In this document: piece after piece, positions 1 through 56,301 of the stretch | Layout: every line of letters starts with the position of its first letter | How positions within the stretch are numbered: position 1 is the stretch's first letter | Source of the DNA: Treponema sp. | GTDB taxonomy: Bacteria > Spirochaetota > Spirochaetia > Treponematales > Treponemataceae | Length of the DNA: 56,301 bases | NCBI GenBank assembly: GCA_012520945.1 | Contig: JAAYNH010000070.1 | Location: forward strand, 1 to 56,301 | Direction of reading: 5' to 3' | Notes under the pieces: generated by a model | Database searches by the model: none | What the model saw: only the letters and a program-made list of their open reading frames with translations | What the model was told of the DNA's origin: nothing | Made by a program: the position numbers and the translations under genes

Positions 1-393
1 ATTTTTACAACACGTGTACTTGGTTATGTTAATGCACCTGCTTTTTTTCAAAGAGTAGTGGAAAAGTCATGGAATGCAAAAGTTGATTATTCATCTTATG
101 AAAACAGATGTCGTCAAATTTCAAAAATTGTTGGAGATGCCGGTATTGAATATACAAAACCTGAAGGAGCTTTTTACTTGTGGTGCAAAGTTCCGGCAAA
201 AATAAATCAAAGTTTAAATACAATTGGTGATGATTTTGAATTTACAGAACATTTAAAAAAATATAATATTTTAGCGGCACCAGGAACAGGTTTTGGTTGC
301 AGTGGGTACTTTCGAATTGCATACTGTGTTGCTGAAAGCACAATTTTAGCTTCTGCAAATGCTTTTAAACAAGCTATGAAAAGTTGGAAATAA
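1..393 (+). CDS. PLP-dependent aminotransferase (class I/II), C-terminal part
   Basis: The reading frame is open from the first base, so this is the 3' end of a gene that starts before the window. The visible 130 residues match the small domain of aspartate-aminotransferase-like fold I enzymes. They include an aromatic-rich GAFYLW strand near residue 60 and the late FRIAYC segment, whose arginine normally binds the substrate alpha-carboxylate. The catalytic lysine lies upstream and cannot be seen. Family membership is clear, but the substrate (aspartate, alanine or an aromatic amino acid) cannot be decided from this fragment. It ends 42 bases before glgA. Confidence 0.85.
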   Translation: MFTTRVLGYVNAPAFFQRVVEKSWNAKVDYSSYENRCRQISKIVGDAGIEYTKPEGAFYLWCKVPAKINQSLNTIGDDFEFTEHLKKYNILAAPGTGFGCSGYFRIAYCVAESTILASANAFKQAMKSWK

Positions 394-435
394 TGATTTT
401 TAGTTTATGTTATAAATAAATTTTATGGAGGGAAA

Positions 436-1911
436 ATGAAAATATTGATGATAAGTGCTGAAGTGGTTCCTTTTGCAAAAACGGGCGGTTTGGCAGATGC
501 AGTTTCTGCACTTTCTATTGCTTTAGAAAAAGCTGGTCATGATGTAAAGATTATTATGCCCAGATATTATAAAATTGACCGTAAAAAGCTTACAAAATTA
601 GATGGGCCTCTTGGCATTCCTTTTAATTATAATGAAACATGGAGTGCTGTTTATACAACTACATTACCTGGAAGTAATTCTTTACCTGTATATTTCATTG
701 ATCACGAACAAAGTTTTGGTCGTGAAGGAGTATACGGAAATCCACTAGAACCTGATTTTCATGATAATGTAAGTCGTTTTTCCATTTTGTGTAATAGTGC
801 TTTTCAACTATGTCACAAACTTAATTGGTATCCTGAAATAATACATTCACATGATTGGTCAGCATCTCTTGCAAATGTGTTATTAAAATTCAATCAAAGA
901 TGGAAGCCTGAATTTGCTCATACTGCTAGCATTTTAACAATTCATAATTTAGGTTATCAAGGAAATTATGATAAGATTAATTATCCTAAAACAGGTCTTG
1001 ATTGGATAAATTATCATACCTCCGGTTTTGAAGATTATGGCAGAATGAATTTTTTAAAAGCAGGTTTAATTTCAAGCGATATCCTAACAACTGTTTCTCC
1101 GACATATGCTGAAGAAATACAAACATTTGAAGGAGGCTTTGGTTTAGATGGAATTTTACGTTACAGAAATAAAAGACTTTTTGGTATTTTAAACGGTGTT
1201 GATACTGAATATTGGAATCCGGAAAAAGATAAACGTATTAAACAAAATTATACAGTAAAGAGTATTAATAAAAAAATGATAAATAAAAAGTTCTTGCAAG
1301 AAAAAATGGGTCTGGAAGTAAATGAAAACATTCCTGTAATTGGAATTATAACTAGACTTGTTGCACAAAAAGGTATTGCAGAACTTTTTGCACCAACATA
1401 TGGTAGTGCATATAATATATGTGCAAGTATGAATGTACAAATGGTTGTCTTAGGCTCCGGTGAAACTTGGTGTGAAGATGAAATACGAAATCTTCAAGCC
1501 AAACTACCAAACTTCCGTGCATATATTGGATATGATGAAGATTTAAGTCATCAAATTGAAGCCGGCAGTGATTTTTTTCTTATGCCATCAAAGTACGAGC
1601 CATGTGGACTTAATCAAATGTATTCTCTTTTATACGGAACATTACCAATTGTTAGGCGAACAGGTGGCTTGGCAGATACTGTCCAACAATATTGTGAAAA
1701 AACGGGTGAGGGGACAGGCTTTTTATTTGACAACCTTACTCCACAATCTATTTATGATACAGTAGGTTGGGCGGTATATGCTTGGTATAACAAACGTGAA
1801 CATATTGAACAAATGAAGATACGTGGTATGAAAAAAGATTTTACGTGGGATAAGTCTGCGAAAGAATATAAAGATGTATACAAATTTGCACTAAAAAATA
1901 TATGTTATTAA
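436..1911 (+). CDS. glgA: Glycogen synthase (ADP-glucose), GT5
   Basis: Transfers glucose from ADP-glucose to the non-reducing end of an alpha-1,4-glucan. At 491 residues it has the normal bacterial GlgA length. The N-terminal KTGGLADA motif (residues 15-22) binds ADP-glucose and is intact. The C-terminal GT-B half carries the EPCGLNQMYSL and GTLPIVRRTGGL segments typical of GT5. A good Shine-Dalgarno (GGAGG) lies 5 bases before the ATG. A perfect hairpin terminator follows at 1941-1981. A second, less canonical GT5 protein sits at 43873-45426, so this one is the better candidate for the real glycogen synthase. Confidence 0.95.
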   Translation: MKILMISAEVVPFAKTGGLADAVSALSIALEKAGHDVKIIMPRYYKIDRKKLTKLDGPLGIPFNYNETWSAVYTTTLPGSNSLPVYFIDHEQSFGREGVYGNPLEPDFHDNVSRFSILCNSAFQLCHKLNWYPEIIHSHDWSASLANVLLKFNQRWKPEFAHTASILTIHNLGYQGNYDKINYPKTGLDWINYHTSGFEDYGRMNFLKAGLISSDILTTVSPTYAEEIQTFEGGFGLDGILRYRNKRLFGILNGVDTEYWNPEKDKRIKQNYTVKSINKKMINKKFLQEKMGLEVNENIPVIGIITRLVAQKGIAELFAPTYGSAYNICASMNVQMVVLGSGETWCEDEIRNLQAKLPNFRAYIGYDEDLSHQIEAGSDFFLMPSKYEPCGLNQMYSLLYGTLPIVRRTGGLADTVQQYCEKTGEGTGFLFDNLTPQSIYDTVGWAVYAWYNKREHIEQMKIRGMKKDFTWDKSAKEYKDVYKFALKNICY

Positions 1912-1940
1912 ATTTTTACTTTATTAATCATTAAACAAAA

Positions 1941-1981
1941 AAAAATCCGTTGACTAATAAATTATAAGCCAACGGATTTTT
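1941..1981. terminator. Bidirectional intrinsic terminator between glgA and the P83/100 gene
   Basis: A perfect 12-bp inverted repeat (1941-1952 with 1970-1981, AAAAATCCGTTG / CAACGGATTTTT) has A-rich and T-rich flanks, so it yields a U-tract in both directions. It lies between convergent glgA (+) and the 2013-3653 gene (-). Confidence 0.85.
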
Positions 1982-2012
1982 AGTTATAAAAACTAACTTT
2001 GCATGATGGGAT

Positions 2013-3653
2013 TTATTTAGCATCAACAGTATTGTCAACTGTGATTGACTTTAAGTCAGATTTATTCAAAATAATAATCATACCGTTATATTTTGTAACA
2101 GAAACTGTATTATCATTAATTAAAATAGGAGTTTGTTGCAAAACAACTTCATTTGTTTTAGCTAAAAGTTTCATATCTTTATTATATTTTCCAACAACCC
2201 AATTTGTATTATCTTTAATAATACAATAGTAAAGACCTGCATCTTCAACTAAAACCGATAAAGGAGAAACAATTTCTTCACTTTCAATTTGTATTTCCAT
2301 GTTATTTTGATCCAGTGATACTAATTTAATTGCTTGATTTGAATTAGGATCTACAATTGTTTTTCCGGCAATTGCTACAAAGGAATTTCCTGTATTATAA
2401 ACTGTTCTGTTACGAATTACAGTTACAGGAGATGTTTTAACAATATCACCGTTATCCGCATTTATTTTTACTAATGTTGAAAGAATTTCGGCCATATCTG
2501 TAATGCCACTGTTAAGTTTCAAGCCATATGCGGTTTTCATGCTTTCGGATTTTTTTGCATCTGCTAAATTTTGTTGTTGGTCTTTTGCAATCTCCGTTCT
2601 TTCCGTTTGTGCTTCTAAACGTTTTTTATCAGATTCCGCTTGTTCTTCTGTGGCTTTTTTTGTTAACTCATCTGCTTTTTCAGTCTTTTCTTTTGCTACA
2701 GTTTTAGATTCCTCAGCCTTTTTTTCAGCTTCTTGTGCTGTTTTTTCAGCATCTTTAGCTTTTTGTTGTGCAGCTATATCATCAGGATTTTCTTGGGCAA
2801 CTTTTTTAGCTTCCTCAGCTTCTTTTCTTGCAACTTGTTGCTTTTGTGTATCTTCTTGAGCTTTTTTAGATGCTTCATCAGCTTCTTTTTTAGCTGTTGT
2901 TGCGGCTTTTTGTGCATCTTGAGCTTTTTTATTAGCAATATCGGCTTCACGTTCCTTAATATCTACCATTTCTTTGCGAGTATCAACGCTACGATCTTCT
3001 TCTTCACGCATATTATCTATAACTTTTTTGTCAGAAATAACACTCGTGTCTATTGTACCAAGTCCGGCACCCGGATCTGAAATAGGAATCACTATTTGAG
3101 TTTTACCGGGCCAGTCTTGATAATTTGTTGAAAGGCCAACAATATCTTTTTTCAAATGTTTTGTAACAATTTCTTTATATCTTTTATTAAATGTTTCAAT
3201 ATTTCCACGATAAACGGCATTATAAACGGTAACATAAGTTGCAATTGTATTTGCATCTGCTTCAGAATAATCCCATGCAGTTTCCAAATATGCACTAATA
3301 ATGCGACGTAAATTCACAATATGATCAACTCCTGCATTTGGAGTAAGCACAAGAATATCAGCATTCAAACCTTCTTTTGTTGTAGGATCAATAGCACGAA
3401 TTACCGTGTATTTTCCATCCGTTGTTTCACCTTGTATTTTGCCTTTATTACGTCTTGCGGCACTGTGACCGATATTTTTAATTTCCTCAATTGTATTGAT
3501 AATTTTATGTGGACCGGTATAGTTAATAAAAACGATAGGGTCTTTACCTACGGATTTTATTTCCTGTTCATCAACTTCAACAGCAAAAGTATTAACAACA
3601 AAAAACAAAAGTATAATGCAAGCAAGTAATAATAAACGGGTAATTTTTTTCAT
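2013..3653 (-). CDS. P83/100 family exported protein
   Basis: The N-terminus is a signal peptide (KK, a long hydrophobic run, cleavage near TFA, residue ~24). Residues 40-190 resemble the N-terminal domain of the Borrelia P83/100 antigen: FINYTGP, LRRIISAYL, TVYNAVYRGN and WPGKTQIVIPI have clear counterparts there. Residues ~210-365 form a Lys/Glu/Ala-rich heptad-like coiled coil (repeated KKA/EA units). The remainder is a beta-rich C-terminal domain. It is 546 residues, shorter than the Borrelia protein because of the coil. Shine-Dalgarno GGAGG is at 3658-3662. Role unknown; an envelope-associated structural protein is the usual inference. Confidence 0.85.
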   Translation of the reverse strand: MKKITRLLLLACIILLFFVVNTFAVEVDEQEIKSVGKDPIVFINYTGPHKIINTIEEIKNIGHSAARRNKGKIQGETTDGKYTVIRAIDPTTKEGLNADILVLTPNAGVDHIVNLRRIISAYLETAWDYSEADANTIATYVTVYNAVYRGNIETFNKRYKEIVTKHLKKDIVGLSTNYQDWPGKTQIVIPISDPGAGLGTIDTSVISDKKVIDNMREEEDRSVDTRKEMVDIKEREADIANKKAQDAQKAATTAKKEADEASKKAQEDTQKQQVARKEAEEAKKVAQENPDDIAAQQKAKDAEKTAQEAEKKAEESKTVAKEKTEKADELTKKATEEQAESDKKRLEAQTERTEIAKDQQQNLADAKKSESMKTAYGLKLNSGITDMAEILSTLVKINADNGDIVKTSPVTVIRNRTVYNTGNSFVAIAGKTIVDPNSNQAIKLVSLDQNNMEIQIESEEIVSPLSVLVEDAGLYYCIIKDNTNWVVGKYNKDMKLLAKTNEVVLQQTPILINDNTVSVTKYNGMIIILNKSDLKSITVDNTVDAK

Positions 3654-3693
3654 GTTTCCTCCAAAGACATAATTATCGAATTATATCAATTTA

Positions 3694-3722
3694 ATTATAA
3701 CAGATTTATATTTGTAACGCAA
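3694..3722 (-). promoter_or_regulatory. Sigma-70 promoter for the P83/100 gene
   Basis: The minus strand reads TTGCGT (3722-3717), a 17-base spacer, then TATAAT (3699-3694). The -35 box overlaps the last codons of the upstream gene. The predicted start near 3687 gives a leader of about 30 bases that contains the GGAGG ribosome site. Confidence 0.65.
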
Positions 3723-5421
3723 TCAATTTTTTTAAGGTTTTTTGGGCATAATCTTTAATATTTGAATCAAAATATCGAGAATTAAGCCTGGAAAGAATTG
3801 ATTTTCCTTTTGAAAAAATTGCAGGCTTTCCCATAACTTTACAAATACTAAAAACCGCATCACAAAGAGGTATTAAATTTTGTCTATTATATCTTGCTTT
3901 TCTTTGAACTATTTCATCAAGTGCAGTTAATATTGTTCCATCATAATCGAAACCATGTTTTTCAATTGATTTGAGTGCTGTCAAAATTAATGTTACATCT
4001 GTTTCTTGACGTAAAATTTGGGCAAACATATATGAAAAATTTGTACATCCGGTTTCGCCTAAGAGTTCAATAATTGAGTTACGATAATCAATAGGGAAGT
4101 CATTTTCTAAAGTATATCGCTCTTTTATATCTTTAATATAATATGAAGAAAGTTCTTGAATTTTTGCATTTATTACAGTTATATAGTCTGTTTCTGCACT
4201 ACCAAAGTTACCGATTTTATATAAATTAATTAATTCAAAAGTTTCATATGCATATATATTTTTACCAAGCCAGTTTTTTGAATAATTGCGTGGTGTTTTT
4301 ATAACAGATTTAGTATTTTTTGTATAATAATTTCGTAATGAAAAAGATGAAACAATCCAATTTTCATTAAATTCCAGTATGTTACCCCAAGGTGTGTATG
4401 CATAAAAATTTTTTTCATTTAAGTTTGATTGAAAATCTAAAGTGCCATTAAATTTTAATGAAGCAATAGATTTTTTTCCGACAAAAGTTACAGTATTTGA
4501 AGATATTATTGTAGTTAATTTTTCGTCTTTAATTAAATTAAAATCTTCAATATAATATTTCCATAAAATATTTTCCGGTTTTTCAATACCTAAATTAAAT
4601 GATACACAAACACAATTATTCATTAATACAAATGCATTTGTATTATCAACTGCAAAAACAATCGGTATACCTAAATTTAATTGCATTGTCCATAGCGAAA
4701 CAGCCGTATCATTTTTTACCGAGCATAAACCCATGTTGCCATTTAAAAAGCCAAGCAAAACACCAAAATTTGTTTCAAGAGCACAGTTAACAATTCCGGT
4801 AAAAATAATTTCTTCCATTATTTTTCCATAAGGAGAAATTCGTAAGGCAGTAGAACAGTTATTTACTTTTTTTTCCATAAAGAAAAGTAAACTGCCGTCA
4901 GGTAACTCTTGTAAAGGAATATTTGATGAATCATCAGTAAAAATAGTAAAACGCGTTTTTCCATTTAAACCATAACAAGATAAAGAATTTTTACCTGTAA
5001 TAAAAACTCTACCATCACGACCACATTTTGGAGCAGTTGTAACAATTTCCGGTGTTTCAATTTTCCAAAGCAAAAAACCGTTAGGATTTAAAAAATTCAA
5101 TTGATTTTCATCAGAAATAAAATAAACAAAATCATCTTTTGTAACACTAATATGTTTAGATGGATTACCGCGAAAAGATTTTTGCCAATAAATTTTTCCG
5201 TCTCCCGTTATGCTTGCAATGGAGCGTCCATCTAAAACAACACAAAAACCATAACTTGAATAAACAGGTTCACCTATTACCGAACCACCAAGAACAGTTT
5301 GCCATTTCGGTTCAAGTTCATCTAAATTAATAAAATTATTTTCAATTTCAGCAAAAAGCAAAAAATTAACAAGCAAAAATATAGAAATAAATAATTTATT
5401 TTTTTTATAATAATAATTCAA
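3706..5421 (-). CDS. Exported PQQ/beta-propeller-like protein with helical C-terminal domain
   Basis: A hypothetical protein of 571 residues. Residues 1-23 are a signal peptide. Residues ~35-350 hold repeated four-strand units with phrases such as GDGKIYWQKSF, NGFLLWKIETP and GLNGKTRFTIF, the look of PQQ-type or WD-type propeller repeats. Residues ~395-571 are helical with ALKSIEKHG and ALDEIV repeats suggestive of HEAT/armadillo units. The start is a TTG at 5421 behind AAGGAAG; there is no early ATG, and only this start keeps the signal peptide whole. It probably acts outside the cytoplasm as a scaffold. No catalytic motif was seen. Confidence 0.65.
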   Translation of the reverse strand: MNYYYKKNKLFISIFLLVNFLLFAEIENNFINLDELEPKWQTVLGGSVIGEPVYSSYGFCVVLDGRSIASITGDGKIYWQKSFRGNPSKHISVTKDDFVYFISDENQLNFLNPNGFLLWKIETPEIVTTAPKCGRDGRVFITGKNSLSCYGLNGKTRFTIFTDDSSNIPLQELPDGSLLFFMEKKVNNCSTALRISPYGKIMEEIIFTGIVNCALETNFGVLLGFLNGNMGLCSVKNDTAVSLWTMQLNLGIPIVFAVDNTNAFVLMNNCVCVSFNLGIEKPENILWKYYIEDFNLIKDEKLTTIISSNTVTFVGKKSIASLKFNGTLDFQSNLNEKNFYAYTPWGNILEFNENWIVSSFSLRNYYTKNTKSVIKTPRNYSKNWLGKNIYAYETFELINLYKIGNFGSAETDYITVINAKIQELSSYYIKDIKERYTLENDFPIDYRNSIIELLGETGCTNFSYMFAQILRQETDVTLILTALKSIEKHGFDYDGTILTALDEIVQRKARYNRQNLIPLCDAVFSICKVMGKPAIFSKGKSILSRLNSRYFDSNIKDYAQKTLKKLIALQI

Positions 5422-5528
5422 AATTAAAATCTTCCTTATATTTAATTATGGAGGTAAACTTTAATTTTTATTATAAAATAATGGAGACAAATTTTCTACA
5501 TATATTTTCTGTATGTATAATTTATTAT

Positions 5529-5888
5529 TTATTTACCACATTCATCATGATGGCGATGTTCATGACAAATAGAACCTGTCGATTTTAATTTTCCTTGTAA
5601 ATATGCTTCAACTGCATCTTTGGATTTGCTTTTTGCCCCAACTACAACTTCTACATTTCTATTATTAAAAATATCAATTGCTCCGCCACCCATTCCTCCA
5701 CTAATTATAACATTTACACCTAAATCAGCAAGAAAATTTGGCAAAAAGCCGGGTTTATGTCCGGGATTTGCAATTGTTTCACTGTCAACTATTTTATTAT
5801 TTTCAGTATTAAAAATCATAAAATTTTTACAATGTCCAAAATGTTCTGCAACCATTTCATTATCAGTTGCTACAGCAATTTTCATCAT
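5529..5888 (-). CDS. NifX/NifB-type cluster-binding protein (ORP-like) with His/Cys tail
   Basis: 119 residues of the dinitrogenase iron-molybdenum cofactor family fold (KIAVATDN start, FGHCKNFMIF, SGGMGGGAIDIF, a KDAVEAYLQGKL end). The family includes NifX, NifY and the Mo-Cu 'orange protein' of Desulfovibrio. The last 14 residues are rich in His and Cys (C, HEHRHH, C), a plausible extra metal site. It is the last gene of the 8717-to-5529 operon, has a perfect AGGAGG ribosome site, and follows two MinD-type ATPases with Fe-S domains. No nif structural genes are visible, so nitrogen fixation is not implied. Confidence 0.85.
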   Translation of the reverse strand: MMKIAVATDNEMVAEHFGHCKNFMIFNTENNKIVDSETIANPGHKPGFLPNFLADLGVNVIISGGMGGGAIDIFNNRNVEVVVGAKSKSKDAVEAYLQGKLKSTGSICHEHRHHDECGK

Positions 5889-5916
5889 TTTATTATCCTC
5901 CTAATAATGATGTTTA

Positions 5917-6783
5917 TTATTCAAAAAAATATTTTATTGTTTGCTCATAAATTTCTTTAACTTTAATTCCTGCAGGACATTTAATATCAACAATGGTTTG
6001 ACCACTATTAATTGCTTTTACTGCTAGGGAGTCGAAAGGAATTTCACCAACAAACTTTATATTGTTTTTTTGACAATATTCTTTAATTTTATATGAATTA
6101 TTTTTATTTATATCATATTTATTAATACATACAGCAATTCTTATTCCAAATTTTACTGAAGTATTTATAATTCTTTCCATATCATTTATTCCGGATATTG
6201 TTGGTTCAGCTACTATTAAAACCATATCGACACCGTTTAACGATGCAATAACAGGACAACCGATTCCCGGCGATCCGTCAATTATAGAAAATTTCGTGTC
6301 AACAGTAACTGTTTTTAATTGCTTTTTTACTTCAGTTACAAGTAATCCCGATGTACCACTGCCCATTTTTAACTGAGCAGTTGAAAAAACTTTTTTATTG
6401 TCGTCGTTATATAAATTTAATTCTCCGTCAATATTCGGTTTCATTTTAATTGCATTTACAGGGCAAACATATTCACAAACACTGCAACCTTCACATGCAT
6501 AAAGGTTTATTTTATAACCATTATCTATTGATATGGCATCAAAACGACAGTTTTTTCTACATTGATCACAATGAATACATATATGTTGATTTATTACTGC
6601 TTTGTGTAAACCATAATAGTCCGTTTTTTTAGGTTCAATATTCCAGTTAGTTACTAAATGTAAATTAGGTGCATCAACATCACAATCTGCATATGATTTA
6701 GTTTCTGAAAGTTTTATAAATGCACCGGCGATTGTTGTTTTTCCAGTACCGCCTTTACCACTAAGAATTAATAACTGTTTCAT
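5917..6783 (-). CDS. MinD/Mrp-type P-loop ATPase with inserted 2[4Fe-4S] ferredoxin domain (copy 1)
   Basis: 288 residues. A deviant Walker A GKGGTGKTT is at residues 10-18. A ferredoxin insert at about 65-115 carries two CxxCxxCxxxC sets (CIHCDQCRKNC and CEGCSVCEYVC), and the switch/Walker B region includes IIDGSPGIGCPVIASL. Such ATPases occur in pairs beside NifX-like proteins in anaerobes and in the Desulfovibrio ORP complex. They are inferred to move or insert metal clusters in the cytoplasm. Its ATG overlaps the stop of the paralogous gene upstream by 4 bases, so the two are coupled. Confidence 0.9.
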   Translation of the reverse strand: MKQLLILSGKGGTGKTTIAGAFIKLSETKSYADCDVDAPNLHLVTNWNIEPKKTDYYGLHKAVINQHICIHCDQCRKNCRFDAISIDNGYKINLYACEGCSVCEYVCPVNAIKMKPNIDGELNLYNDDNKKVFSTAQLKMGSGTSGLLVTEVKKQLKTVTVDTKFSIIDGSPGIGCPVIASLNGVDMVLIVAEPTISGINDMERIINTSVKFGIRIAVCINKYDINKNNSYKIKEYCQKNNIKFVGEIPFDSLAVKAINSGQTIVDIKCPAGIKVKEIYEQTIKYFFE

Positions 6784-7622
6784 TTTTTCACCTCATTTAT
6801 TAGCGAATTAAGAAGTGATAAAAATATTTCTTTGTATTTTTTATTTTTATTTACTGCAATTTCTGCATTTGAATTTATTATTCCAAGTTCATTATCAAAT
6901 GGAATTTGGGCTAATATCCGTATATTATTATCAATACAAAACTTTTCAGCCGGATTTTCCTGTTTTAAGCATTTATTTAGAACAACACCAAAAGGCTTAT
7001 TAAATAATTTAACTAAATTATTTACCATATTTAAATTGTGAACACCAAATATTGTTGGTTCTGCAACAAGAATACAGTAATCTGCTTCTTTAATGCTTTC
7101 CATTACAATACACGAACTTCCCGGTGGACAATCAATAATTGTAAGTTCATTTTTTTGTAAATTTTCTTCACTTAATAAGTTTTTAATTATGGGTATACCG
7201 GACGGTTCTCCAATATTTAGCATTCCTGAAAATATAGAAATATTATTTGAAATTCCTTTATTTATTTTACCAATAGTTCTATCTTTTTCAGTTAAAGCTT
7301 TTTGAGGACAAACTAATACACAACCGCCACATGAATGACAAATCTCATCAAAAATAATTAATTTATTACCAATATAGGCAAGGGCATTATATTTACAAAA
7401 ATCAACACATTTTCTGCAACCGTTACATAATTCTTTATCAATTTTTGGAACTTTTACATTAACATTTTCTTCCTGAAAAATTTTTGGTTTAAAAAATAGA
7501 TGTCCATTCGGTTCTTCAACATCACAATCTAAATATGTTGCCTTTTCAGCTACAGAAGATAAATTTACAGCAATAAATGTTTTCCCTGTGCCTCCTTTGC
7601 CACTAAGAACTGCTATTTTCAT
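6780..7622 (-). CDS. MinD/Mrp-type P-loop ATPase with inserted 2[4Fe-4S] ferredoxin domain (copy 2)
   Basis: 280 residues from the ATG at 7622. That start is chosen because it puts KIAVLSGKGGTGKT at the N-terminus and lies one base after the stop of the upstream NifX-like gene; a longer frame to 7700 would run into that gene. The ferredoxin insert has CNGCRKCVDFC and CHSCGGCVLVC. IIDCPPGSSC resembles the Walker B/switch region of Mrp proteins. It is a paralogue of the 5917-6783 product, and the pair probably acts as a heterodimer on Fe-S or mixed-metal clusters. Confidence 0.9.
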   Translation of the reverse strand: MKIAVLSGKGGTGKTFIAVNLSSVAEKATYLDCDVEEPNGHLFFKPKIFQEENVNVKVPKIDKELCNGCRKCVDFCKYNALAYIGNKLIIFDEICHSCGGCVLVCPQKALTEKDRTIGKINKGISNNISIFSGMLNIGEPSGIPIIKNLLSEENLQKNELTIIDCPPGSSCIVMESIKEADYCILVAEPTIFGVHNLNMVNNLVKLFNKPFGVVLNKCLKQENPAEKFCIDNNIRILAQIPFDNELGIINSNAEIAVNKNKKYKEIFLSLLNSLINEVKK

Positions 7623-7623
7623 A

Positions 7624-7992
7624 TTAATTTTGTCCATAATTGTGAAAGCCTGCGTGAATTTCTGTAAGCAACGATAACTTTCCATTAATAAAAAAATCAA
7701 TATTATCTTTTACATTTCCCGGTTCTGTTCTATAAATTTTAATTTCTGTCGTCTTAAGTACATTAGCTGAATTTTCTCCTAAGCGTGGAGTAAGTAAAAC
7801 ACTTATATTACTATCAACAATTAATTGAGCGGCCTTAACACCTGCTCCTCCTGTAGATGAAGAAGCATTATTTTCTATGAAAATACTTTCTTTAGTATCT
7901 ATATCATAGATAAGAAAATAAGGGCTTCGTCCAAAAGAAACACAAACATTTGAATCTAATTTTTTTTCATCAACCGGTATTGCAATTTTCAT
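7624..7992 (-). CDS. NifX/NifB-type cluster-binding protein (ORP-like)
   Basis: 122 residues of the same family as the 5529-5888 product: KIAIPVDEK start, SFGRSPYFLIYD, ASSSTGGAGVKAAQLI, then KDNIDFFINGKLSL. The glycine-rich loop is STGGAG rather than SGGMGGG, and the His/Cys tail is absent, so the two copies are diverged and probably not interchangeable. An AGGAT-type ribosome site precedes the ATG. It is third in the operon, directly ahead of the two Fe-S ATPases. Confidence 0.85.
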   Translation of the reverse strand: MKIAIPVDEKKLDSNVCVSFGRSPYFLIYDIDTKESIFIENNASSSTGGAGVKAAQLIVDSNISVLLTPRLGENSANVLKTTEIKIYRTEPGNVKDNIDFFINGKLSLLTEIHAGFHNYGQN

Positions 7993-8019
7993 AATTATCC
8001 TCCAAAAAATTTTGTTTAA

Positions 8020-8394
8020 TTATTCTTGAGTAAAATCAAATTTACGTCCACGTCTATAATTTTTGCGGCAACCACGTCCACAATCTTTACCTGTTGTACC
8101 TTCACAAAGTTTATATTCTCCACCGTTAATTAAAAGAATTTTTCCATTGACTAATGAATCAGCTAATTTTTTTCTAGCTTCATTATATATTCCCTGAACT
8201 GTACTTCGAGCAACATTCATTTGCTTAGCACATTCTTCTTGATTAAAATTTTCCAAGTCAATAAGTCTAATCGTTTCATATTCATCTACGGTCATTAATA
8301 TTGAATTGTTTTCATCTAAAGACAAATCTAATGGTCCATATTTATTATTTTCCGGCAAACAACAAACTTTTCTCCATTTCATGGGTCTCGCCAT
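8020..8394 (-). CDS. DUF134 (UPF0251) helix-turn-helix protein
   Basis: 124 residues from the ATG at 8394, which is preceded by a perfect GGAGG and gives the canonical [11 protein letters not shown] start. A helix-turn-helix lies at about 55-80 ([21 protein letters not shown]). The Cys-containing C-terminus (CEG, DCGRGC) and the N-terminal CC suggest an Fe-S or metal sensor. Family members are annotated as predicted DNA-binding proteins and often sit beside NifX-like and MinD-like genes. It is the likely regulator of its own operon, with a candidate operator at 8822-8835. Confidence 0.88.
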
Positions 8395-8462
8395 AAAAAT
8401 CCTCCATATAAAACAGCTCAGGTGAGGGGATAACAAAATATTTATGTTATCCCGGATGTAAA

Positions 8463-8717
8463 TTATAAATCTTCCAACTGTTTATTAATACTTTCTAGAT
8501 GTTCTTGTAACATATGTTTTTTTTCTTGAAGAATATCTTTTTGTGTTTTTGAAGATGATATTTCACCGTTTCTCCAATAACCGCGTCTAAAACCTCTTCT
8601 GCAACCAAAATTAAATTCTGTTTTTTGATTTGTTTTATCATCAGTTGAACATTTTCCAAAACCTCTACCTGTCATTGCACCTAGTCCATTTGGACCTTTT
8701 CCGTCTCTGTTTGGCAT
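8463..8717 (-). CDS. Small DUF5320-like protein
   Basis: 84 residues from the ATG at 8717, which follows TTGGAGG. The start [19 protein letters not shown] is the signature of the small DUF5320 proteins. The middle ([14 protein letters not shown]) is Gly/Arg-rich, and the last 30 residues form a heptad helix ([22 protein letters not shown]) likely to oligomerise. This is the first gene of the NifX/MinD/DUF134 operon. The function of the family is unknown; its constant company with ORP-type genes is the only clue. Confidence 0.8.
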
Positions 8718-8740
8718 TTTAACCTCCAAAAAATATACTA

Positions 8741-8758
8741 GTTTGCAAAAAAGCAAAC
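8741..8758. promoter_or_regulatory. Inverted repeat in the operon leader
   Basis: GTTTGC-A6-GCAAAC (6-bp arms, 6-base spacer) lies in the predicted 5' leader, about 24 bases before the first ATG of the ORP-like operon. It could be a DNA operator or an RNA hairpin; nothing in the sequence decides between them. Confidence 0.4.
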
Positions 8759-8806
8759 AGTAAAAAAATAATTTATAAAACGTTTATAGCATATGCCATT
8801 AACTTA

Positions 8807-8835
8807 AGTATAATCATATTTTTGACATATGTCAA
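8807..8835 (-). promoter_or_regulatory. Sigma-70 promoter of the ORP-like operon, -35 embedded in a 14-bp palindrome
   Basis: The minus strand reads TTGACA (8835-8830), 17 bases, TATACT (8812-8807). The -35 box is one half of a perfect palindrome, TTGACATATGTCAA (8822-8835), so a dimeric protein bound there would block or replace RNA polymerase contact. The neighbouring DUF134 protein is the obvious candidate. Confidence 0.65.
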
Positions 8836-8907
8836 TAACTATTTTTTTTATTACAATAATTAAAAATATTATATCATTATTTTTAAAAATCATATATTAT
8901 ATGATAT

Positions 8908-9837
8908 ATGGAAACACAATTTTTGAAAATGTCAGATGGGCAAAATATTGCTTTACATTCTTGGTTGCCGAACTGTTCAAAAGAAAAAATAAAAAAAATA
9001 ATTATTATTAGTCATGGTATGGCTGAAAGTGCAACACGATATTCTGATTTTGCTGAATATCTTAATAAAAAAGGATATGCTGTTTTTGCACATGATCATA
9101 GAGGGCATGGTGAAACTGCCGGCACAGTAGAAAACTTAGGTTTTTTAGCCGAAGAAAACGGATTTAAAAGAGTTGTTGCCGATTTAGTTGGTATAGTAGA
9201 TTATGTTACCGATAGTTTTCCGGCTAGAAAAATTATTTTGCTTGGTCATTCATTTGGTTCTTTCATTGCACAATCTTACATTGAGTATTTTGGAAATGAT
9301 ATTAATGCATGTATATTATCCGGAACAGCAGGTCCTCGATTTGGATTAGGTTCACTACTTAAGGGTATAGCAAGTGTTATGTGCTTAATCTTTGGAAAAA
9401 AATCCAAAGGTAGATTTTTAACTTTATTAACTATAGGACCTTATAATAATAAAATCCCCAAAAAAGAAAAAACTCCAACTTCATGGCTTTCACGTGATGC
9501 TCAATATTTAAATAAATCTTATAATGGACCATATTATGGTTTTATTTGTACGAATGCATTTTTTAAGGATTTAGGAACCGGTTTGTCTATCATTCATAAG
9601 AAAAAAAATCTTAAAAAAATTCCTAAAAAATTACCTATTCTTTTTATTACAGGCACACAGGATCCTGTTGGAAGTTATACAAAAACTGTTAAAAAATTAG
9701 CTAATATTTATCGGAAAATAGGTATAAAAAATATTACAGAAATTTATTACGATGGTGCAAGACATGAACCGATAAATGAAATTAATAGAGCTGAAGTTTA
9801 TGAAGATATTTTTAATTGGATAGAACAAAGAACATAA
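8908..9837 (+). CDS. Alpha/beta hydrolase, monoacylglycerol-lipase-like
   Basis: 309 residues with a standard alpha/beta-hydrolase plan: HGMAESATRY oxyanion region near 34-43, HDHRGHGET near 64-72, nucleophile elbow GHSFGS (~112-117, Ser catalytic), an Asp in GTQDPVGSY (~247) and the final His in DGARHEPINE (~285). The pattern fits lysophospholipase or monoacylglycerol lipase (Hydrolase_4). It is cytoplasmic, with no signal peptide. No Shine-Dalgarno precedes the ATG; TATTAT at 8895-8900 lies 7 bases before it, suggesting a leaderless message, although no good -35 was found. It is divergent from the ORP-like operon. Confidence 0.85.
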   Translation: METQFLKMSDGQNIALHSWLPNCSKEKIKKIIIISHGMAESATRYSDFAEYLNKKGYAVFAHDHRGHGETAGTVENLGFLAEENGFKRVVADLVGIVDYVTDSFPARKIILLGHSFGSFIAQSYIEYFGNDINACILSGTAGPRFGLGSLLKGIASVMCLIFGKKSKGRFLTLLTIGPYNNKIPKKEKTPTSWLSRDAQYLNKSYNGPYYGFICTNAFFKDLGTGLSIIHKKKNLKKIPKKLPILFITGTQDPVGSYTKTVKKLANIYRKIGIKNITEIYYDGARHEPINEINRAEVYEDIFNWIEQRT

Positions 9838-9880
9838 AAATAACACTGTTGTTAATTATTTTTAACTTATTTATTATGTA

Positions 9881-9909
9881 TTGAATTTATTAGCTTTTTT
9901 TATTAAAAT
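9881..9909 (+). promoter_or_regulatory. Sigma-70 promoter of pcnB
   Basis: TTGAAT (9881-9886), 17-base spacer, TAAAAT (9904-9909). The predicted transcription start near 9916 leaves only about 6-7 bases before the ATG at 9923. A TTG inside the -35 box would give a longer frame but cannot be the translation start if this promoter is used. Confidence 0.55.
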
Positions 9910-9922
9910 AAAGACACTTATT

Positions 9923-11023
9923 ATGTTAGTCAGATATTCATCAAATGAGAATGGAAAACTTGTAAAAAAAGCAATAATATATACAAAGAAAGAACACTCC
10001 ATTTCAAATAGCTTAATAGATACAAATGCCTTAAAGATTATCAGTCAACTTCGTGCTTTTGGACACGATGCATATATTGTCGGTGGGGCAGTGCGTGATT
10101 TACTTTGCAACAAAATACCAAAAGATTTTGATATTGTAACAGATGCAACTCCAAGTAAAATAAGAAAAATTTTTAGAAACTCACGAATCATAGGAAGACG
10201 TTTCCGTCTCGTGCATATTTATTTTGACGATATTATTTTTGAAGTCAGTACTTTTCGTTCAACAATTAACGGCTCAATTGGAAACAGTTTTGGTTCTATT
10301 GAGGAAGATGTTAAACGTCGCGATTTTACACTAAATGCACTTTATTATGATCCGTTAAAGAAACAAATCATTGATTATGTAGGTGGCATGAAAGACATAA
10401 AGAAAAATGTTATAAAACCTGTGATTCCATTAAATCAGATTTTTACAGAAGATCCTGTTCGTATGTTAAGGGCTGTTAAATATGCTGTTTCAACCGGATT
10501 TAAAATGCCATTAGCATTAAAAAGAAAAATTAAAAAAAATGCACATCTATTATCACCGATTTCAGCTTCAAGATTAACGGAAGAAATGTTAAAAATTTTA
10601 AATTCCGGTTATGCATATGAAATTACATATCGCTCATTAGAAACGAATTTATTTATGCATTTACAACCTTCAGCTACAACATTAATATTTGATAATAAAG
10701 AATTTGAAACAAATTATTTAAATAGACTAAAAGAACTTGATGCACTTCATTTTATTAATCCGGAAGCTCGTCTTGGAGAAAAACTTTTTTATATTATATA
10801 TGACTTTGCATTAAATTTAACAGATTGGGAAAGAGAATTACAAGCTGAAAAAATAGATGTTACTGACCTTTATAAAAAAACATGGAAAGAGTGTAGACAT
10901 TTTCTATTACCAATGAATCCACAAAGAACAGAATTAGATTATGCTGTAAATCTTGTATTAAAAAAAATCGGTTTTCCTGCATTTCAAAAGAAAAAGCGTA
11001 AAAAAACAGTAAATATAAAATAA
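9923..11023 (+). CDS. pcnB: Class II polynucleotide nucleotidyltransferase, PcnB-type
   Basis: 366 residues from the ATG at 9923. The nucleotidyltransferase head has GGAVRDLL and the DFDIVTDATP metal-binding motif, then RRDFTLNALYYD and EDPVRMLRAVKYA, all class II hallmarks. It has no HD domain and a short basic tail (KKKRKKTVN), which fits poly(A) polymerase I better than a CCA enzyme. A separate HD-containing CCA transferase is at 47069. Expected role: 3' polyadenylation of RNA. Class II enzymes are hard to split by sequence alone, so the exact specificity is inferred. Confidence 0.85.
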   Translation: MLVRYSSNENGKLVKKAIIYTKKEHSISNSLIDTNALKIISQLRAFGHDAYIVGGAVRDLLCNKIPKDFDIVTDATPSKIRKIFRNSRIIGRRFRLVHIYFDDIIFEVSTFRSTINGSIGNSFGSIEEDVKRRDFTLNALYYDPLKKQIIDYVGGMKDIKKNVIKPVIPLNQIFTEDPVRMLRAVKYAVSTGFKMPLALKRKIKKNAHLLSPISASRLTEEMLKILNSGYAYEITYRSLETNLFMHLQPSATTLIFDNKEFETNYLNRLKELDALHFINPEARLGEKLFYIIYDFALNLTDWERELQAEKIDVTDLYKKTWKECRHFLLPMNPQRTELDYAVNLVLKKIGFPAFQKKKRKKTVNIK

Positions 11024-11108
11024 GGATAGTAGGTAGGTTAAAAAAGAATATTTAATAATTTACTTTGGTAGACAGAATATACATTATTAAGAGTAGTATA
11101 TATTTTTA

Positions 11109-11861
11109 TTATTTAATATTATTTAATATTCGTTCATATGTCCACTTACTAATTTCTTTAGTATAATTATAGTTTTCGTCCTTAGACTTTATATAATATT
11201 TATCATTTACTTTATAAATGATAATATCTTCTATTTCTAAAACAACTTTTGCATTGTCAGGCATTCTAGTAATATCAATACTTTGATAACTTAAATTATC
11301 TTTAAATATATATGGTTCAACCCAAAAACGCGGTGAGGTTTCAATAAAAGTATATAAATCACTTTCTATTGAATATAATTCACTTGTATTAGTATTAAAA
11401 AAATATTGGCGATTTCCCAAATCATTTATATTGCCAAATAAAAAAGTGGAGTTATTTATTTTTAGCTGATAACAACTTTCACTAAAAAAATTATGAAAGT
11501 TTTTTGACGAAAAAGAAAAGTTGTCTGAAATTTTATACATCTTATGAGGTTTTCTAAGATACTGAAGAAACGTATTAATTTTAATATTATCTAATGGAAA
11601 AATAATTGGTTCAATATTTTGTTCAATAAATGTACCAATATTATCTTTTGTATTTAAAATAAGAATTTCATTTTCTTTATCAATTGTCTTATTATGTATT
11701 TCAATATTTATGATATTTTCTTTTGTATTTAACAGGTACATTTTAAGAATATTATTTTTGTTTTGTGTTTCAAGTTCACGTGAAAAAATAAAAAAACTTA
11801 AAATATAAATTATAAATAAGAGAAAATTTATTATGTGTAAAATAAATATTTTATTTTTCAT
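11109..11861 (-). CDS. DUF4340-like membrane-anchored protein of a Gld-type ABC system
   Basis: 250 residues with a single N-terminal membrane segment (residues ~7-27) and an extracytoplasmic beta-rich domain. Its place, directly after and overlapping the GldG-like gene by 11 bases, and its architecture match the DUF4340 proteins that accompany such ABC operons. Similarity is by context and shape rather than by a strong motif. No function is established for the family. Confidence 0.55.
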   Translation of the reverse strand: MKNKIFILHIINFLLFIIYILSFFIFSRELETQNKNNILKMYLLNTKENIINIEIHNKTIDKENEILILNTKDNIGTFIEQNIEPIIFPLDNIKINTFLQYLRKPHKMYKISDNFSFSSKNFHNFFSESCYQLKINNSTFLFGNINDLGNRQYFFNTNTSELYSIESDLYTFIETSPRFWVEPYIFKDNLSYQSIDITRMPDNAKVVLEIEDIIIYKVNDKYYIKSKDENYNYTKEISKWTYERILNNIK

Positions 11862-13824
11862 TTTTCATTTTTATTTTTAACAATTCATCTTTTTTTGCAA
11901 TCCATAGTAATGAATTTGCAATATTTTCTATGTTAATTAAACTGTCTGTATATTCAAGCATTCTTGAACAAGCATAAACATCAGTTGAAATAACAAAACG
12001 TGTTTCCTCTCCCCTTGCCTTTTGTTTTGAAAATCTTACGGTATAAGGAAATTTATTCATTGAATTATCATATGTAATTGGTTTTAAATATTTTTCAAAC
12101 GGAGATGCATTAATAAAATTATTCTCAAAAGATATTGTCCAAGATTTTTCAGAAGATTCATTAACAATTTTTGTTTCATATATTTTATTATCCCAAATGA
12201 TTGGACTTGTCCAAAATGCAACAGAAGAGTTATCTTGTAAAATCCAAAATGGATAATCTATATATTGATTTAAATCATTTTGGGGACTTTGCATTGTTAA
12301 TGAAAAACATTTTTCATCAAGAATAATTTTTTCATCAAGAATAATATTCCAATGCTTTAATAAATTAGAAAAATAATTTTGAGTATCTAGATTTTTTGAA
12401 ATTTTCCAATCTCCATAAATATCTACATCAAAAGGACTTGTTGTAAAAAATGCACAACCGTTATCTTGCATAAAATTCTCAATATTAATACAGTCTGTTT
12501 GAGTTAAATATGTTGAACCTAAAAGTAATAAAGGAACTGAATGTAAAATTTCAAAACTGTTTTGAAGTTCAATGCATTTAAATCCAAGTGAATCTAAACT
12601 AGGTATCAAGTATGGATAATCATTTTCTAACGATAATGCATTACCAACAAATATTTGTAATGCATTAAATTTATCTGTTGCAAAATATTCAAGCTGAACA
12701 GCAATATCATATTCAATTGTATCACAATTTAATACAAAAGGAATTACTTCCGTTTTATTTTCATATTCTAAAATAATTGCAGAAATAGCATCAATTGTTA
12801 TTGTTTTATTTTTTTTGTTTACTTGAATTTTTTGAGGATAAATACCAAAACTTTCTAATTTTTTTTTGATTTTCATATTATTATCTGTATTAATAATTTC
12901 AAAAAAAATATTGTCTTTGATTTTTTTTATATCGACATAATTTAATAAATATTCTTGAACATTAATAATATCATTAAAAATATTATGTAAGTTTTCACTT
13001 TTATAATATGTAATATGTAGTGCACTTGGAATTTCAGATAAAATTGTTTTTGAATATTCACTTAAAGAATATTTTTTTTGTTTTGTTAAATCAATTGTTA
13101 AAAAAAATCTTGTCGAATTTAATAATAATAATATGCATGTCATTAATGTAATGAAATATATTTTACTTTTTGTTTTATTATATTTAAAAAAATGTTTTAA
13201 TGAAAGTAAAACAAAAATTAAACTAAATATAATATAAAAAAATAAATCACGTGTGTCTAAAATTCCTTTTGATGCTTTATTAAAATGGTAACTAAATGAA
13301 AAATAATTAATAAGTTTTAAAAAATTTATAGGTAAATTTATGTATAATGTTATTATATTTAAAAATGAAATTATAAAAAGACTAATAGATGATATTAAGA
13401 AAGCAGTTGCAGAATTTTTACATTTTAATGAAATATAAATACAAAAACTAATTTCACATAAAGAAAATAAAATAATTAATAATGCTGATGTAAAAATTAT
13501 TGAATTTTCTAAAGCAGAAAAAATACTTATAAAAAAAGGTAGAATTAAAAATAAAAAATAACAAAAAAAGGATGCAAAAATTTTTGATAAAATCAAAATA
13601 ATCTTTGGAATTGGTAATGTCATTGGTATATCTTTTTCAAATTGCCAAAGTTGCATTGTTAAAGCAGGTATAATTAAAATTGAAATAGTTGGTATTGAAG
13701 TAAAAATATTTTCAGATTTTATAAATAATGTGAAAAAACAAAATATTATAAAAGCAATATATAAAAATGGAGAAATAATAAATTGTTTTAATTCTTTTTT
13801 TAAACAAATATAAAACAAATTCAT
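11851..13824 (-). CDS. ABC-2 permease fused to a GldG-like extracytoplasmic domain
   Basis: 657 residues. The first ~240 contain about six membrane spans typical of an ABC-2 permease. The rest (~250-640) is a GldG/ABC_transp_aux-like soluble domain with its own N-terminal anchor, fusing what are GldF and GldG in Bacteroidetes. It overlaps the ATPase gene upstream by 4 bases (ATGA). An 18-base tandem duplication (about 12309-12344) encodes a repeated IILDEK. The substrate is unknown. Gliding is not expected in a spirochaete, so an envelope export role is more likely. Confidence 0.75.
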   Translation of the reverse strand: MNLFYICLKKELKQFIISPFLYIAFIIFCFFTLFIKSENIFTSIPTISILIIPALTMQLWQFEKDIPMTLPIPKIILILSKIFASFFCYFLFLILPFFISIFSALENSIIFTSALLIILFSLCEISFCIYISLKCKNSATAFLISSISLFIISFLNIITLYINLPINFLKLINYFSFSYHFNKASKGILDTRDLFFYIIFSLIFVLLSLKHFFKYNKTKSKIYFITLMTCILLLLNSTRFFLTIDLTKQKKYSLSEYSKTILSEIPSALHITYYKSENLHNIFNDIINVQEYLLNYVDIKKIKDNIFFEIINTDNNMKIKKKLESFGIYPQKIQVNKKNKTITIDAISAIILEYENKTEVIPFVLNCDTIEYDIAVQLEYFATDKFNALQIFVGNALSLENDYPYLIPSLDSLGFKCIELQNSFEILHSVPLLLLGSTYLTQTDCINIENFMQDNGCAFFTTSPFDVDIYGDWKISKNLDTQNYFSNLLKHWNIILDEKIILDEKCFSLTMQSPQNDLNQYIDYPFWILQDNSSVAFWTSPIIWDNKIYETKIVNESSEKSWTISFENNFINASPFEKYLKPITYDNSMNKFPYTVRFSKQKARGEETRFVISTDVYACSRMLEYTDSLINIENIANSLLWIAKKDELLKIKMKNEK

Positions 13825-14552
13825 TTAGCACTCCTCTGTTTTATACTGTTAAAATTTTCTGTAATTTTTAAAAAAGCTTGTTCTAAATTTTGACATTTTG
13901 TTTTTTCACAAAGATTTGAAATAGTATCTTGTTCTAAAATTTTTCCATTATGAATAATTATTACATCATCACATATATTTTCAATTTCACTCATAATGTG
14001 AGAAGAAAAAATTATAGTTTTATTTTTTGCATTTTCAAAAATTATTTTTTTAATTTGTTGATTTTGTTTAGCATCAAGTCCATCTGTTGCTTCATCTAAA
14101 ATTAATACTTTTGGATTATGTAAAATTGCTTGTGCAAATGCTAATCGTTGTCTGTATCCTTTTGAAAGTGTTGAAATTTTTTTTTGTAATACTTCCTCTA
14201 ATGAACATTTGTTAGAAATTTTTTCTATATTTTTTGTGTCAATATCACGAACATTACAAACAAATTTTAAAAAATCCTTACAAGAAAAGTTTTCATAAAA
14301 TAAAGGATTTTCACTAACATAACCAACTATTTTTTTTGCTTCAATTGGATTTTCTATACAATCAATATTATCAATAAAAACTTTTCCATCCGTTGGATAA
14401 CTTAGTGTTGCTAAAATTTTTAAAATAGTTGATTTACCTGCTCCATTTACACCGAGTAATCCTGTAATTTTTCCGGAATGAATTTTAAAACTTGCATTAT
14501 CAACAGCAATAAAGTTTTTGTATTTTTTTGTCATTGAAATAAGTTCAATCAT
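13821..14552 (-). CDS. ABC transporter ATP-binding protein (GldA/CcmA-like)
   Basis: 243 residues with Walker A GVNGAGKST (~34-42), Q-loop region VGYVSENPLF, signature LSKGYRQR (~134), Walker B VLILDEATDGLD (~156) and switch His in FSSHIMSE. The subfamily is that of ABC-2 exporters such as GldA. It is the first gene of the three-gene exporter operon and supplies energy to the fused permease at 11851-13824. Confidence 0.92.
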   Translation of the reverse strand: MIELISMTKKYKNFIAVDNASFKIHSGKITGLLGVNGAGKSTILKILATLSYPTDGKVFIDNIDCIENPIEAKKIVGYVSENPLFYENFSCKDFLKFVCNVRDIDTKNIEKISNKCSLEEVLQKKISTLSKGYRQRLAFAQAILHNPKVLILDEATDGLDAKQNQQIKKIIFENAKNKTIIFSSHIMSEIENICDDVIIIHNGKILEQDTISNLCEKTKCQNLEQAFLKITENFNSIKQRSAK

Positions 14553-14589
14553 TTTATAACCTCAAAATTAACATTTACTTTTATGACAA

Positions 14590-15516
14590 TTAATCTTCAT
14601 AAGGTATTTCAAAAATCATTCTATCTTTTGTTAAAACAGTTTTGGGAAAAATACTTTGTGCTTCTTTCAAAAGATTTTTTAATTCATAATCTGTATAGCG
14701 AGGACTATAATGTATTAATCCCATTTTTTTTACATTTGCATCTCTAGCAACAGTAGCTGCTTGAATTGATGTCATGTGTTTTTTTTCCTTTGCTTGTTCC
14801 TCAAATTCATTTGAAAACATTCCTTCACAAATTAATAGATCCGAACCTTGAACTTCTTTTGCAATTGACGGTAAATACATTGTATCAGTAACATAGCTAA
14901 ATTTTCTGCCCGAGCGTTTCTCTCCCATAACTTGTTCAGGTTTTACAATAGTTCCATCACTTGATTCAACTTCATTACCTGCTTGAAGTTTTGACCAAAG
15001 AGGTCCACATGGAACATTGAGTGCCAATGCTTTTTCAGGAAAAAATTGTCCGGGTCTGTCTAATTCTTCCAGCGTATATCCAACACAAATTTTTGTATGT
15101 TGCAAAGGAAAAGCACGAATATAAAATCCATCTCCTTCATGACATATGCATGGAGCAGTGATTTCTTTAACAATTACCGGATAATTTATATACATATCTA
15201 AAACTTTACGAGAGCTTTCAATATATTCTGCAATTTTAGGCGGTCCATAAATATAAAGCGGTTCATCTCTTTCAACTTGACTTGAAAGCATCATTAATCC
15301 GGGTATTCCTGTAACATGATCTGCATGAGTATGACTTATAAAAATTGCATTAATTTTTTTCCATTTTAAATTTAATCTACGTAAAGAAACTTGTGTGCCT
15401 TCACCGCCGTCAAATAAAAATAACTCCCCTTCTCGTCGTAACAAAACTGATGTTAAGTGCCTGTATGGAAGAGGCATCATTCCTCCACAACCTAAAATAA
15501 AGGCTTCCATATTCAT
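14590..15516 (-). CDS. rnz: Ribonuclease Z
   Basis: 308 residues. It cuts the 3' trailer from tRNA precursors. The metallo-beta-lactamase motif SHTHADH (~63-69), FDGGEGTQ near 35, TDTMY (~211) and the late HYSPRYTD segment are the zinc ligands and RNase Z signature. This suits a genome where CCA is not encoded in tRNA genes (both tRNA genes here lack it). The ATG overlaps the FemAB gene stop by 4 bases; a second ATG two codons on is also possible. Confidence 0.93.
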   Translation of the reverse strand: MNMEAFILGCGGMMPLPYRHLTSVLLRREGELFLFDGGEGTQVSLRRLNLKWKKINAIFISHTHADHVTGIPGLMMLSSQVERDEPLYIYGPPKIAEYIESSRKVLDMYINYPVIVKEITAPCICHEGDGFYIRAFPLQHTKICVGYTLEELDRPGQFFPEKALALNVPCGPLWSKLQAGNEVESSDGTIVKPEQVMGEKRSGRKFSYVTDTMYLPSIAKEVQGSDLLICEGMFSNEFEEQAKEKKHMTSIQAATVARDANVKKMGLIHYSPRYTDYELKNLLKEAQSIFPKTVLTKDRMIFEIPYED

Positions 15517-16631
15517 AATCTACCTGCCAATATCTTTTTAATTTTTTTATGATAAAAGTTTCTTAAATTTTCCAAAAAAACAAAACATACATAAATAGGT
15601 GAACAAATAAAATCTACAGAACCAATTCTGTGAATAATTTTACCGCCAAATCCTGTTTTAAATTTATATAAACCATGCATTGGATGTTTTTCATCATCTG
15701 TTGGTGGAATGCCATAAAAATCATAAACTTTACTGCCAAAATTTTTAGCATCTAAAATTGCATTCCATTGCAAAAGATAAGTTGGCATTAAATTACGTTT
15801 TTTATTGCTTGAGGCACCATAAAGATAAACTGCTTCTGTTTTACTAAATAATGTAATAATAGAAGCTAATTTTTCTCCTTCATGACTGGCTATGTATAAA
15901 TTGATTTTTATGTCATTTTGATTTTTAGATAATTCCATTAATGACTTATAATAATTTTTTGAATGAAGTGCAATTCCATCGCGCTTAGATGTTTCATTAT
16001 AAAGTTCATAAAAAATATCCATATCATTAATACTACCTTTAAAAACTTCTACACCTTTTTTTCTTGCAAGATTAATATTATATCTCCATTTACTTTTCAT
16101 ATTTGCTAATATTGTATCTTCATCTTGAGTAATGTTAAGTAAAACTGTATCTGAAGGTTGAATATCTGTTTGTGTTTTTTTTAATGTAGAAACTTTTCTT
16201 ATATTTTTTTGAGCAATAATTTTATCATTAAGATTTTCAAATTCAATTGGTGGGTCCATACGAATACATATTAAATTTTTAGGCAAAATTTTTTTTAATT
16301 TTTTGGCAAAAAGATTTAATAGTTTTAAATAATCTTCATACGAAAGAGACAATTCATTTGTAATATCCGGCCCCATTGGAATGTATGCAAAATAAAAAAA
16401 CTTTGCAATGCGTCTAATTAAAACAGATACGCTTATGCTCACTTTTTTTTCTTGAAAATCAATATTTATATTATCGTTTTTAATAATAAATGAAAAATCA
16501 AAAAATTTATATTGCCAATCATGTTTACTTTTAAATGTTGCCCAAAAATCAGTTTGCAAAAAACGACTAATTTTTTCTGAATATTCTTGCAAAGATTTTT
16601 TTTCGATTAAAATTAAATCTTCAAAAATCAT
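15513..16631 (-). CDS. FemAB/MurM-family peptidoglycan bridge aminoacyltransferase
   Basis: 372 residues with the double-GNAT plan of Fem transferases: an N-terminal QTDFWATFKSKHDW block, TVLLNITQDEDTILANMKSKWRYNI, then ARKKGVEVFKG and a C-terminal YDFYGIPP / GLYKFKTGFGG signature. Such enzymes add amino acids from aminoacyl-tRNA to the muropeptide side chain of lipid II. The number and identity of residues added cannot be read. The gene overlaps metG by one base and rnz by four. Linkage to an aminoacyl-tRNA synthetase is suggestive but not proof of methionine use. Confidence 0.85.
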   Translation of the reverse strand: MIFEDLILIEKKSLQEYSEKISRFLQTDFWATFKSKHDWQYKFFDFSFIIKNDNINIDFQEKKVSISVSVLIRRIAKFFYFAYIPMGPDITNELSLSYEDYLKLLNLFAKKLKKILPKNLICIRMDPPIEFENLNDKIIAQKNIRKVSTLKKTQTDIQPSDTVLLNITQDEDTILANMKSKWRYNINLARKKGVEVFKGSINDMDIFYELYNETSKRDGIALHSKNYYKSLMELSKNQNDIKINLYIASHEGEKLASIITLFSKTEAVYLYGASSNKKRNLMPTYLLQWNAILDAKNFGSKVYDFYGIPPTDDEKHPMHGLYKFKTGFGGKIIHRIGSVDFICSPIYVCFVFLENLRNFYHKKIKKILAGRL

Positions 16632-18982
16632 CAGCTTACTTCGCCATTTTCCGTTTGAGTCATTATAATTTCCTTACCATTTGCAATTAAAGAATTACCG
16701 GCAATTTTTACTACTTTATTTACAACTTTAATATTTATACTAAAAAATGTATCTGCATCAATTTCAGTTTCTTTAATTGTATTTGTGTTAGTTCCTTCAA
16801 GAACAACCGAAGTACCAGGTTTTGCCCATGGACAATTTAGAATTTCAACGCGATCATTTCCGTCAGCATCTTTATAATCAGCGGCTAAAAGCATACCATG
16901 ACTTTCAATTCCTCGCATTTTTCTAGGTTTTAAATTATCAACAATAATAACATTTTTTCCAAGTAATTCATCTTCAGTTAAATAAGGAACAAGTCCAGAT
17001 AAGATAATTCTATCTTTTCCGGAGCCATCATCTAAATGTTCAATATAAAGTTTATCCGCTTCAGGATGTTTTTCAACACTTACAATTTTTGCAACAATTA
17101 AATTAATTTTTGAATTAAATATTTCAATTTGTTCTTCTGCAGTTAATAATTTAGTCTCAACTTTCTTTGATTCTTTAATATCTTTTTTTTGAGTTTTTTT
17201 ATTTATTTTATTTTCTTTTTTTTCAGCTTTTCGTTCAGTTTGACTTCCTGCATATTTTTCACGATATGATTTTGTTAAAGTATCATCTAATGGTTTGAAA
17301 ACAATTTCAGCATTTGTAACTGTTTCCAATCCTTCAGTTACACCAAGGTTTGACCAATTAAGAGGATTAATATTTCCGACAAATCCTACACGTTTATTTA
17401 CAGTTTGTTTTCCAAAAAAGGACAATACTTTTGTTGCATACTGAGGCATAAAAGGATGAACCATAATCATTAAATCTTTTATTACATAACATAAATCACG
17501 AATAAGACTTGCCGCTTTTTCAGGGTCAGTATTTCGTGTTTTCCATGGTTCACCATCTTGAAATGCTTTATTTGCAATAGAAGAAATTACAAAAATTTCA
17601 TGAAAAGCATCTTTTAAATTTGCCCATTCAAAATATTCTGTAATTTTTGTTTCATAAGATATAACTTTTTTCCAAAGCTCATCATTTGGTTTACCTTCCG
17701 GAATTACTCCATCATAATAACGCGAAACAAAAGTTGTAGTGCGATTAACTAAATTACCAAGATTTCCAATTAATTCGCTGTTAATTTTTTCTTGAAAGTC
17801 TTTCCAAGTAAATTGTGTATCTGCCTTTTCCGGACGATTATAGAAAATATAAAATCTCCATGCATCTGCCGGAATACCGGATTCTTTTGCATCGTTACCA
17901 AAAACACCTATGCCTTTTGACTTACTAAATTTTCCATCTTCATAATTTAAATATTCCGTACTTGACATATGATATAATTTTGTCCATTGACGACCGGAGC
18001 CAATCAAAGTTGACGGGAAAATTACAGTATGAAACGGAATGTTGTCCTTGCCAATAAATTGAAACAAATTAACAGGTTTAGAAGCTGTTTTAGTATCCGT
18101 TGCTTCGCTTGGTAACCACCATGCTTTCCAATCTAATTTTTCCGTTGCTTCACTGTCATTTGCAAGTTTATCAGATAATTCTTTTGTAATTGAAATATAT
18201 CCGATCGGTGCATCAAACCAAACATAAAATACTTTATCTTCAAAACCTTCTTTAGGAACCGGAATACCCCATTTTAAATCGCGTGTGATTGCACGTTGTT
18301 GCAAGCCATCACGAATCCATGCCTGTGTCATCTGAATGGCATTTTTAGACCATTGTCCTTCAACACTTGTCTTTTCCATCCACGGGGTATATTCATCTTG
18401 AATTGCAGGTAAATCAATATATAAGTGTTTTGTGCTTTTTACTTTAGGTGTATGTGAGCAAGTAGAGCAACGAGGATTTTTTAATTCAGTAGGTTCTAAA
18501 AGTTTACCGCAATGTTCACATTGATCACCGCGTGCATCTTCATATCCGCAATGTGGACAAGTACCTAAAACGTATCTGTCTGCTAAAAAACGATCACAAT
18601 CCGAACAAAATAGTTGTTCAATTGTATTTTCTTTAATATATCCTTTTGCATCTAAATCTTTGAAAATATTTTGAACAATTTCAGTTTGTTGCGGTGTACT
18701 TGTTCTTCCAAAATAATCAAAATCAATTCCGAACCATTCATAAATATTTTTATGAATAGCATGATAGTAATCACAAAGTTCACGTGGAGAAATTTTTTCC
18801 TCTAAGGCACGCGTTTCAGTAGCAGTTCCATATTCATCCGTTCCGCAAATATACAACGTGTCGTATCCTCTTGAACGACAAAAACGTGCAAAAACATCTG
18901 CAGAAAGTACTTGTAATAAATTTCCCAAGTGAGGTATATTATTTACATAAGGTAAAGCAGAGGTAATAAGTCTTCTATTCAT
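16631..18982 (-). CDS. metG: Methionyl-tRNA synthetase with C-terminal Trbp111-type tRNA-binding domain
   Basis: 783 residues from the ATG at 18982. The HIGH-equivalent is PHLGN, the KMSKS-equivalent KFSKS. A two-knuckle zinc insert (CSDCDRF, CPHCGYED, CEHCGK, CSTCSHTP) follows the first half. A Lys-rich linker (~585-615) leads to a C-terminal OB-fold domain (VAKIVSVEKHPEADKLY, SGLVPY, MRGIESHGMLL) that dimerises and grips tRNA. A longer frame reaches a TTG at 19018, and ATGs occur at 18991 and 18982. The latter best matches family N-termini (NRRLITSALPYVNN). Confidence 0.95.
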   Translation of the reverse strand: MNRRLITSALPYVNNIPHLGNLLQVLSADVFARFCRSRGYDTLYICGTDEYGTATETRALEEKISPRELCDYYHAIHKNIYEWFGIDFDYFGRTSTPQQTEIVQNIFKDLDAKGYIKENTIEQLFCSDCDRFLADRYVLGTCPHCGYEDARGDQCEHCGKLLEPTELKNPRCSTCSHTPKVKSTKHLYIDLPAIQDEYTPWMEKTSVEGQWSKNAIQMTQAWIRDGLQQRAITRDLKWGIPVPKEGFEDKVFYVWFDAPIGYISITKELSDKLANDSEATEKLDWKAWWLPSEATDTKTASKPVNLFQFIGKDNIPFHTVIFPSTLIGSGRQWTKLYHMSSTEYLNYEDGKFSKSKGIGVFGNDAKESGIPADAWRFYIFYNRPEKADTQFTWKDFQEKINSELIGNLGNLVNRTTTFVSRYYDGVIPEGKPNDELWKKVISYETKITEYFEWANLKDAFHEIFVISSIANKAFQDGEPWKTRNTDPEKAASLIRDLCYVIKDLMIMVHPFMPQYATKVLSFFGKQTVNKRVGFVGNINPLNWSNLGVTEGLETVTNAEIVFKPLDDTLTKSYREKYAGSQTERKAEKKENKINKKTQKKDIKESKKVETKLLTAEEQIEIFNSKINLIVAKIVSVEKHPEADKLYIEHLDDGSGKDRIILSGLVPYLTEDELLGKNVIIVDNLKPRKMRGIESHGMLLAADYKDADGNDRVEILNCPWAKPGTSVVLEGTNTNTIKETEIDADTFFSINIKVVNKVVKIAGNSLIANGKEIIMTQTENGEVS

Positions 18983-19030
18983 AACTTTCATTATAGTTTT
19001 TATGCTTACTTTCGTCAATTACAATTAAAA

Positions 19031-21001
19031 TTACAAACTTTTATTTATTTTACGTTTTGATGAAGTATTTTCTTTCGTATGAATGCTCATAAAAAGTGTT
19101 TTTTCAACTTCAAAACCAGGTCCAATATCCACATACCAAAAAAATGAAAATGTGGTAGCTTCATATTGTTTTTCATTTATATTTTGTAGATTTCTAGATA
19201 AATTAAGCGGTTGAATACAAATTCCCGAGTTTTCGTTTGGTTGAAAATCAAATGTAACATCAGAAATTTTGTCGGAAAGACGTACATATGAAACATTTTT
19301 TTGGCGAATAAATATTTGATTAGGACATGCTTGTTCTTTTGCTTCCGAAGCGATTACTTCAATTAATTGTTCTTCAGTCGAATTTCCGGTAAATGAAATA
19401 TTTGATTCAACAGCAAAATAACCTTGCAAAGGTAAAGGAGAGGCATTTTTTAAAATATATTGTACTTGAACACCATTATCTGAAAAAATAAATTTTTTAC
19501 GTAAAAAAATAGGTTGTTCAAGTGAGCCGAAAGTAGCATTTGCAATAAGTTGTAATTCTTTACGAGTTCTATCAAATGAATGAACATTATAAACAAGATT
19601 TGCAAAAACAACATTTACATTTACTGTATCTTTTTTAAATAAATCAAACTGTTCAGCTTCAATTAAATGGTCAATGAACATTTTTTTTGGATAAAGGTCC
19701 TCTACTCCATCTAAATGAGTGATTCTATTCATAACATTTGTATAATTTCGTTGATTATGAAATATATCAAATTCTAAAAGCATACCGCCAACAGTTGTAA
19801 CAAATGCATTATATTGTAAAAATTTAAATATATATTCAGGAATACCATCTAAGTCTAAGTCTAAACTATGACAAGTTTCAGGTGATTTTAATACTTCGCG
19901 AGTGATTTTTTCAGCATTAATTAAAGCCTTATATGCTTTATCGCGAGCAGATTTTGTTGAAACGCCACCTTTACCATCAAAAATATATGGATAATTTTGT
20001 TGTGCTTCCCAAATCATTTCACGAGCAAACTTTTTTCTTGGTTTATCACCGCGACATTGATCATTTAACATACATGTGTACATCATGCGAGAATATAATA
20101 AATAACTTTCCGGATATGTATAAAAAAAGCTACGAATATTTTCAGTTTTTGCACTTTTAGGATTTGCAACATATGCATTTCCTGCCCACTGCATAATTTC
20201 TGAAGATGCATTTGGTGTAATATTTGCTTTAATACGTAAATTCATATTTTTTAAATATGTTTGTGGTGTTGAAAATTCCAACCAATCAATTGTCTGACAA
20301 AAATCAAATAATTCTTCAAACCATTTATTTTCAATTAATTGTGCGATATTTTCAGGCGTAAATGAAATACATAAAACAGAATTATTTGACTTTTTAGATA
20401 AGGGTTGTATTTTTTTCACAAATTCACTTGGTGTCATTTTAGATTCTGTTATTTTGTCTTTATATTCACTAAAAATTGTCATTGTTTTTCCCAAATCTTC
20501 AACAATGAACGGAATATATGCATTATGTATATTATTAATATTTACACTTTGAGCAATCAAACTATTATCTATTAATACATATTCAATTCCACAAGTTTTT
20601 AAGCTAGAAATAATGGTAGAGTCCCAAACGCTGTGGATTAATTTAAGCCCGCGTGTTTTTTTTCCGGTGGCTTTACGGATTTCTGTTGTAAGTTTTTCAA
20701 TCTGTCCAATGCGATCAACAGGTTGAATTAAAGGAAAAAATGGTTCATAAAAACCGCCACCAAGTATTTCAATTTGTTTTCGTGTTGTTAATTCAGTAAG
20801 TAATGAAAAAAATTCGGCATGATTTTTATCAAGCCATTCAAAAAAAACACCGGAAAAATAAAAAGAAAATTGAAAATTCGGATGGGAATACAAAAAAGAT
20901 GCCATCTTTTTGAATGAGAACGAATATATATTTTCAAAATTATCCTGCACCTCAGGATTATAATGACAAGAAATGTCAAAACAGACGGAAACTTTTCCCA
21001 T
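19031..21001 (-). CDS. GH57-fold protein, probably catalytically inactive
   Basis: 656 residues that align along the family 57 glucanotransferase/amylase plan: an N-terminal (beta/alpha)7-type domain, a helical segment (~280-350) and C-terminal beta domains. Region 2 is kept (EILGGGFYEP, 78-87). The HQP of region 1 reads CHYN (~12-15). The nucleophile Glu of region 3 is His123 (IHSVWDS where active enzymes have TERVWEP). The region 4 Asp is not found around 212-220, and the NDAYWHG of region 5 reads NDQCRGD. It likely binds glucan or has another role. It sits between rnfB and metG. Confidence 0.7.
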   Translation of the reverse strand: MGKVSVCFDISCHYNPEVQDNFENIYSFSFKKMASFLYSHPNFQFSFYFSGVFFEWLDKNHAEFFSLLTELTTRKQIEILGGGFYEPFFPLIQPVDRIGQIEKLTTEIRKATGKKTRGLKLIHSVWDSTIISSLKTCGIEYVLIDNSLIAQSVNINNIHNAYIPFIVEDLGKTMTIFSEYKDKITESKMTPSEFVKKIQPLSKKSNNSVLCISFTPENIAQLIENKWFEELFDFCQTIDWLEFSTPQTYLKNMNLRIKANITPNASSEIMQWAGNAYVANPKSAKTENIRSFFYTYPESYLLYSRMMYTCMLNDQCRGDKPRKKFAREMIWEAQQNYPYIFDGKGGVSTKSARDKAYKALINAEKITREVLKSPETCHSLDLDLDGIPEYIFKFLQYNAFVTTVGGMLLEFDIFHNQRNYTNVMNRITHLDGVEDLYPKKMFIDHLIEAEQFDLFKKDTVNVNVVFANLVYNVHSFDRTRKELQLIANATFGSLEQPIFLRKKFIFSDNGVQVQYILKNASPLPLQGYFAVESNISFTGNSTEEQLIEVIASEAKEQACPNQIFIRQKNVSYVRLSDKISDVTFDFQPNENSGICIQPLNLSRNLQNINEKQYEATTFSFFWYVDIGPGFEVEKTLFMSIHTKENTSSKRKINKSL

Positions 21002-21018
21002 TATAATTAAACTCTAAT

Positions 21019-21552
21019 TTATCCTCTGCTAAACATATTAAAGCATAACTTCCAAAATTTAAAGTCTTTTTTTACAATATTTGATGTTTTTGATGAAAAA
21101 TCAACATTTGGTGTTAGTTTTATTAATCCATTAGGACAAATATCAACACATTTACCACAGCCATTGCATGAAGTTGTAATTACCGCTTTTTCGTCCTCTA
21201 TATAAATTGCTTCTTGTTCACAAACTTTAACACATGAACCGTATCCAATGCAATTACCTGGAATATTTGTTTCAGAGTCATAAATCATTTTAAATAATGC
21301 ACAATCTTTTTCGCCTGTAAATTTCATACGTTTTATTTCATTTTTATTTAAAGTTGAATTTTCAATATAAGCTTTATATTCAATAACATTTTTATTATTA
21401 TTTTTTAAAAATGCTTTTTCCATATTTGAATTTAATGTCATATTTGTTAAATTGTTTTTATTAAAAATAAAGAAAATCCATGAAAAACAAAAAGATGAAA
21501 ATATTGCTGAAATCAAAATAATGAAAAAGAATAATAAATATTTTAAAATCAT
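21019..21552 (-). CDS. rnfB: RnfB-like ferredoxin subunit, short form
   Basis: 177 residues from the ATG at 21552, which overlaps the rnfA stop (ATGA) and follows AGGAGA. One N-terminal membrane span (~3-30), a linker, then a ferredoxin domain with CIGYGSCVKVC (~105) and CNGCGKCVDICP (~136). The usual RnfB Fe-S domain with GANACGYPGC is absent, and the first ferredoxin set lacks the leading Cys of the CxxGCxGxGxC pattern, so one cluster may be incomplete. The role in the complex would be taking electrons from ferredoxin, but this copy is unusually reduced. Confidence 0.75.
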   Translation of the reverse strand: MILKYLLFFFIILISAIFSSFCFSWIFFIFNKNNLTNMTLNSNMEKAFLKNNNKNVIEYKAYIENSTLNKNEIKRMKFTGEKDCALFKMIYDSETNIPGNCIGYGSCVKVCEQEAIYIEDEKAVITTSCNGCGKCVDICPNGLIKLTPNVDFSSKTSNIVKKDFKFWKLCFNMFSRG

Positions 21553-22118
21553 AAATTTAAATCTCCTAAATTTAACCATGAAATATCGATTGCAAAAATG
21601 GCACATAAAACAACAACGATAGATATAAAAGTTAAACTATCATTATTAAAATCTGCTTTAACATTTGATTTATTAATTCTTTGACGAATTGAATAAATAA
21701 ATGGAATTAATAAATAGTATGATAAAATAAAACCTAAAACCGTAAAAATCATATTTAAATTTGAAAAAGATTCTGTTACAGATAAAATTACACATGGTAC
21801 AGTCAAATAAATACTACCATATTTAACAAAATTAAGTTTTTCAGTAATTAAATTTATTAGCACACTTATGGGCATAATAATTATAATAGCGACTAAAGGC
21901 ATTAAAATCTGTAAACGCAAAGGTAATAGAATTTTTAAAGATATTACGCGGACAATCAATGCAGAAATAATGCATACAATTGTTGTAAATATGCATTCAT
22001 AAACTATATTAATTTGTAGTTTAGTAGAATTTTGAATACTTTGAGAAATACCTACACCATAAATTAAAACAGCAGAAGAATAAAAACAAAAATAAAAAAG
22101 TGTATGCCAAATACTCAT
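21549..22118 (-). CDS. rnfA: RnfA-like membrane subunit
   Basis: 189 residues, six predicted membrane spans, and position and size of RnfA (electron transport complex, NqrE homologue). The sequence is diverged. The start overlaps the rnfE stop by one base (TAATG). In known complexes RnfA and RnfE face opposite ways and bind an Fe-S cluster within the membrane through conserved Cys; here a Cys in VYECIFTTIVCIIS could serve. The assignment leans on operon order C-D-G-E-A-B. Confidence 0.7.
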   Translation of the reverse strand: MSIWHTLFYFCFYSSAVLIYGVGISQSIQNSTKLQINIVYECIFTTIVCIISALIVRVISLKILLPLRLQILMPLVAIIIIMPISVLINLITEKLNFVKYGSIYLTVPCVILSVTESFSNLNMIFTVLGFILSYYLLIPFIYSIRQRINKSNVKADFNNDSLTFISIVVVLCAIFAIDISWLNLGDLNL

Positions 22119-22732
22119 TACATTGCTCTCCTGATAATTTCAAATTTTCTGTTAATTAAACTTACAAAAGCTAAAAATAAGGCAAGTAAAATCAAAGCAA
22201 ATAAAATTGAATTAAAGAAAAAAGAGTTAAAATTATAAAGAACAGGAATTAATTTAAATTCAATAATTCCAAAACGACCGGGAAATGTTAATGTTCCAAA
22301 TGCAAATAAATCTCTAATGACATAAAAAAATAATGCTAATATTGAAAATAAATAACAATGTTTAAAAGAATATTTAATTCGTCTTGATAAATTTTGAGAA
22401 AATATATAATCGGAAGTAAAAAAAACAGAAGGAATTGCAGCTAAGGCTGTTAAATAAATATTAAATCCTAAAGTAAAAGAAATTATCGGTGAATAAAGAT
22501 TTAATATTTGTTGATATAATAAAACAAATAAAAATAAAAATGCAAAATTTAATGGTTTTGAAAACTCATCGACTCTTAAATTTCTAATTAATGATTGAGA
22601 TAAAATACTAAAAAAAGTAATAAAATTTACTTCTAATATTAATATCAATCCGTATGCTAAACGTGCAGGAGCAGGAACTAACATTGAAAGGCATGATGCA
22701 ATATAAATATATATTGGTTTATTATTTTTCAT
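22118..22732 (-). CDS. rnfE: RnfE-like membrane subunit
   Basis: 204 residues with about six spans. SCLSMLVPAPARLAYGL near the N-terminus recalls the AVT..A.GLG stretch of RnfE/NqrD and holds a Cys. It overlaps rnfG by 11 bases and rnfA by one. As for its partner RnfA, identification is by topology, order and partial motif, and divergence is high. Confidence 0.68.
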   Translation of the reverse strand: MKNNKPIYIYIASCLSMLVPAPARLAYGLILILEVNFITFFSILSQSLIRNLRVDEFSKPLNFAFLFLFVLLYQQILNLYSPIISFTLGFNIYLTALAAIPSVFFTSDYIFSQNLSRRIKYSFKHCYLFSILALFFYVIRDLFAFGTLTFPGRFGIIEFKLIPVLYNFNSFFFNSILFALILLALFLAFVSLINRKFEIIRRAM

Positions 22733-23192
22733 TATTTATCCCCTTTTCTAATTTTGAAATTGTGTTTGACCACCGTTTTAATATAATAGGAGTAACACCA
22801 AGTTTTTCTAAACTAACATCTTTTTTTATGCCTATCACCCCTAAACATTTTGTTATAGTTGTTTTGTTATTATGTAAAAATGCTAATGTTAGCGGACCGC
22901 AAATTCCTGTAACTCTTATAATATAAATTTTATTGCCTTCATTTTTTGTATCTTTTATATTCCAAGCATAAATTTGATTTCCGTCACTAACTTGATTTAT
23001 AAAATATCTTTTTTCCAAAGAAAATCTTTGGGGAAAATTTATATTTAAAAAATTTAAAACATTTTTTTCAAATTTTTTTTCATAAAAAGATTTTGTCGGC
23101 AAAATTATACATATTGCAAAAATAAATATTAATAAAAGAATACTAAAAAAAACCAATGGATTTCGTATTTTTTCATAAAAAAAATCTGACAT
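22722..23192 (-). CDS. rnfG: RnfG-like subunit lacking the FMN-attachment motif
   Basis: 156 residues: one N-terminal span (~12-31) and a short extracytoplasmic domain. It occupies the RnfG slot, but usual RnfG proteins are near 200 residues and carry a C-terminal SGAT-type threonine that holds FMN. Here the C-terminus reads KKDVSLEKLGVTP and no such motif exists. It may be a structural remnant. The assignment is from synteny. Confidence 0.6.
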   Translation of the reverse strand: MSDFFYEKIRNPLVFFSILLLIFIFAICIILPTKSFYEKKFEKNVLNFLNINFPQRFSLEKRYFINQVSDGNQIYAWNIKDTKNEGNKIYIIRVTGICGPLTLAFLHNNKTTITKCLGVIGIKKDVSLEKLGVTPIILKRWSNTISKLEKGINNEK

Positions 23193-23195
23193 TAA

Positions 23196-24230
23196 TTACC
23201 TCGTAAAATGTTTTATTTTAATTGTATAAAAAAATGTTTCACACAATTGAATCATCGGTGAACAAATGTTACTACATAAAATTGTAAAAATTATTCCTAC
23301 CGGAGATGTACCAATACCGGAAATAAAAAAAGCAAATATACCGGATATGATTCCATAAATAATTTTTCCAAAAAGGGTTTGTGGTGTTGTGCCAAACCAA
23401 TCGATTAAGAAAAAAGCAGAAAAAAGAGTTCCACTTGTCATTAAAGCAAGTAAAATATCGCCTGAAGCAAAATTTCCTCCAAAAAAATTTATTCCAAACA
23501 AACGTACTAATAAACCATATACAAATAAAAATATACATGGAATTAATGCATTTATCATATTAAAAGAAATTAAAAATATTGATGATAAAAGAGTTAAACA
23601 ATTAAAACGAAAAGCAGGTATTATCGAATTAGTATCCCAAAATAAAGTAATATATCCTTCTGGAATTTCAATACCCATAAAACTAAAAATTCTGTTATTA
23701 AGCCAGTTTGTAATTTTTAAATCCACAGGTAAAATAGAAAAATTATCATTTTGAAATAAGCCTAAAGCAGGATTTCCACTTTCAATATCAGTTAATGAAA
23801 TTAAATATGTAGGAAAAGATGATGAATTTAAAAAATAAAGCATAATAATTGTAAAGACAACAGGATTTATCCATGAATAAAAAGCACCTCCAAAAATATA
23901 TTTTACAAAAATTAATGTTAAAAAAATTGTAAAAAATGCAATAAATACAGGATAATTTTTGGGGATAAACATACCAATAATTAAACCTTGAACAATAAAT
24001 ACGGGATTTTGCCACAAAGTTTTTTTTCTAAATGAATTATGTAAAAGTTCTGCAACTGTTGATGCTAATATGGAAATAAAAATTAAAATTAATGATTCAA
24101 AACTTTTTGTCATAAAAAGCATTAAAATTTGTGGAGATAAAATTGCGATAATAGAAATTGTTATCGTATTTAATGATGGAACTAAATATGTAAATGGTGC
24201 AAGTGTTGTATTAAAAAATCTATTTTTCAT
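23196..24230 (-). CDS. rnfD: RnfD-like membrane subunit
   Basis: 344 residues with about eight to ten spans. RKKTLWQNPVFIVQGLIIGMFIP and FGGAFYSWINPVVF match the RnfD/NqrB layout (the latter replaces the GG.G.N.FNPA segment). The conserved S/T-G-A-T flavinylation site normally in the large loop is not present (that loop reads FWDTNSIIPAFRF). It starts inside the end of rnfC (11-base overlap) and ends 3 bases before rnfG. Confidence 0.75.
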   Translation of the reverse strand: MKNRFFNTTLAPFTYLVPSLNTITISIIAILSPQILMLFMTKSFESLILIFISILASTVAELLHNSFRKKTLWQNPVFIVQGLIIGMFIPKNYPVFIAFFTIFLTLIFVKYIFGGAFYSWINPVVFTIIMLYFLNSSSFPTYLISLTDIESGNPALGLFQNDNFSILPVDLKITNWLNNRIFSFMGIEIPEGYITLFWDTNSIIPAFRFNCLTLLSSIFLISFNMINALIPCIFLFVYGLLVRLFGINFFGGNFASGDILLALMTSGTLFSAFFLIDWFGTTPQTLFGKIIYGIISGIFAFFISGIGTSPVGIIFTILCSNICSPMIQLCETFFYTIKIKHFTR

Positions 24231-25479
24231 TTTTTAGTTTTTCCTTAATTAATTTAATTTTTTGAAACAATGGAATTCTTGAAGGACAAACTGTATTGCA
24301 CAAAATGCATTCAGAGCATTGAAAAACAGTATTCAAAAAATTTCCTGATATAATATTTTGAGGTTGAAGTTTTTCAGGACAAATACTTTGACATCTTCCA
24401 CAACGAATGCAATCATTAACAGTTTGATTTGGAAAACCTCTTTTGCTCACTAATCTAATAGCTTTAACATATTTTGTTATTGGTGTTGAAAAATCTGTAA
24501 TGGAAATTCCTTTTAATAAACCGTTTATAATTACCTTTTCAGGTTCTTCAATTAAACCACCACATTCAACAATAATATTTTTTAATTGTGTTCCAATTTT
24601 TACACGAATACATTTGGGCTCACGAATTGCATCACCGGAAATATGAATAATGGATTCAATTGACGGAGTTCTAAATACTAAAGACTTATAAACATTATAT
24701 GCCGTTGTTGCATCAATAAAAAAATCTGAAAAATCAAGATTCGGTAATTTTTTTGAAAGTATTTTTAACAAATTTTTTTTTGTTCCACAAGGATAATATT
24801 CTGTGCGAATAGGAATAAATTCAACATTTATTGACTGATATAAATCAATGATGTTTTTATTAAATTGAGTAAGGGAATTTTTTTCAGGATAAAAGAAAAC
24901 AACGTTTTTTGCATTTATGCTAGATGCTATTATTCTTGTTCCTTCAAGAACTTCCGTATTATATCTTTTTGCAATAAAACCATCTGTTATATAACTTGGA
25001 TCATCATCAAACAAACGAATACCAAGTGTTGTAATGCCTGATTTACGAGCATTTATCATTTGGGAAGATAAAGATACAGGATTATCAAACGTATTAAGTA
25101 TTCCGTTTTCAGAAATTTTTTCAATTCGGCTTGTTGGAGAAAAAATAGTCCAATTTGTTTCTTCCGTTTTTTTTCCTGAATATGAAAACTCACCTGACAT
25201 TTCAATTACAATAGAATGTTCTTGTTTGCCATTTGGCATTGCAGAATATTCAAATCCTAAGACAGTACCTGGAACAGACGAATGAATTGTATCTTTTGTT
25301 AATTCATTAATTGCTAACAACTGCCCTTCTTCAATTTTTTGAAATTGACGTACAATAGGTTTTGCAATGTTTATTCCATCTTGACATAATGAAATTTTTG
25401 CAAGATTCGGTAAACTGGCACAATGTAAATCTGAAAATAATATTTCTTTTGTATTTATAAAATTATCGCTTCGAATCAT
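24220..25479 (-). CDS. rnfC: RnfC-like peripheral Fe-S subunit
   Basis: 419 residues. The N-terminal biotinyl/lipoyl-like hammerhead (KPIVRQFQKIEEGQLLA, SSVPGTVLGFE) and C-terminal tandem [4Fe-4S] sets (CIRCGRCQSICP ~365, CSECILCNTVCP ~397) mark RnfC. The GGAGFPT nucleotide loop and the NGAECEP segment of canonical RnfC are not recognisable: the equivalent region reads NARKSGITTLGIRLFDDDPS. NADH/FMN binding may therefore be altered. Ribosome site GGAGA. It is translated in overlap with the membrane protein gene upstream. Confidence 0.78.
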   Translation of the reverse strand: MIRSDNFINTKEILFSDLHCASLPNLAKISLCQDGINIAKPIVRQFQKIEEGQLLAINELTKDTIHSSVPGTVLGFEYSAMPNGKQEHSIVIEMSGEFSYSGKKTEETNWTIFSPTSRIEKISENGILNTFDNPVSLSSQMINARKSGITTLGIRLFDDDPSYITDGFIAKRYNTEVLEGTRIIASSINAKNVVFFYPEKNSLTQFNKNIIDLYQSINVEFIPIRTEYYPCGTKKNLLKILSKKLPNLDFSDFFIDATTAYNVYKSLVFRTPSIESIIHISGDAIREPKCIRVKIGTQLKNIIVECGGLIEEPEKVIINGLLKGISITDFSTPITKYVKAIRLVSKRGFPNQTVNDCIRCGRCQSICPEKLQPQNIISGNFLNTVFQCSECILCNTVCPSRIPLFQKIKLIKEKLKNEK

Positions 25480-26881
25480 TTTTTCTCCATAAAATCATAA
25501 TATTAATCAAAAAAATCAATGAAATACAAAGCATGAAAATTAATTTAGCATTTGTAAAATTTGAATTGATTCCTTTAGCTTTGTTAGCATACTCAATTAA
25601 ACAAAAATTATTTTGACTAATTAATAAACTTTCAATTGAAAAAGAATTATCAACTTTTTTAAAAGTTTCATTAATAAAATTATCATCAAAAACATATAAT
25701 TTTTTTATGCTTTTTTCAAAAGAGCCGGAGACGAATTTATACTCCGGAAAACAAATTATATCATTTTCTTTTGGAAAGTTCACTACATTTTGTATATTAT
25801 TTTTATCATTTAAATTTTGAAACATAAATGCATTTGAATTCCATGATGCATAAATAAAATCAAATAAATCCGGAAGAGGTTTAATATTTTTATCTTGTTG
25901 TTTTTTTACAGAAATTTTTTCAAAATTTTTTACATTGATTTTTTTTATTAAATAATTTTTTTTAGGTACAGGTATTGTAAAATTAATTTTTGAGGTACCT
26001 GAAAAATTAATTAAAATAAAAAAAATACAAAAATATATTATAAAAATAACAATTGTTTTTTTTTCAATTATTTTTATTTGATTTGCTCCAACAATCATAA
26101 CAGGTTCAAAAATATGTTTTTTTGCATTTTTAAAAATATGTATATTTTTTGAAAAATATGAAATTGAAAAAAAAGAAATTAATGTTAAAATCATTAAAAA
26201 GAAAATTTTAATTCCACTTAACAAATTTATTAAAATAAATGAAAAAGAAACTAAATAAAATAAAAAATGACTTTTAATAAATTTTTGTAAACCATATCTT
26301 CCCATCAATGGTTGAATTAAATAATAAGTAAATATAAAAAGACAACAACTGATATTTTGTAACCACAATGGACAAGCAAATGAGAAAAATAAAAATGGTA
26401 ACATTTTAAATGTAAAATCTGTTTTCTTTTTACTCATAAAAAACAGAATTATGAAAAATATTAGTGTTAATAAAGAAGGAAAATACGGTAATCTGTTTTT
26501 TGCATCAGTTGAAAATGGAATATTTAATTTGGTAAAAATTTTTGAAATGTTTTTTACGTCTTTTTCAGATGCATTTTTTAAATAAATAATTTGATGTGTT
26601 TTTTCTTTATTAAAAAAATAGTTTAATAAATTTTTTTTATATGTATTTGTTATTTTTGTATCATATGGAAAATTTAAAAATTGTGTTGAAGATGAAATGT
26701 ATTTTATTCCATTCTCACTTAAAAGATGTGAAATTTGTTCATTGTCATATTCTATTGGAATAATTAATAATCTTGAATTTTTCCATACTAAAATATTTTC
26801 ATTTATTCGAAAGATAGATAAAAGAAAAAAAGATAAAATGTAGAGAAGTAAACATATTATGCAAAGAACTTTTTTATTCAT
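25463..26881 (-). CDS. Polytopic membrane protein upstream of rnfC
   Basis: 472 residues, not recognised. It has a span at residues ~4-24, an extracytoplasmic stretch to ~130, about six closely spaced spans (130-285), a second extracytoplasmic domain (~290-440) and a final span (445-465). Its last 17 bases overlap rnfC, so the two are coupled and it may be an accessory Rnf subunit. Very rich in Phe, Ile and Lys, as are its neighbours. Confidence 0.6.
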   Translation of the reverse strand: MNKKVLCIICLLLYILSFFLLSIFRINENILVWKNSRLLIIPIEYDNEQISHLLSENGIKYISSSTQFLNFPYDTKITNTYKKNLLNYFFNKEKTHQIIYLKNASEKDVKNISKIFTKLNIPFSTDAKNRLPYFPSLLTLIFFIILFFMSKKKTDFTFKMLPFLFFSFACPLWLQNISCCLFIFTYYLIQPLMGRYGLQKFIKSHFLFYLVSFSFILINLLSGIKIFFLMILTLISFFSISYFSKNIHIFKNAKKHIFEPVMIVGANQIKIIEKKTIVIFIIYFCIFFILINFSGTSKINFTIPVPKKNYLIKKINVKNFEKISVKKQQDKNIKPLPDLFDFIYASWNSNAFMFQNLNDKNNIQNVVNFPKENDIICFPEYKFVSGSFEKSIKKLYVFDDNFINETFKKVDNSFSIESLLISQNNFCLIEYANKAKGINSNFTNAKLIFMLCISLIFLINIMILWRKNDSKR

Positions 26882-26884
26882 GAA

Positions 26885-27361
26885 TTAAAGTAGCGAGAAC
26901 GCCACTCCTATGGAAACTCCTAAAATTGCACCGACAACAACTTCCAAAGGGTTATGGCCGTGTATTTCTTTTATAGGATTAAATTTAGTTATTTCTTTTT
27001 TATGTAAAGCTCTTCCAATTTCATTAATTGATTTTGCTTGAACACCACTTGCTCTGCGAACACCTAATGCATCACGAACAACAACAAGCATGAAACAAAT
27101 GGATAAAACAAAAATATCGGAATCAACTCCAGAATGCCAGCCAATTGATGTGGAAATTGCACAAACTAATGCTGTATGACTTGAAGGCATTCCACCTGTT
27201 CGCCAAAATAAAAGCTCAAAAAGTTCTTTTATATTTTTTATGCGACGTGATAAAAGATTTATTATTGTTTTAATAAATTGTGCACAAAACCAACTCGTAA
27301 TTGCAGACATGAAGACCGGATTCATAAGTAAGCGTTTAAAATTTTCATAAAACGAATTCAT
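26885..27361 (-). CDS. Divergent PAP2 family (DUF212) membrane protein
   Basis: 158 residues. The family signature is clear: SWFCAQFIKTII, FWRTGGMPSSHTALV (~50-64), VRDALGVRRASGVQA (~95) and HGHNPLEVVVGAILG (~133). These keep the PSSH and His residues of acid-phosphatase-type active sites, in a four-span membrane protein. Substrate unknown; a lipid or isoprenoid phosphate is the usual guess. It lies four bases upstream of the next gene in the long Rnf operon, and a TTGACA box (minus strand, 27397-27392) lies about 35 bases before its ATG. Confidence 0.85.
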   Translation of the reverse strand: MNSFYENFKRLLMNPVFMSAITSWFCAQFIKTIINLLSRRIKNIKELFELLFWRTGGMPSSHTALVCAISTSIGWHSGVDSDIFVLSICFMLVVVRDALGVRRASGVQAKSINEIGRALHKKEITKFNPIKEIHGHNPLEVVVGAILGVSIGVAFSLL

Positions 27362-27427
27362 AACATCTTATTTTCACCATACCGTCTCATTTTGTCAAGT
27401 ATTGATGATACAATTATTTATTTATGA

Positions 27428-27433
27428 TATAAT
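27428..27433 (+). promoter_or_regulatory. -10 element of the rluA-family gene
   Basis: A consensus TATAAT ends 8 bases before the ATG at 27442, and there is no Shine-Dalgarno. Only a poor -35 is present (TTGATG 27402-27407, 20-base spacer). The message would begin at or next to the start codon. Confidence 0.5.
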
Positions 27434-27441
27434 GTTTACGT

Positions 27442-28467
27442 ATGGAATTTGTTGATTTATTTGCCGGACCAAACGATAATGATAGAACTCTTGAAAAAAT
27501 TATTAGAAAACTTTTAACAAATGTAAGTCTGTCACAAATATATAAAAGCTCACGAAACGGATTATTTAAAATTAATGATAAAATTGCGAAACTCAATAAT
27601 AAGGTTTATATAAATGATAAAATTTCACTTCCTTCGTTTCTAATGAATATTTCTGAGAATAATAATTTACAAAATAATAATAAACAATATAACAATAAAT
27701 TAATTGATATTTTTTGCAATGAAAATTTTCGTATTATTTCAAAACCATATGGAATTAATGTTCATTCAGCTTCAAAAAATGAAATAAGTTTAGATAAAAT
27801 AATAAAAAACGAATATAAAAGTATACATCATAATAACAATTCTATTAGCTTTGCACCCGGTCCACTTCATCGTTTAGATAAAAACACAACCGGTATTCTT
27901 GTTTTTTCACAAAGTCTTGATGGTGCTCGTTCTTTTTCAAATGCAATGAAACATAATGCTTTACAAAAACATTATTTAACAATTTTATGTGGAAAACTTG
28001 AAAAAAATCTTCATTTACGACATTATTTAAAAAAATCCGATAATAATCAAAAATTTCACACCGTAGATGTGTTTGAAACCAATATTTATAATTCAACTTT
28101 AGCAATTACAAATGTTTTTCCTATTGATTATGGAAAATTTAACAATAAATTTTATACATTTGCAAAGGTTCATATTGAAACAGGGAAAACTCATCAAATA
28201 AGAAGTCAATGCAGTTATGCAGGTTTTCCATTATTCGCTGACATAGCATATGGAGGTGAAAAAAATATTATCAGTAAAGACAATCGTAAATTATTTTTAC
28301 ATGCCTTTGAACTGGAAAATATTAATTGTAATGAATTATCAAATAATGGTTTTCCAAAAAAAATTATTTGTGGAATTGGCAAAGAATTTGAAAATATACT
28401 AAAAAACTTCTTGCCGAAAATGGATATAAAGACGTATAATATTAGTAGTTATGAAATTGTGGAATAA
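27442..28467 (+). CDS. RluA-family 23S/tRNA pseudouridine synthase
   Basis: 341 residues. An S4-like RNA-binding domain covers ~10-60. The catalytic motif HRLDKNTTGILVF (~142-154; Asp is the nucleophile), the KHYLTILCGKL segment and the late HIETGKTHQIRSQC motif are those of RluA/RluC/RluD enzymes. The modified uridine cannot be told. A family-atypical Lys/Asn-rich insert lies between the S4 domain and the catalytic domain (~65-90). Its end overlaps the next gene by 17 bases. Confidence 0.9.
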   Translation: MEFVDLFAGPNDNDRTLEKIIRKLLTNVSLSQIYKSSRNGLFKINDKIAKLNNKVYINDKISLPSFLMNISENNNLQNNNKQYNNKLIDIFCNENFRIISKPYGINVHSASKNEISLDKIIKNEYKSIHHNNNSISFAPGPLHRLDKNTTGILVFSQSLDGARSFSNAMKHNALQKHYLTILCGKLEKNLHLRHYLKKSDNNQKFHTVDVFETNIYNSTLAITNVFPIDYGKFNNKFYTFAKVHIETGKTHQIRSQCSYAGFPLFADIAYGGEKNIISKDNRKLFLHAFELENINCNELSNNGFPKKIICGIGKEFENILKNFLPKMDIKTYNISSYEIVE

Positions 28468-29341
28468 TCTTATTTGGCTTGTAAAAGGACTGACAGTTTT
28501 TGCTCTTGTAGGACCTAGTGGAACCGGAAAGAGTTTTCGTTCAAAATTAATTGCTCAAAAATATAATATTGATTTAATTATTGATGATGGACTTTTAATT
28601 CAAGATGAAAAAATTCTTGCAGGGCGTAGTGCAAAACGTGAAAAAACTTTTTTAGGTGCTGTTCGAATTGCTCTTTTTGATGATAAAGATCACAGAGATG
28701 AAATTGCAAAACATCTTCAAAAAATTAATTTCAAAAATATTTTAATTTTAGGTACTTCGGAAAAAATGGTTAATAAAATTGCTTTACGCCTTCAGTTACC
28801 GGCCCCAAGTAAAATAATAAAAATTGAAGATATTGCAACTCAAGAAGAAATTGATATAGCTATTCGTTCCAGACGCATTGAAGGTAAACATGTTATCCCC
28901 GTTCCTTCTATTGAAGTTAGACGTAGTTATCCACAAATTTTTTACGATAAAATAAAAATATTTTTAACAAGAAACAAAAAAATTGACAATGCTGAAAAAT
29001 ATCCGGATAAAGTATTTGAAAAATCCGTTGTTAGACCTGAGTTTTCAAAAAATGGTAAAGTTGAAATTTCAGAAGCAGCTCTTTCACAAATGCTTTTACA
29101 TTGTGTTTTAGAATATGACAGTCACATTCGCATAAAAAAAATCACAATTAAAAGTGATACTAAAGGATATAAGTTTACAATTCTAATTGATGTGCCTTTT
29201 GGAACACAACTTACAGGAAAAATTCATCAATTACAAAAATATGTTATCGAAAATATAGAAAGATATACAGGTATTCTTGTTGAAGAAGTAAATATCATTA
29301 TTGATAAAATTACAATGGAAGGTCCTGTTAGAAGAGAATAA
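28451..29341 (+). CDS. P-loop protein with C-terminal Asp23/Gls24-like domain
   Basis: 296 residues. The N-terminal P-loop is GPSGTGKS (21-28), followed by IDLIIDDGLLIQDEKILAGRSAK and a fold to ~170 like a small nucleotide-binding protein. Residues ~195-290 (KVEISEAALSQML, then IHQLQKYVIENIERYTGIL and VEEVNIIIDKI) match the Asp23/Gls24 envelope-stress domain. I do not know a characterised protein with this fusion. The ATG at 28451 overlaps rluA. It lacks a ribosome site, so translational coupling is likely. Confidence 0.75.
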   Translation: MKLWNNLIWLVKGLTVFALVGPSGTGKSFRSKLIAQKYNIDLIIDDGLLIQDEKILAGRSAKREKTFLGAVRIALFDDKDHRDEIAKHLQKINFKNILILGTSEKMVNKIALRLQLPAPSKIIKIEDIATQEEIDIAIRSRRIEGKHVIPVPSIEVRRSYPQIFYDKIKIFLTRNKKIDNAEKYPDKVFEKSVVRPEFSKNGKVEISEAALSQMLLHCVLEYDSHIRIKKITIKSDTKGYKFTILIDVPFGTQLTGKIHQLQKYVIENIERYTGILVEEVNIIIDKITMEGPVRRE

Positions 29342-29365
29342 TATTTGTTTAATTATTTATATTGA

Positions 29366-30676
29366 TTAAAATTCCAATCGTCTAAAATTTATACTCATTA
29401 AAAGCCCAACGGCAATCATTGCAGTCCACAAAGAAGAACCGCCATATGATAAGAACAAAAGAGGTATACCTGTAATTGGCATAATTCCCATCACCATTCC
29501 TACGTTAACAATAAAATGGAAAAAGAACATAAATGTTATACCGGCAGAAATATAATATCCAAAATTATTATTTGTATTTTTTATAATGATTATTCCCCTA
29601 ATTAAAATCACAAGATATAAAATAAATACTAAAATGCATCCCATAAAACCCCATTCTTCGGATAAAATACTAAAAATAAAGTCGTTACTTTGTTGGGGTA
29701 AATATCTATAATGACTTTGTGTTCCTTTTAAAAAACCTTGTCCCCAAAATCCTCCAGCACCAATTGCTGTTTTTGATTGACGAATATTCCAACCAGCACC
29801 TAATGGATCTGTTTCAGGATTTAAAAATATTATTAGTCTATTAATTTGATATGGTTTTAAAACTTTTCCTGCTAATATTGATAAAATCAATGCTGCAGTA
29901 ATTATACATGAAACATAACAAATCCAATAATAATATTTTGCTTTGAAAAAAATATAACCGCTTAAAGACAGTAAAGAAACAATAGCAAAAATTAATATTA
30001 AGATTAATCGTAATTTCATATTTGTAAGCAATGAAATAATTGGAACAGATTTTCTATAAATATCAGCTTCCCAAATTGGTAAAACAGTAAAAAATATTGT
30101 TAGCATACCACCAATAAAAATTATCATTATGTAGCGAATTGGAACGCCTGCAACATAACACATTATGAGAAAAATCGGTATGTAAACACTAGCTGTTCCT
30201 AGGTCAGGTTGGAGTAAAATTAATCCGACAGGTACAAGAAAAATTAATGTTGCTGTAAGAAATCTTTTTTTTTGAGATGTTAATTCTCGTGTTTTTTCAA
30301 GATACCATGCTAAAAAAATTATAAATAATATTTTACAAAACTCGGAAGGTTGGATTCCTAGTTCTCCAATTCCAATCCAGCTTCTTGCACCATTAACATA
30401 ACGACCGAACAATTTTGTATAAAGCAAAATTACAATTAAAAAAACAAAAAGCCATGGTGCAAAACGACGAAGTTTTCTATAATCAAACAGAGAAACTCCC
30501 AACATTAAAAAAAGTCCGGATACTGCAAAAAAAATTTGTTTAATATATTCATTAGATACAAGTACTTTTTCAGAATTAATTCCTGAAGAATATATAAAGA
30601 AAATTCCAATTGTAACTAATAGTAAAACAGCAGTAAAAATAAAATAATCAAAAAAAGCAAAATTTTTAGTATTCAT
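29366..30676 (-). CDS. rodA: Rod-shape SEDS glycosyltransferase RodA
   Basis: 436 residues, about ten to twelve spans. SEDS hallmarks are present: RSWIGIGELGIQPSEFCKI, LLQPDLGTASVY (catalytic Asp region), GWNIRQSKTAIGAGGFWGQG and the final LLFLSYGGSSLW. It polymerises lipid II during cell elongation with the PBP2 encoded directly upstream. A large insertion of about 50 residues holding extra spans sits between the middle motifs (~205-265). It is the last gene of the mreBCD-mrdA-rodA operon and shares one base with mrdA. Confidence 0.95.
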   Translation of the reverse strand: MNTKNFAFFDYFIFTAVLLLVTIGIFFIYSSGINSEKVLVSNEYIKQIFFAVSGLFLMLGVSLFDYRKLRRFAPWLFVFLIVILLYTKLFGRYVNGARSWIGIGELGIQPSEFCKILFIIFLAWYLEKTRELTSQKKRFLTATLIFLVPVGLILLQPDLGTASVYIPIFLIMCYVAGVPIRYIMIIFIGGMLTIFFTVLPIWEADIYRKSVPIISLLTNMKLRLILILIFAIVSLLSLSGYIFFKAKYYYWICYVSCIITAALILSILAGKVLKPYQINRLIIFLNPETDPLGAGWNIRQSKTAIGAGGFWGQGFLKGTQSHYRYLPQQSNDFIFSILSEEWGFMGCILVFILYLVILIRGIIIIKNTNNNFGYYISAGITFMFFFHFIVNVGMVMGIMPITGIPLLFLSYGGSSLWTAMIAVGLLMSINFRRLEF

Positions 30677-32559
30677 TATTCGCTTCTACCTCTCGGTTTG
30701 GTAATATATTTAAATCCTAAGGCATCTACAGCTTCATCATAAGTCTGATTTGCAAAAATTCCTTGCATAATTATGTTTGTTGCATATGGTGCCCACCATT
30801 CCCAAGTATTTACCGCTTCAACTAATACACAAACAACAATCATATCATCAACATCTGCATCAAAAGGTGCATAACATACAAACCAAGAGTGCCAACTGTC
30901 AACATATCGCTTAACTTCAGCGGTACCTGTTTTTCCGGCAATCTTTACAACATTATTTTTCAAAGGAAACCTTGCAGAACCATCAGTAACAGTATAACGT
31001 AAATCCTGTTTTAATTCTTTCCAGATTTCTTTGGGCATATTAGTCTGTTTTAAAATTTCAGGTTTAATTTCTTTAATAATTTCATTTGTAATGGGATCAC
31101 GAACCTCTTTGAGTATATGCGGTTTATAAATTTTTCCTTCATTAACAACCATAGCCATCATATTTGCAACATGCATTGGTGTTACAGTTAAATAACTTTG
31201 ACCAATTGATAAATTTAATGTATCTCCACCTTGCCATTTTTGGTGAAACCGTCTTTCTTTCCATTGAGCTGTTGGAACAAAACCTTTAGAATGACTTGGT
31301 AAGTCAATATTTAAATTTTCACCAAAACCGAATTCTTTTGCATACGAAGAAATTCTTTCAACTCCTAAATAATCACGTCCAATTGTATAATAATATATAT
31401 TACATGATTCTGCCAAAGCATGTTTTAAATCCATCCAACCATGACCGGGTATTCCGATATGGCATCTAAAAAATCTGTCACCATATTCTAAACGACCGGT
31501 ACATTCAATTTTTTTTTCTGAAAGGAATGAATCTTCGGCAAGTATTGCTGCAGACATTATCACCTTGAATGTTGATGCAGGCGGATATGCTGCATTAATA
31601 GTACGATTTAATAATGGATTTAATTCATCTTTTGCTAGTTTATTATATTCTTCAGAAAATAATTCATTACTAAAAATATTCGGGTCAAAATACGGATAGG
31701 AGACCATTGCTAAAATTTCACCATTAGATGGTTTTAATACAATGGCAGAACCAACTCTTTTTCCAAGTGCTTTTTCAGCAAGAGTTTGAATTTTTGTGTC
31801 AATTGTCAAAACAAGATTTTTACCCATTTCAGGTTCGGTAAAAGTTGATTTTTCAGATACTAACCTTCCTCTAACATCAACAGTTCTGGACTCAAGTCCG
31901 TTTTTACCCTGAAGAAGTTCATCATATTGTTTTTCAATTCCGGTTTTCCCTACAATACTTGTATTTGAATATCCTTTATTATATAAAACTTTGAGTTCTT
32001 CTTTTGTAATATCTCCTACATAACCGAGAACGTGAGAAATAGAACCTTTTTCAACGTAATTTCTTGTTGGTTTTGATCGCCATGAAACACCTGGTAAATC
32101 ATTTGAGTTTTCAGCAACATTTGAAATTACTGTGAACGGAATATTAGATTTTATTTCATAGGCTTTATAACTACGTCTAACATTTACAGGAACTTTTTTA
32201 TCAATTTCACTTTTAGGAATTCCAAGAATACTTGCTAGTTTTAATGCGACAGTATCATATTTTTTTGCAGGAATTTCTCCCGGAGTTAAATCTACGGCAA
32301 ATGAATCAGAATTAATTACTAAACGAATAATAGCATTTCTATCAAAAATTTCACCTCGATGTGCAGGAATTACTTTTGAACGCTGAGTAATATTTACAGA
32401 TTGATTTTTATATTTTTCTCCTTCAATAATTTGCATCGAAAAAAGTTTTAATGCATAAATAATAAAGCAAGCTACGATTGTAACGCTCATAAAAACAAGT
32501 TTTTTTAATTTATTTTGTTTATTTTCAGTTTCTTTTAAATCTCTTGAATAATCAACCAT
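30676..32559 (-). CDS. mrdA: Penicillin-binding protein 2, elongasome transpeptidase
   Basis: 627 residues, normal for PBP2. One N-terminal membrane span (~23-45), a dimerisation/pedestal domain, then the transpeptidase with PASTFK (STFK motif; the Ser is catalytic), SCN (SxN motif) in AESCNIYYY, and KTGTAEV (KTG motif). It cross-links peptidoglycan in the periplasm with RodA. It lies between mreD and rodA. Confidence 0.96.
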   Translation of the reverse strand: MVDYSRDLKETENKQNKLKKLVFMSVTIVACFIIYALKLFSMQIIEGEKYKNQSVNITQRSKVIPAHRGEIFDRNAIIRLVINSDSFAVDLTPGEIPAKKYDTVALKLASILGIPKSEIDKKVPVNVRRSYKAYEIKSNIPFTVISNVAENSNDLPGVSWRSKPTRNYVEKGSISHVLGYVGDITKEELKVLYNKGYSNTSIVGKTGIEKQYDELLQGKNGLESRTVDVRGRLVSEKSTFTEPEMGKNLVLTIDTKIQTLAEKALGKRVGSAIVLKPSNGEILAMVSYPYFDPNIFSNELFSEEYNKLAKDELNPLLNRTINAAYPPASTFKVIMSAAILAEDSFLSEKKIECTGRLEYGDRFFRCHIGIPGHGWMDLKHALAESCNIYYYTIGRDYLGVERISSYAKEFGFGENLNIDLPSHSKGFVPTAQWKERRFHQKWQGGDTLNLSIGQSYLTVTPMHVANMMAMVVNEGKIYKPHILKEVRDPITNEIIKEIKPEILKQTNMPKEIWKELKQDLRYTVTDGSARFPLKNNVVKIAGKTGTAEVKRYVDSWHSWFVCYAPFDADVDDMIVVCVLVEAVNTWEWWAPYATNIIMQGIFANQTYDEAVDALGFKYITKPRGRSE

Positions 32560-32579
32560 GTATCCTTCCTAAAAAATTT

Positions 32580-33089
32580 TTATGTAAGGTTTTTATTATC
32601 ATATATCAAATAAGAAGAAAATAATGATAAAAATGCAAAAATAATCGGTGCTAAAACTGTGTTAGATAAAATTTCAAAAATACCTTGTATTGAAAAAATA
32701 TTAAATTTTATTAATTCATTAGGAAAGAAAAATGATATAATTATAAGAAGTAAATATTTTAAAATTGTAGTACAAAAAGCTAAAAAAGCAGGCAACCATA
32801 TGCCTGAAGTATTTACAGTATTATTAAATAAACCAATAATGAAACCAATTAACGTGCGTAATAAACAATTTAGGCCAAAAGGACCGGCAGTAACAAAATC
32901 TAGCATTAAACCGGAACAAAAGCCTGTAGTTTGTCCCCACATTGAACCGTTATGTAAAGCAATATATAATGTTACTAATAAAAGTATATCAGGAACAGCA
33001 GGTAAAATCATAAGATTAGAAAGAATAGCCGTTTCAAAAATTAAAAAGCAAAAAAAAGTAAAAATAATTGAAAAAAATGTTTTTATCAT
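32580..33089 (-). CDS. mreD: Rod shape-determining protein MreD
   Basis: 169 residues, five to six spans, with the family-like MLPAVPDILLLVTLYIALHNGSMWG and GFCSGLMLDFVTAGPFGLNCL segments. Its ATG overlaps the mreC stop (ATGA). It scaffolds MreC, PBP2 and RodA in the inner membrane. Confidence 0.88.
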   Translation of the reverse strand: MIKTFFSIIFTFFCFLIFETAILSNLMILPAVPDILLLVTLYIALHNGSMWGQTTGFCSGLMLDFVTAGPFGLNCLLRTLIGFIIGLFNNTVNTSGIWLPAFLAFCTTILKYLLLIIISFFFPNELIKFNIFSIQGIFEILSNTVLAPIIFAFLSLFSSYLIYDNKNLT

Positions 33090-33955
33090 AAATCTACTCC
33101 TTCATTATTTTTTTCCTGTAAATCAACAACAAAAACATTTTCAAGTCTTGAAAAATTTATTCTAGGAATAATTTCTATTTCTAAAGATGAATCATAATTT
33201 AAAACACTAATTTTTGATATAAAACCGATTGGAATATCTCGCATATAATTATCATTTTCACCGGAAGTTACAATTACATCACCATAATTTAATTCATCTA
33301 AAACACGTTTTTTTATGTATTTCATTATTAAAGGAGCTTCTACAGAACCTAAACCTGAAACAATGCCAATATCGCGCGTGTGTTGAATACGTGCAGAAAC
33401 ATTGCATTGAAAATCATAAATAGGCATAATCATACTTGTATTATGTCCAACAGTCACTATTTTACCAACTAAGCCAACATCTCCATTTTGAATAGCAATT
33501 ACAGGCATATTTTTACGAATACCATGTATTGTTCCTTTATTAATTGTAATTGTCGAATAAAAAGTATTTGGGTCGCGTCCTATTACAGTAGCAGCATAGT
33601 TTTTTTTATCATAATTTTCGCTAAATGCTAATTGTTCCTTTAATCTTTCGTTTTCTTTACGGATTTCAGCATTATCACGTTGTAAATATTCGTAGTTTTT
33701 TAATTTTTCAGTGAGTTTTTCATATTCGGTTTGTAAGTTTTTCAACTCCTTAATTGAAGTAAAAAAACATGAAACAGATGATGTTACTGTGTAAACTGCT
33801 TTTTGCGTACTGGAAATAATTGTAAAACCTATTTGTTTAAAATTTAATATAAATCCACCGGAAGATATTGCTAACAAAATGCCTGAAATTATAACGAGAA
33901 CTATTAAAACAATTATATTTAATCGTAAAAACGCACCACCCTTTTTTTGTGCCAT
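33086..33955 (-). CDS. mreC: Rod shape-determining protein MreC
   Basis: 289 residues: a membrane span (~11-30), a coiled coil (~65-108), then the two beta domains with AATVIGRDPNTFYSTITINKG, MPVIAIQNGDVGLVGKIV and DVIVTSGEN motifs. It acts in the periplasm to activate PBP2. It is followed by mreD with a 4-base overlap and preceded by mreB. Confidence 0.94.
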   Translation of the reverse strand: MAQKKGGAFLRLNIIVLIVLVIISGILLAISSGGFILNFKQIGFTIISSTQKAVYTVTSSVSCFFTSIKELKNLQTEYEKLTEKLKNYEYLQRDNAEIRKENERLKEQLAFSENYDKKNYAATVIGRDPNTFYSTITINKGTIHGIRKNMPVIAIQNGDVGLVGKIVTVGHNTSMIMPIYDFQCNVSARIQHTRDIGIVSGLGSVEAPLIMKYIKKRVLDELNYGDVIVTSGENDNYMRDIPIGFISKISVLNYDSSLEIEIIPRINFSRLENVFVVDLQEKNNEGVDL

Positions 33956-33968
33956 AATTATCTTAAAC

Positions 33969-35006
33969 CTAATTATTTAAATTATCATAAATGCTTCTGT
34001 CAGATGACATATCTTTGAATAGTTCAAAAGCCTGCCCTGCACCTATTGCTACACATTCAGAAGGATTTTCAACTAAAATTACAGGAACACCGGTTTCTTT
34101 TGAAACAAGTTTATGCAATCCTTTTAATAACGAACCGCCTCCTGTCATTACAATACCGCGTTCATAAATATCAGCTGTCAGTTCAGGAGGTGTTTTTCCT
34201 AATGTACGTTTAATTTCTTCAACAATTTGATTAGTCGGATCTTTTAATGCTTCTCTAACTTCAACACTATCAATTTCCAAACGACGCGGTAAACCTGTAA
34301 TTGCATCAGAACCTTTAATTTGCATTTTTTCAATATTTTTATCAGGATTTGCATTTCCAATTTGTACTTTTAGTTGTTCTGCTATACCCGGTCCAATATT
34401 TAAGTTGTGAACATTACGCACATGTTTGATAATTGCTTCATCAAATTCATCTCCTCCGACACGAATTGCACTTGTAACAACCATACCACCGAGAGAAATT
34501 ACTGAAACTTCAGTTGTTCCACCACCAATATCGCAAACCATATGTCCGGCAGGTTCTTGAATTGGAATTTGTGCTCCGATTGCCGCCGCTAAAGACTCTT
34601 CAATGACTTTAACTTCCTTTGCTCCGGCTTTTAATGCCGCTTCTTGTACAGCACGACGCTCAACTTCTGTAATGCAACTTGGAATACCAATTCTCATACG
34701 CATAACTTTTATGAGTTGATGCTTTGGAATAATTTTAGAGATAAAATAACGAATCATTTTTTCAGTTGAATCCATATCCGCAATAACACCATCTTTTAGC
34801 GGACGAATTGCCATGATGTCACTAGGTGTTTTCCAAAGCATACGTTTAGCTTCAGCACCGACAGCAACAACGCGTTTTGTTCCTCGTTCAACTGCAACAA
34901 CAGAAGGTTCATTAATTACAATACCTTTACCACGAACATATATAAGTGTATTACATGTTCCCAAATCCACACCAACATCTGTAGAAAATCTGTCAAAAAA
35001 TCCCAT
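33969..35006 (-). CDS. mreB: Actin-like cell-shape protein MreB
   Basis: 345 residues, very well conserved. Phosphate 1 loop [12 protein letters not shown] (~12), [15 protein letters not shown] (phosphate 2, ~160) and [11 protein letters not shown] (adenosine motif, ~290). It organises cell-wall elongation at the membrane. It is the first rod gene of the operon, 17 bases after the TPR gene. Confidence 0.97.
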
Positions 35007-35023
35007 TATTTTATCCTTTTTTA

Positions 35024-35965
35024 TTATTTACCCATTTTACTCAAAGCACCCGGATGATTAACTTGTACACGCAATGCTTTTCTCCACTCAGCACGTGCTT
35101 TAGCCATATCACCTTGCTTTTCATATATTACACCAACACCATAATAAGCATCGGCAGAATTTGCATCTTTAGACAAAACCGATTCAAATTCACTAAGTGC
35201 ATCTTCATATTTATTTTCATCAATATATATTTGTGCTAACAAAATGCGACTTTTTAAAACTAAAAGCTCATTTGAACTTTCTTGATTAATTTTATATAGA
35301 TATTGTTTTGCAGTGTTAGCTTTTTTAAATTTATAATATTGTTGTGCAATTGCTAACAATAATTCATCGGATTCATTTACAAGTAATGCCTCCGTAAATG
35401 ATTTTATACTTAATTCGGTTTCGCCCAGTTCTGCATAACTAAGACCTAAATATTCAGGAATATCAGAAGAATTATAACCTAATTCTTGTGCTTTACAAAG
35501 ATATTTTATAGCCAAATCCGAATAATAGTGAAAATTTGAAAAATCGTTTTTGTGAAAATATGCTTTACCTAGCATATAATAAATTTGAGACAGGGAATTT
35601 TTTGAGGAATTTCTCATTGCAATGCGTAAGCAATTTATACATTCTTCAAGAAAGTTTTGAGTTAAAGTTAAATCGGTTTGTGACAAAGCTAGAAAAAAAC
35701 AACTAAAACCTCTGAATGTTAAAGCTTTATTTTGTAATGGATTTTTTTCCAATAGATTACCTGAAACATCATAAACGGAATTATAATCTTTTTCTTCCCA
35801 ATAATTAAATAATTTTTTAATTGACGGTACTTCATTACGATTTATTATATATACGCGATATGCAAAAATTCCAAGCAATAATACAAATAAAACAATTGAT
35901 AAAATTACAAATATACGAGCAAAAACTTTATTTTCTCTTCTAACAACATTATTTTCAAATTGCAA
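35024..35965 (-). CDS. Membrane-anchored TPR protein upstream of mreB
   Basis: 313 residues. One span at ~16-36, then at least five tetratricopeptide-like helical pairs, clearest at ~170-200 ([22 protein letters not shown]) and ~255-300 ([23 protein letters not shown]). The start is a TTG at 35965 with AGGA 9 bases upstream; no early ATG is available. It begins 21 bases after the end of the RNase P RNA. Its position suggests a scaffold for the elongation machine. Confidence 0.75.
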
Positions 35966-35986
35966 TTGTATTATTCCTAAAAAAAA

Positions 35987-36362
35987 GCAGAAGGATAATA
36001 AGCCGGGTTCTGTATTATTCAGTCATCTATCTAAGATTAGTGTTACCAAAAATCTTTAGCGATCTACCCGTAACCAACTATCGGAATTTAGTTACTACTT
36101 GACCTTGCTCCAAATGAGGTTTGCATTGCCATTTTTGTTACCAAAAATGCGGTAAGCTCTTACCTTACCTTTTCACCCTTACCTTTGTTTAAGGCGGTAT
36201 TTTTTCTGTTGCACTTTCTGTCGGATAAACGATTATGAACAATTTTTAGCAAATTGCCAATTACGTTTTCCGCCCGGCAATTAACCGGCATTTTTTCCGA
36301 TGGAGCCCGGACTTTCCTCTGATTTTGAAAAAACAAAATCAGCGACTGTATTTTCCTTCTGC
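35987..36362 (-). ncRNA. rnpB: RNase P RNA (bacterial type A)
   Basis: The minus strand carries the conserved GAGGAAAGTCCGGGCTCC 5' core (around 36315) and the 3' core with ACAGAACCCGGCTTAT (around 36005). Helix P1 is a 9-bp pair between 36354-36362 and 35987-35995, which fixes both ends at 376 nucleotides. Eight T residues on the minus strand follow directly (35986-35979), so P1 plus the U-tract probably also terminates it. It is the catalytic RNA for tRNA 5' processing. Confidence 0.95.
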
Positions 36363-36373
36363 AAAATTACAAA

Positions 36374-37228
36374 TTAATCATCAAAAGCACTATCGTCTTT
36401 TTCATCATTATCATCATCGTCATCATCATCGTCATCGTCAAAATCATCATCAAAATCTACCAAACTACCGGTGTCGTCAATATTGAAGTATTCGTCTTCT
36501 TGACCTTCAATTTCTTCATAATAAATAATGCGACTACAATATGGACAGAATACAATAGAATCTCCACTATGAACCATATTTGCAAATTGTGCAGGTAAAA
36601 TCATATGACAACCATCACAAACATTGCCTTTAACTGCAACAATACCTTTACCTTGTTTACTTTTGATGATTCTTTCAAATTTATAGACGATTTCAGGATC
36701 AATTCCAGGAATAATTTCAGCTTGTTTTTTTTCAAGCTTAGCAAGTTGGTTTTTAAAAATATTAATTTCTTCCGTCAACTTTTGGTTTCCGATATTTAAT
36801 TCCGTATCTTGACTTGCAATAAGCTGTTCATCTTGTTTTAAATTTTCATTTAATTCTGCAAGATTTTTTTCTTCTTTTTGCAACTCTTTACGAATATTTT
36901 GTTCAAGTTCGGTTGCATCTTTTATTTCTTTGTCTAATGCTTCGTATTCACGGTGTGTTGTAATTGAGTCCATACCTCTTTCACTTCTTTCACGTGCAGC
37001 ATCGGCTTCAGATAAATCTGCTTTTAGTTTAACAACTTTTTGTCGTACTTCTTCATATATAGCATTTTTTTCAATAAACTCTTTTTTTAAACGTGAAAGA
37101 AGTTCTTTTTGAGAAAAAAGCTTCTTTGGTGCTTCTTCAATTTGTGTTTGTAATTCATATTTTTGTGCAAGAACTTCTTGAAGTTCCTTTAATTTATCAA
37201 GTTTTTCAATTACATCTACTTCTGCCAT
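36374..37228 (-). CDS. Coiled-coil C4 zinc-ribbon protein (DUF164/CdsZ type)
   Basis: 284 residues: a long antiparallel coiled coil (~1-190), a zinc ribbon with CDGCHMILP and CPYCSRIIYY (~203 and ~228), and an acidic tail. The last ~35 residues are almost all Asp (runs of 9 and more), encoded by a GAT/GAC repeat at about 36400-36445. Relatives without the Asp tail are common between rpoD and other housekeeping genes. The exact function is unsettled. Confidence 0.85.
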   Translation of the reverse strand: MAEVDVIEKLDKLKELQEVLAQKYELQTQIEEAPKKLFSQKELLSRLKKEFIEKNAIYEEVRQKVVKLKADLSEADAARERSERGMDSITTHREYEALDKEIKDATELEQNIRKELQKEEKNLAELNENLKQDEQLIASQDTELNIGNQKLTEEINIFKNQLAKLEKKQAEIIPGIDPEIVYKFERIIKSKQGKGIVAVKGNVCDGCHMILPAQFANMVHSGDSIVFCPYCSRIIYYEEIEGQEDEYFNIDDTGSLVDFDDDFDDDDDDDDDDNDEKDDSAFDD

Positions 37229-37265
37229 AAAAATCCTCTAAATAATATTTATATACAAATTTTAA

Positions 37266-39104
37266 TTAAATGTCTATATAATCACGCAAGCTACTTGAAC
37301 GTCGCGGATGGCGTAATCTTCTCAATGCTTTTGCTTCAATTTGACGAATACGCTCACGCGTAACATTAAAATATAAACCTACTTCTTCCAATGTAAGAGA
37401 ATATCCATCATCAAGACCAAAACGCATTTTAAGTACCTCTTGTTCACGAGGCGGTAATGTCGATAATACAGAACGAACTTGTTCTTGTAATAATGTATAT
37501 GCAGTTTGATTTGCCGGATTTTCTACTTCTTTATCTTCAATAAAATCACCTAATAACGAATCTTCTTCTTCGCCAATAGGAGTTTCCAATGAAATAGGTT
37601 CACGTGCAACATTTTTTACCTGTTTTACGCGAGCAACAGGCCAACCCAGTTGTTGTGCAATTTCATCATCTGTAGGTTCACGACCCAGACGTTGCATAAG
37701 TTGTCGACTTTCTCTAACAACTTTATTTATTTGTTCAATCATGTGAACAGGAACACGAATTGTACGAGCTTGATCGGATATGGAACGATTTATTGCTTGA
37801 CGAATCCACCAAGTTGCATATGTTGAAAATTTATATCCTTTACGATATTCAAATTTTTCAACAGCCTTAATTAAACCGATGTTTCCTTCCTGTACCAAAT
37901 CAAAAAATTGTAGTCCACGATTTGTATATTTTTTTGCAATAGAAACAACCAAGCGTAAATTAGCATTAATAAGCCTGTTTTTTGCTTCTTCCATCATTTT
38001 ACGACCACGTTCAATTTCTTTAGCCATTGAAATAATTTCAGTAATTTCGCATTCAAATTCATATTCAAGACGACGTAATTTTCGTTCAATTTTTTGAATT
38101 TGTGTATAAATATCACGAATTTCATCAGCATTCATTCCAAGTTCTTGTTCGAGCTTTATGCGTTCAGATTTAATAGCAATTTTTTTTCCTAAACTACGTA
38201 AATCCGAATATTCTGAAATGCGTAATTCTTTAGCTTTACGTTCTTGTCTGAACTTATACTCACTTATTTTATAAGTTGCTTCGATAAATTTATCTGAAAA
38301 TTTTTCAATTTCTATAGACTGTATGTCTGCTTTTTGCAAAACCGGTAAAATATTTTTTCGTAGTGCAATTAAACTTTCATCATCGAAATATCGTTTTGTT
38401 TGATCTGCATCATAAAGCTGTCTTTTTAAATGAATATATTGTTTCATTTCAGGTAAAACAGACTTAAGCACATCTGAATAAAATGAACGTAAGCGACGTT
38501 TTTCAGCCATTTCTTCATTAATTTCTTTGCGTGCTTTACCAGATTCATGAGGATCAATACGAGAAAAAGCCTTTTGTGCAATAGAATAAAATTCAGGAAT
38601 TATCATACCCGAATGTTTAATAACATCCTTGATGATATTTTCTCCGTCTTCCATTTTTTTTGAAAGAATCACCTCTTGTTCAGCAGTTAATAGATTTTCT
38701 TTCCCGATATCGCGAAGATAAAGTTTTATAGGATCATTACCAGATGCTGATTTGTCCGTGTAAACAAGACGTTTTTTACCGTCTTCTTTTTTTTCGTCAT
38801 CATCATCGTCGTCATCATCATTTGCTTCTTCAATATCTATGGTATCATCATGTTCAGTATCTTCTAAATCGACTATATCACCTTCTTCAGAACTTTCACT
38901 ATTTTCATCATCATCTAAAACAATATCCTTTTCTACAGCAATATTATTCTGTTGTAAAAGGATAAAAACACTATCCATTTTATCCGAATTGATAATATCT
39001 TCAGGGAGAATTTTATTAATTTCGTCCCAATTTATCAATTTTTTTTGTTTTCCAACTTCAATCAGTTTTGCAACTGCAGGATTTAATTCCTGATCATCTG
39101 CCAT
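37266..39104 (-). CDS. rpoD: RNA polymerase primary sigma factor (sigma-70)
   Basis: 612 residues. Region 1.1 is at ~1-60, then an acidic linker with a run of eight Asp (~97-104). Region 1.2 is [11 protein letters not shown]. Regions 2.1-2.4 are at ~380-450 ([32 protein letters not shown]). Region 3 follows, and region 4.2 ends the protein ([32 protein letters not shown]). It is the housekeeping sigma, which fits the TTGACA/TATAAT promoters seen here. Confidence 0.97.
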
Positions 39105-39117
39105 TGATTAGTATCCT

Positions 39118-40911
39118 TTATTTAGAATTTAGTTGTGCGTCAAGTGCCATTTTCTCGTTAAGCATTTCTATGAGTTGTTGATGTTCCGCATAATTTTTTG
39201 GTGTAAATTGTCTAATTCGATTCATAAGTTTATTTCTTTTTCGTTCCAAGCTATTTCGTTTTACCGTTCGAATGCTTTCCTGTATTGTAAGCTTTACTTG
39301 CTCAATATTACCATTGAATTCACCAGACATTACGGTTTGTGCAATTAATTGTTGTAAATTTTCATTACCACATTTTGCTAAAATATTATCAGAACTGACA
39401 GAACCCTCTCTATAACACTCTTCAAGAATAATGTATAAGTTTTTTGCAGCAGCATCTTCAAAATCATCAATGCTCAAATTTGAACGCATATACTGAAAAA
39501 AATCCATGTTTGCAATTACTGCAAGAATAGCTCGTAACTCCGCATTTGGATTCACTGTTATTCGAACTTCAGATTCTTGTGCCTCAGCTATTTGCCTTTG
39601 ATATTTTTTTTCAGTTTTATTTCTATTAGCATAATCATTTTTCAATGCTTCAAGATTCATTCCTAAAGCCATTGCAAGCTGTTCAAAACAAGATTCTTTT
39701 TGTATGTTTGACCTTAAAGCATCAATGTACGGAAACAAAGCTAATGCCGCTTTTAATTTTCCTTCCGGTTTCTCCACTGGATACTTATCAGCCATTTTAT
39801 ACAATAAATAATCAAAGTCTATTTTAGCGTGCTCAACATTATTTGTCAAGGCATCAACTCCATAATTTAATAAAATTTCAGAAGGATCTTTACCTTGAGA
39901 AAGCTCTATAACACGTACGGATAAATCTGCTTGACGACATAAAATAATAGACTTAAATGTTGCTTCTTCACCAGCTCCATCTGAATCCATTGAAAGATAA
40001 ATAGTATCTACAAAGCCGGAAATTAATTTTATTTGCTCGGAAGTTAATGCTGTTCCAAGTGGAGCAACAGCATAATTTAATCCAGCTTGATGATATGCAA
40101 TAACGTCCATGTTTCCTTCACAAATTATAACAGCTTTTTTATTGCGAATTTCTTGTTTTGCTAAATGAAAACCATATAAGGTTTCGCTTTTTTTATATTG
40201 TACAAGTTCTCTTGTATTAATATATTTTGGTCCTTCACCTTCTAAAATTCGTCCGCCAAAAGCAACAACATCTCCGTTACGATTAGAAATTGGAAACATA
40301 AGTCTATTTGTAAAAAAAGAAATATCAGGATATTTATTTGAAAAAAGTCCGGATTCATTTAAAAAATCATTTGAATAATTTTTCTTAAGTAAAAAATTTT
40401 TGAGCCAATATCGATCCTTAGGTGCATATCCTAATTGAAATGCTTCAATCATTTCTTGTGAAACACCACGATTTAATAAATATTGTAAAACCGGCTTTCC
40501 TGCCTCAGTTTTTGTTAAAAAATAATGAAATGTTCCGGCAACTCTTGTATATAATGCAGTATTTAATTCTTTACGGTTATCTTTTGGTTGTGGAACATAA
40601 TCTGTATTCCCTTCATAAACTACATTGACACCGGCTTTTTTTGCCAGAGCAATAACAGCATCTACAAACGAAATTTTTTCCATTTCTTGATAAAATTTTA
40701 TAATTCCGCCACCAACACCACAACCAAAACAGTGATAATAGCCTTTATCGATTATAATGTGAAATGATTCGGTTTTTTCATTATGAAAAGGACAACAACC
40801 CCAATAATCATTTGAATTTTTTCTTGTTAAACGAGTATATTCGCTAACTAGAGCAACAAAATCCGTACGAGAGTTTACTTCATCGATGGTTGCTGAAGAA
40901 ATTCTTGCCAC
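39118..40911 (-). CDS. dnaG: DNA primase
   Basis: 597 residues. The CHC2 zinc finger is CPFHNEKTESFH...CFGCG (~40-66). The catalytic core has EGNMDVIAYHQAG and DSDGAGEEA (Toprim acidic residues, ~265 and ~315), then a helical helicase-binding C-terminus. The start is a GTG at 40911, two bases after the mltG stop, behind AGGT. It makes RNA primers at the replication fork. The dnaG-rpoD pair is the classical macromolecular synthesis arrangement. Confidence 0.96.
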   Translation of the reverse strand: MARISSATIDEVNSRTDFVALVSEYTRLTRKNSNDYWGCCPFHNEKTESFHIIIDKGYYHCFGCGVGGGIIKFYQEMEKISFVDAVIALAKKAGVNVVYEGNTDYVPQPKDNRKELNTALYTRVAGTFHYFLTKTEAGKPVLQYLLNRGVSQEMIEAFQLGYAPKDRYWLKNFLLKKNYSNDFLNESGLFSNKYPDISFFTNRLMFPISNRNGDVVAFGGRILEGEGPKYINTRELVQYKKSETLYGFHLAKQEIRNKKAVIICEGNMDVIAYHQAGLNYAVAPLGTALTSEQIKLISGFVDTIYLSMDSDGAGEEATFKSIILCRQADLSVRVIELSQGKDPSEILLNYGVDALTNNVEHAKIDFDYLLYKMADKYPVEKPEGKLKAALALFPYIDALRSNIQKESCFEQLAMALGMNLEALKNDYANRNKTEKKYQRQIAEAQESEVRITVNPNAELRAILAVIANMDFFQYMRSNLSIDDFEDAAAKNLYIILEECYREGSVSSDNILAKCGNENLQQLIAQTVMSGEFNGNIEQVKLTIQESIRTVKRNSLERKRNKLMNRIRQFTPKNYAEHQQLIEMLNEKMALDAQLNSK

Positions 40912-40913
40912 TT

Positions 40914-41945
40914 TTAATAACCTGCCACCTTTTTCGTGGAAATATTATTTGCATTTTCAGTATGAGATTCAAAATCTTTTGAAAATACGTGAGTACCCTT
41001 TTTTGAATCTACAAGTCTAAAAAAATAATACTGAGTTACAGGTGGATTTGCCACAGCATTCAAAGCTATAAGACCGGGATTTGAAATTGGTCCCGGTGGC
41101 AAACCTGCCCATTTATATGTGTTATAAGGATTATTAATTTTTAGATCCTCATATGTAATAACATCAGGATGAGGTTTGCCCATAATTTCCGTAATTATAT
41201 ATTCAATTGTTGCACATGAATACAATCCAATATTGCGTCGTATGCGATTAACAAAAACACTTGCAATTAATGGTGCTTCGGAAGAAATACGATATTCACG
41301 TTCAACTATGGAAGCAAGAATAATTTTTTCATGTAGTTTTTGTGAAGATAAATCTTTTAATTCCGGTATTTTTTCAATTTTTGAAAAAAAATTATTTACC
41401 ATTATCTGAACAACTTTATTTGCTTTCATTTCATAATCAAAAAAATATGTGTCGGGAAATAAATATCCTTCAAGATTTTCTGATGAAATTCTATATTTTT
41501 CAATTGTATTTGTGTTTTTACATTCTTCAATAAAATCTTCAGCTTTTGTAACTTCATATTTTTCTAATAATGCTGCAATTTTTGTAAATGTTAAACCTTC
41601 AGGAATTGCAACAACAACATTAGCTTGTTTTCCATCTTGTAAATAATCTAAAATTTGTTCACAAGACATAGATGCATTTGCTTCATAACGACCGGATTTA
41701 ATAATCGTTCCTTTAATTCTAGCAAGAATATACATTGCATATGCATTTCTGATAATTTCATTTTTCTGTAATTCTAAAGCTACATTTTTTATACTAGAAC
41801 CTTGAATGATTTTAAATGTATGTGTTTTTTCCTTTGCATTAGGATTTAATGGGGAAATTAAATAATTAAAACCAAAATATACAAAAACCATTATTATAAT
41901 TAAAATAATAAAAAAATAAATAAAAAATTTACTAATTTTTTTCAT
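40914..41945 (-). CDS. mltG: Endolytic murein transglycosylase MltG (YceG-like)
   Basis: 343 residues from the ATG at 41945 (MKKISKFFIYF), chosen because it gives a clean N-terminal membrane anchor (~5-27). LysM-like YceG domain, then SIVEREYRISSEAPLIASVFVNRI with the catalytic Glu, and the closing NPYNTYKWAGLPPGPISNPG signature. It cuts nascent glycan strands outside the membrane. It overlaps the short gene upstream by 14 bases. Confidence 0.93.
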   Translation of the reverse strand: MKKISKFFIYFFIILIIIMVFVYFGFNYLISPLNPNAKEKTHTFKIIQGSSIKNVALELQKNEIIRNAYAMYILARIKGTIIKSGRYEANASMSCEQILDYLQDGKQANVVVAIPEGLTFTKIAALLEKYEVTKAEDFIEECKNTNTIEKYRISSENLEGYLFPDTYFFDYEMKANKVVQIMVNNFFSKIEKIPELKDLSSQKLHEKIILASIVEREYRISSEAPLIASVFVNRIRRNIGLYSCATIEYIITEIMGKPHPDVITYEDLKINNPYNTYKWAGLPPGPISNPGLIALNAVANPPVTQYYFFRLVDSKKGTHVFSKDFESHTENANNISTKKVAGY

Positions 41946-42123
41946 TGAAAAATTCCTCAGCTTCTTGAATTGACATAATTGAATAAATATATTGCTCAAG
42001 TTTTAAATATAAATCATTCAAATTTTTGCAATCTTCAGGATATTTGCGAATAATTTTTAATAAATCTTGTATTTCATTCAAATTAAAATCATAGTTGCAA
42101 TATTCAGCAACTGACTTTATCAT
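41932..42123 (-). CDS. Short hypothetical protein between MBL hydrolase and mltG
   Basis: 63 residues, acidic and helical, with no recognised motif. It is likely real: its ATG overlaps the upstream stop (ATGA) and its end overlaps mltG by 14 bases, the same spacing logic as the rest of the operon. No shadow relation to a longer gene exists here. Confidence 0.55.
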   Translation of the reverse strand: MIKSVAEYCNYDFNLNEIQDLLKIIRKYPEDCKNLNDLYLKLEQYIYSIMSIQEAEEFFNEKN

Positions 42124-43058
42124 ATATCAAACTCCGTGCCTTCTGTAGCCAAAAAAATTTCAATGTTTTTATTATCTACAGAATATTCATTATACCACTG
42201 AGCAGATTGTAACATGGAATGAAGTTTTTTGTCATCATACGTAGGTTCATGATGAAAAAGAAAGAGTTTTTTTACGTTCCAACCGGAAGCAAAATCTACC
42301 GCATAACAAAATGGTGTATGACCCCAGTTTTCTTTTTCAAAAGATTCTTCTAATGTATATTGTGCATCCATAATTAATGCATCCGCATTTTTAAAAAAAA
42401 CATCATTTTTTAATGAGTCATTAAAATCATTGTGATTAATTTCAACATCTGAAGAATAAATAATTTTTTTGTTTCCTTGCTGAAATTTATACGCATAACA
42501 ATTTCCCGGATGCGACATTTCTTTTGCACAAATTTCAACACCATCGATTTTAAAAGAACTATTCGGTTTAATATAATGGTAATGAACATTTTTAGACCAT
42601 GCATCTATTGATACAGGAAAAAACGGATTTTTCATTTGTTCAGCAAAAAAATCTTTGCAATTAGGCATAAAAGAATAAAAATGCACTTCTCTATTCGGAA
42701 TAAATAGCGGATCAAAAAAAGGTAAACCTTGAATATGGTCCCAGTGAAAATGAGATATGAAAATATGAATGGGATTATTTTTGCTACTAATTTTTTTGCC
42801 AAGAGAACGTATACCGGAACCTGCGTCTATTATAAAAGATGAATCCGAATTAGTTATCAATTCAACACACGCAGTATTTCCACCAACGGTACCAAAAAGA
42901 CTTTTAGGTAATGAGGCAAGAAATTTTTCTTTTGCATCTAAAGATAAAATATCCTTTGCAGTAATTCGCTGAATTACCACTTGAATTTTTGCTTGAATTT
43001 GAGCTGTAGTAATAGGAGTTGGAATAGAGCCTCTTACACCCCAAAATTGCACTTTCAT
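42120..43058 (-). CDS. MBL-fold metallo-hydrolase (GVRGSIP type)
   Basis: 312 residues. The N-terminal WGVRGSIPTP motif, GGNTACVEL, then the metal motif HFHWDHIQGLPFF (~105), a further His in MSHPGNCYAYKF, and ALIMDAQYTLEE with HHEP near the end. This subgroup includes PhnP-like phosphodiesterases and hydrolases fused to signalling domains. The substrate is not known. One base is shared with the YkgJ gene upstream. Confidence 0.85.
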   Translation of the reverse strand: MKVQFWGVRGSIPTPITTAQIQAKIQVVIQRITAKDILSLDAKEKFLASLPKSLFGTVGGNTACVELITNSDSSFIIDAGSGIRSLGKKISSKNNPIHIFISHFHWDHIQGLPFFDPLFIPNREVHFYSFMPNCKDFFAEQMKNPFFPVSIDAWSKNVHYHYIKPNSSFKIDGVEICAKEMSHPGNCYAYKFQQGNKKIIYSSDVEINHNDFNDSLKNDVFFKNADALIMDAQYTLEESFEKENWGHTPFCYAVDFASGWNVKKLFLFHHEPTYDDKKLHSMLQSAQWYNEYSVDNKNIEIFLATEGTEFDI

Positions 43059-43522
43059 TAACTTTCTCCAAATAGTTTTTCAAAATCATCACGACATAAC
43101 GGTCTATTAACTATTGATAGATTTTTGCAGTTTAAAATTTCTTCAGCACTATGTAATGTTCCTTTATTTATACCCGGACAAAAATCTGCTTCATTATCCC
43201 AAGTTTCCTTATCTTTCAAAATTGTAGACCAAAACGGATAAGTTTTACATTGCACCGGTCGAGCTTCGTAAATTATACAACCTTTATCCCAATAAATACA
43301 ATCGTAGTTTTCTTTTTCTTGCAAGCATAAAACCTCTGTTCCGTCGTAGTAATAAACCCATCTGCAATATTTTTTACAAAAATCAACAGCATTTAATTTA
43401 AACCAAGTACAAAGTTTTGTCAAATCATTTTTTGAAAGATATACAAAGCCAGGTTCATGACGACAACAATATGAACACTGCTTGCATGAAAAATTAAGAC
43501 CGTTAGAAAAAAAACATGACAT
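43058..43522 (-). CDS. YkgJ-family cysteine-cluster protein
   Basis: 154 residues. The N-terminal CKQCSYCCRHEPGFVYLS and later CTWF, CKKYCRWVY, CLQEKENYDCIYWDKGC and RPVQCKTYPFW motifs define the family, which is predicted to bind a zinc or Fe-S cluster. Function unknown. The nearest strong ribosome site (GGAGGAG) is about 16 bases from the ATG, with a short palindrome between them. It is the first gene of the mltG-dnaG-rpoD run. Confidence 0.85.
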   Translation of the reverse strand: MSCFFSNGLNFSCKQCSYCCRHEPGFVYLSKNDLTKLCTWFKLNAVDFCKKYCRWVYYYDGTEVLCLQEKENYDCIYWDKGCIIYEARPVQCKTYPFWSTILKDKETWDNEADFCPGINKGTLHSAEEILNCKNLSIVNRPLCRDDFEKLFGES

Positions 43523-43558
43523 AATTTTTAGAGAAAATTCTCCTCCTTCAGTGCAAAT

Positions 43559-43594
43559 AAAAAAAGCTGTTTTACAAATTAAATGTAAAACAGC
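43559..43594 (-). terminator. Terminator of the tRNA-Thr/tRNA-Tyr transcript
   Basis: A perfect 10-bp stem (43585-43594 with 43566-43575, GCTGTTTTAC / GTAAAACAGC) with a 9-base loop is followed on the minus strand by seven T (43565-43559). It begins 8 bases downstream of tRNA-Tyr. Confidence 0.9.
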
Positions 43595-43601
43595 CTGTAT
43601 T

Positions 43602-43683
43602 TGGGGAGAGAAGGATTTGAACCTTCGAAGGCGGAGCCAACAGATTTACAGTCTGCCCCATTTGACCACTCTGGAACCTCCCC
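43602..43683 (-). tRNA. tRNA-Tyr (anticodon GTA)
   Basis: 82 nucleotides, class II with a long variable arm. The acceptor GGGGAGG pairs with TCTCCCC plus discriminator A. The anticodon arm contains CAGACTGTAAATCTG, giving GTA. The T arm is GGTTCAAATCC. The CCA end is not encoded (the minus strand continues AATA), so it needs the cca product. It lies 21 bases downstream of tRNA-Thr in the same transcript. Confidence 0.95.
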
Positions 43684-43704
43684 AAAGTTGTATTTAACAA
43701 CCAT

Positions 43705-43778
43705 AGCCAACTCAGGGATTCGAACCCTGGACCCCGAGATTACAAATCACGTGCTCTGGCCAGCTGAGCTAAGTTGGC
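43705..43778 (-). tRNA. tRNA-Thr (anticodon TGT)
   Basis: 74 nucleotides. The acceptor GCCAACT pairs with AGTTGGC plus discriminator T. The anticodon loop TTTGTAA gives TGT. The T arm is GGGTTCGAATCCC. CCA is not encoded. It is the first tRNA after the promoter at 43793-43821. Confidence 0.95.
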
Positions 43779-43792
43779 GTTGCAATGGAATT

Positions 43793-43821
43793 ATGATATA
43801 CCGTTTCTAAAAAATAGTCAA
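43793..43821 (-). promoter_or_regulatory. Sigma-70 promoter of the tRNA pair
   Basis: Minus strand TTGACT (43821-43816), exactly 17 bases, TATCAT (43798-43793). The predicted start near 43786 lies 8 bases ahead of the mature tRNA-Thr 5' end, a short leader for RNase P to remove. Confidence 0.7.
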
Positions 43822-43872
43822 TAGTAAAAATCAAAATTATGTAAAAATTATGAGAAATAATATAAAATATTT

Positions 43873-45426
43873 TTAAAAAAATTGTTGTAAATATAAAGGC
43901 TTATAATTATTATTAAATACATTTTTCCATGAATAATCATAACGAGCCTTTTTAGCACCGTTTTGAATAAAATTATTTAAAAAATCACGATTATTAATTA
44001 ATTTTTCATATAAATCACATAAAACGCTACTTAATTTTTCAGGAGTATTTGGTTCATATAAAAAACCGTCTATTCCATGATTAATTTTATTCAATCCTCC
44101 GGTTGCTGAAGCTACAGGTACCGTTCCAAAAATTTGAGCTATTAAATCTTCAAGCCCACATGGTTCAAAAACGCTTGGTAAAACAATAAAATCTGAAATA
44201 GCAACACATTCACGAGCTAAAAAGCGATCATATCCACGAAAATATAAAAATTTACCCGGATATTTTTGAGTAAGCATCATATTTTTATCTTCTAGTTCTA
44301 CCTGCCCTTGTCCCATAACAACAAAACGGGCATTTTCACAATTTCTTAAAACAATTTCAACTGCATTTTCAAGAATCTCAATACCTTTTTGCCAAACCAT
44401 ACGACCATGATGTGCAAATAAAATTGATGATTCATCTGCTTGAATTGTGCCAAATTGGTCTACATTTTCTAATTCATTAAATTGCGAAAATGTTTTTATA
44501 AAATTTAATCTTTCTTTTTTTTTGCCTTTTAAATCCAATATTTCAGGATTATATTCATAATTTAATAATGAAGATTTTTTATTACTTGGATCATAACGTT
44601 CAAATTCAATCCCGTTTGTAATACCAATAATTTTTATATTTCTTTTTACAAATTCTTTAGATAAACCACCTGAATAATCATTTTGAATACATAATAATTC
44701 ATTAGCATAATTAGGAGAAACCGTAGTAATGGTAGCATATTTTGAAGCTAAAAGATAAGGTTCCACTGTATCATCCAACAAACCTTCAATTAAATCATTA
44801 TGTGGTAACTCACAAAGACTTTTTGCCGTTTCTATATTATTAAATTCATGATGATAACCAGGTCCGGCATTGTGGATTGTTACAAAAAAGGAAGTGTTTT
44901 TAAAAATTTCAGAATATGTATGTATTTTATTTGCAAAAAAAGGAATTAAACTTGTTGCAGCATCATGACAATGAACAATATTAGGTATAATACCGGAAAG
45001 TTTTGAAAATTCCAAAACGGCTTTTTGAAAAAGAACATCCATTAGCAGAGCATCCTCATGACCTGTTCCGCTTATATGAGAAGGATTTTGCTTTTCTTCT
45101 TTCTTTGTGTATGTATATACACCAAGTTTTGAGAGAAAATAAGGAGAAATTACAAATATTACTTTTATTTTTTCAAAATAACCTACAGCATATTCAATAT
45201 GATGCGAAGACCAATTAATACTTATTGACGTTGAATAATGTTCAAATTTTGAATAATCTGTAATTTTATCAAGTTTTGTACAACCGTATTGAGGTATAAA
45301 AAGTGTTACGTCAAAACCATTTTCACTAGCTTCCTTAGAAAGAAAAAAAGCAACATTTTTTACACCGCCTGCTTCTGCAATATCTGCAAATTCACGACTA
45401 ACCACAAAAAGTTGATTATTTTTCAT
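43873..45426 (-). CDS. Second GT5 glycogen/starch-synthase-like glycosyltransferase
   Basis: 517 residues with the whole GT-B plan: HCHDAATSLIPFF (~145), TIHNAGPGYHHEF, TVSPNYANELL, GITNGIEFERYDP, FAHHGRMVWQKGIE, and the C-terminal LPSVFEPCGLEDLIAQIFGTVPVA. The N-terminal motif that is KTGGLADV in GlgA reads EAGGVKNV here (~18-25), so the ADP-glucose-binding Lys is replaced by Glu. Possible roles are priming, another sugar donor or another acceptor. The true GlgA is at 436-1911. It sits 7 bases after aroH. Confidence 0.8.
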   Translation of the reverse strand: MKNNQLFVVSREFADIAEAGGVKNVAFFLSKEASENGFDVTLFIPQYGCTKLDKITDYSKFEHYSTSISINWSSHHIEYAVGYFEKIKVIFVISPYFLSKLGVYTYTKKEEKQNPSHISGTGHEDALLMDVLFQKAVLEFSKLSGIIPNIVHCHDAATSLIPFFANKIHTYSEIFKNTSFFVTIHNAGPGYHHEFNNIETAKSLCELPHNDLIEGLLDDTVEPYLLASKYATITTVSPNYANELLCIQNDYSGGLSKEFVKRNIKIIGITNGIEFERYDPSNKKSSLLNYEYNPEILDLKGKKKERLNFIKTFSQFNELENVDQFGTIQADESSILFAHHGRMVWQKGIEILENAVEIVLRNCENARFVVMGQGQVELEDKNMMLTQKYPGKFLYFRGYDRFLARECVAISDFIVLPSVFEPCGLEDLIAQIFGTVPVASATGGLNKINHGIDGFLYEPNTPEKLSSVLCDLYEKLINNRDFLNNFIQNGAKKARYDYSWKNVFNNNYKPLYLQQFF

Positions 45427-45433
45427 ATTTTAC

Positions 45434-45796
45434 CTATTCAGTTAAATCCGGTCTAAGCACTTCAGCACCGTTAAGATAAATATTTTTACCTTTTTCAGCC
45501 ATATATGATGTAATTAAAACGCGAATAACTTTTGGAAGCATATCTTTAACAACAGGTTCAGCACAACAAAATAACGGAACAGAAGAAATATTACACATTT
45601 GTCGAAAAGATGTGCATGGATTTTTTTCATCTAAATCAGGAGTAACTGTAAATTGAATTGAAACAATATCATCAATTTCAAAAAAATTATTTTCATAAAT
45701 TTTATCAAATAAATTTTTTACAGCATTGTCAATGTCATTTTTTGTATTTTCACAACAAATAGCGCCACGAATAGCAAAAAGTCGTTTATTTTTCAT
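45434..45796 (-). CDS. aroH: Monofunctional chorismate mutase, AroH class
   Basis: 120 residues, normal for the Bacillus AroH trimeric fold. The N-terminal FAIRGAICCENT supplies the active-site Arg, TVTPDLDEKNPC and VPLFCCAEP the Cys/Glu pocket, and KVIRVLITSY the second Arg. It converts chorismate to prephenate. No other aromatic pathway gene lies nearby. No ribosome site; the promoter at 45806-45834 puts the start of the message at about the ATG. Confidence 0.88.
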   Translation of the reverse strand: MKNKRLFAIRGAICCENTKNDIDNAVKNLFDKIYENNFFEIDDIVSIQFTVTPDLDEKNPCTSFRQMCNISSVPLFCCAEPVVKDMLPKVIRVLITSYMAEKGKNIYLNGAEVLRPDLTE

Positions 45797-45805
45797 AACG
45801 AAATT

Positions 45806-45834
45806 ATTGTATCAACGATAAATAAAAAAAACAA
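45806..45834 (-). promoter_or_regulatory. Sigma-70 promoter of aroH
   Basis: Minus strand TTGTTT (45834-45829), 17 bases, TACAAT (45811-45806). The -10 box ends 9 bases before the ATG at 45796, predicting a leaderless or near-leaderless mRNA. Confidence 0.55.
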
Positions 45835-45871
45835 GGACTTTTTAATATATGAATATTTAAAGGGTAAACTT

Positions 45872-46204
45872 TTATGCGGTTAAAAAAATTAGTGAATGAG
45901 AAATAATTAATACAACAATACCAATAAATATATAAAAAACTTGTGAAGGAATATAAATTAAATAAACGAAATTTTTATGAATTATTGTATAAACGAACGA
46001 AAGAATAAAACTTGTAAATGATAAAATAATTAAAACTATGGAAATCCATGTAATACTATCAAGAAGAAAAATTAAATTTGAGTCTAAAAAAACTTTATAA
46101 TTACCAATAATATATAAAAAAATAAAAACACAAAGATATAAGAAAAAAAAGAGACATATACGATTTAATATTCTAAAAAAAACTGATTTTTGACCCATAA
46201 TCAT
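45872..46204 (-). CDS. Small four-span membrane protein
   Basis: 110 residues with four hydrophobic spans (~15-30, 35-57, 60-78, 85-105) and no known motif. Its ATG overlaps the thiamine pyrophosphokinase stop (ATGA), which supports a real, coupled gene. Not recognised. Confidence 0.55.
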   Translation of the reverse strand: MIMGQKSVFFRILNRICLFFFLYLCVFIFLYIIGNYKVFLDSNLIFLLDSITWISIVLIILSFTSFILSFVYTIIHKNFVYLIYIPSQVFYIFIGIVVLIISHSLIFLTA

Positions 46205-47040
46205 TCTATACTACAAGTATACGGTAAAAAAACTAAAAATCTACCATATTTACATTGGAGTGTTATTCTATTTTCGTCAGATTTAACTCGATTACTTACA
46301 GAATATTGTCCTTTTGCCCAATTTAATTTATCTAAATTCCATTCCAACCCTTGCGAAAAAATTTTATATTCAGAAAAATTTAGATTATTTGTTGGAATTA
46401 ATGGAAAAATCGAAATATAATCTGAAAATATTAATTTATTAACAACTAATGAATTAATTTTATCACTTGAAAGAAAAAAAATAGCACTATTTTTTGTAAA
46501 CCAAATATTAGGACAATTATCGGATTCAAAAATTTTAAAATTTGATAAAAGATGATCTATTCTGCCTCCATCACCACCAACAAGTATAACAAAAGCATTT
46601 GCAAATTCATTAAAAACAGTTTTAATAGCAATTTCTGTATCAGTAAAATTTTTATATGTAGAAAAAGATTTTATACATTCTTTCGGATACTTTTTTAGTA
46701 TTTTATGTGAATTTTTCAAACTATCAAAATCTCCGATTATATAATTTGAAAAAAAATTCATTTTCTCCGCAGTTTTAAGACCTGAATCTGCAGAAATTGT
46801 AAAAAAATTATGTTGGATTAATTGAGATAGAGGATTTAATTTGTGAAATTTTTCACAAATATTCATCAAGTTGTGAAGTTTTTCACAACTTGATGAAAGT
46901 CCAATAAAAATATCGCTTACTTTTTTATACACTGTATTAAAAAGTATACTTCTTGAGAAATTTTCTGGATATTTTCCACCTGTAAAAACTATAGATGGTA
47001 CTGATTTATTTAAAAAATCATCTAAATTTCTTGTCGTCAT
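46201..47040 (-). CDS. thiN: Thiamine pyrophosphokinase with an in-frame N-terminal insertion
   Basis: 279 residues. ISADSGLKTAEKM (~82), IIGDFDSLKNS, NFTDTEIAIKTVF and LVGGDGGRIDHLLSNF are the substrate and Mg-ATP motifs of the family. It makes thiamine diphosphate from thiamine. It is longer than the usual ~210-220 residues because of extra sequence at ~40-75 that includes two 10-residue repeats (52-61 and 62-71, each CEK-x-H). No Shine-Dalgarno. It is divergent from cca with only 28 bases between the two ATGs. Confidence 0.85.
   Translation of the reverse strand: MTTRNLDDFLNKSVPSIVFTGGKYPENFSRSILFNTVYKKVSDIFIGLSSSCEKLHNLMNICEKFHKLNPLSQLIQHNFFTISADSGLKTAEKMNFFSNYIIGDFDSLKNSHKILKKYPKECIKSFSTYKNFTDTEIAIKTVFNEFANAFVILVGGDGGRIDHLLSNFKIFESDNCPNIWFTKNSAIFFLSSDKINSLVVNKLIFSDYISIFPLIPTNNLNFSEYKIFSQGLEWNLDKLNWAKGQYSVSNRVKSDENRITLQCKYGRFLVFLPYTCSIE
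46828..46897. repeat. Tandem 30-bp repeat with TGTGA-N6-TCACA palindromes inside thiN
   Basis: Two in-frame 30-base units (46858-46887 and 46828-46857) each carry TGTGA-N6-TCACA (46872-46887 and 46842-46857), with centres exactly 30 bases apart. The first lies within a longer perfect 16-bp inverted repeat (46862-46877 with 46882-46897, 4-base loop). This is the half-site pattern recognised by CRP/FNR-type proteins. Confidence 0.8.
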
Positions 47041-47059
47041 TACAAAAATATCTTATAAT
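47031..47059 (+). promoter_or_regulatory. Sigma-70 promoter of cca
   Basis: TTGTCG (47031-47036), 17 bases, TATAAT (47054-47059). The -35 box is inside the first codons of thiN on the other strand. The -10 ends 9 bases before the cca ATG, so transcription should start at about 47066-47069. Confidence 0.7.
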
Positions 47060-47068
47060 AAAAATATA

Positions 47069-48463
47069 ATGAAAGCAATAAAAATTCCTATAATATTAAA
47101 AAAATTCAATGAATTTTTCATCGAAGCTGGATTCGATGCTTATTTAGTAGGCGGTTCTGTTCGCGATATTTTTCTTGGAAAAAAACCTCACGATTATGAT
47201 GTGGCAACTAATGCTACTCCACAACAAGTTATGAAAATATTTAAAAAAGTTATTCCAACCGGTATTCAACATGGAACTGTAACTGTACTTTTTTATAATG
47301 AAAAAATAGAAGTAACAACATTTAGAATTGAAGATGATTATTCAGATGCACGTCATCCTGATAATATTAAATTTGCTTCAACTATTGAAGAAGATTTATC
47401 TAGGCGTGATTTTACAATGAATGCTATTGCAATTTCACTTACGAATGAAAATATTGTTGATTCATTTAATGGTAAAAAAGATATTAAAAATAAATTAATT
47501 CGCACTTGTGGTGATCCTGAAAAAAGATTTAATGAAGATGGCTTAAGACCTGTTAGAGCTATTCGTTTTGCAAGTCAACTTGGTTTTACAATTGAAAAAG
47601 AAACATTTGATGCTATTCCAAAATCAATTGATAAAACTGCACAAATTTCCATTGAACGATTTCGTGATGAATTTACAAAGTTGTTAAAATCTGACAAACC
47701 TTCTGTGGGCTTAAAACTTTTAGAAAAAACAAATTTACTTTTACTTTTTATTCCTGAATTAACTCAATGCAGAAATGTTACACAAGCCGATGAGCGTGGC
47801 TATCATATGTTTGATATATTAGATCATTTGTTTTTTTCGTGTGATGGTGCACCTAAAGATAATATTGTTGTTCGGCTGGCTGCACTTTTTCATGATGTAG
47901 GTAAATATGAAACACGTAATGAAGAAATCAAACAAGATATTACCGGTAAACAAATTAACGCTATTACGTTTTATGGTCATGAAAAAAAATCTGTAAAAAT
48001 AACAGAAAAAATTTTAAAACGTCTAAAATTTTCTAATAAAATTGTAACAAGTACGTTACATTTAATTGAAAATCATATGTTTCACTATGAAAGCAATTGG
48101 AAAGATAGTGCTGTACGTCGATTAATTAAAAAAGTAGGTTTGGAAAATTTTGATGACTTATTTGACTTACGCTTGGCAGATGTTTATGGTATGACAAATT
48201 CAAAACCAATAATTGGAAACAATAGATGGACAGAAAATCTTATTGAATTAAAAGAAAGAATAAAAAAAGAAGTTGAAAATAACAACGCTTTCACGTTAAA
48301 AGATTTAGCAATTAATGGAAAAGATTTAATTGATTTAGGTATAAAAAACGGTAAAATGATTGGTTATATATTAAATAAACTTCTTGAATCTGTTTTAGAT
48401 GATCCTAAAATGAATAATAAAACTAAACTTATTGAAATTGCAAAAAAATTAGCCGATGTTTAA
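47069..48463 (+). CDS. cca: CCA tRNA nucleotidyltransferase with HD domain
   Basis: 464 residues. Class II head: VGGSVRDIFLG, PHDYDVATNATP (metal Asp pair), then RRDFTMNAIAIS and EDGLRPVRAIRFA. A C-terminal HD phosphohydrolase domain has LAALFHDVGKYET and FYGHEKKSVKI. It adds or repairs the CCA end of tRNA, which is required because both tRNA genes here lack an encoded CCA. It has no ribosome site and a predicted leaderless start. Confidence 0.93.
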   Translation: MKAIKIPIILKKFNEFFIEAGFDAYLVGGSVRDIFLGKKPHDYDVATNATPQQVMKIFKKVIPTGIQHGTVTVLFYNEKIEVTTFRIEDDYSDARHPDNIKFASTIEEDLSRRDFTMNAIAISLTNENIVDSFNGKKDIKNKLIRTCGDPEKRFNEDGLRPVRAIRFASQLGFTIEKETFDAIPKSIDKTAQISIERFRDEFTKLLKSDKPSVGLKLLEKTNLLLLFIPELTQCRNVTQADERGYHMFDILDHLFFSCDGAPKDNIVVRLAALFHDVGKYETRNEEIKQDITGKQINAITFYGHEKKSVKITEKILKRLKFSNKIVTSTLHLIENHMFHYESNWKDSAVRRLIKKVGLENFDDLFDLRLADVYGMTNSKPIIGNNRWTENLIELKERIKKEVENNNAFTLKDLAINGKDLIDLGIKNGKMIGYILNKLLESVLDDPKMNNKTKLIEIAKKLADV

Positions 48464-48477
48464 CTTATCGGCTAATT
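48447..48477. terminator. Bidirectional terminator overlapping the cca stop codon
   Basis: A perfect 11-bp stem (48447-48457 with 48467-48477, AATTAGCCGAT / ATCGGCTAATT) has a 9-base loop that contains the cca TAA. On the minus strand a T-rich tract follows at once, so it ends the flagellar operon; the plus strand runs into a T-rich stretch at ~48485-48492. Confidence 0.8.
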
Positions 48478-48497
48478 AAGTAATTATTTTTTAAAAT

Positions 48498-48923
48498 TTA
48501 AATAAGACTTAAATAAATTTGATCAGCTAAACCAAAACCTGCATTTTTTGTCATTGTTGTAGCTAGTTCATCATATACCATATCTTCATACATTTTTTGT
48601 GCATAAGAGTTTTTATTGCCATAAAGCTCACTTTTTGAAATTGTATTTCGCATACTTGAAAGCATTATTTTTACAAAATAACTTTCAAGTTCTAATGATT
48701 TTTCATATAATTTACTTGTTTTATCAATATTTCCTTTAGGACTTGAGTTTGTAGCAGAATTTGCAGCCGCTCCTATGGGTTTTGCTGTTTTATCAAGTAT
48801 GTTTTGAAATGTACCTGAAAAATTAGTTTTGTAATCACCGTTTAATTTGCCTTTTTGCAAAATTTGACTTGATGAAAGTGTATTTGTGTTTTTATTAATT
48901 CCAATCATATCAATTATAGTCAT
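48498..48923 (-). CDS. flgJ: FlgJ-like rod-binding protein (no muramidase domain)
   Basis: 141 residues. The second half (KLYEKSLELESYFVKIMLSSM ... MYEDMVYDELATTMTKNAGFGLADQIY) is the rod-binding domain of FlgJ. The C-terminal peptidoglycan hydrolase of enteric FlgJ is missing, as in other spirochaetes. It caps or scaffolds rod assembly in the periplasm. It is 17 bases after flgG and last in the operon. Confidence 0.85.
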   Translation of the reverse strand: MTIIDMIGINKNTNTLSSSQILQKGKLNGDYKTNFSGTFQNILDKTAKPIGAAANSATNSSPKGNIDKTSKLYEKSLELESYFVKIMLSSMRNTISKSELYGNKNSYAQKMYEDMVYDELATTMTKNAGFGLADQIYLSLI

Positions 48924-48940
48924 ATTAATTTCCTATTAAT

Positions 48941-49735
48941 TTATCGCTTTAAGTTAGCTGCTGTTGCAAGCATTGTGTCGCTTGTTTGTATGGCCTTTGA
49001 ATTAAACTCATATGCACGCTGTGCAACAATCATTTGTACCATTTCATTTACAACAGAAACGTTAGACATTTCTAAAAATTTATGTTTTGTTATACCCATA
49101 CCTTCAAATCCTGGACGATTAGCTATAGCTTCTCCTGATGCATTTGATTGAATAAAAAGATTATCGCCACTTGCTTCCAAACCTGCAGGATTTGAAAATT
49201 TATAAAGTTCAATTTGTCCAACATCAACCGAATCATCTGCTCCATTGACTTTAATTGTAACTCGACCGTCATTTGAAATTGTTAATGTTTCTATTTCAAA
49301 ACCTTCAGGCAATATAATTTCCGGCATCACTCGTAAACCATTACTAGTAACAAGTTGTCCGTTTGAATCAATTTTAAATGAACCATCACGTGTATATGCA
49401 AAAGAACCGTCATATTGCTGAACACGATAAAAACCCTCTCCAACGATTGCTAAATCTGTAACATTTTCCGACGCTTGCAAAGAACCTTGATTGAACATAC
49501 GTTGAGTTGCTGCAAGTTTTACTCCACTACCCATTTGAATTCCAACAGGTGTAACAGTATCTTCAGTTGCAGGTGTTCCGGCAAGTTTAACATTTTGATA
49601 TATTAAATCTTCAAATTCTACACGTTGTTTTTTATAACCGGTTGTATTCACATTTGAAAGGTTATGTGAAATTGTGTCGATTTGATTTTGCTGTCCATTC
49701 ATTCCTGTGGCAGCTGTCCATAAACTTCTTACCAA
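48941..49735 (-). CDS. flgG: Flagellar distal rod protein FlgG
   Basis: 264 residues. N-terminal MVRSLWTAATGMNGQQNQID and ISHNLSNVNTTGYKK, and the C-terminal SNVSVVNEMVQMIVAQRAYEFNSKAIQT heptad helix, are those of rod/hook proteins; the size fits FlgG. The start is a TTG at 49735 behind a perfect AGGAGG six bases away; there is no ATG in that place. It forms the distal rod of the periplasmic flagellum. Confidence 0.94.
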   Translation of the reverse strand: MVRSLWTAATGMNGQQNQIDTISHNLSNVNTTGYKKQRVEFEDLIYQNVKLAGTPATEDTVTPVGIQMGSGVKLAATQRMFNQGSLQASENVTDLAIVGEGFYRVQQYDGSFAYTRDGSFKIDSNGQLVTSNGLRVMPEIILPEGFEIETLTISNDGRVTIKVNGADDSVDVGQIELYKFSNPAGLEASGDNLFIQSNASGEAIANRPGFEGMGITKHKFLEMSNVSVVNEMVQMIVAQRAYEFNSKAIQTSDTMLATAANLKR

Positions 49736-49790
49736 TTTAATCCTCCTAAAGGATAAAATATTAATTTTTATTCAATCATCAAATATTTAT

Positions 49791-50588
49791 CTAACGAATT
49801 GATACTACTTTTGACCAAAGTGTTTGCATCATTGTTTCTTCAGATTGTATTGTTTTTTGATTTGCTTCATATGCACGATTAACTTCAATCATTTGAACCA
49901 TTTCATTAACTACATTTACATTACTAGTTTCAATATATCCTTGCATTACATTTGGACGTTCTACACCTTCAGCTATAAAAGCTTCTCCTGAAATATCTGT
50001 AGCAGAATATAAACTTGAACCTTCTTTATTAATATATCTTTCATTATCAAAACGAACAATTTTAAATCGATCTATTTCAGTCATATCTTCTGATGTATAT
50101 AAAACACCATTTTCATTAACAATAAACTTATTATCCTCAATATGAATAAGACCATTTTCTCCCATAACCGGAAAACCTTCTTTTGTAGTTAAATAACCCT
50201 CTTTACCTATGATAAAATTTCCGTTACGTGTATATCGTTCTCCATTAGGTGTAGAAATAACAAAATATCCCTCTCCTGAAAGTGCCATATCTGTATTATT
50301 TGATGTATCCTTAAAAGAGCCTTGTTCAAAAATTGTATATAATTCATTTGTTTCAACACCAAGACCAAGTTTACCGATTATGGGAGCAACATCTGCTGAA
50401 CCGAATGGTGTTTTATAAACGCCGTCATCATTCATGCGTCGAATGAGAAGTTCACTAAAATTTTTGCTAACAGCTACATCGCGTTTATATGCAGTTGTAT
50501 CCACATTAGCAAGATTATTGGAAATTGCATCGAGACGATTTTGTTGAGCTGTCATTCCACTTGCACCGGTATACCATCCGCGAATCAT
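49791..50588 (-). CDS. flgF: Flagellar proximal rod/hook-basal body protein FlgF
   Basis: 265 residues from the ATG at 50588 (MIRGWYTGASGM), chosen over an upstream in-frame ATG because GGAGG sits 6 bases before it. N-terminal LDAISNNLANVDTTAYKR and C-terminal SNVNVVNEMVQMIEVNRAYEANQ are the rod-family ends; the FSELLIRRM insert and divergence from FlgG indicate FlgF. It is the first gene behind a sigma-28 promoter. Confidence 0.85.
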   Translation of the reverse strand: MIRGWYTGASGMTAQQNRLDAISNNLANVDTTAYKRDVAVSKNFSELLIRRMNDDGVYKTPFGSADVAPIIGKLGLGVETNELYTIFEQGSFKDTSNNTDMALSGEGYFVISTPNGERYTRNGNFIIGKEGYLTTKEGFPVMGENGLIHIEDNKFIVNENGVLYTSEDMTEIDRFKIVRFDNERYINKEGSSLYSATDISGEAFIAEGVERPNVMQGYIETSNVNVVNEMVQMIEVNRAYEANQKTIQSEETMMQTLWSKVVSIR

Positions 50589-50624
50589 TTTTGCCTCCAT
50601 ATAAATATAATACTTACATTTATA

Positions 50625-50651
50625 TTATCGGCACTGAGAAAAGCCACTTTA
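50625..50651 (-). promoter_or_regulatory. Sigma-28 (FliA) promoter of the flgF-flgG-flgJ operon
   Basis: Minus strand TAAA (50651-50648), exactly 15 bases, GCCGATAA (50632-50625): a full match to the flagellar sigma-28 consensus TAAA-N15-GCCGATAA. It lies 36 bases upstream of the flgF ATG. Confidence 0.9.
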
Positions 50652-50680
50652 ATGGTTTAATTTAATGATTTAATAAAATT

Positions 50681-51823
50681 TTATTCTATATAGATGCGCG
50701 GAACACGTTTTGAAATACCACACAAAATTTCATAACTAATTGTATTAGTACGCAGTGCAATGTCATTAGCGGAAATAAAATCAATTCCATCAGAAAAAAT
50801 TGTTACACGGTCATCAACTTTTACGCCACTATTTTTTTTTAAATTTATCATACATTGATCCATGCAAATTCTTCCAACTTGATCAAAAATTTTTCCATTA
50901 ATTTTAACTTTTAAACCGGGCGAAAAACGACGTAAAAGTCCGTCAGCATAACCTATGGGCAAAACAGCAATATCAGCATCTTCAGTTAAAATATAAGTAC
51001 GTCCATAAGAAATTGTATCACCTTTTTTGTGAGGTAAAATTGCAGAAACGCAAGTTTCCAGTTCCATTACCGGTTTTAATTTATCATTTAATTTTTTTTC
51101 ATTAAGTATTTGTTCGTATTGTGGCATATCCGGCGGAAAGCCGTAAACAATAATTCCAGGACGCACCATGGAGAAATTTGATTCAGGATAAGCTAAAACA
51201 CAACCTGAATTTGCAGCATGAATAATTCCAGGATTTATACCCGAAGACCTAATTTTTTCAACACAATTAGAAAATATTTTGATTTGTTTTTTTGTAAAAT
51301 CTACATCTTCAGGAATTATTGAATCGGAAACAGGAAAATGTGTACAAATACCTTGTAAAACTAAATTTGAACAATTTGAAATTATTTGGGCAATTTCTAC
51401 ACAATTTTCCACACTACAGCCAATCCGTCCCATACCAGTGTCAATTTTTAAATGAACCTTGACATTTATATTTTGTTTTTTGCATTCATTTTGTAATGCT
51501 AAGATATATTGTTCAGAAAAAACTAATGGTTCCAAATTCATTTTAATTAAATTCGAAATTTCTGAAATTTGAGGGATACTCAATAATAAGATTGGTAATG
51601 TAATTTGATTTTTTCTTAGTAAAACTGCTTCATCAATTGTAGCAACAGCTAGATAATCAATTGCATTTTTTTGAGCAATTTGTGCAATTTTTATACTACC
51701 ATGTCCATATCCTTCAGCTTTTACAGGAATACAAATTTTTGTTCCTTTCTTAATATGGTTTTTAATTAAATTTATATTATGTTCAAAATTTTTTATGTGA
51801 ATTTTTGCAACCGTAGCTCTCAT
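50681..51823 (-). CDS. alr: Alanine racemase
   Basis: 380 residues. PLP lysine in PVKAEGYGHG (~34), KIDTGMGRIGC (~127), HAANSGC, MVRPGIIVYGF, the second catalytic Tyr in ISYGRTYIL (~270) and GRICMDQCMINL (~312). It makes D-alanine for peptidoglycan. No ribosome site; the -10 box at 51838-51833 is 9 bases before the ATG. Confidence 0.95.
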   Translation of the reverse strand: MRATVAKIHIKNFEHNINLIKNHIKKGTKICIPVKAEGYGHGSIKIAQIAQKNAIDYLAVATIDEAVLLRKNQITLPILLLSIPQISEISNLIKMNLEPLVFSEQYILALQNECKKQNINVKVHLKIDTGMGRIGCSVENCVEIAQIISNCSNLVLQGICTHFPVSDSIIPEDVDFTKKQIKIFSNCVEKIRSSGINPGIIHAANSGCVLAYPESNFSMVRPGIIVYGFPPDMPQYEQILNEKKLNDKLKPVMELETCVSAILPHKKGDTISYGRTYILTEDADIAVLPIGYADGLLRRFSPGLKVKINGKIFDQVGRICMDQCMINLKKNSGVKVDDRVTIFSDGIDFISANDIALRTNTISYEILCGISKRVPRIYIE

Positions 51824-51832
51824 AATTATTTT

Positions 51833-51861
51833 ATCTTATTACTATGAAAAATAAAAATCAA
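51833..51861 (-). promoter_or_regulatory. Candidate sigma-70 promoter of alr
   Basis: Minus strand TTGATT (51861-51856), 17 bases, TAAGAT (51838-51833), ending 9 bases before the ATG. The -10 is a moderate match; the geometry repeats that of aroH and cca. Confidence 0.45.
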
Positions 51862-51936
51862 TACTAAATATAAAATTTATTTTATTTTAAATTTTATATA
51901 TTATTTTTTTTTAATTTTTACAAAGTCAAAATTAAA

Positions 51937-51970
51937 AAGTTACTTTCCGCTTATATGCGGAAAGTAACTT
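51937..51970. terminator. Strong hairpin between alr and the transposase remnant
   Basis: A perfect 14-bp stem (51937-51950 with 51957-51970, AAGTTACTTTCCGC / GCGGAAAGTAACTT) with a 6-base loop is followed by T-rich sequence on either strand. It marks the edge between the core genome and the acquired region. It could instead be the remaining end structure of the IS. Confidence 0.7.
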
Positions 51971-51993
51971 AATGTTTTTTTTGCACTTATTTT

Positions 51994-53065
51994 CTATAAC
52001 GAAAAATTCAGCGATTCAATTGCATTCGTTGTATAAATTGCCTTGCGAATATCTTTCGGATAATTAAAAAACTCCGTAAGATTATTCCAGTTGCGTTCCC
52101 ACGAAGCATGAATCATCGGATATTTAGCATCCCATTTTTTTTCGAATTCATCAAGAGCCTCATGCCCACTTTCTGCATTGACAGCGGAATAGATTGCTTT
52201 CAAATCTCTACAGACAGCTTTCAGGTCTTTGTACGAAACGAATTTTGTGGAATTACGAATCATATGCACAATACAATGTTGAATGTGCGTGTGAGGAAAG
52301 ACCGCGTTAACTGCATCAGGAAATCCGGTAAGACCATCCATGCATGCAATGAGAATATCATCAAAGCCACGGTTTTTGATATCCGTTAGAACGCTCATCC
52401 AGAACTTAGCACCTTCCGTATCTGCAAGCCACAGTCCCAACACCTCTTTTTTGCCTTCCCAATTGATTGCCAGAGCCACATAGAGTGCTTTATTGACATT
52501 TTTTCCATCCTGTCGTGAATTTACACGTAATGCGTCAAGGAACAGGATTGGATATGATGTTTCAAGCGGACGATTTTGCCACTCACGCACATCGGTCAGA
52601 ACGGAATCGGTGATGTTAGAAATTGTTTCAGGAGATACTTCAACGCCGTATACCTGTCGTAGATGGCGCTGAAGTATCACGCGTGCTCATCCCAAATGAG
52701 TACATCAAAATAATTTGATCATTAAACAGTGGGGTGCGTTTTTCATGTTTGGGAATTATTACCGGTTCAAAGGTGCTGTTCCTGTCACGAGGTACCTGAA
52801 TTTCTACGGTGTTGTTGTCTTTGGTAATGACTGTTTTAGACGTGTAGCCATTACGGCTGTTCCCGGAATTATCTCCGGCATTGTCATGTTTCTTGTAGCC
52901 TAAATGCTCATCCATTTCAGCATTTAATATGCGCGAATAAAAACGACTTGTCAGTTGTCTGAGTAAACCGTTTTCCCCCGACAACTCTTCTGCTGTCATC
53001 CCATGAAAATCAATATGATCTAACATGTGGTCGATGACATCTTTTTTTTTTGTTTTGACCAACAA
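51994..53065 (-). pseudogene. IS256-family (mutator) transposase, frameshifted and truncated
   Basis: Two overlapping frames together give one transposase. The first (52640-53065, TTG start behind AGGAGG) runs to SFGMSTRD. The second (51994-52680) continues RHLRQVYGVEVSPETIS. One extra base near 52668-52672 causes the break. DDE residues are seen in LFLDALRV, CMDGLTGFP and TTNAIESLN. The protein stops five residues after AIESL, about 50 short of the family end. No terminal inverted repeats could be paired. Nonfunctional as it stands unless the frameshift is bypassed. Confidence 0.85.
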
Positions 53066-53112
53066 TCTACTCCTCCTATATAGTGTACCTAATAGAAAGT
53101 TGTTTGTATACT

Positions 53113-54015
53113 TTACAGACTTTTATGCACACCCTCATTATCCTGGATAATATCGTTAACTAAATTCATAGATTGCTCCGCTAGAGCTGTTAGAACAGTT
53201 TTTAGTGTTTTTGTATTTTTTAGATAATTCATAGCCTCTTTCATTGTGACACCCTCAACACCAACTGCTTTTGCTACAGCCTCTTGAAGAACACCATTCT
53301 CTAAACTATTACCAAGAAAATCATCTAATATCTTTGTACCAGCTTTTGAAATTCCATACCCAATAGAGGCACCAATCATTCCTATCACACCATCTTTTAT
53401 AGAATCAATAACGTCGATTTTTCCCGTTACAAATAATCCTTCTACCATACTTCCCGCGGTACTTCCACAAAAACCCGCAATTGCTACAGCTCCAAAACCG
53501 CCAGTATCAATTGCAAAACCTATAGCAGCCCCTGCTATTGCACCTCCTACTGCCCCACCTATTACTTCATTAAAACCTCTCTTCCCTTGCACTACAGCAC
53601 TTAATCCACCAGCCAAAAAACCTATTAAGGCACCTGCTACTGTTGCAGCCCGACCATCCGGATCCACGTACTTCACGGGATTATTGCCCGCGTAATGATA
53701 CAGATGCAAGTTCACGGTGTTGAATACTCCACCCATGCCCGGGAGGTTTTGGTTGTGTTTGCGGGCCTCGTCGTTGACGGGTGCTCCGGGAATATACTCT
53801 CCCAATGCAGGGTCTGCGCTTAGCCATATGCTATACTTAGGATCTAGGTAGCGAGCACCATAATAATACAGTCTTGTCTCCGGGTCAAGTTCTTTTCCTG
53901 TGAATTTGTAGGGTAAGAATTCTGAGCCAGTGTTGCTTGTTTTCTCAACCCATGTTTCACCGTATGGCGTATATTCTATGCGTTGATATTCATCGCCTTT
54001 GTAGTGTAAGTTCAA
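53113..54015 (-). CDS. Orphan Rhs tip with Gly/Ala-rich C-terminal domain
   Basis: 300 residues. Residues 1-126 are the last part of an Rhs core (GDEYQRIEYTPYGETWVEK, KFTGKELDPET, YYYGARYLDP, GNNPVKYVDPDGR) and match the gene at 55126-56301 almost exactly. From 127 the sequence switches to a unique tip of long hydrophobic Gly/Ala-rich segments (GALIGFLAGGL, GGAVGGAIAGAAIGFAI), then helices ending at KSL. There is no ATG or ribosome site (only a TTG), and the transposase remnant follows at once, so the true toxic end and its immunity gene may have been lost. Confidence 0.75.
   Translation of the reverse strand: MNLHYKGDEYQRIEYTPYGETWVEKTSNTGSEFLPYKFTGKELDPETRLYYYGARYLDPKYSIWLSADPALGEYIPGAPVNDEARKHNQNLPGMGGVFNTVNLHLYHYAGNNPVKYVDPDGRAATVAGALIGFLAGGLSAVVQGKRGFNEVIGGAVGGAIAGAAIGFAIDTGGFGAVAIAGFCGSTAGSMVEGLFVTGKIDVIDSIKDGVIGMIGASIGYGISKAGTKILDDFLGNSLENGVLQEAVAKAVGVEGVTMKEAMNYLKNTKTLKTVLTALAEQSMNLVNDIIQDNEGVHKSL
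53654..54005. repeat. 352-base direct repeat, copy A (Rhs core 3' end)
   Basis: Matches copy B at 55652-56003 over its full length with scattered mismatches and no gap noticed. The match breaks sharply at the start of the unique toxin tips and again just past GDEYQ on the other side. Confidence 0.85.
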
Positions 54016-54022
54016 TTTTTTA

Positions 54023-55129
54023 TTAGTTGTAATCTAAAAAATTAAAAAATTTTCCATCTGAATTCAAATAATTATAATTTCCATTACGTTTTATTAATAC
54101 CATCTTATCATCGATGATCTTTATAAGTGAAAAGTTTTCCGACTTTCTGTTTCCTTTTATATCAGCAATATAAAAGGACTTTTTATCAAAAGAAACAATT
54201 AATAGTTTTTTAGACAAAACATAAATAAATGAATACTTTTTATCAAGTATAATATTTCCTTTCTTATCGATAAGAAAAAAAGTTTTATTGTCTTCACTCA
54301 CTTCCGCTTTTCCATATTTAAAATTATCAGCATAGATATAAGTTGGAGGAATTATCCATTTATCCTTCAAGTTTTTATAGCCATACAATGAGTATTCTGC
54401 ACCCTTTTCGGATACATATTTTTCTCTACATTTTACAACACCATCTGAAACAACAGTGTATTCTCCCAAAGTAAAAGAAATAACAACTTTTCCCTCTGTA
54501 TTAACAATTCCACCGAAAGATCCAGACACATTTTCCTGGGCACCTTTAATTTCAATACCATTTTCAACATAGGGTATATAAAAATCGGGTTGAAGTCGTT
54601 TTATCACATAGGAATAACCATTTACAAATTTTGTTACAATGTGATAATCAGAAAGTTTAATCTTTTTTCCAGATGTGTCAATTAATCCATACGTTTCATT
54701 CGTTTTATACTGCACCCATGCAACATTGTCTGAAAAAGGAAGACAATATTCATATTGCGGTGGTATAACAAAATTACCGCTTAAATCTATATAACCAACT
54801 AAATCGCTTTCCTTATCTTTTTGTGCTAACAATCCATTTGAAAAAACGTGGTCCTCAAAATGTCCTTTTCTTTGAAAATCAATTGAAAATAACTTAGACC
54901 CAGAAAAATCATAATAAGTAAATATATCAAACTCTATTTGAGTTGTCGGCTGTTCATAGGCTTCATATTGAGAAACACCGGGTATCTTCGCTGTTATAAC
55001 TTTTCCTTTGTTATCAATAAAAATTACTCCATCATCTTTATTGATTGGATATAACATTGATTTTTCATTTGTACACGAATACAAGAAAAAAAATAATAAA
55101 CAAAAAACAAATAAAATATATTTTTTCAT
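54023..55129 (-). CDS. WG-repeat lipoprotein, candidate immunity protein
   Basis: 368 residues. Signal peptide with a lipobox (FFLYSC, Cys ~19), so anchored in a membrane facing the periplasm. The body is built of WG-type repeats (GVIFIDNKGKVI, VGYIDLSGNFVIPPQYE, YGLIDTSGKKI, GGIVNTEGKVVIS, FFLIDKKGNIIL). Its ATG overlaps the stop of the Rhs toxin gene (ATGA), the usual layout of an effector-immunity pair. A periplasmic place suits protection against a wall hydrolase. It could also be a delivery or binding factor. Confidence 0.7.
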   Translation of the reverse strand: MKKYILFVFCLLFFFLYSCTNEKSMLYPINKDDGVIFIDNKGKVITAKIPGVSQYEAYEQPTTQIEFDIFTYYDFSGSKLFSIDFQRKGHFEDHVFSNGLLAQKDKESDLVGYIDLSGNFVIPPQYEYCLPFSDNVAWVQYKTNETYGLIDTSGKKIKLSDYHIVTKFVNGYSYVIKRLQPDFYIPYVENGIEIKGAQENVSGSFGGIVNTEGKVVISFTLGEYTVVSDGVVKCREKYVSEKGAEYSLYGYKNLKDKWIIPPTYIYADNFKYGKAEVSEDNKTFFLIDKKGNIILDKKYSFIYVLSKKLLIVSFDKKSFYIADIKGNRKSENFSLIKIIDDKMVLIKRNGNYNYLNSDGKFFNFLDYN

Positions 55130-56301
55130 TTTCCACTTCCCTTATTTTCATCATTTACATTTGGAATAGAAGTAGACTCTGTCTGAGGTGTAATATAATC
55201 ATTTAACGGTACGTATTTCAACTCACCATTTCCTTGTTTTTTCCAATGATCTTCAAATGCTTTTAAAGAAGTCCAACGTATATTACTGGCTTTTTTGCCC
55301 TCATTTGTAGAAGAAATATGAGTTACATCAACACTTCCATCATCGTTTAATCCTAAAAGCATCGCATGATTTCCTCCATGAAAAACAATATTCGTGCCTT
55401 TTTCTGGCGCATCTTTAAGATCGTCCTTCATATTTGTTAAATGCGTTGCTACGTTTGTTTCTGTGGCTTCTTTAAAAGAAGAAGGTAAACTAGCTCCACT
55501 TTTTTCTAAATTTATAATATATTGAACAAAAACATCACAATCCCATGCTCCTTCGGTCTTTTTTGTCTCTGGGTTCCATGTACCATGTGTATAAGTTTTA
55601 CCTAAACCAACTGCTGCATCAACAGCCGCTTTCATTTTATCCGTCCACCTCCCATCCGGATCCACGTACTTCACGGGATTATTACCCGCGTAATGATACA
55701 GATGCAAGTTCACGGTATTAAACACACCACCCATTCCAGGGAGGTTACCGTTTCTCTTTTTTGCCTCCTCGTTGACCGGTGCTCCGGGAATATATTCTCC
55801 CAATGCAGGGTCAGCGCTTAGCCATATGCTATACTTAGGATCTAAGTAGCGAGCACCATAATAGTACAAGCCTGTTTCGGGGTCAAGTTCTTTTCCTGTG
55901 AATTTATAGGGTAAGAATTCTGAGCCAGTGTTGCTTGTTTTTTCTACCCAGGTTTCTCCATAGGGCGTGTATTCTATCCGTTGGTATTCATCGCCTTTGT
56001 AGTCAGTGATGAGCTGTGCACTTCCGAGGTGATCAGAATGATAATAATACTGTTTGTAATACTCTTCTTGAGATGTGGGGTCATTGCCACTATTGAGTTT
56101 TGTAACAATACGGGTTTCACCGAGGTAGATGTTCTTTGCAGTTTGTCCACCATAGATAGAATTTCCTGTGTCGGTATGATGTGTCCACATGCTATTGAAA
56201 TAGAGCGTCTCTGAGAAGTCAGTGTATTTATTGCTTCGCTGCCCATCTTGTCCGTAGACATAGGCTGTGTTGTAAAGGGAATCGACAGAGGAGATGAGTT
56301 G
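55126..56301 (-). CDS. Rhs-repeat protein, 3' part, with papain-like (NlpC/P60-type) toxin tip
   Basis: The frame is open to the window edge, so the start lies beyond it. Counting from the Met codon at 56190, residues 1-181 are Rhs core ending in YVDPDGR. The tip (182-354) has GAWDCDVFVQYI (Cys ~218) and HGGNHAMLLG (His ~275), the Cys/His order and spacing of NlpC/P60 amidases and related papain-like folds. Peptidoglycan cleavage in a rival cell is inferred. It is followed by a coupled lipoprotein gene. Confidence 0.8.
   Translation of the reverse strand, partial: QLISSVDSLYNTAYVYGQDGQRSNKYTDFSETLYFNSMWTHHTDTGNSIYGGQTAKNIYLGETRIVTKLNSGNDPTSQEEYYKQYYYHSDHLGSAQLITDYKGDEYQRIEYTPYGETWVEKTSNTGSEFLPYKFTGKELDPETGLYYYGARYLDPKYSIWLSADPALGEYIPGAPVNEEAKKRNGNLPGMGGVFNTVNLHLYHYAGNNPVKYVDPDGRWTDKMKAAVDAAVGLGKTYTHGTWNPETKKTEGAWDCDVFVQYIINLEKSGASLPSSFKEATETNVATHLTNMKDDLKDAPEKGTNIVFHGGNHAMLLGLNDDGSVDVTHISSTNEGKKASNIRWTSLKAFEDHWKKQGNGELKYVPLNDYITPQTESTSIPNVNDENKGSGK
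55652..56003. repeat. 352-base direct repeat, copy B (Rhs core 3' end)
   Basis: Partner of copy A at 53654-54005, in the same orientation and about 2.0 kb apart. Recombination between the two would delete the papain-like tip and the lipoprotein and join the Gly/Ala-rich tip to the full Rhs core. Confidence 0.85.

What the first reader, a model, noticed from the sequence alone, without database searches (positions are those of the whole stretch)
53113..56301. Rhs toxin cassette with a WG-repeat lipoprotein as apparent immunity protein
Seen: the stop of the Rhs gene and the start of a lipoprotein gene overlap as ATGA; the lipoprotein has a lipobox and WG repeats. Known: Rhs effectors carry variable C-terminal toxins followed by a cognate immunity gene. 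Inferred: a WG-repeat lipoprotein guards the periplasm against the papain-like tip. I do not know of a described Rhs pair with this immunity type in a spirochaete.
Basis: partly seen in the sequence, partly recalled or inferred. Interest (0 to 1): 0.7.

Follow-up and report, generated by a model that had tools for sequence, protein, structure and literature searches.

The report
Cell-wall toxin with beta-propeller immunity lipoprotein
A Treponema-like spirochaete carries a modular bacterial weapon whose tip is predicted to cut the cell wall, directly followed by a lipid-anchored repeat protein; the same pairing recurs across related species on several delivery proteins, so the repeat protein is very likely the antidote, a role not described before for this repeat family in the papers I could search.

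Summary
On the minus strand an Rhs core ends in a 173-aa tip whose stop overlaps (ATGA) the start of a 368-aa lipoprotein with WG repeats (PF14903, 4.8e-28). The tip's family profile and model place it in the NlpC/P60-CHAP peptidoglycan hydrolases, with invariant Cys37 and His94. The lipoprotein models as a beta-propeller.

The decisive test, whether homologous tips carry the same partner, came out clearly. In Treponemataceae 16 of 17 tip genes or remnants are followed by an exported WG protein, against about 47 WG genes in 274 genomes. The pairing recurs on Rhs, double-glycine-leader and gp19 tail-tube carriers. The two proteins co-diverge (Mantel r 0.77). One relative keeps only the tip's last 40 residues plus an intact WG lipoprotein, as displaced effector-immunity modules do. 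Nine tip loci, mostly other clades, have non-WG partners, so WG is the main, not the only, partner.

It works like T6SS Tse1/Tsi1: an NlpC/P60 hydrolase and a periplasmic partial propeller. New here are the WG family as immunity and its span across carriers. Toxicity, binding and protection are untested. The Rhs gene runs off the contig, so whether this copy is full length is unknown.

The parts
55648..56301 (-). C-terminal part of an Rhs core (YD-repeat shell end); the gene runs off the contig end
   Evidence: TIGR03696 1.4e-16, PF03527 sub-threshold; open to window end
55129..55647 (-). Toxin tip, 173 aa, NlpC/P60-CHAP-like peptidoglycan hydrolase; Cys37 (55537-55539) and His94 (55366-55368) catalytic candidates, residue 110 (55318-55320; His here, His/Gln/Asp in most relatives) as third residue, family-specific invariant His69 (55441-55443)
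   Evidence: alignments A1/A5; profile vs PDB; model and VIA-align Z 9.9 to NlpC/P60
55126..55129 (-). ATGA overlap of toxin stop and lipoprotein start
   Evidence: sequence
54023..55129 (-). WG-repeat lipoprotein, 368 aa, putative immunity protein; predicted beta-propeller
   Evidence: PF14903 4.8e-28; model pLDDT 80, propeller matches
55073..55129 (-). signal peptide with lipobox-like LYSC (Cys19)
   Evidence: sequence; no signal-peptide predictor was available
54707..54796 (-). best-scoring WG repeat
   Evidence: 46.5 bits
54179..54385 (-). two further WG repeats (54284-54385; 54179-54274 below cut-off)
53629..54015 (-). second, truncated Rhs core fragment, beginning 7 bases after the lipoprotein stop
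   Evidence: 89% identity to first core
53113..53628 (-). second, unrelated hydrophobic Gly-rich tip; no immunity gene follows
   Evidence: no Pfam match

Best explanation
This is a polymorphic-toxin effector-immunity module. The Rhs tip is a secreted peptidoglycan hydrolase of the NlpC/P60-CHAP papain-like class that would act in the periplasm of a competitor. The directly following, translationally coupled WG-repeat lipoprotein is its cognate immunity protein: a beta-propeller held by its lipid anchor in the periplasm, which most likely covers the Cys-His active site, as the partial propeller Tsi1 does with the NlpC/P60 amidase Tse1. The toxin-WG pair moves as one cassette between carriers (Rhs shells, double-glycine-leader proteins, gp19 tail-tube proteins). 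Shown computationally: gene order, families, fold class, conserved pairing, co-divergence, an orphan antidote in a relative. Inferred: enzymatic activity, lipidation and location, binding, protection, and the loop-into-active-site mechanism.
For: (1) Pairing. In Treponemataceae 16 of 17 tips or remnants are followed by an exported WG protein, against about 47 WG genes in 274 genomes; outside the family three more pairs (L047, G012, G713). (2) Carriers: Rhs, double-glycine leader, and gp19 tail tube (PF06841 2.5e-34); a fourth carrier type with a diverged tip also precedes a WG protein. (3) Tip and WG proteins co-diverge, Mantel r 0.77, p 5e-5, 16 pairs. (4) G187 keeps an Rhs core scar, the tip's last about 40 aa and an intact WG lipoprotein (71% aa identity), behind a newer tip and small gene; dN 0.16, dS 0.71. 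(5) Tip: invariant D-C-D, His69, His94; solved matches include CHAP proteins at E 0.009-0.03; profile reaches a genuine NLPC_P60 protein at 1.6e-5; model Z 9.9 to an NlpC/P60 endopeptidase and nearly all top rows cell-wall hydrolases. (6) Lipoprotein: beta-propeller (Foldseek BamB 5.6e-8; Z up to 14). (7) Partners begin with signal-like sequences (by eye), matching a periplasmic target. (8) Precedent: Tse1/Tsi1 (PMC3391265).
Against: Nine tip loci (five in family f3, two in G012, G738, G456) have non-WG partners, so WG is not obligatory. About two thirds of WG genes in the family do not directly follow a detected tip. Co-divergence is expected of any linked genes. The Foldseek match of the tip model is weak (best E 0.065), and Z 9.9 rests on the second look. 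dN/dS may reflect time before the toxin was lost. No binding or activity data. The window copy may be a silent orphan cassette.
Confidence: 0.8

Rival explanations
1. The module is a silent orphan: a leftover core-tip-immunity cassette downstream of a full-length Rhs gene. The WG lipoprotein is retained as antidote against siblings, while this tip is not made unless recombination moves it onto the full-length gene. (Compatible with the best explanation of what the pair is; it differs on whether this copy is active.)
For: The next cassette (53113-54015) is clearly a truncated orphan; tandem core-tip cassettes also occur in L047 and G187; the only long Rhs body is on another contig with a diverged core end.
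Against: The frame is open and core-homologous to the very contig end, with no break in the 148 aa aligned to the C43 core.
Confidence: 0.4
2. The WG lipoprotein is an accessory (chaperone, export adaptor or surface tether of the toxin), not an antidote.
For: It lies 3' of the toxin and is exported; BamB, a structural match, is an assembly lipoprotein.
Against: It follows the tip, not the carrier: the same pairing on Rhs, double-glycine and gp19 carriers; it is kept intact where the toxin is reduced to 40 residues; other tip clades have other exported partners in the same place, which fits interchangeable antidotes.
Confidence: 0.08
3. The tip is a papain-like protease or transglutaminase acting on proteins (of a competitor or a eukaryotic host), not on peptidoglycan.
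For: Papain-like folds are versatile; C39 peptidases and deubiquitinases appear lower in the structural list.
Against: Top structural rows are nearly all NlpC/P60 or CHAP cell-wall hydrolases, and CHAP-type proteins are three of the four best sequence-profile matches; an exported antidote implies a periplasmic target.
Confidence: 0.12
4. The juxtaposition is chance; WG proteins are common envelope proteins in these genomes.
For: WG genes without a tip exist.
Against: PF14903 was found in 36 of 274 family genomes only, and only in this gene in the window's genome; 16 of 17 tips are paired, on three carrier types.
Confidence: 0.01

Closest known systems
Tse1/Tsi1 (Tae1/Tai1) of the Pseudomonas aeruginosa type VI system
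   Same: NlpC/P60 peptidoglycan hydrolase effector, bicistronic with a periplasmic immunity protein of (partial) beta-propeller fold that occludes the Cys-His active site (PMC3391265)
   Different: No shared sequence family found; Tsi1 is a partial propeller described as periplasmic, here a longer WG-repeat propeller with a lipobox; carriers are Rhs, double-glycine-leader and tail-tube proteins rather than a free T6SS cargo
Tox-NLPC/P60 polymorphic toxins (Zhang et al. 2012, PMC3482391)
   Same: Papain-like C, H, D toxin at the end of Rhs proteins, including the TcdB/TcaC-type export class
   [quoted passage not shown] this supplies one
PF14903 WG_beta_rep
   Same: Sequence family of the lipoprotein
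   Different: No immunity or inhibitor role found in the papers searched
X-Tfi XAC2610 and PliI inhibitors
   Same: Propeller-topology inhibitors of cell-wall hydrolases acting through a loop into the active site (PMC10933484)
   Different: PliI targets i-type lysozyme; neither was reported as a WG-repeat protein in the passage read
Orphan immunity arrays by effector displacement (Vibrio cholerae T6SS, PMC5361080) and Rhs C-terminal displacement
   Same: Effector lost or truncated with immunity gene kept (G187), tandem cassettes
   Different: Carrier and toxin class

Membership tests
Rhs/polymorphic toxin effector-immunity module | Rhs core with Rhs_assc_core motif followed by a variable tip | tested here: met
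   TIGR03696 1.4e-16; two different tips after 89% identical cores in one window
Rhs/polymorphic toxin effector-immunity module | cognate gene directly 3' of the tip and moving with it | tested here: met
   16 of 17 in the family, three carrier types, co-divergence r 0.77
Rhs/polymorphic toxin effector-immunity module | full-length carrier with export signal for this copy | tested here: inconclusive
   contig ends inside the gene; the long Rhs body on C43 (SpvB, TcdB_midN, FG-GAP, weak ZU5) is a different copy
Rhs/polymorphic toxin effector-immunity module | toxicity neutralised by the partner | not testable with these tools
   bench assay needed
NlpC/P60-CHAP peptidoglycan hydrolases | Cys at the start of a helix, His on a following strand, polar third residue | tested here: met
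   C37 starts helix 37-46, H94 starts strand 94-100 in the model; residue 110 His/Gln/Asp in most relatives
NlpC/P60-CHAP peptidoglycan hydrolases | fold match | tested here: met
   VIA-align Z 9.9, 113 residues, rmsd 2.9, 4xcm; further NlpC/P60 and CHAP rows Z 7-9; Foldseek alone weak
NlpC/P60-CHAP peptidoglycan hydrolases | Pfam NLPC_P60 or CHAP above cut-off | tested here: not met
   no Pfam match for the tip; relative L047 only 0.067; the link is by profile to a bona fide member (1.6e-5). Hence a divergent relative by fold, not a member of the curated Pfam family
WG_beta_rep (PF14903) | repeat above the curated score | tested here: met
   97.3 bits vs 25.6
Tsi1/Tai1 immunity family | sequence kinship | tested here: inconclusive
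   phmmer of the lipoprotein against all PDB sequences gave no match at E up to 1; no targeted comparison was made. Fold class alike only

The most novel reading that the evidence does not exclude
WG-repeat propellers are a general antidote scaffold against papain-like (NlpC/P60, CHAP, C39-like) toxins: many of the WG proteins of unknown function are immunity proteins or orphan antidotes in envelope warfare, reused across Rhs, double-glycine and contractile-tube carriers.
Probability: 0.3. Interest if true: 0.75.

Novelty: new variant of a known kind. Interest (0 to 1): 0.6.

Why it matters
It gives a candidate function to a repeat family (WG_beta_rep) for which I found no described role, supplies an immunity partner for a toxin class left without one in the main catalogue, and shows the same toxin-antidote cassette on carriers for at least three delivery routes in spirochaetes. 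If confirmed, WG genes next to papain-like tips become a marker for cell-wall-targeting weapons, and orphan WG genes a readable record of past encounters. A second propeller solution to blocking NlpC/P60 enzymes, beside Tsi1, would be a clean case of convergence.

Tried and rejected
Chance adjacency: rejected on counts. Viral contigs, plasmids and phages: no relatives of the tip found. PADLOC: nothing. Converse test, whether every WG gene follows a tip: not so; most others sit beside unrelated or other exported-protein genes, some near C39-like tips on double-glycine carriers. The Prevotellaceae relative L047: no match in the 239 other genomes of its family searched, and its Rhs core resembles the spirochaetal one; its GC (41%) gives no verdict, so it may be a mis-binned contig and is not counted as proof of spread to Bacteroidota. 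The tip model gave no Foldseek match at E 0.001; the fold claim rests on VIA-align plus the sequence profile. phmmer of the lipoprotein against PDB found nothing. Inverted repeats around the transposase: none convincing. dN/dS of the G187 tip remnant could not be computed (wrong frame in my script).

Full report
What is there. The window is contig G000:C37 of a 2.19-Mb genome, the only genome of its genus in the set searched, in a family that includes genomes labelled Treponema sp.. On the minus strand an Rhs core (TIGR03696 1.4e-16) runs in from the contig end and finishes in a 173-aa tip (55129-55647). The tip's stop and the start of the next gene overlap as ATGA. That gene, 54023-55129, has a hydrophobic N-terminus ending LYSC and three WG stretches (PF14903 4.8e-28). 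Seven bases after its stop a truncated second core begins, 89% identical to the first, with an unrelated Gly-rich tip (53113-54015), followed by a broken Mutator-family transposase. This is the usual look of an Rhs cassette array. The long Rhs body of the genome lies on contig C43 (3024 aa; SpvB, TcdB_toxin_midN, FG-GAP, RHS repeats and a sub-threshold ZU5 match), the architecture Zhang et al. call TcdB/TcaC-type (PMC3482391). Its core end is about 82% identical at DNA level to that in the window, so it is another copy, and the start of the window's own Rhs gene is unknown.

What the tip is. No Pfam family matches it. Relatives found in whole genomes share a D-C-D motif, a His at 69 and a His at 94, invariant in the ten-sequence alignment; in the more distant relatives the Cys and the two His remain but the flanking Asp varies. 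The family profile's best solved matches include three CHAP-type proteins at E 0.009-0.03, and the profile reaches a genuine NLPC_P60 protein in another spirochaete at 1.6e-5. The model (mean pLDDT 79.5, about 90 over most of residues 51-110) puts Cys37 at the start of a helix and His94 at the start of a strand; residue 110 is His, Gln or Asp in most relatives, as expected for the third residue of NlpC/P60 enzymes (the last point from general knowledge of the family). VIA-align ranks an NlpC/P60 D,L-endopeptidase first (4xcm, Z 9.9, rmsd 2.9, 113 residues), then a row of NlpC/P60 and CHAP cell-wall hydrolases; Foldseek alone was not significant. I read it as a divergent NlpC/P60-CHAP peptidoglycan hydrolase.

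What the partner is. The lipoprotein models as an all-beta protein (pLDDT 80) matching beta-propellers: BamB at 5.6e-8, eIF3b nine-bladed propeller Z 14 and DPPIV Z 12. Tsi1, the immunity protein of the NlpC/P60 amidase Tse1, was itself found most similar to DPPIV propellers (PMC3391265).

Does the pairing hold elsewhere? In the window's family I found 17 tips or tip remnants with a readable downstream gene. Fifteen are followed by a protein with PF14903 and one more (G278) by a homologue of such proteins (E 4e-31). The exception is G456, with a 223-aa non-WG exported protein. All 274 genomes of the family together hold roughly 47 WG genes at this sensitivity, in 36 genomes (my count of distinct genes), so at about 2,400 genes per genome (assumed) a random neighbour would be WG with a chance near 7e-5. 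Outside the family the pair occurs in G012 and G713 and in a contig labelled Prevotellaceae (L047), which may be mis-binned. Eight other tips outside the family, five of them one clade in family f3, have other exported partners. On a tree of 26 tips the WG state fills two deep clades and changes four times, which fits replacement of the antidote; the window's nearest relatives by path (L047, G288, G149) are all Rhs tips with WG partners.

The carriers differ. Besides Rhs cores, the tip sits behind double-glycine leaders (for example MNFDQLIAVNGG in G368; at G456 such a carrier lies beside a C39-peptidase ABC transporter), and in G056 behind a gp19 tail-tube domain (PF06841 2.5e-34). A further G056 locus has a fourth N-terminus with a diverged Cys-His tip, again followed by a WG protein. 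Sixteen tip-WG pairs co-diverge (Mantel r 0.77, p 5e-5). This is expected of linked genes, but it shows the pair travels together across carriers.

A relative with the toxin removed. In G187 a fragment of Rhs core, then only the last about 40 residues of the tip, then an intact WG lipoprotein (71% aa identity; dN 0.16, dS 0.71) follow a newer tip and small gene. This is the footprint described for displaced effector-immunity modules in Vibrio cholerae, where the old effector is lost and its immunity gene kept (PMC5361080). It speaks for an antidote and against an export accessory of the toxin.

How it most likely works. The Rhs (or other) carrier brings the hydrolase to a competitor, where it cuts peptidoglycan in the periplasm. 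The producer and its kin are protected by the WG propeller anchored in the periplasm, probably by covering the Cys-His site. Shown: gene order, family assignment, fold class, conserved pairing. Inferred: activity, delivery, binding, protection.

What is known. Zhang et al. [quoted passage not shown] Tsi1 was described as a partial propeller shortly afterwards. Four searches of open full texts found no WG-repeat immunity protein. So the mechanism class is known (Tse1/Tsi1), the antidote family and its carrier range appear new. Papers outside the open library were not searchable.

Noticed in passing
51994-53065: Mutator-family (PF00872) transposase split into two overlapping frames, directly after the second Rhs cassette; probably a decayed insertion that ended the array.
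   Followed up: partly
53113-54015: Second core fragment with a hydrophobic, Gly-rich tip (no Pfam match) and no immunity gene after it.
   Followed up: partly
L042 6167-7128; L043 6236-7195; L044 8156-9083; L046 2822-3689; L041 1909-2875: In another spirochaete family the same hydrolase domain follows a double-glycine leader and is paired with a small (about 116 aa) exported protein, no Pfam match for the one scanned; at least three of these loci have a C39-like peptidase gene nearby (Pfam-confirmed in L042 only). A second, unrelated antidote type for the same toxin.
   Followed up: partly
L115 10633-12372 and 15731-17157: gp19 tail-tube proteins with variable C-terminal extensions, each followed by an exported protein: looks like a tube-borne polymorphic toxin family; no other tail or sheath genes recognised by eye in the 18 kb read.
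   Followed up: partly
L122 4467-7255 and L124 6572-7852: Repeated N-terminus (MAAESLTRSS...) with different C-termini, one a diverged papain-like tip followed by a WG protein: an unnamed carrier family.
   Followed up: no
L123 993-2666, L141, L142: C39-like papain tips (by eye) on double-glycine carriers, one directly followed by a WG lipoprotein and two with a WG gene one gene further on: WG may guard against more than NlpC/P60 toxins.
   Followed up: no
L040 1793-2506 and L125 2409-3194: MORN-like repeat exported proteins (by eye) follow the WG gene in two genomes; possible further immunity genes.
   Followed up: no
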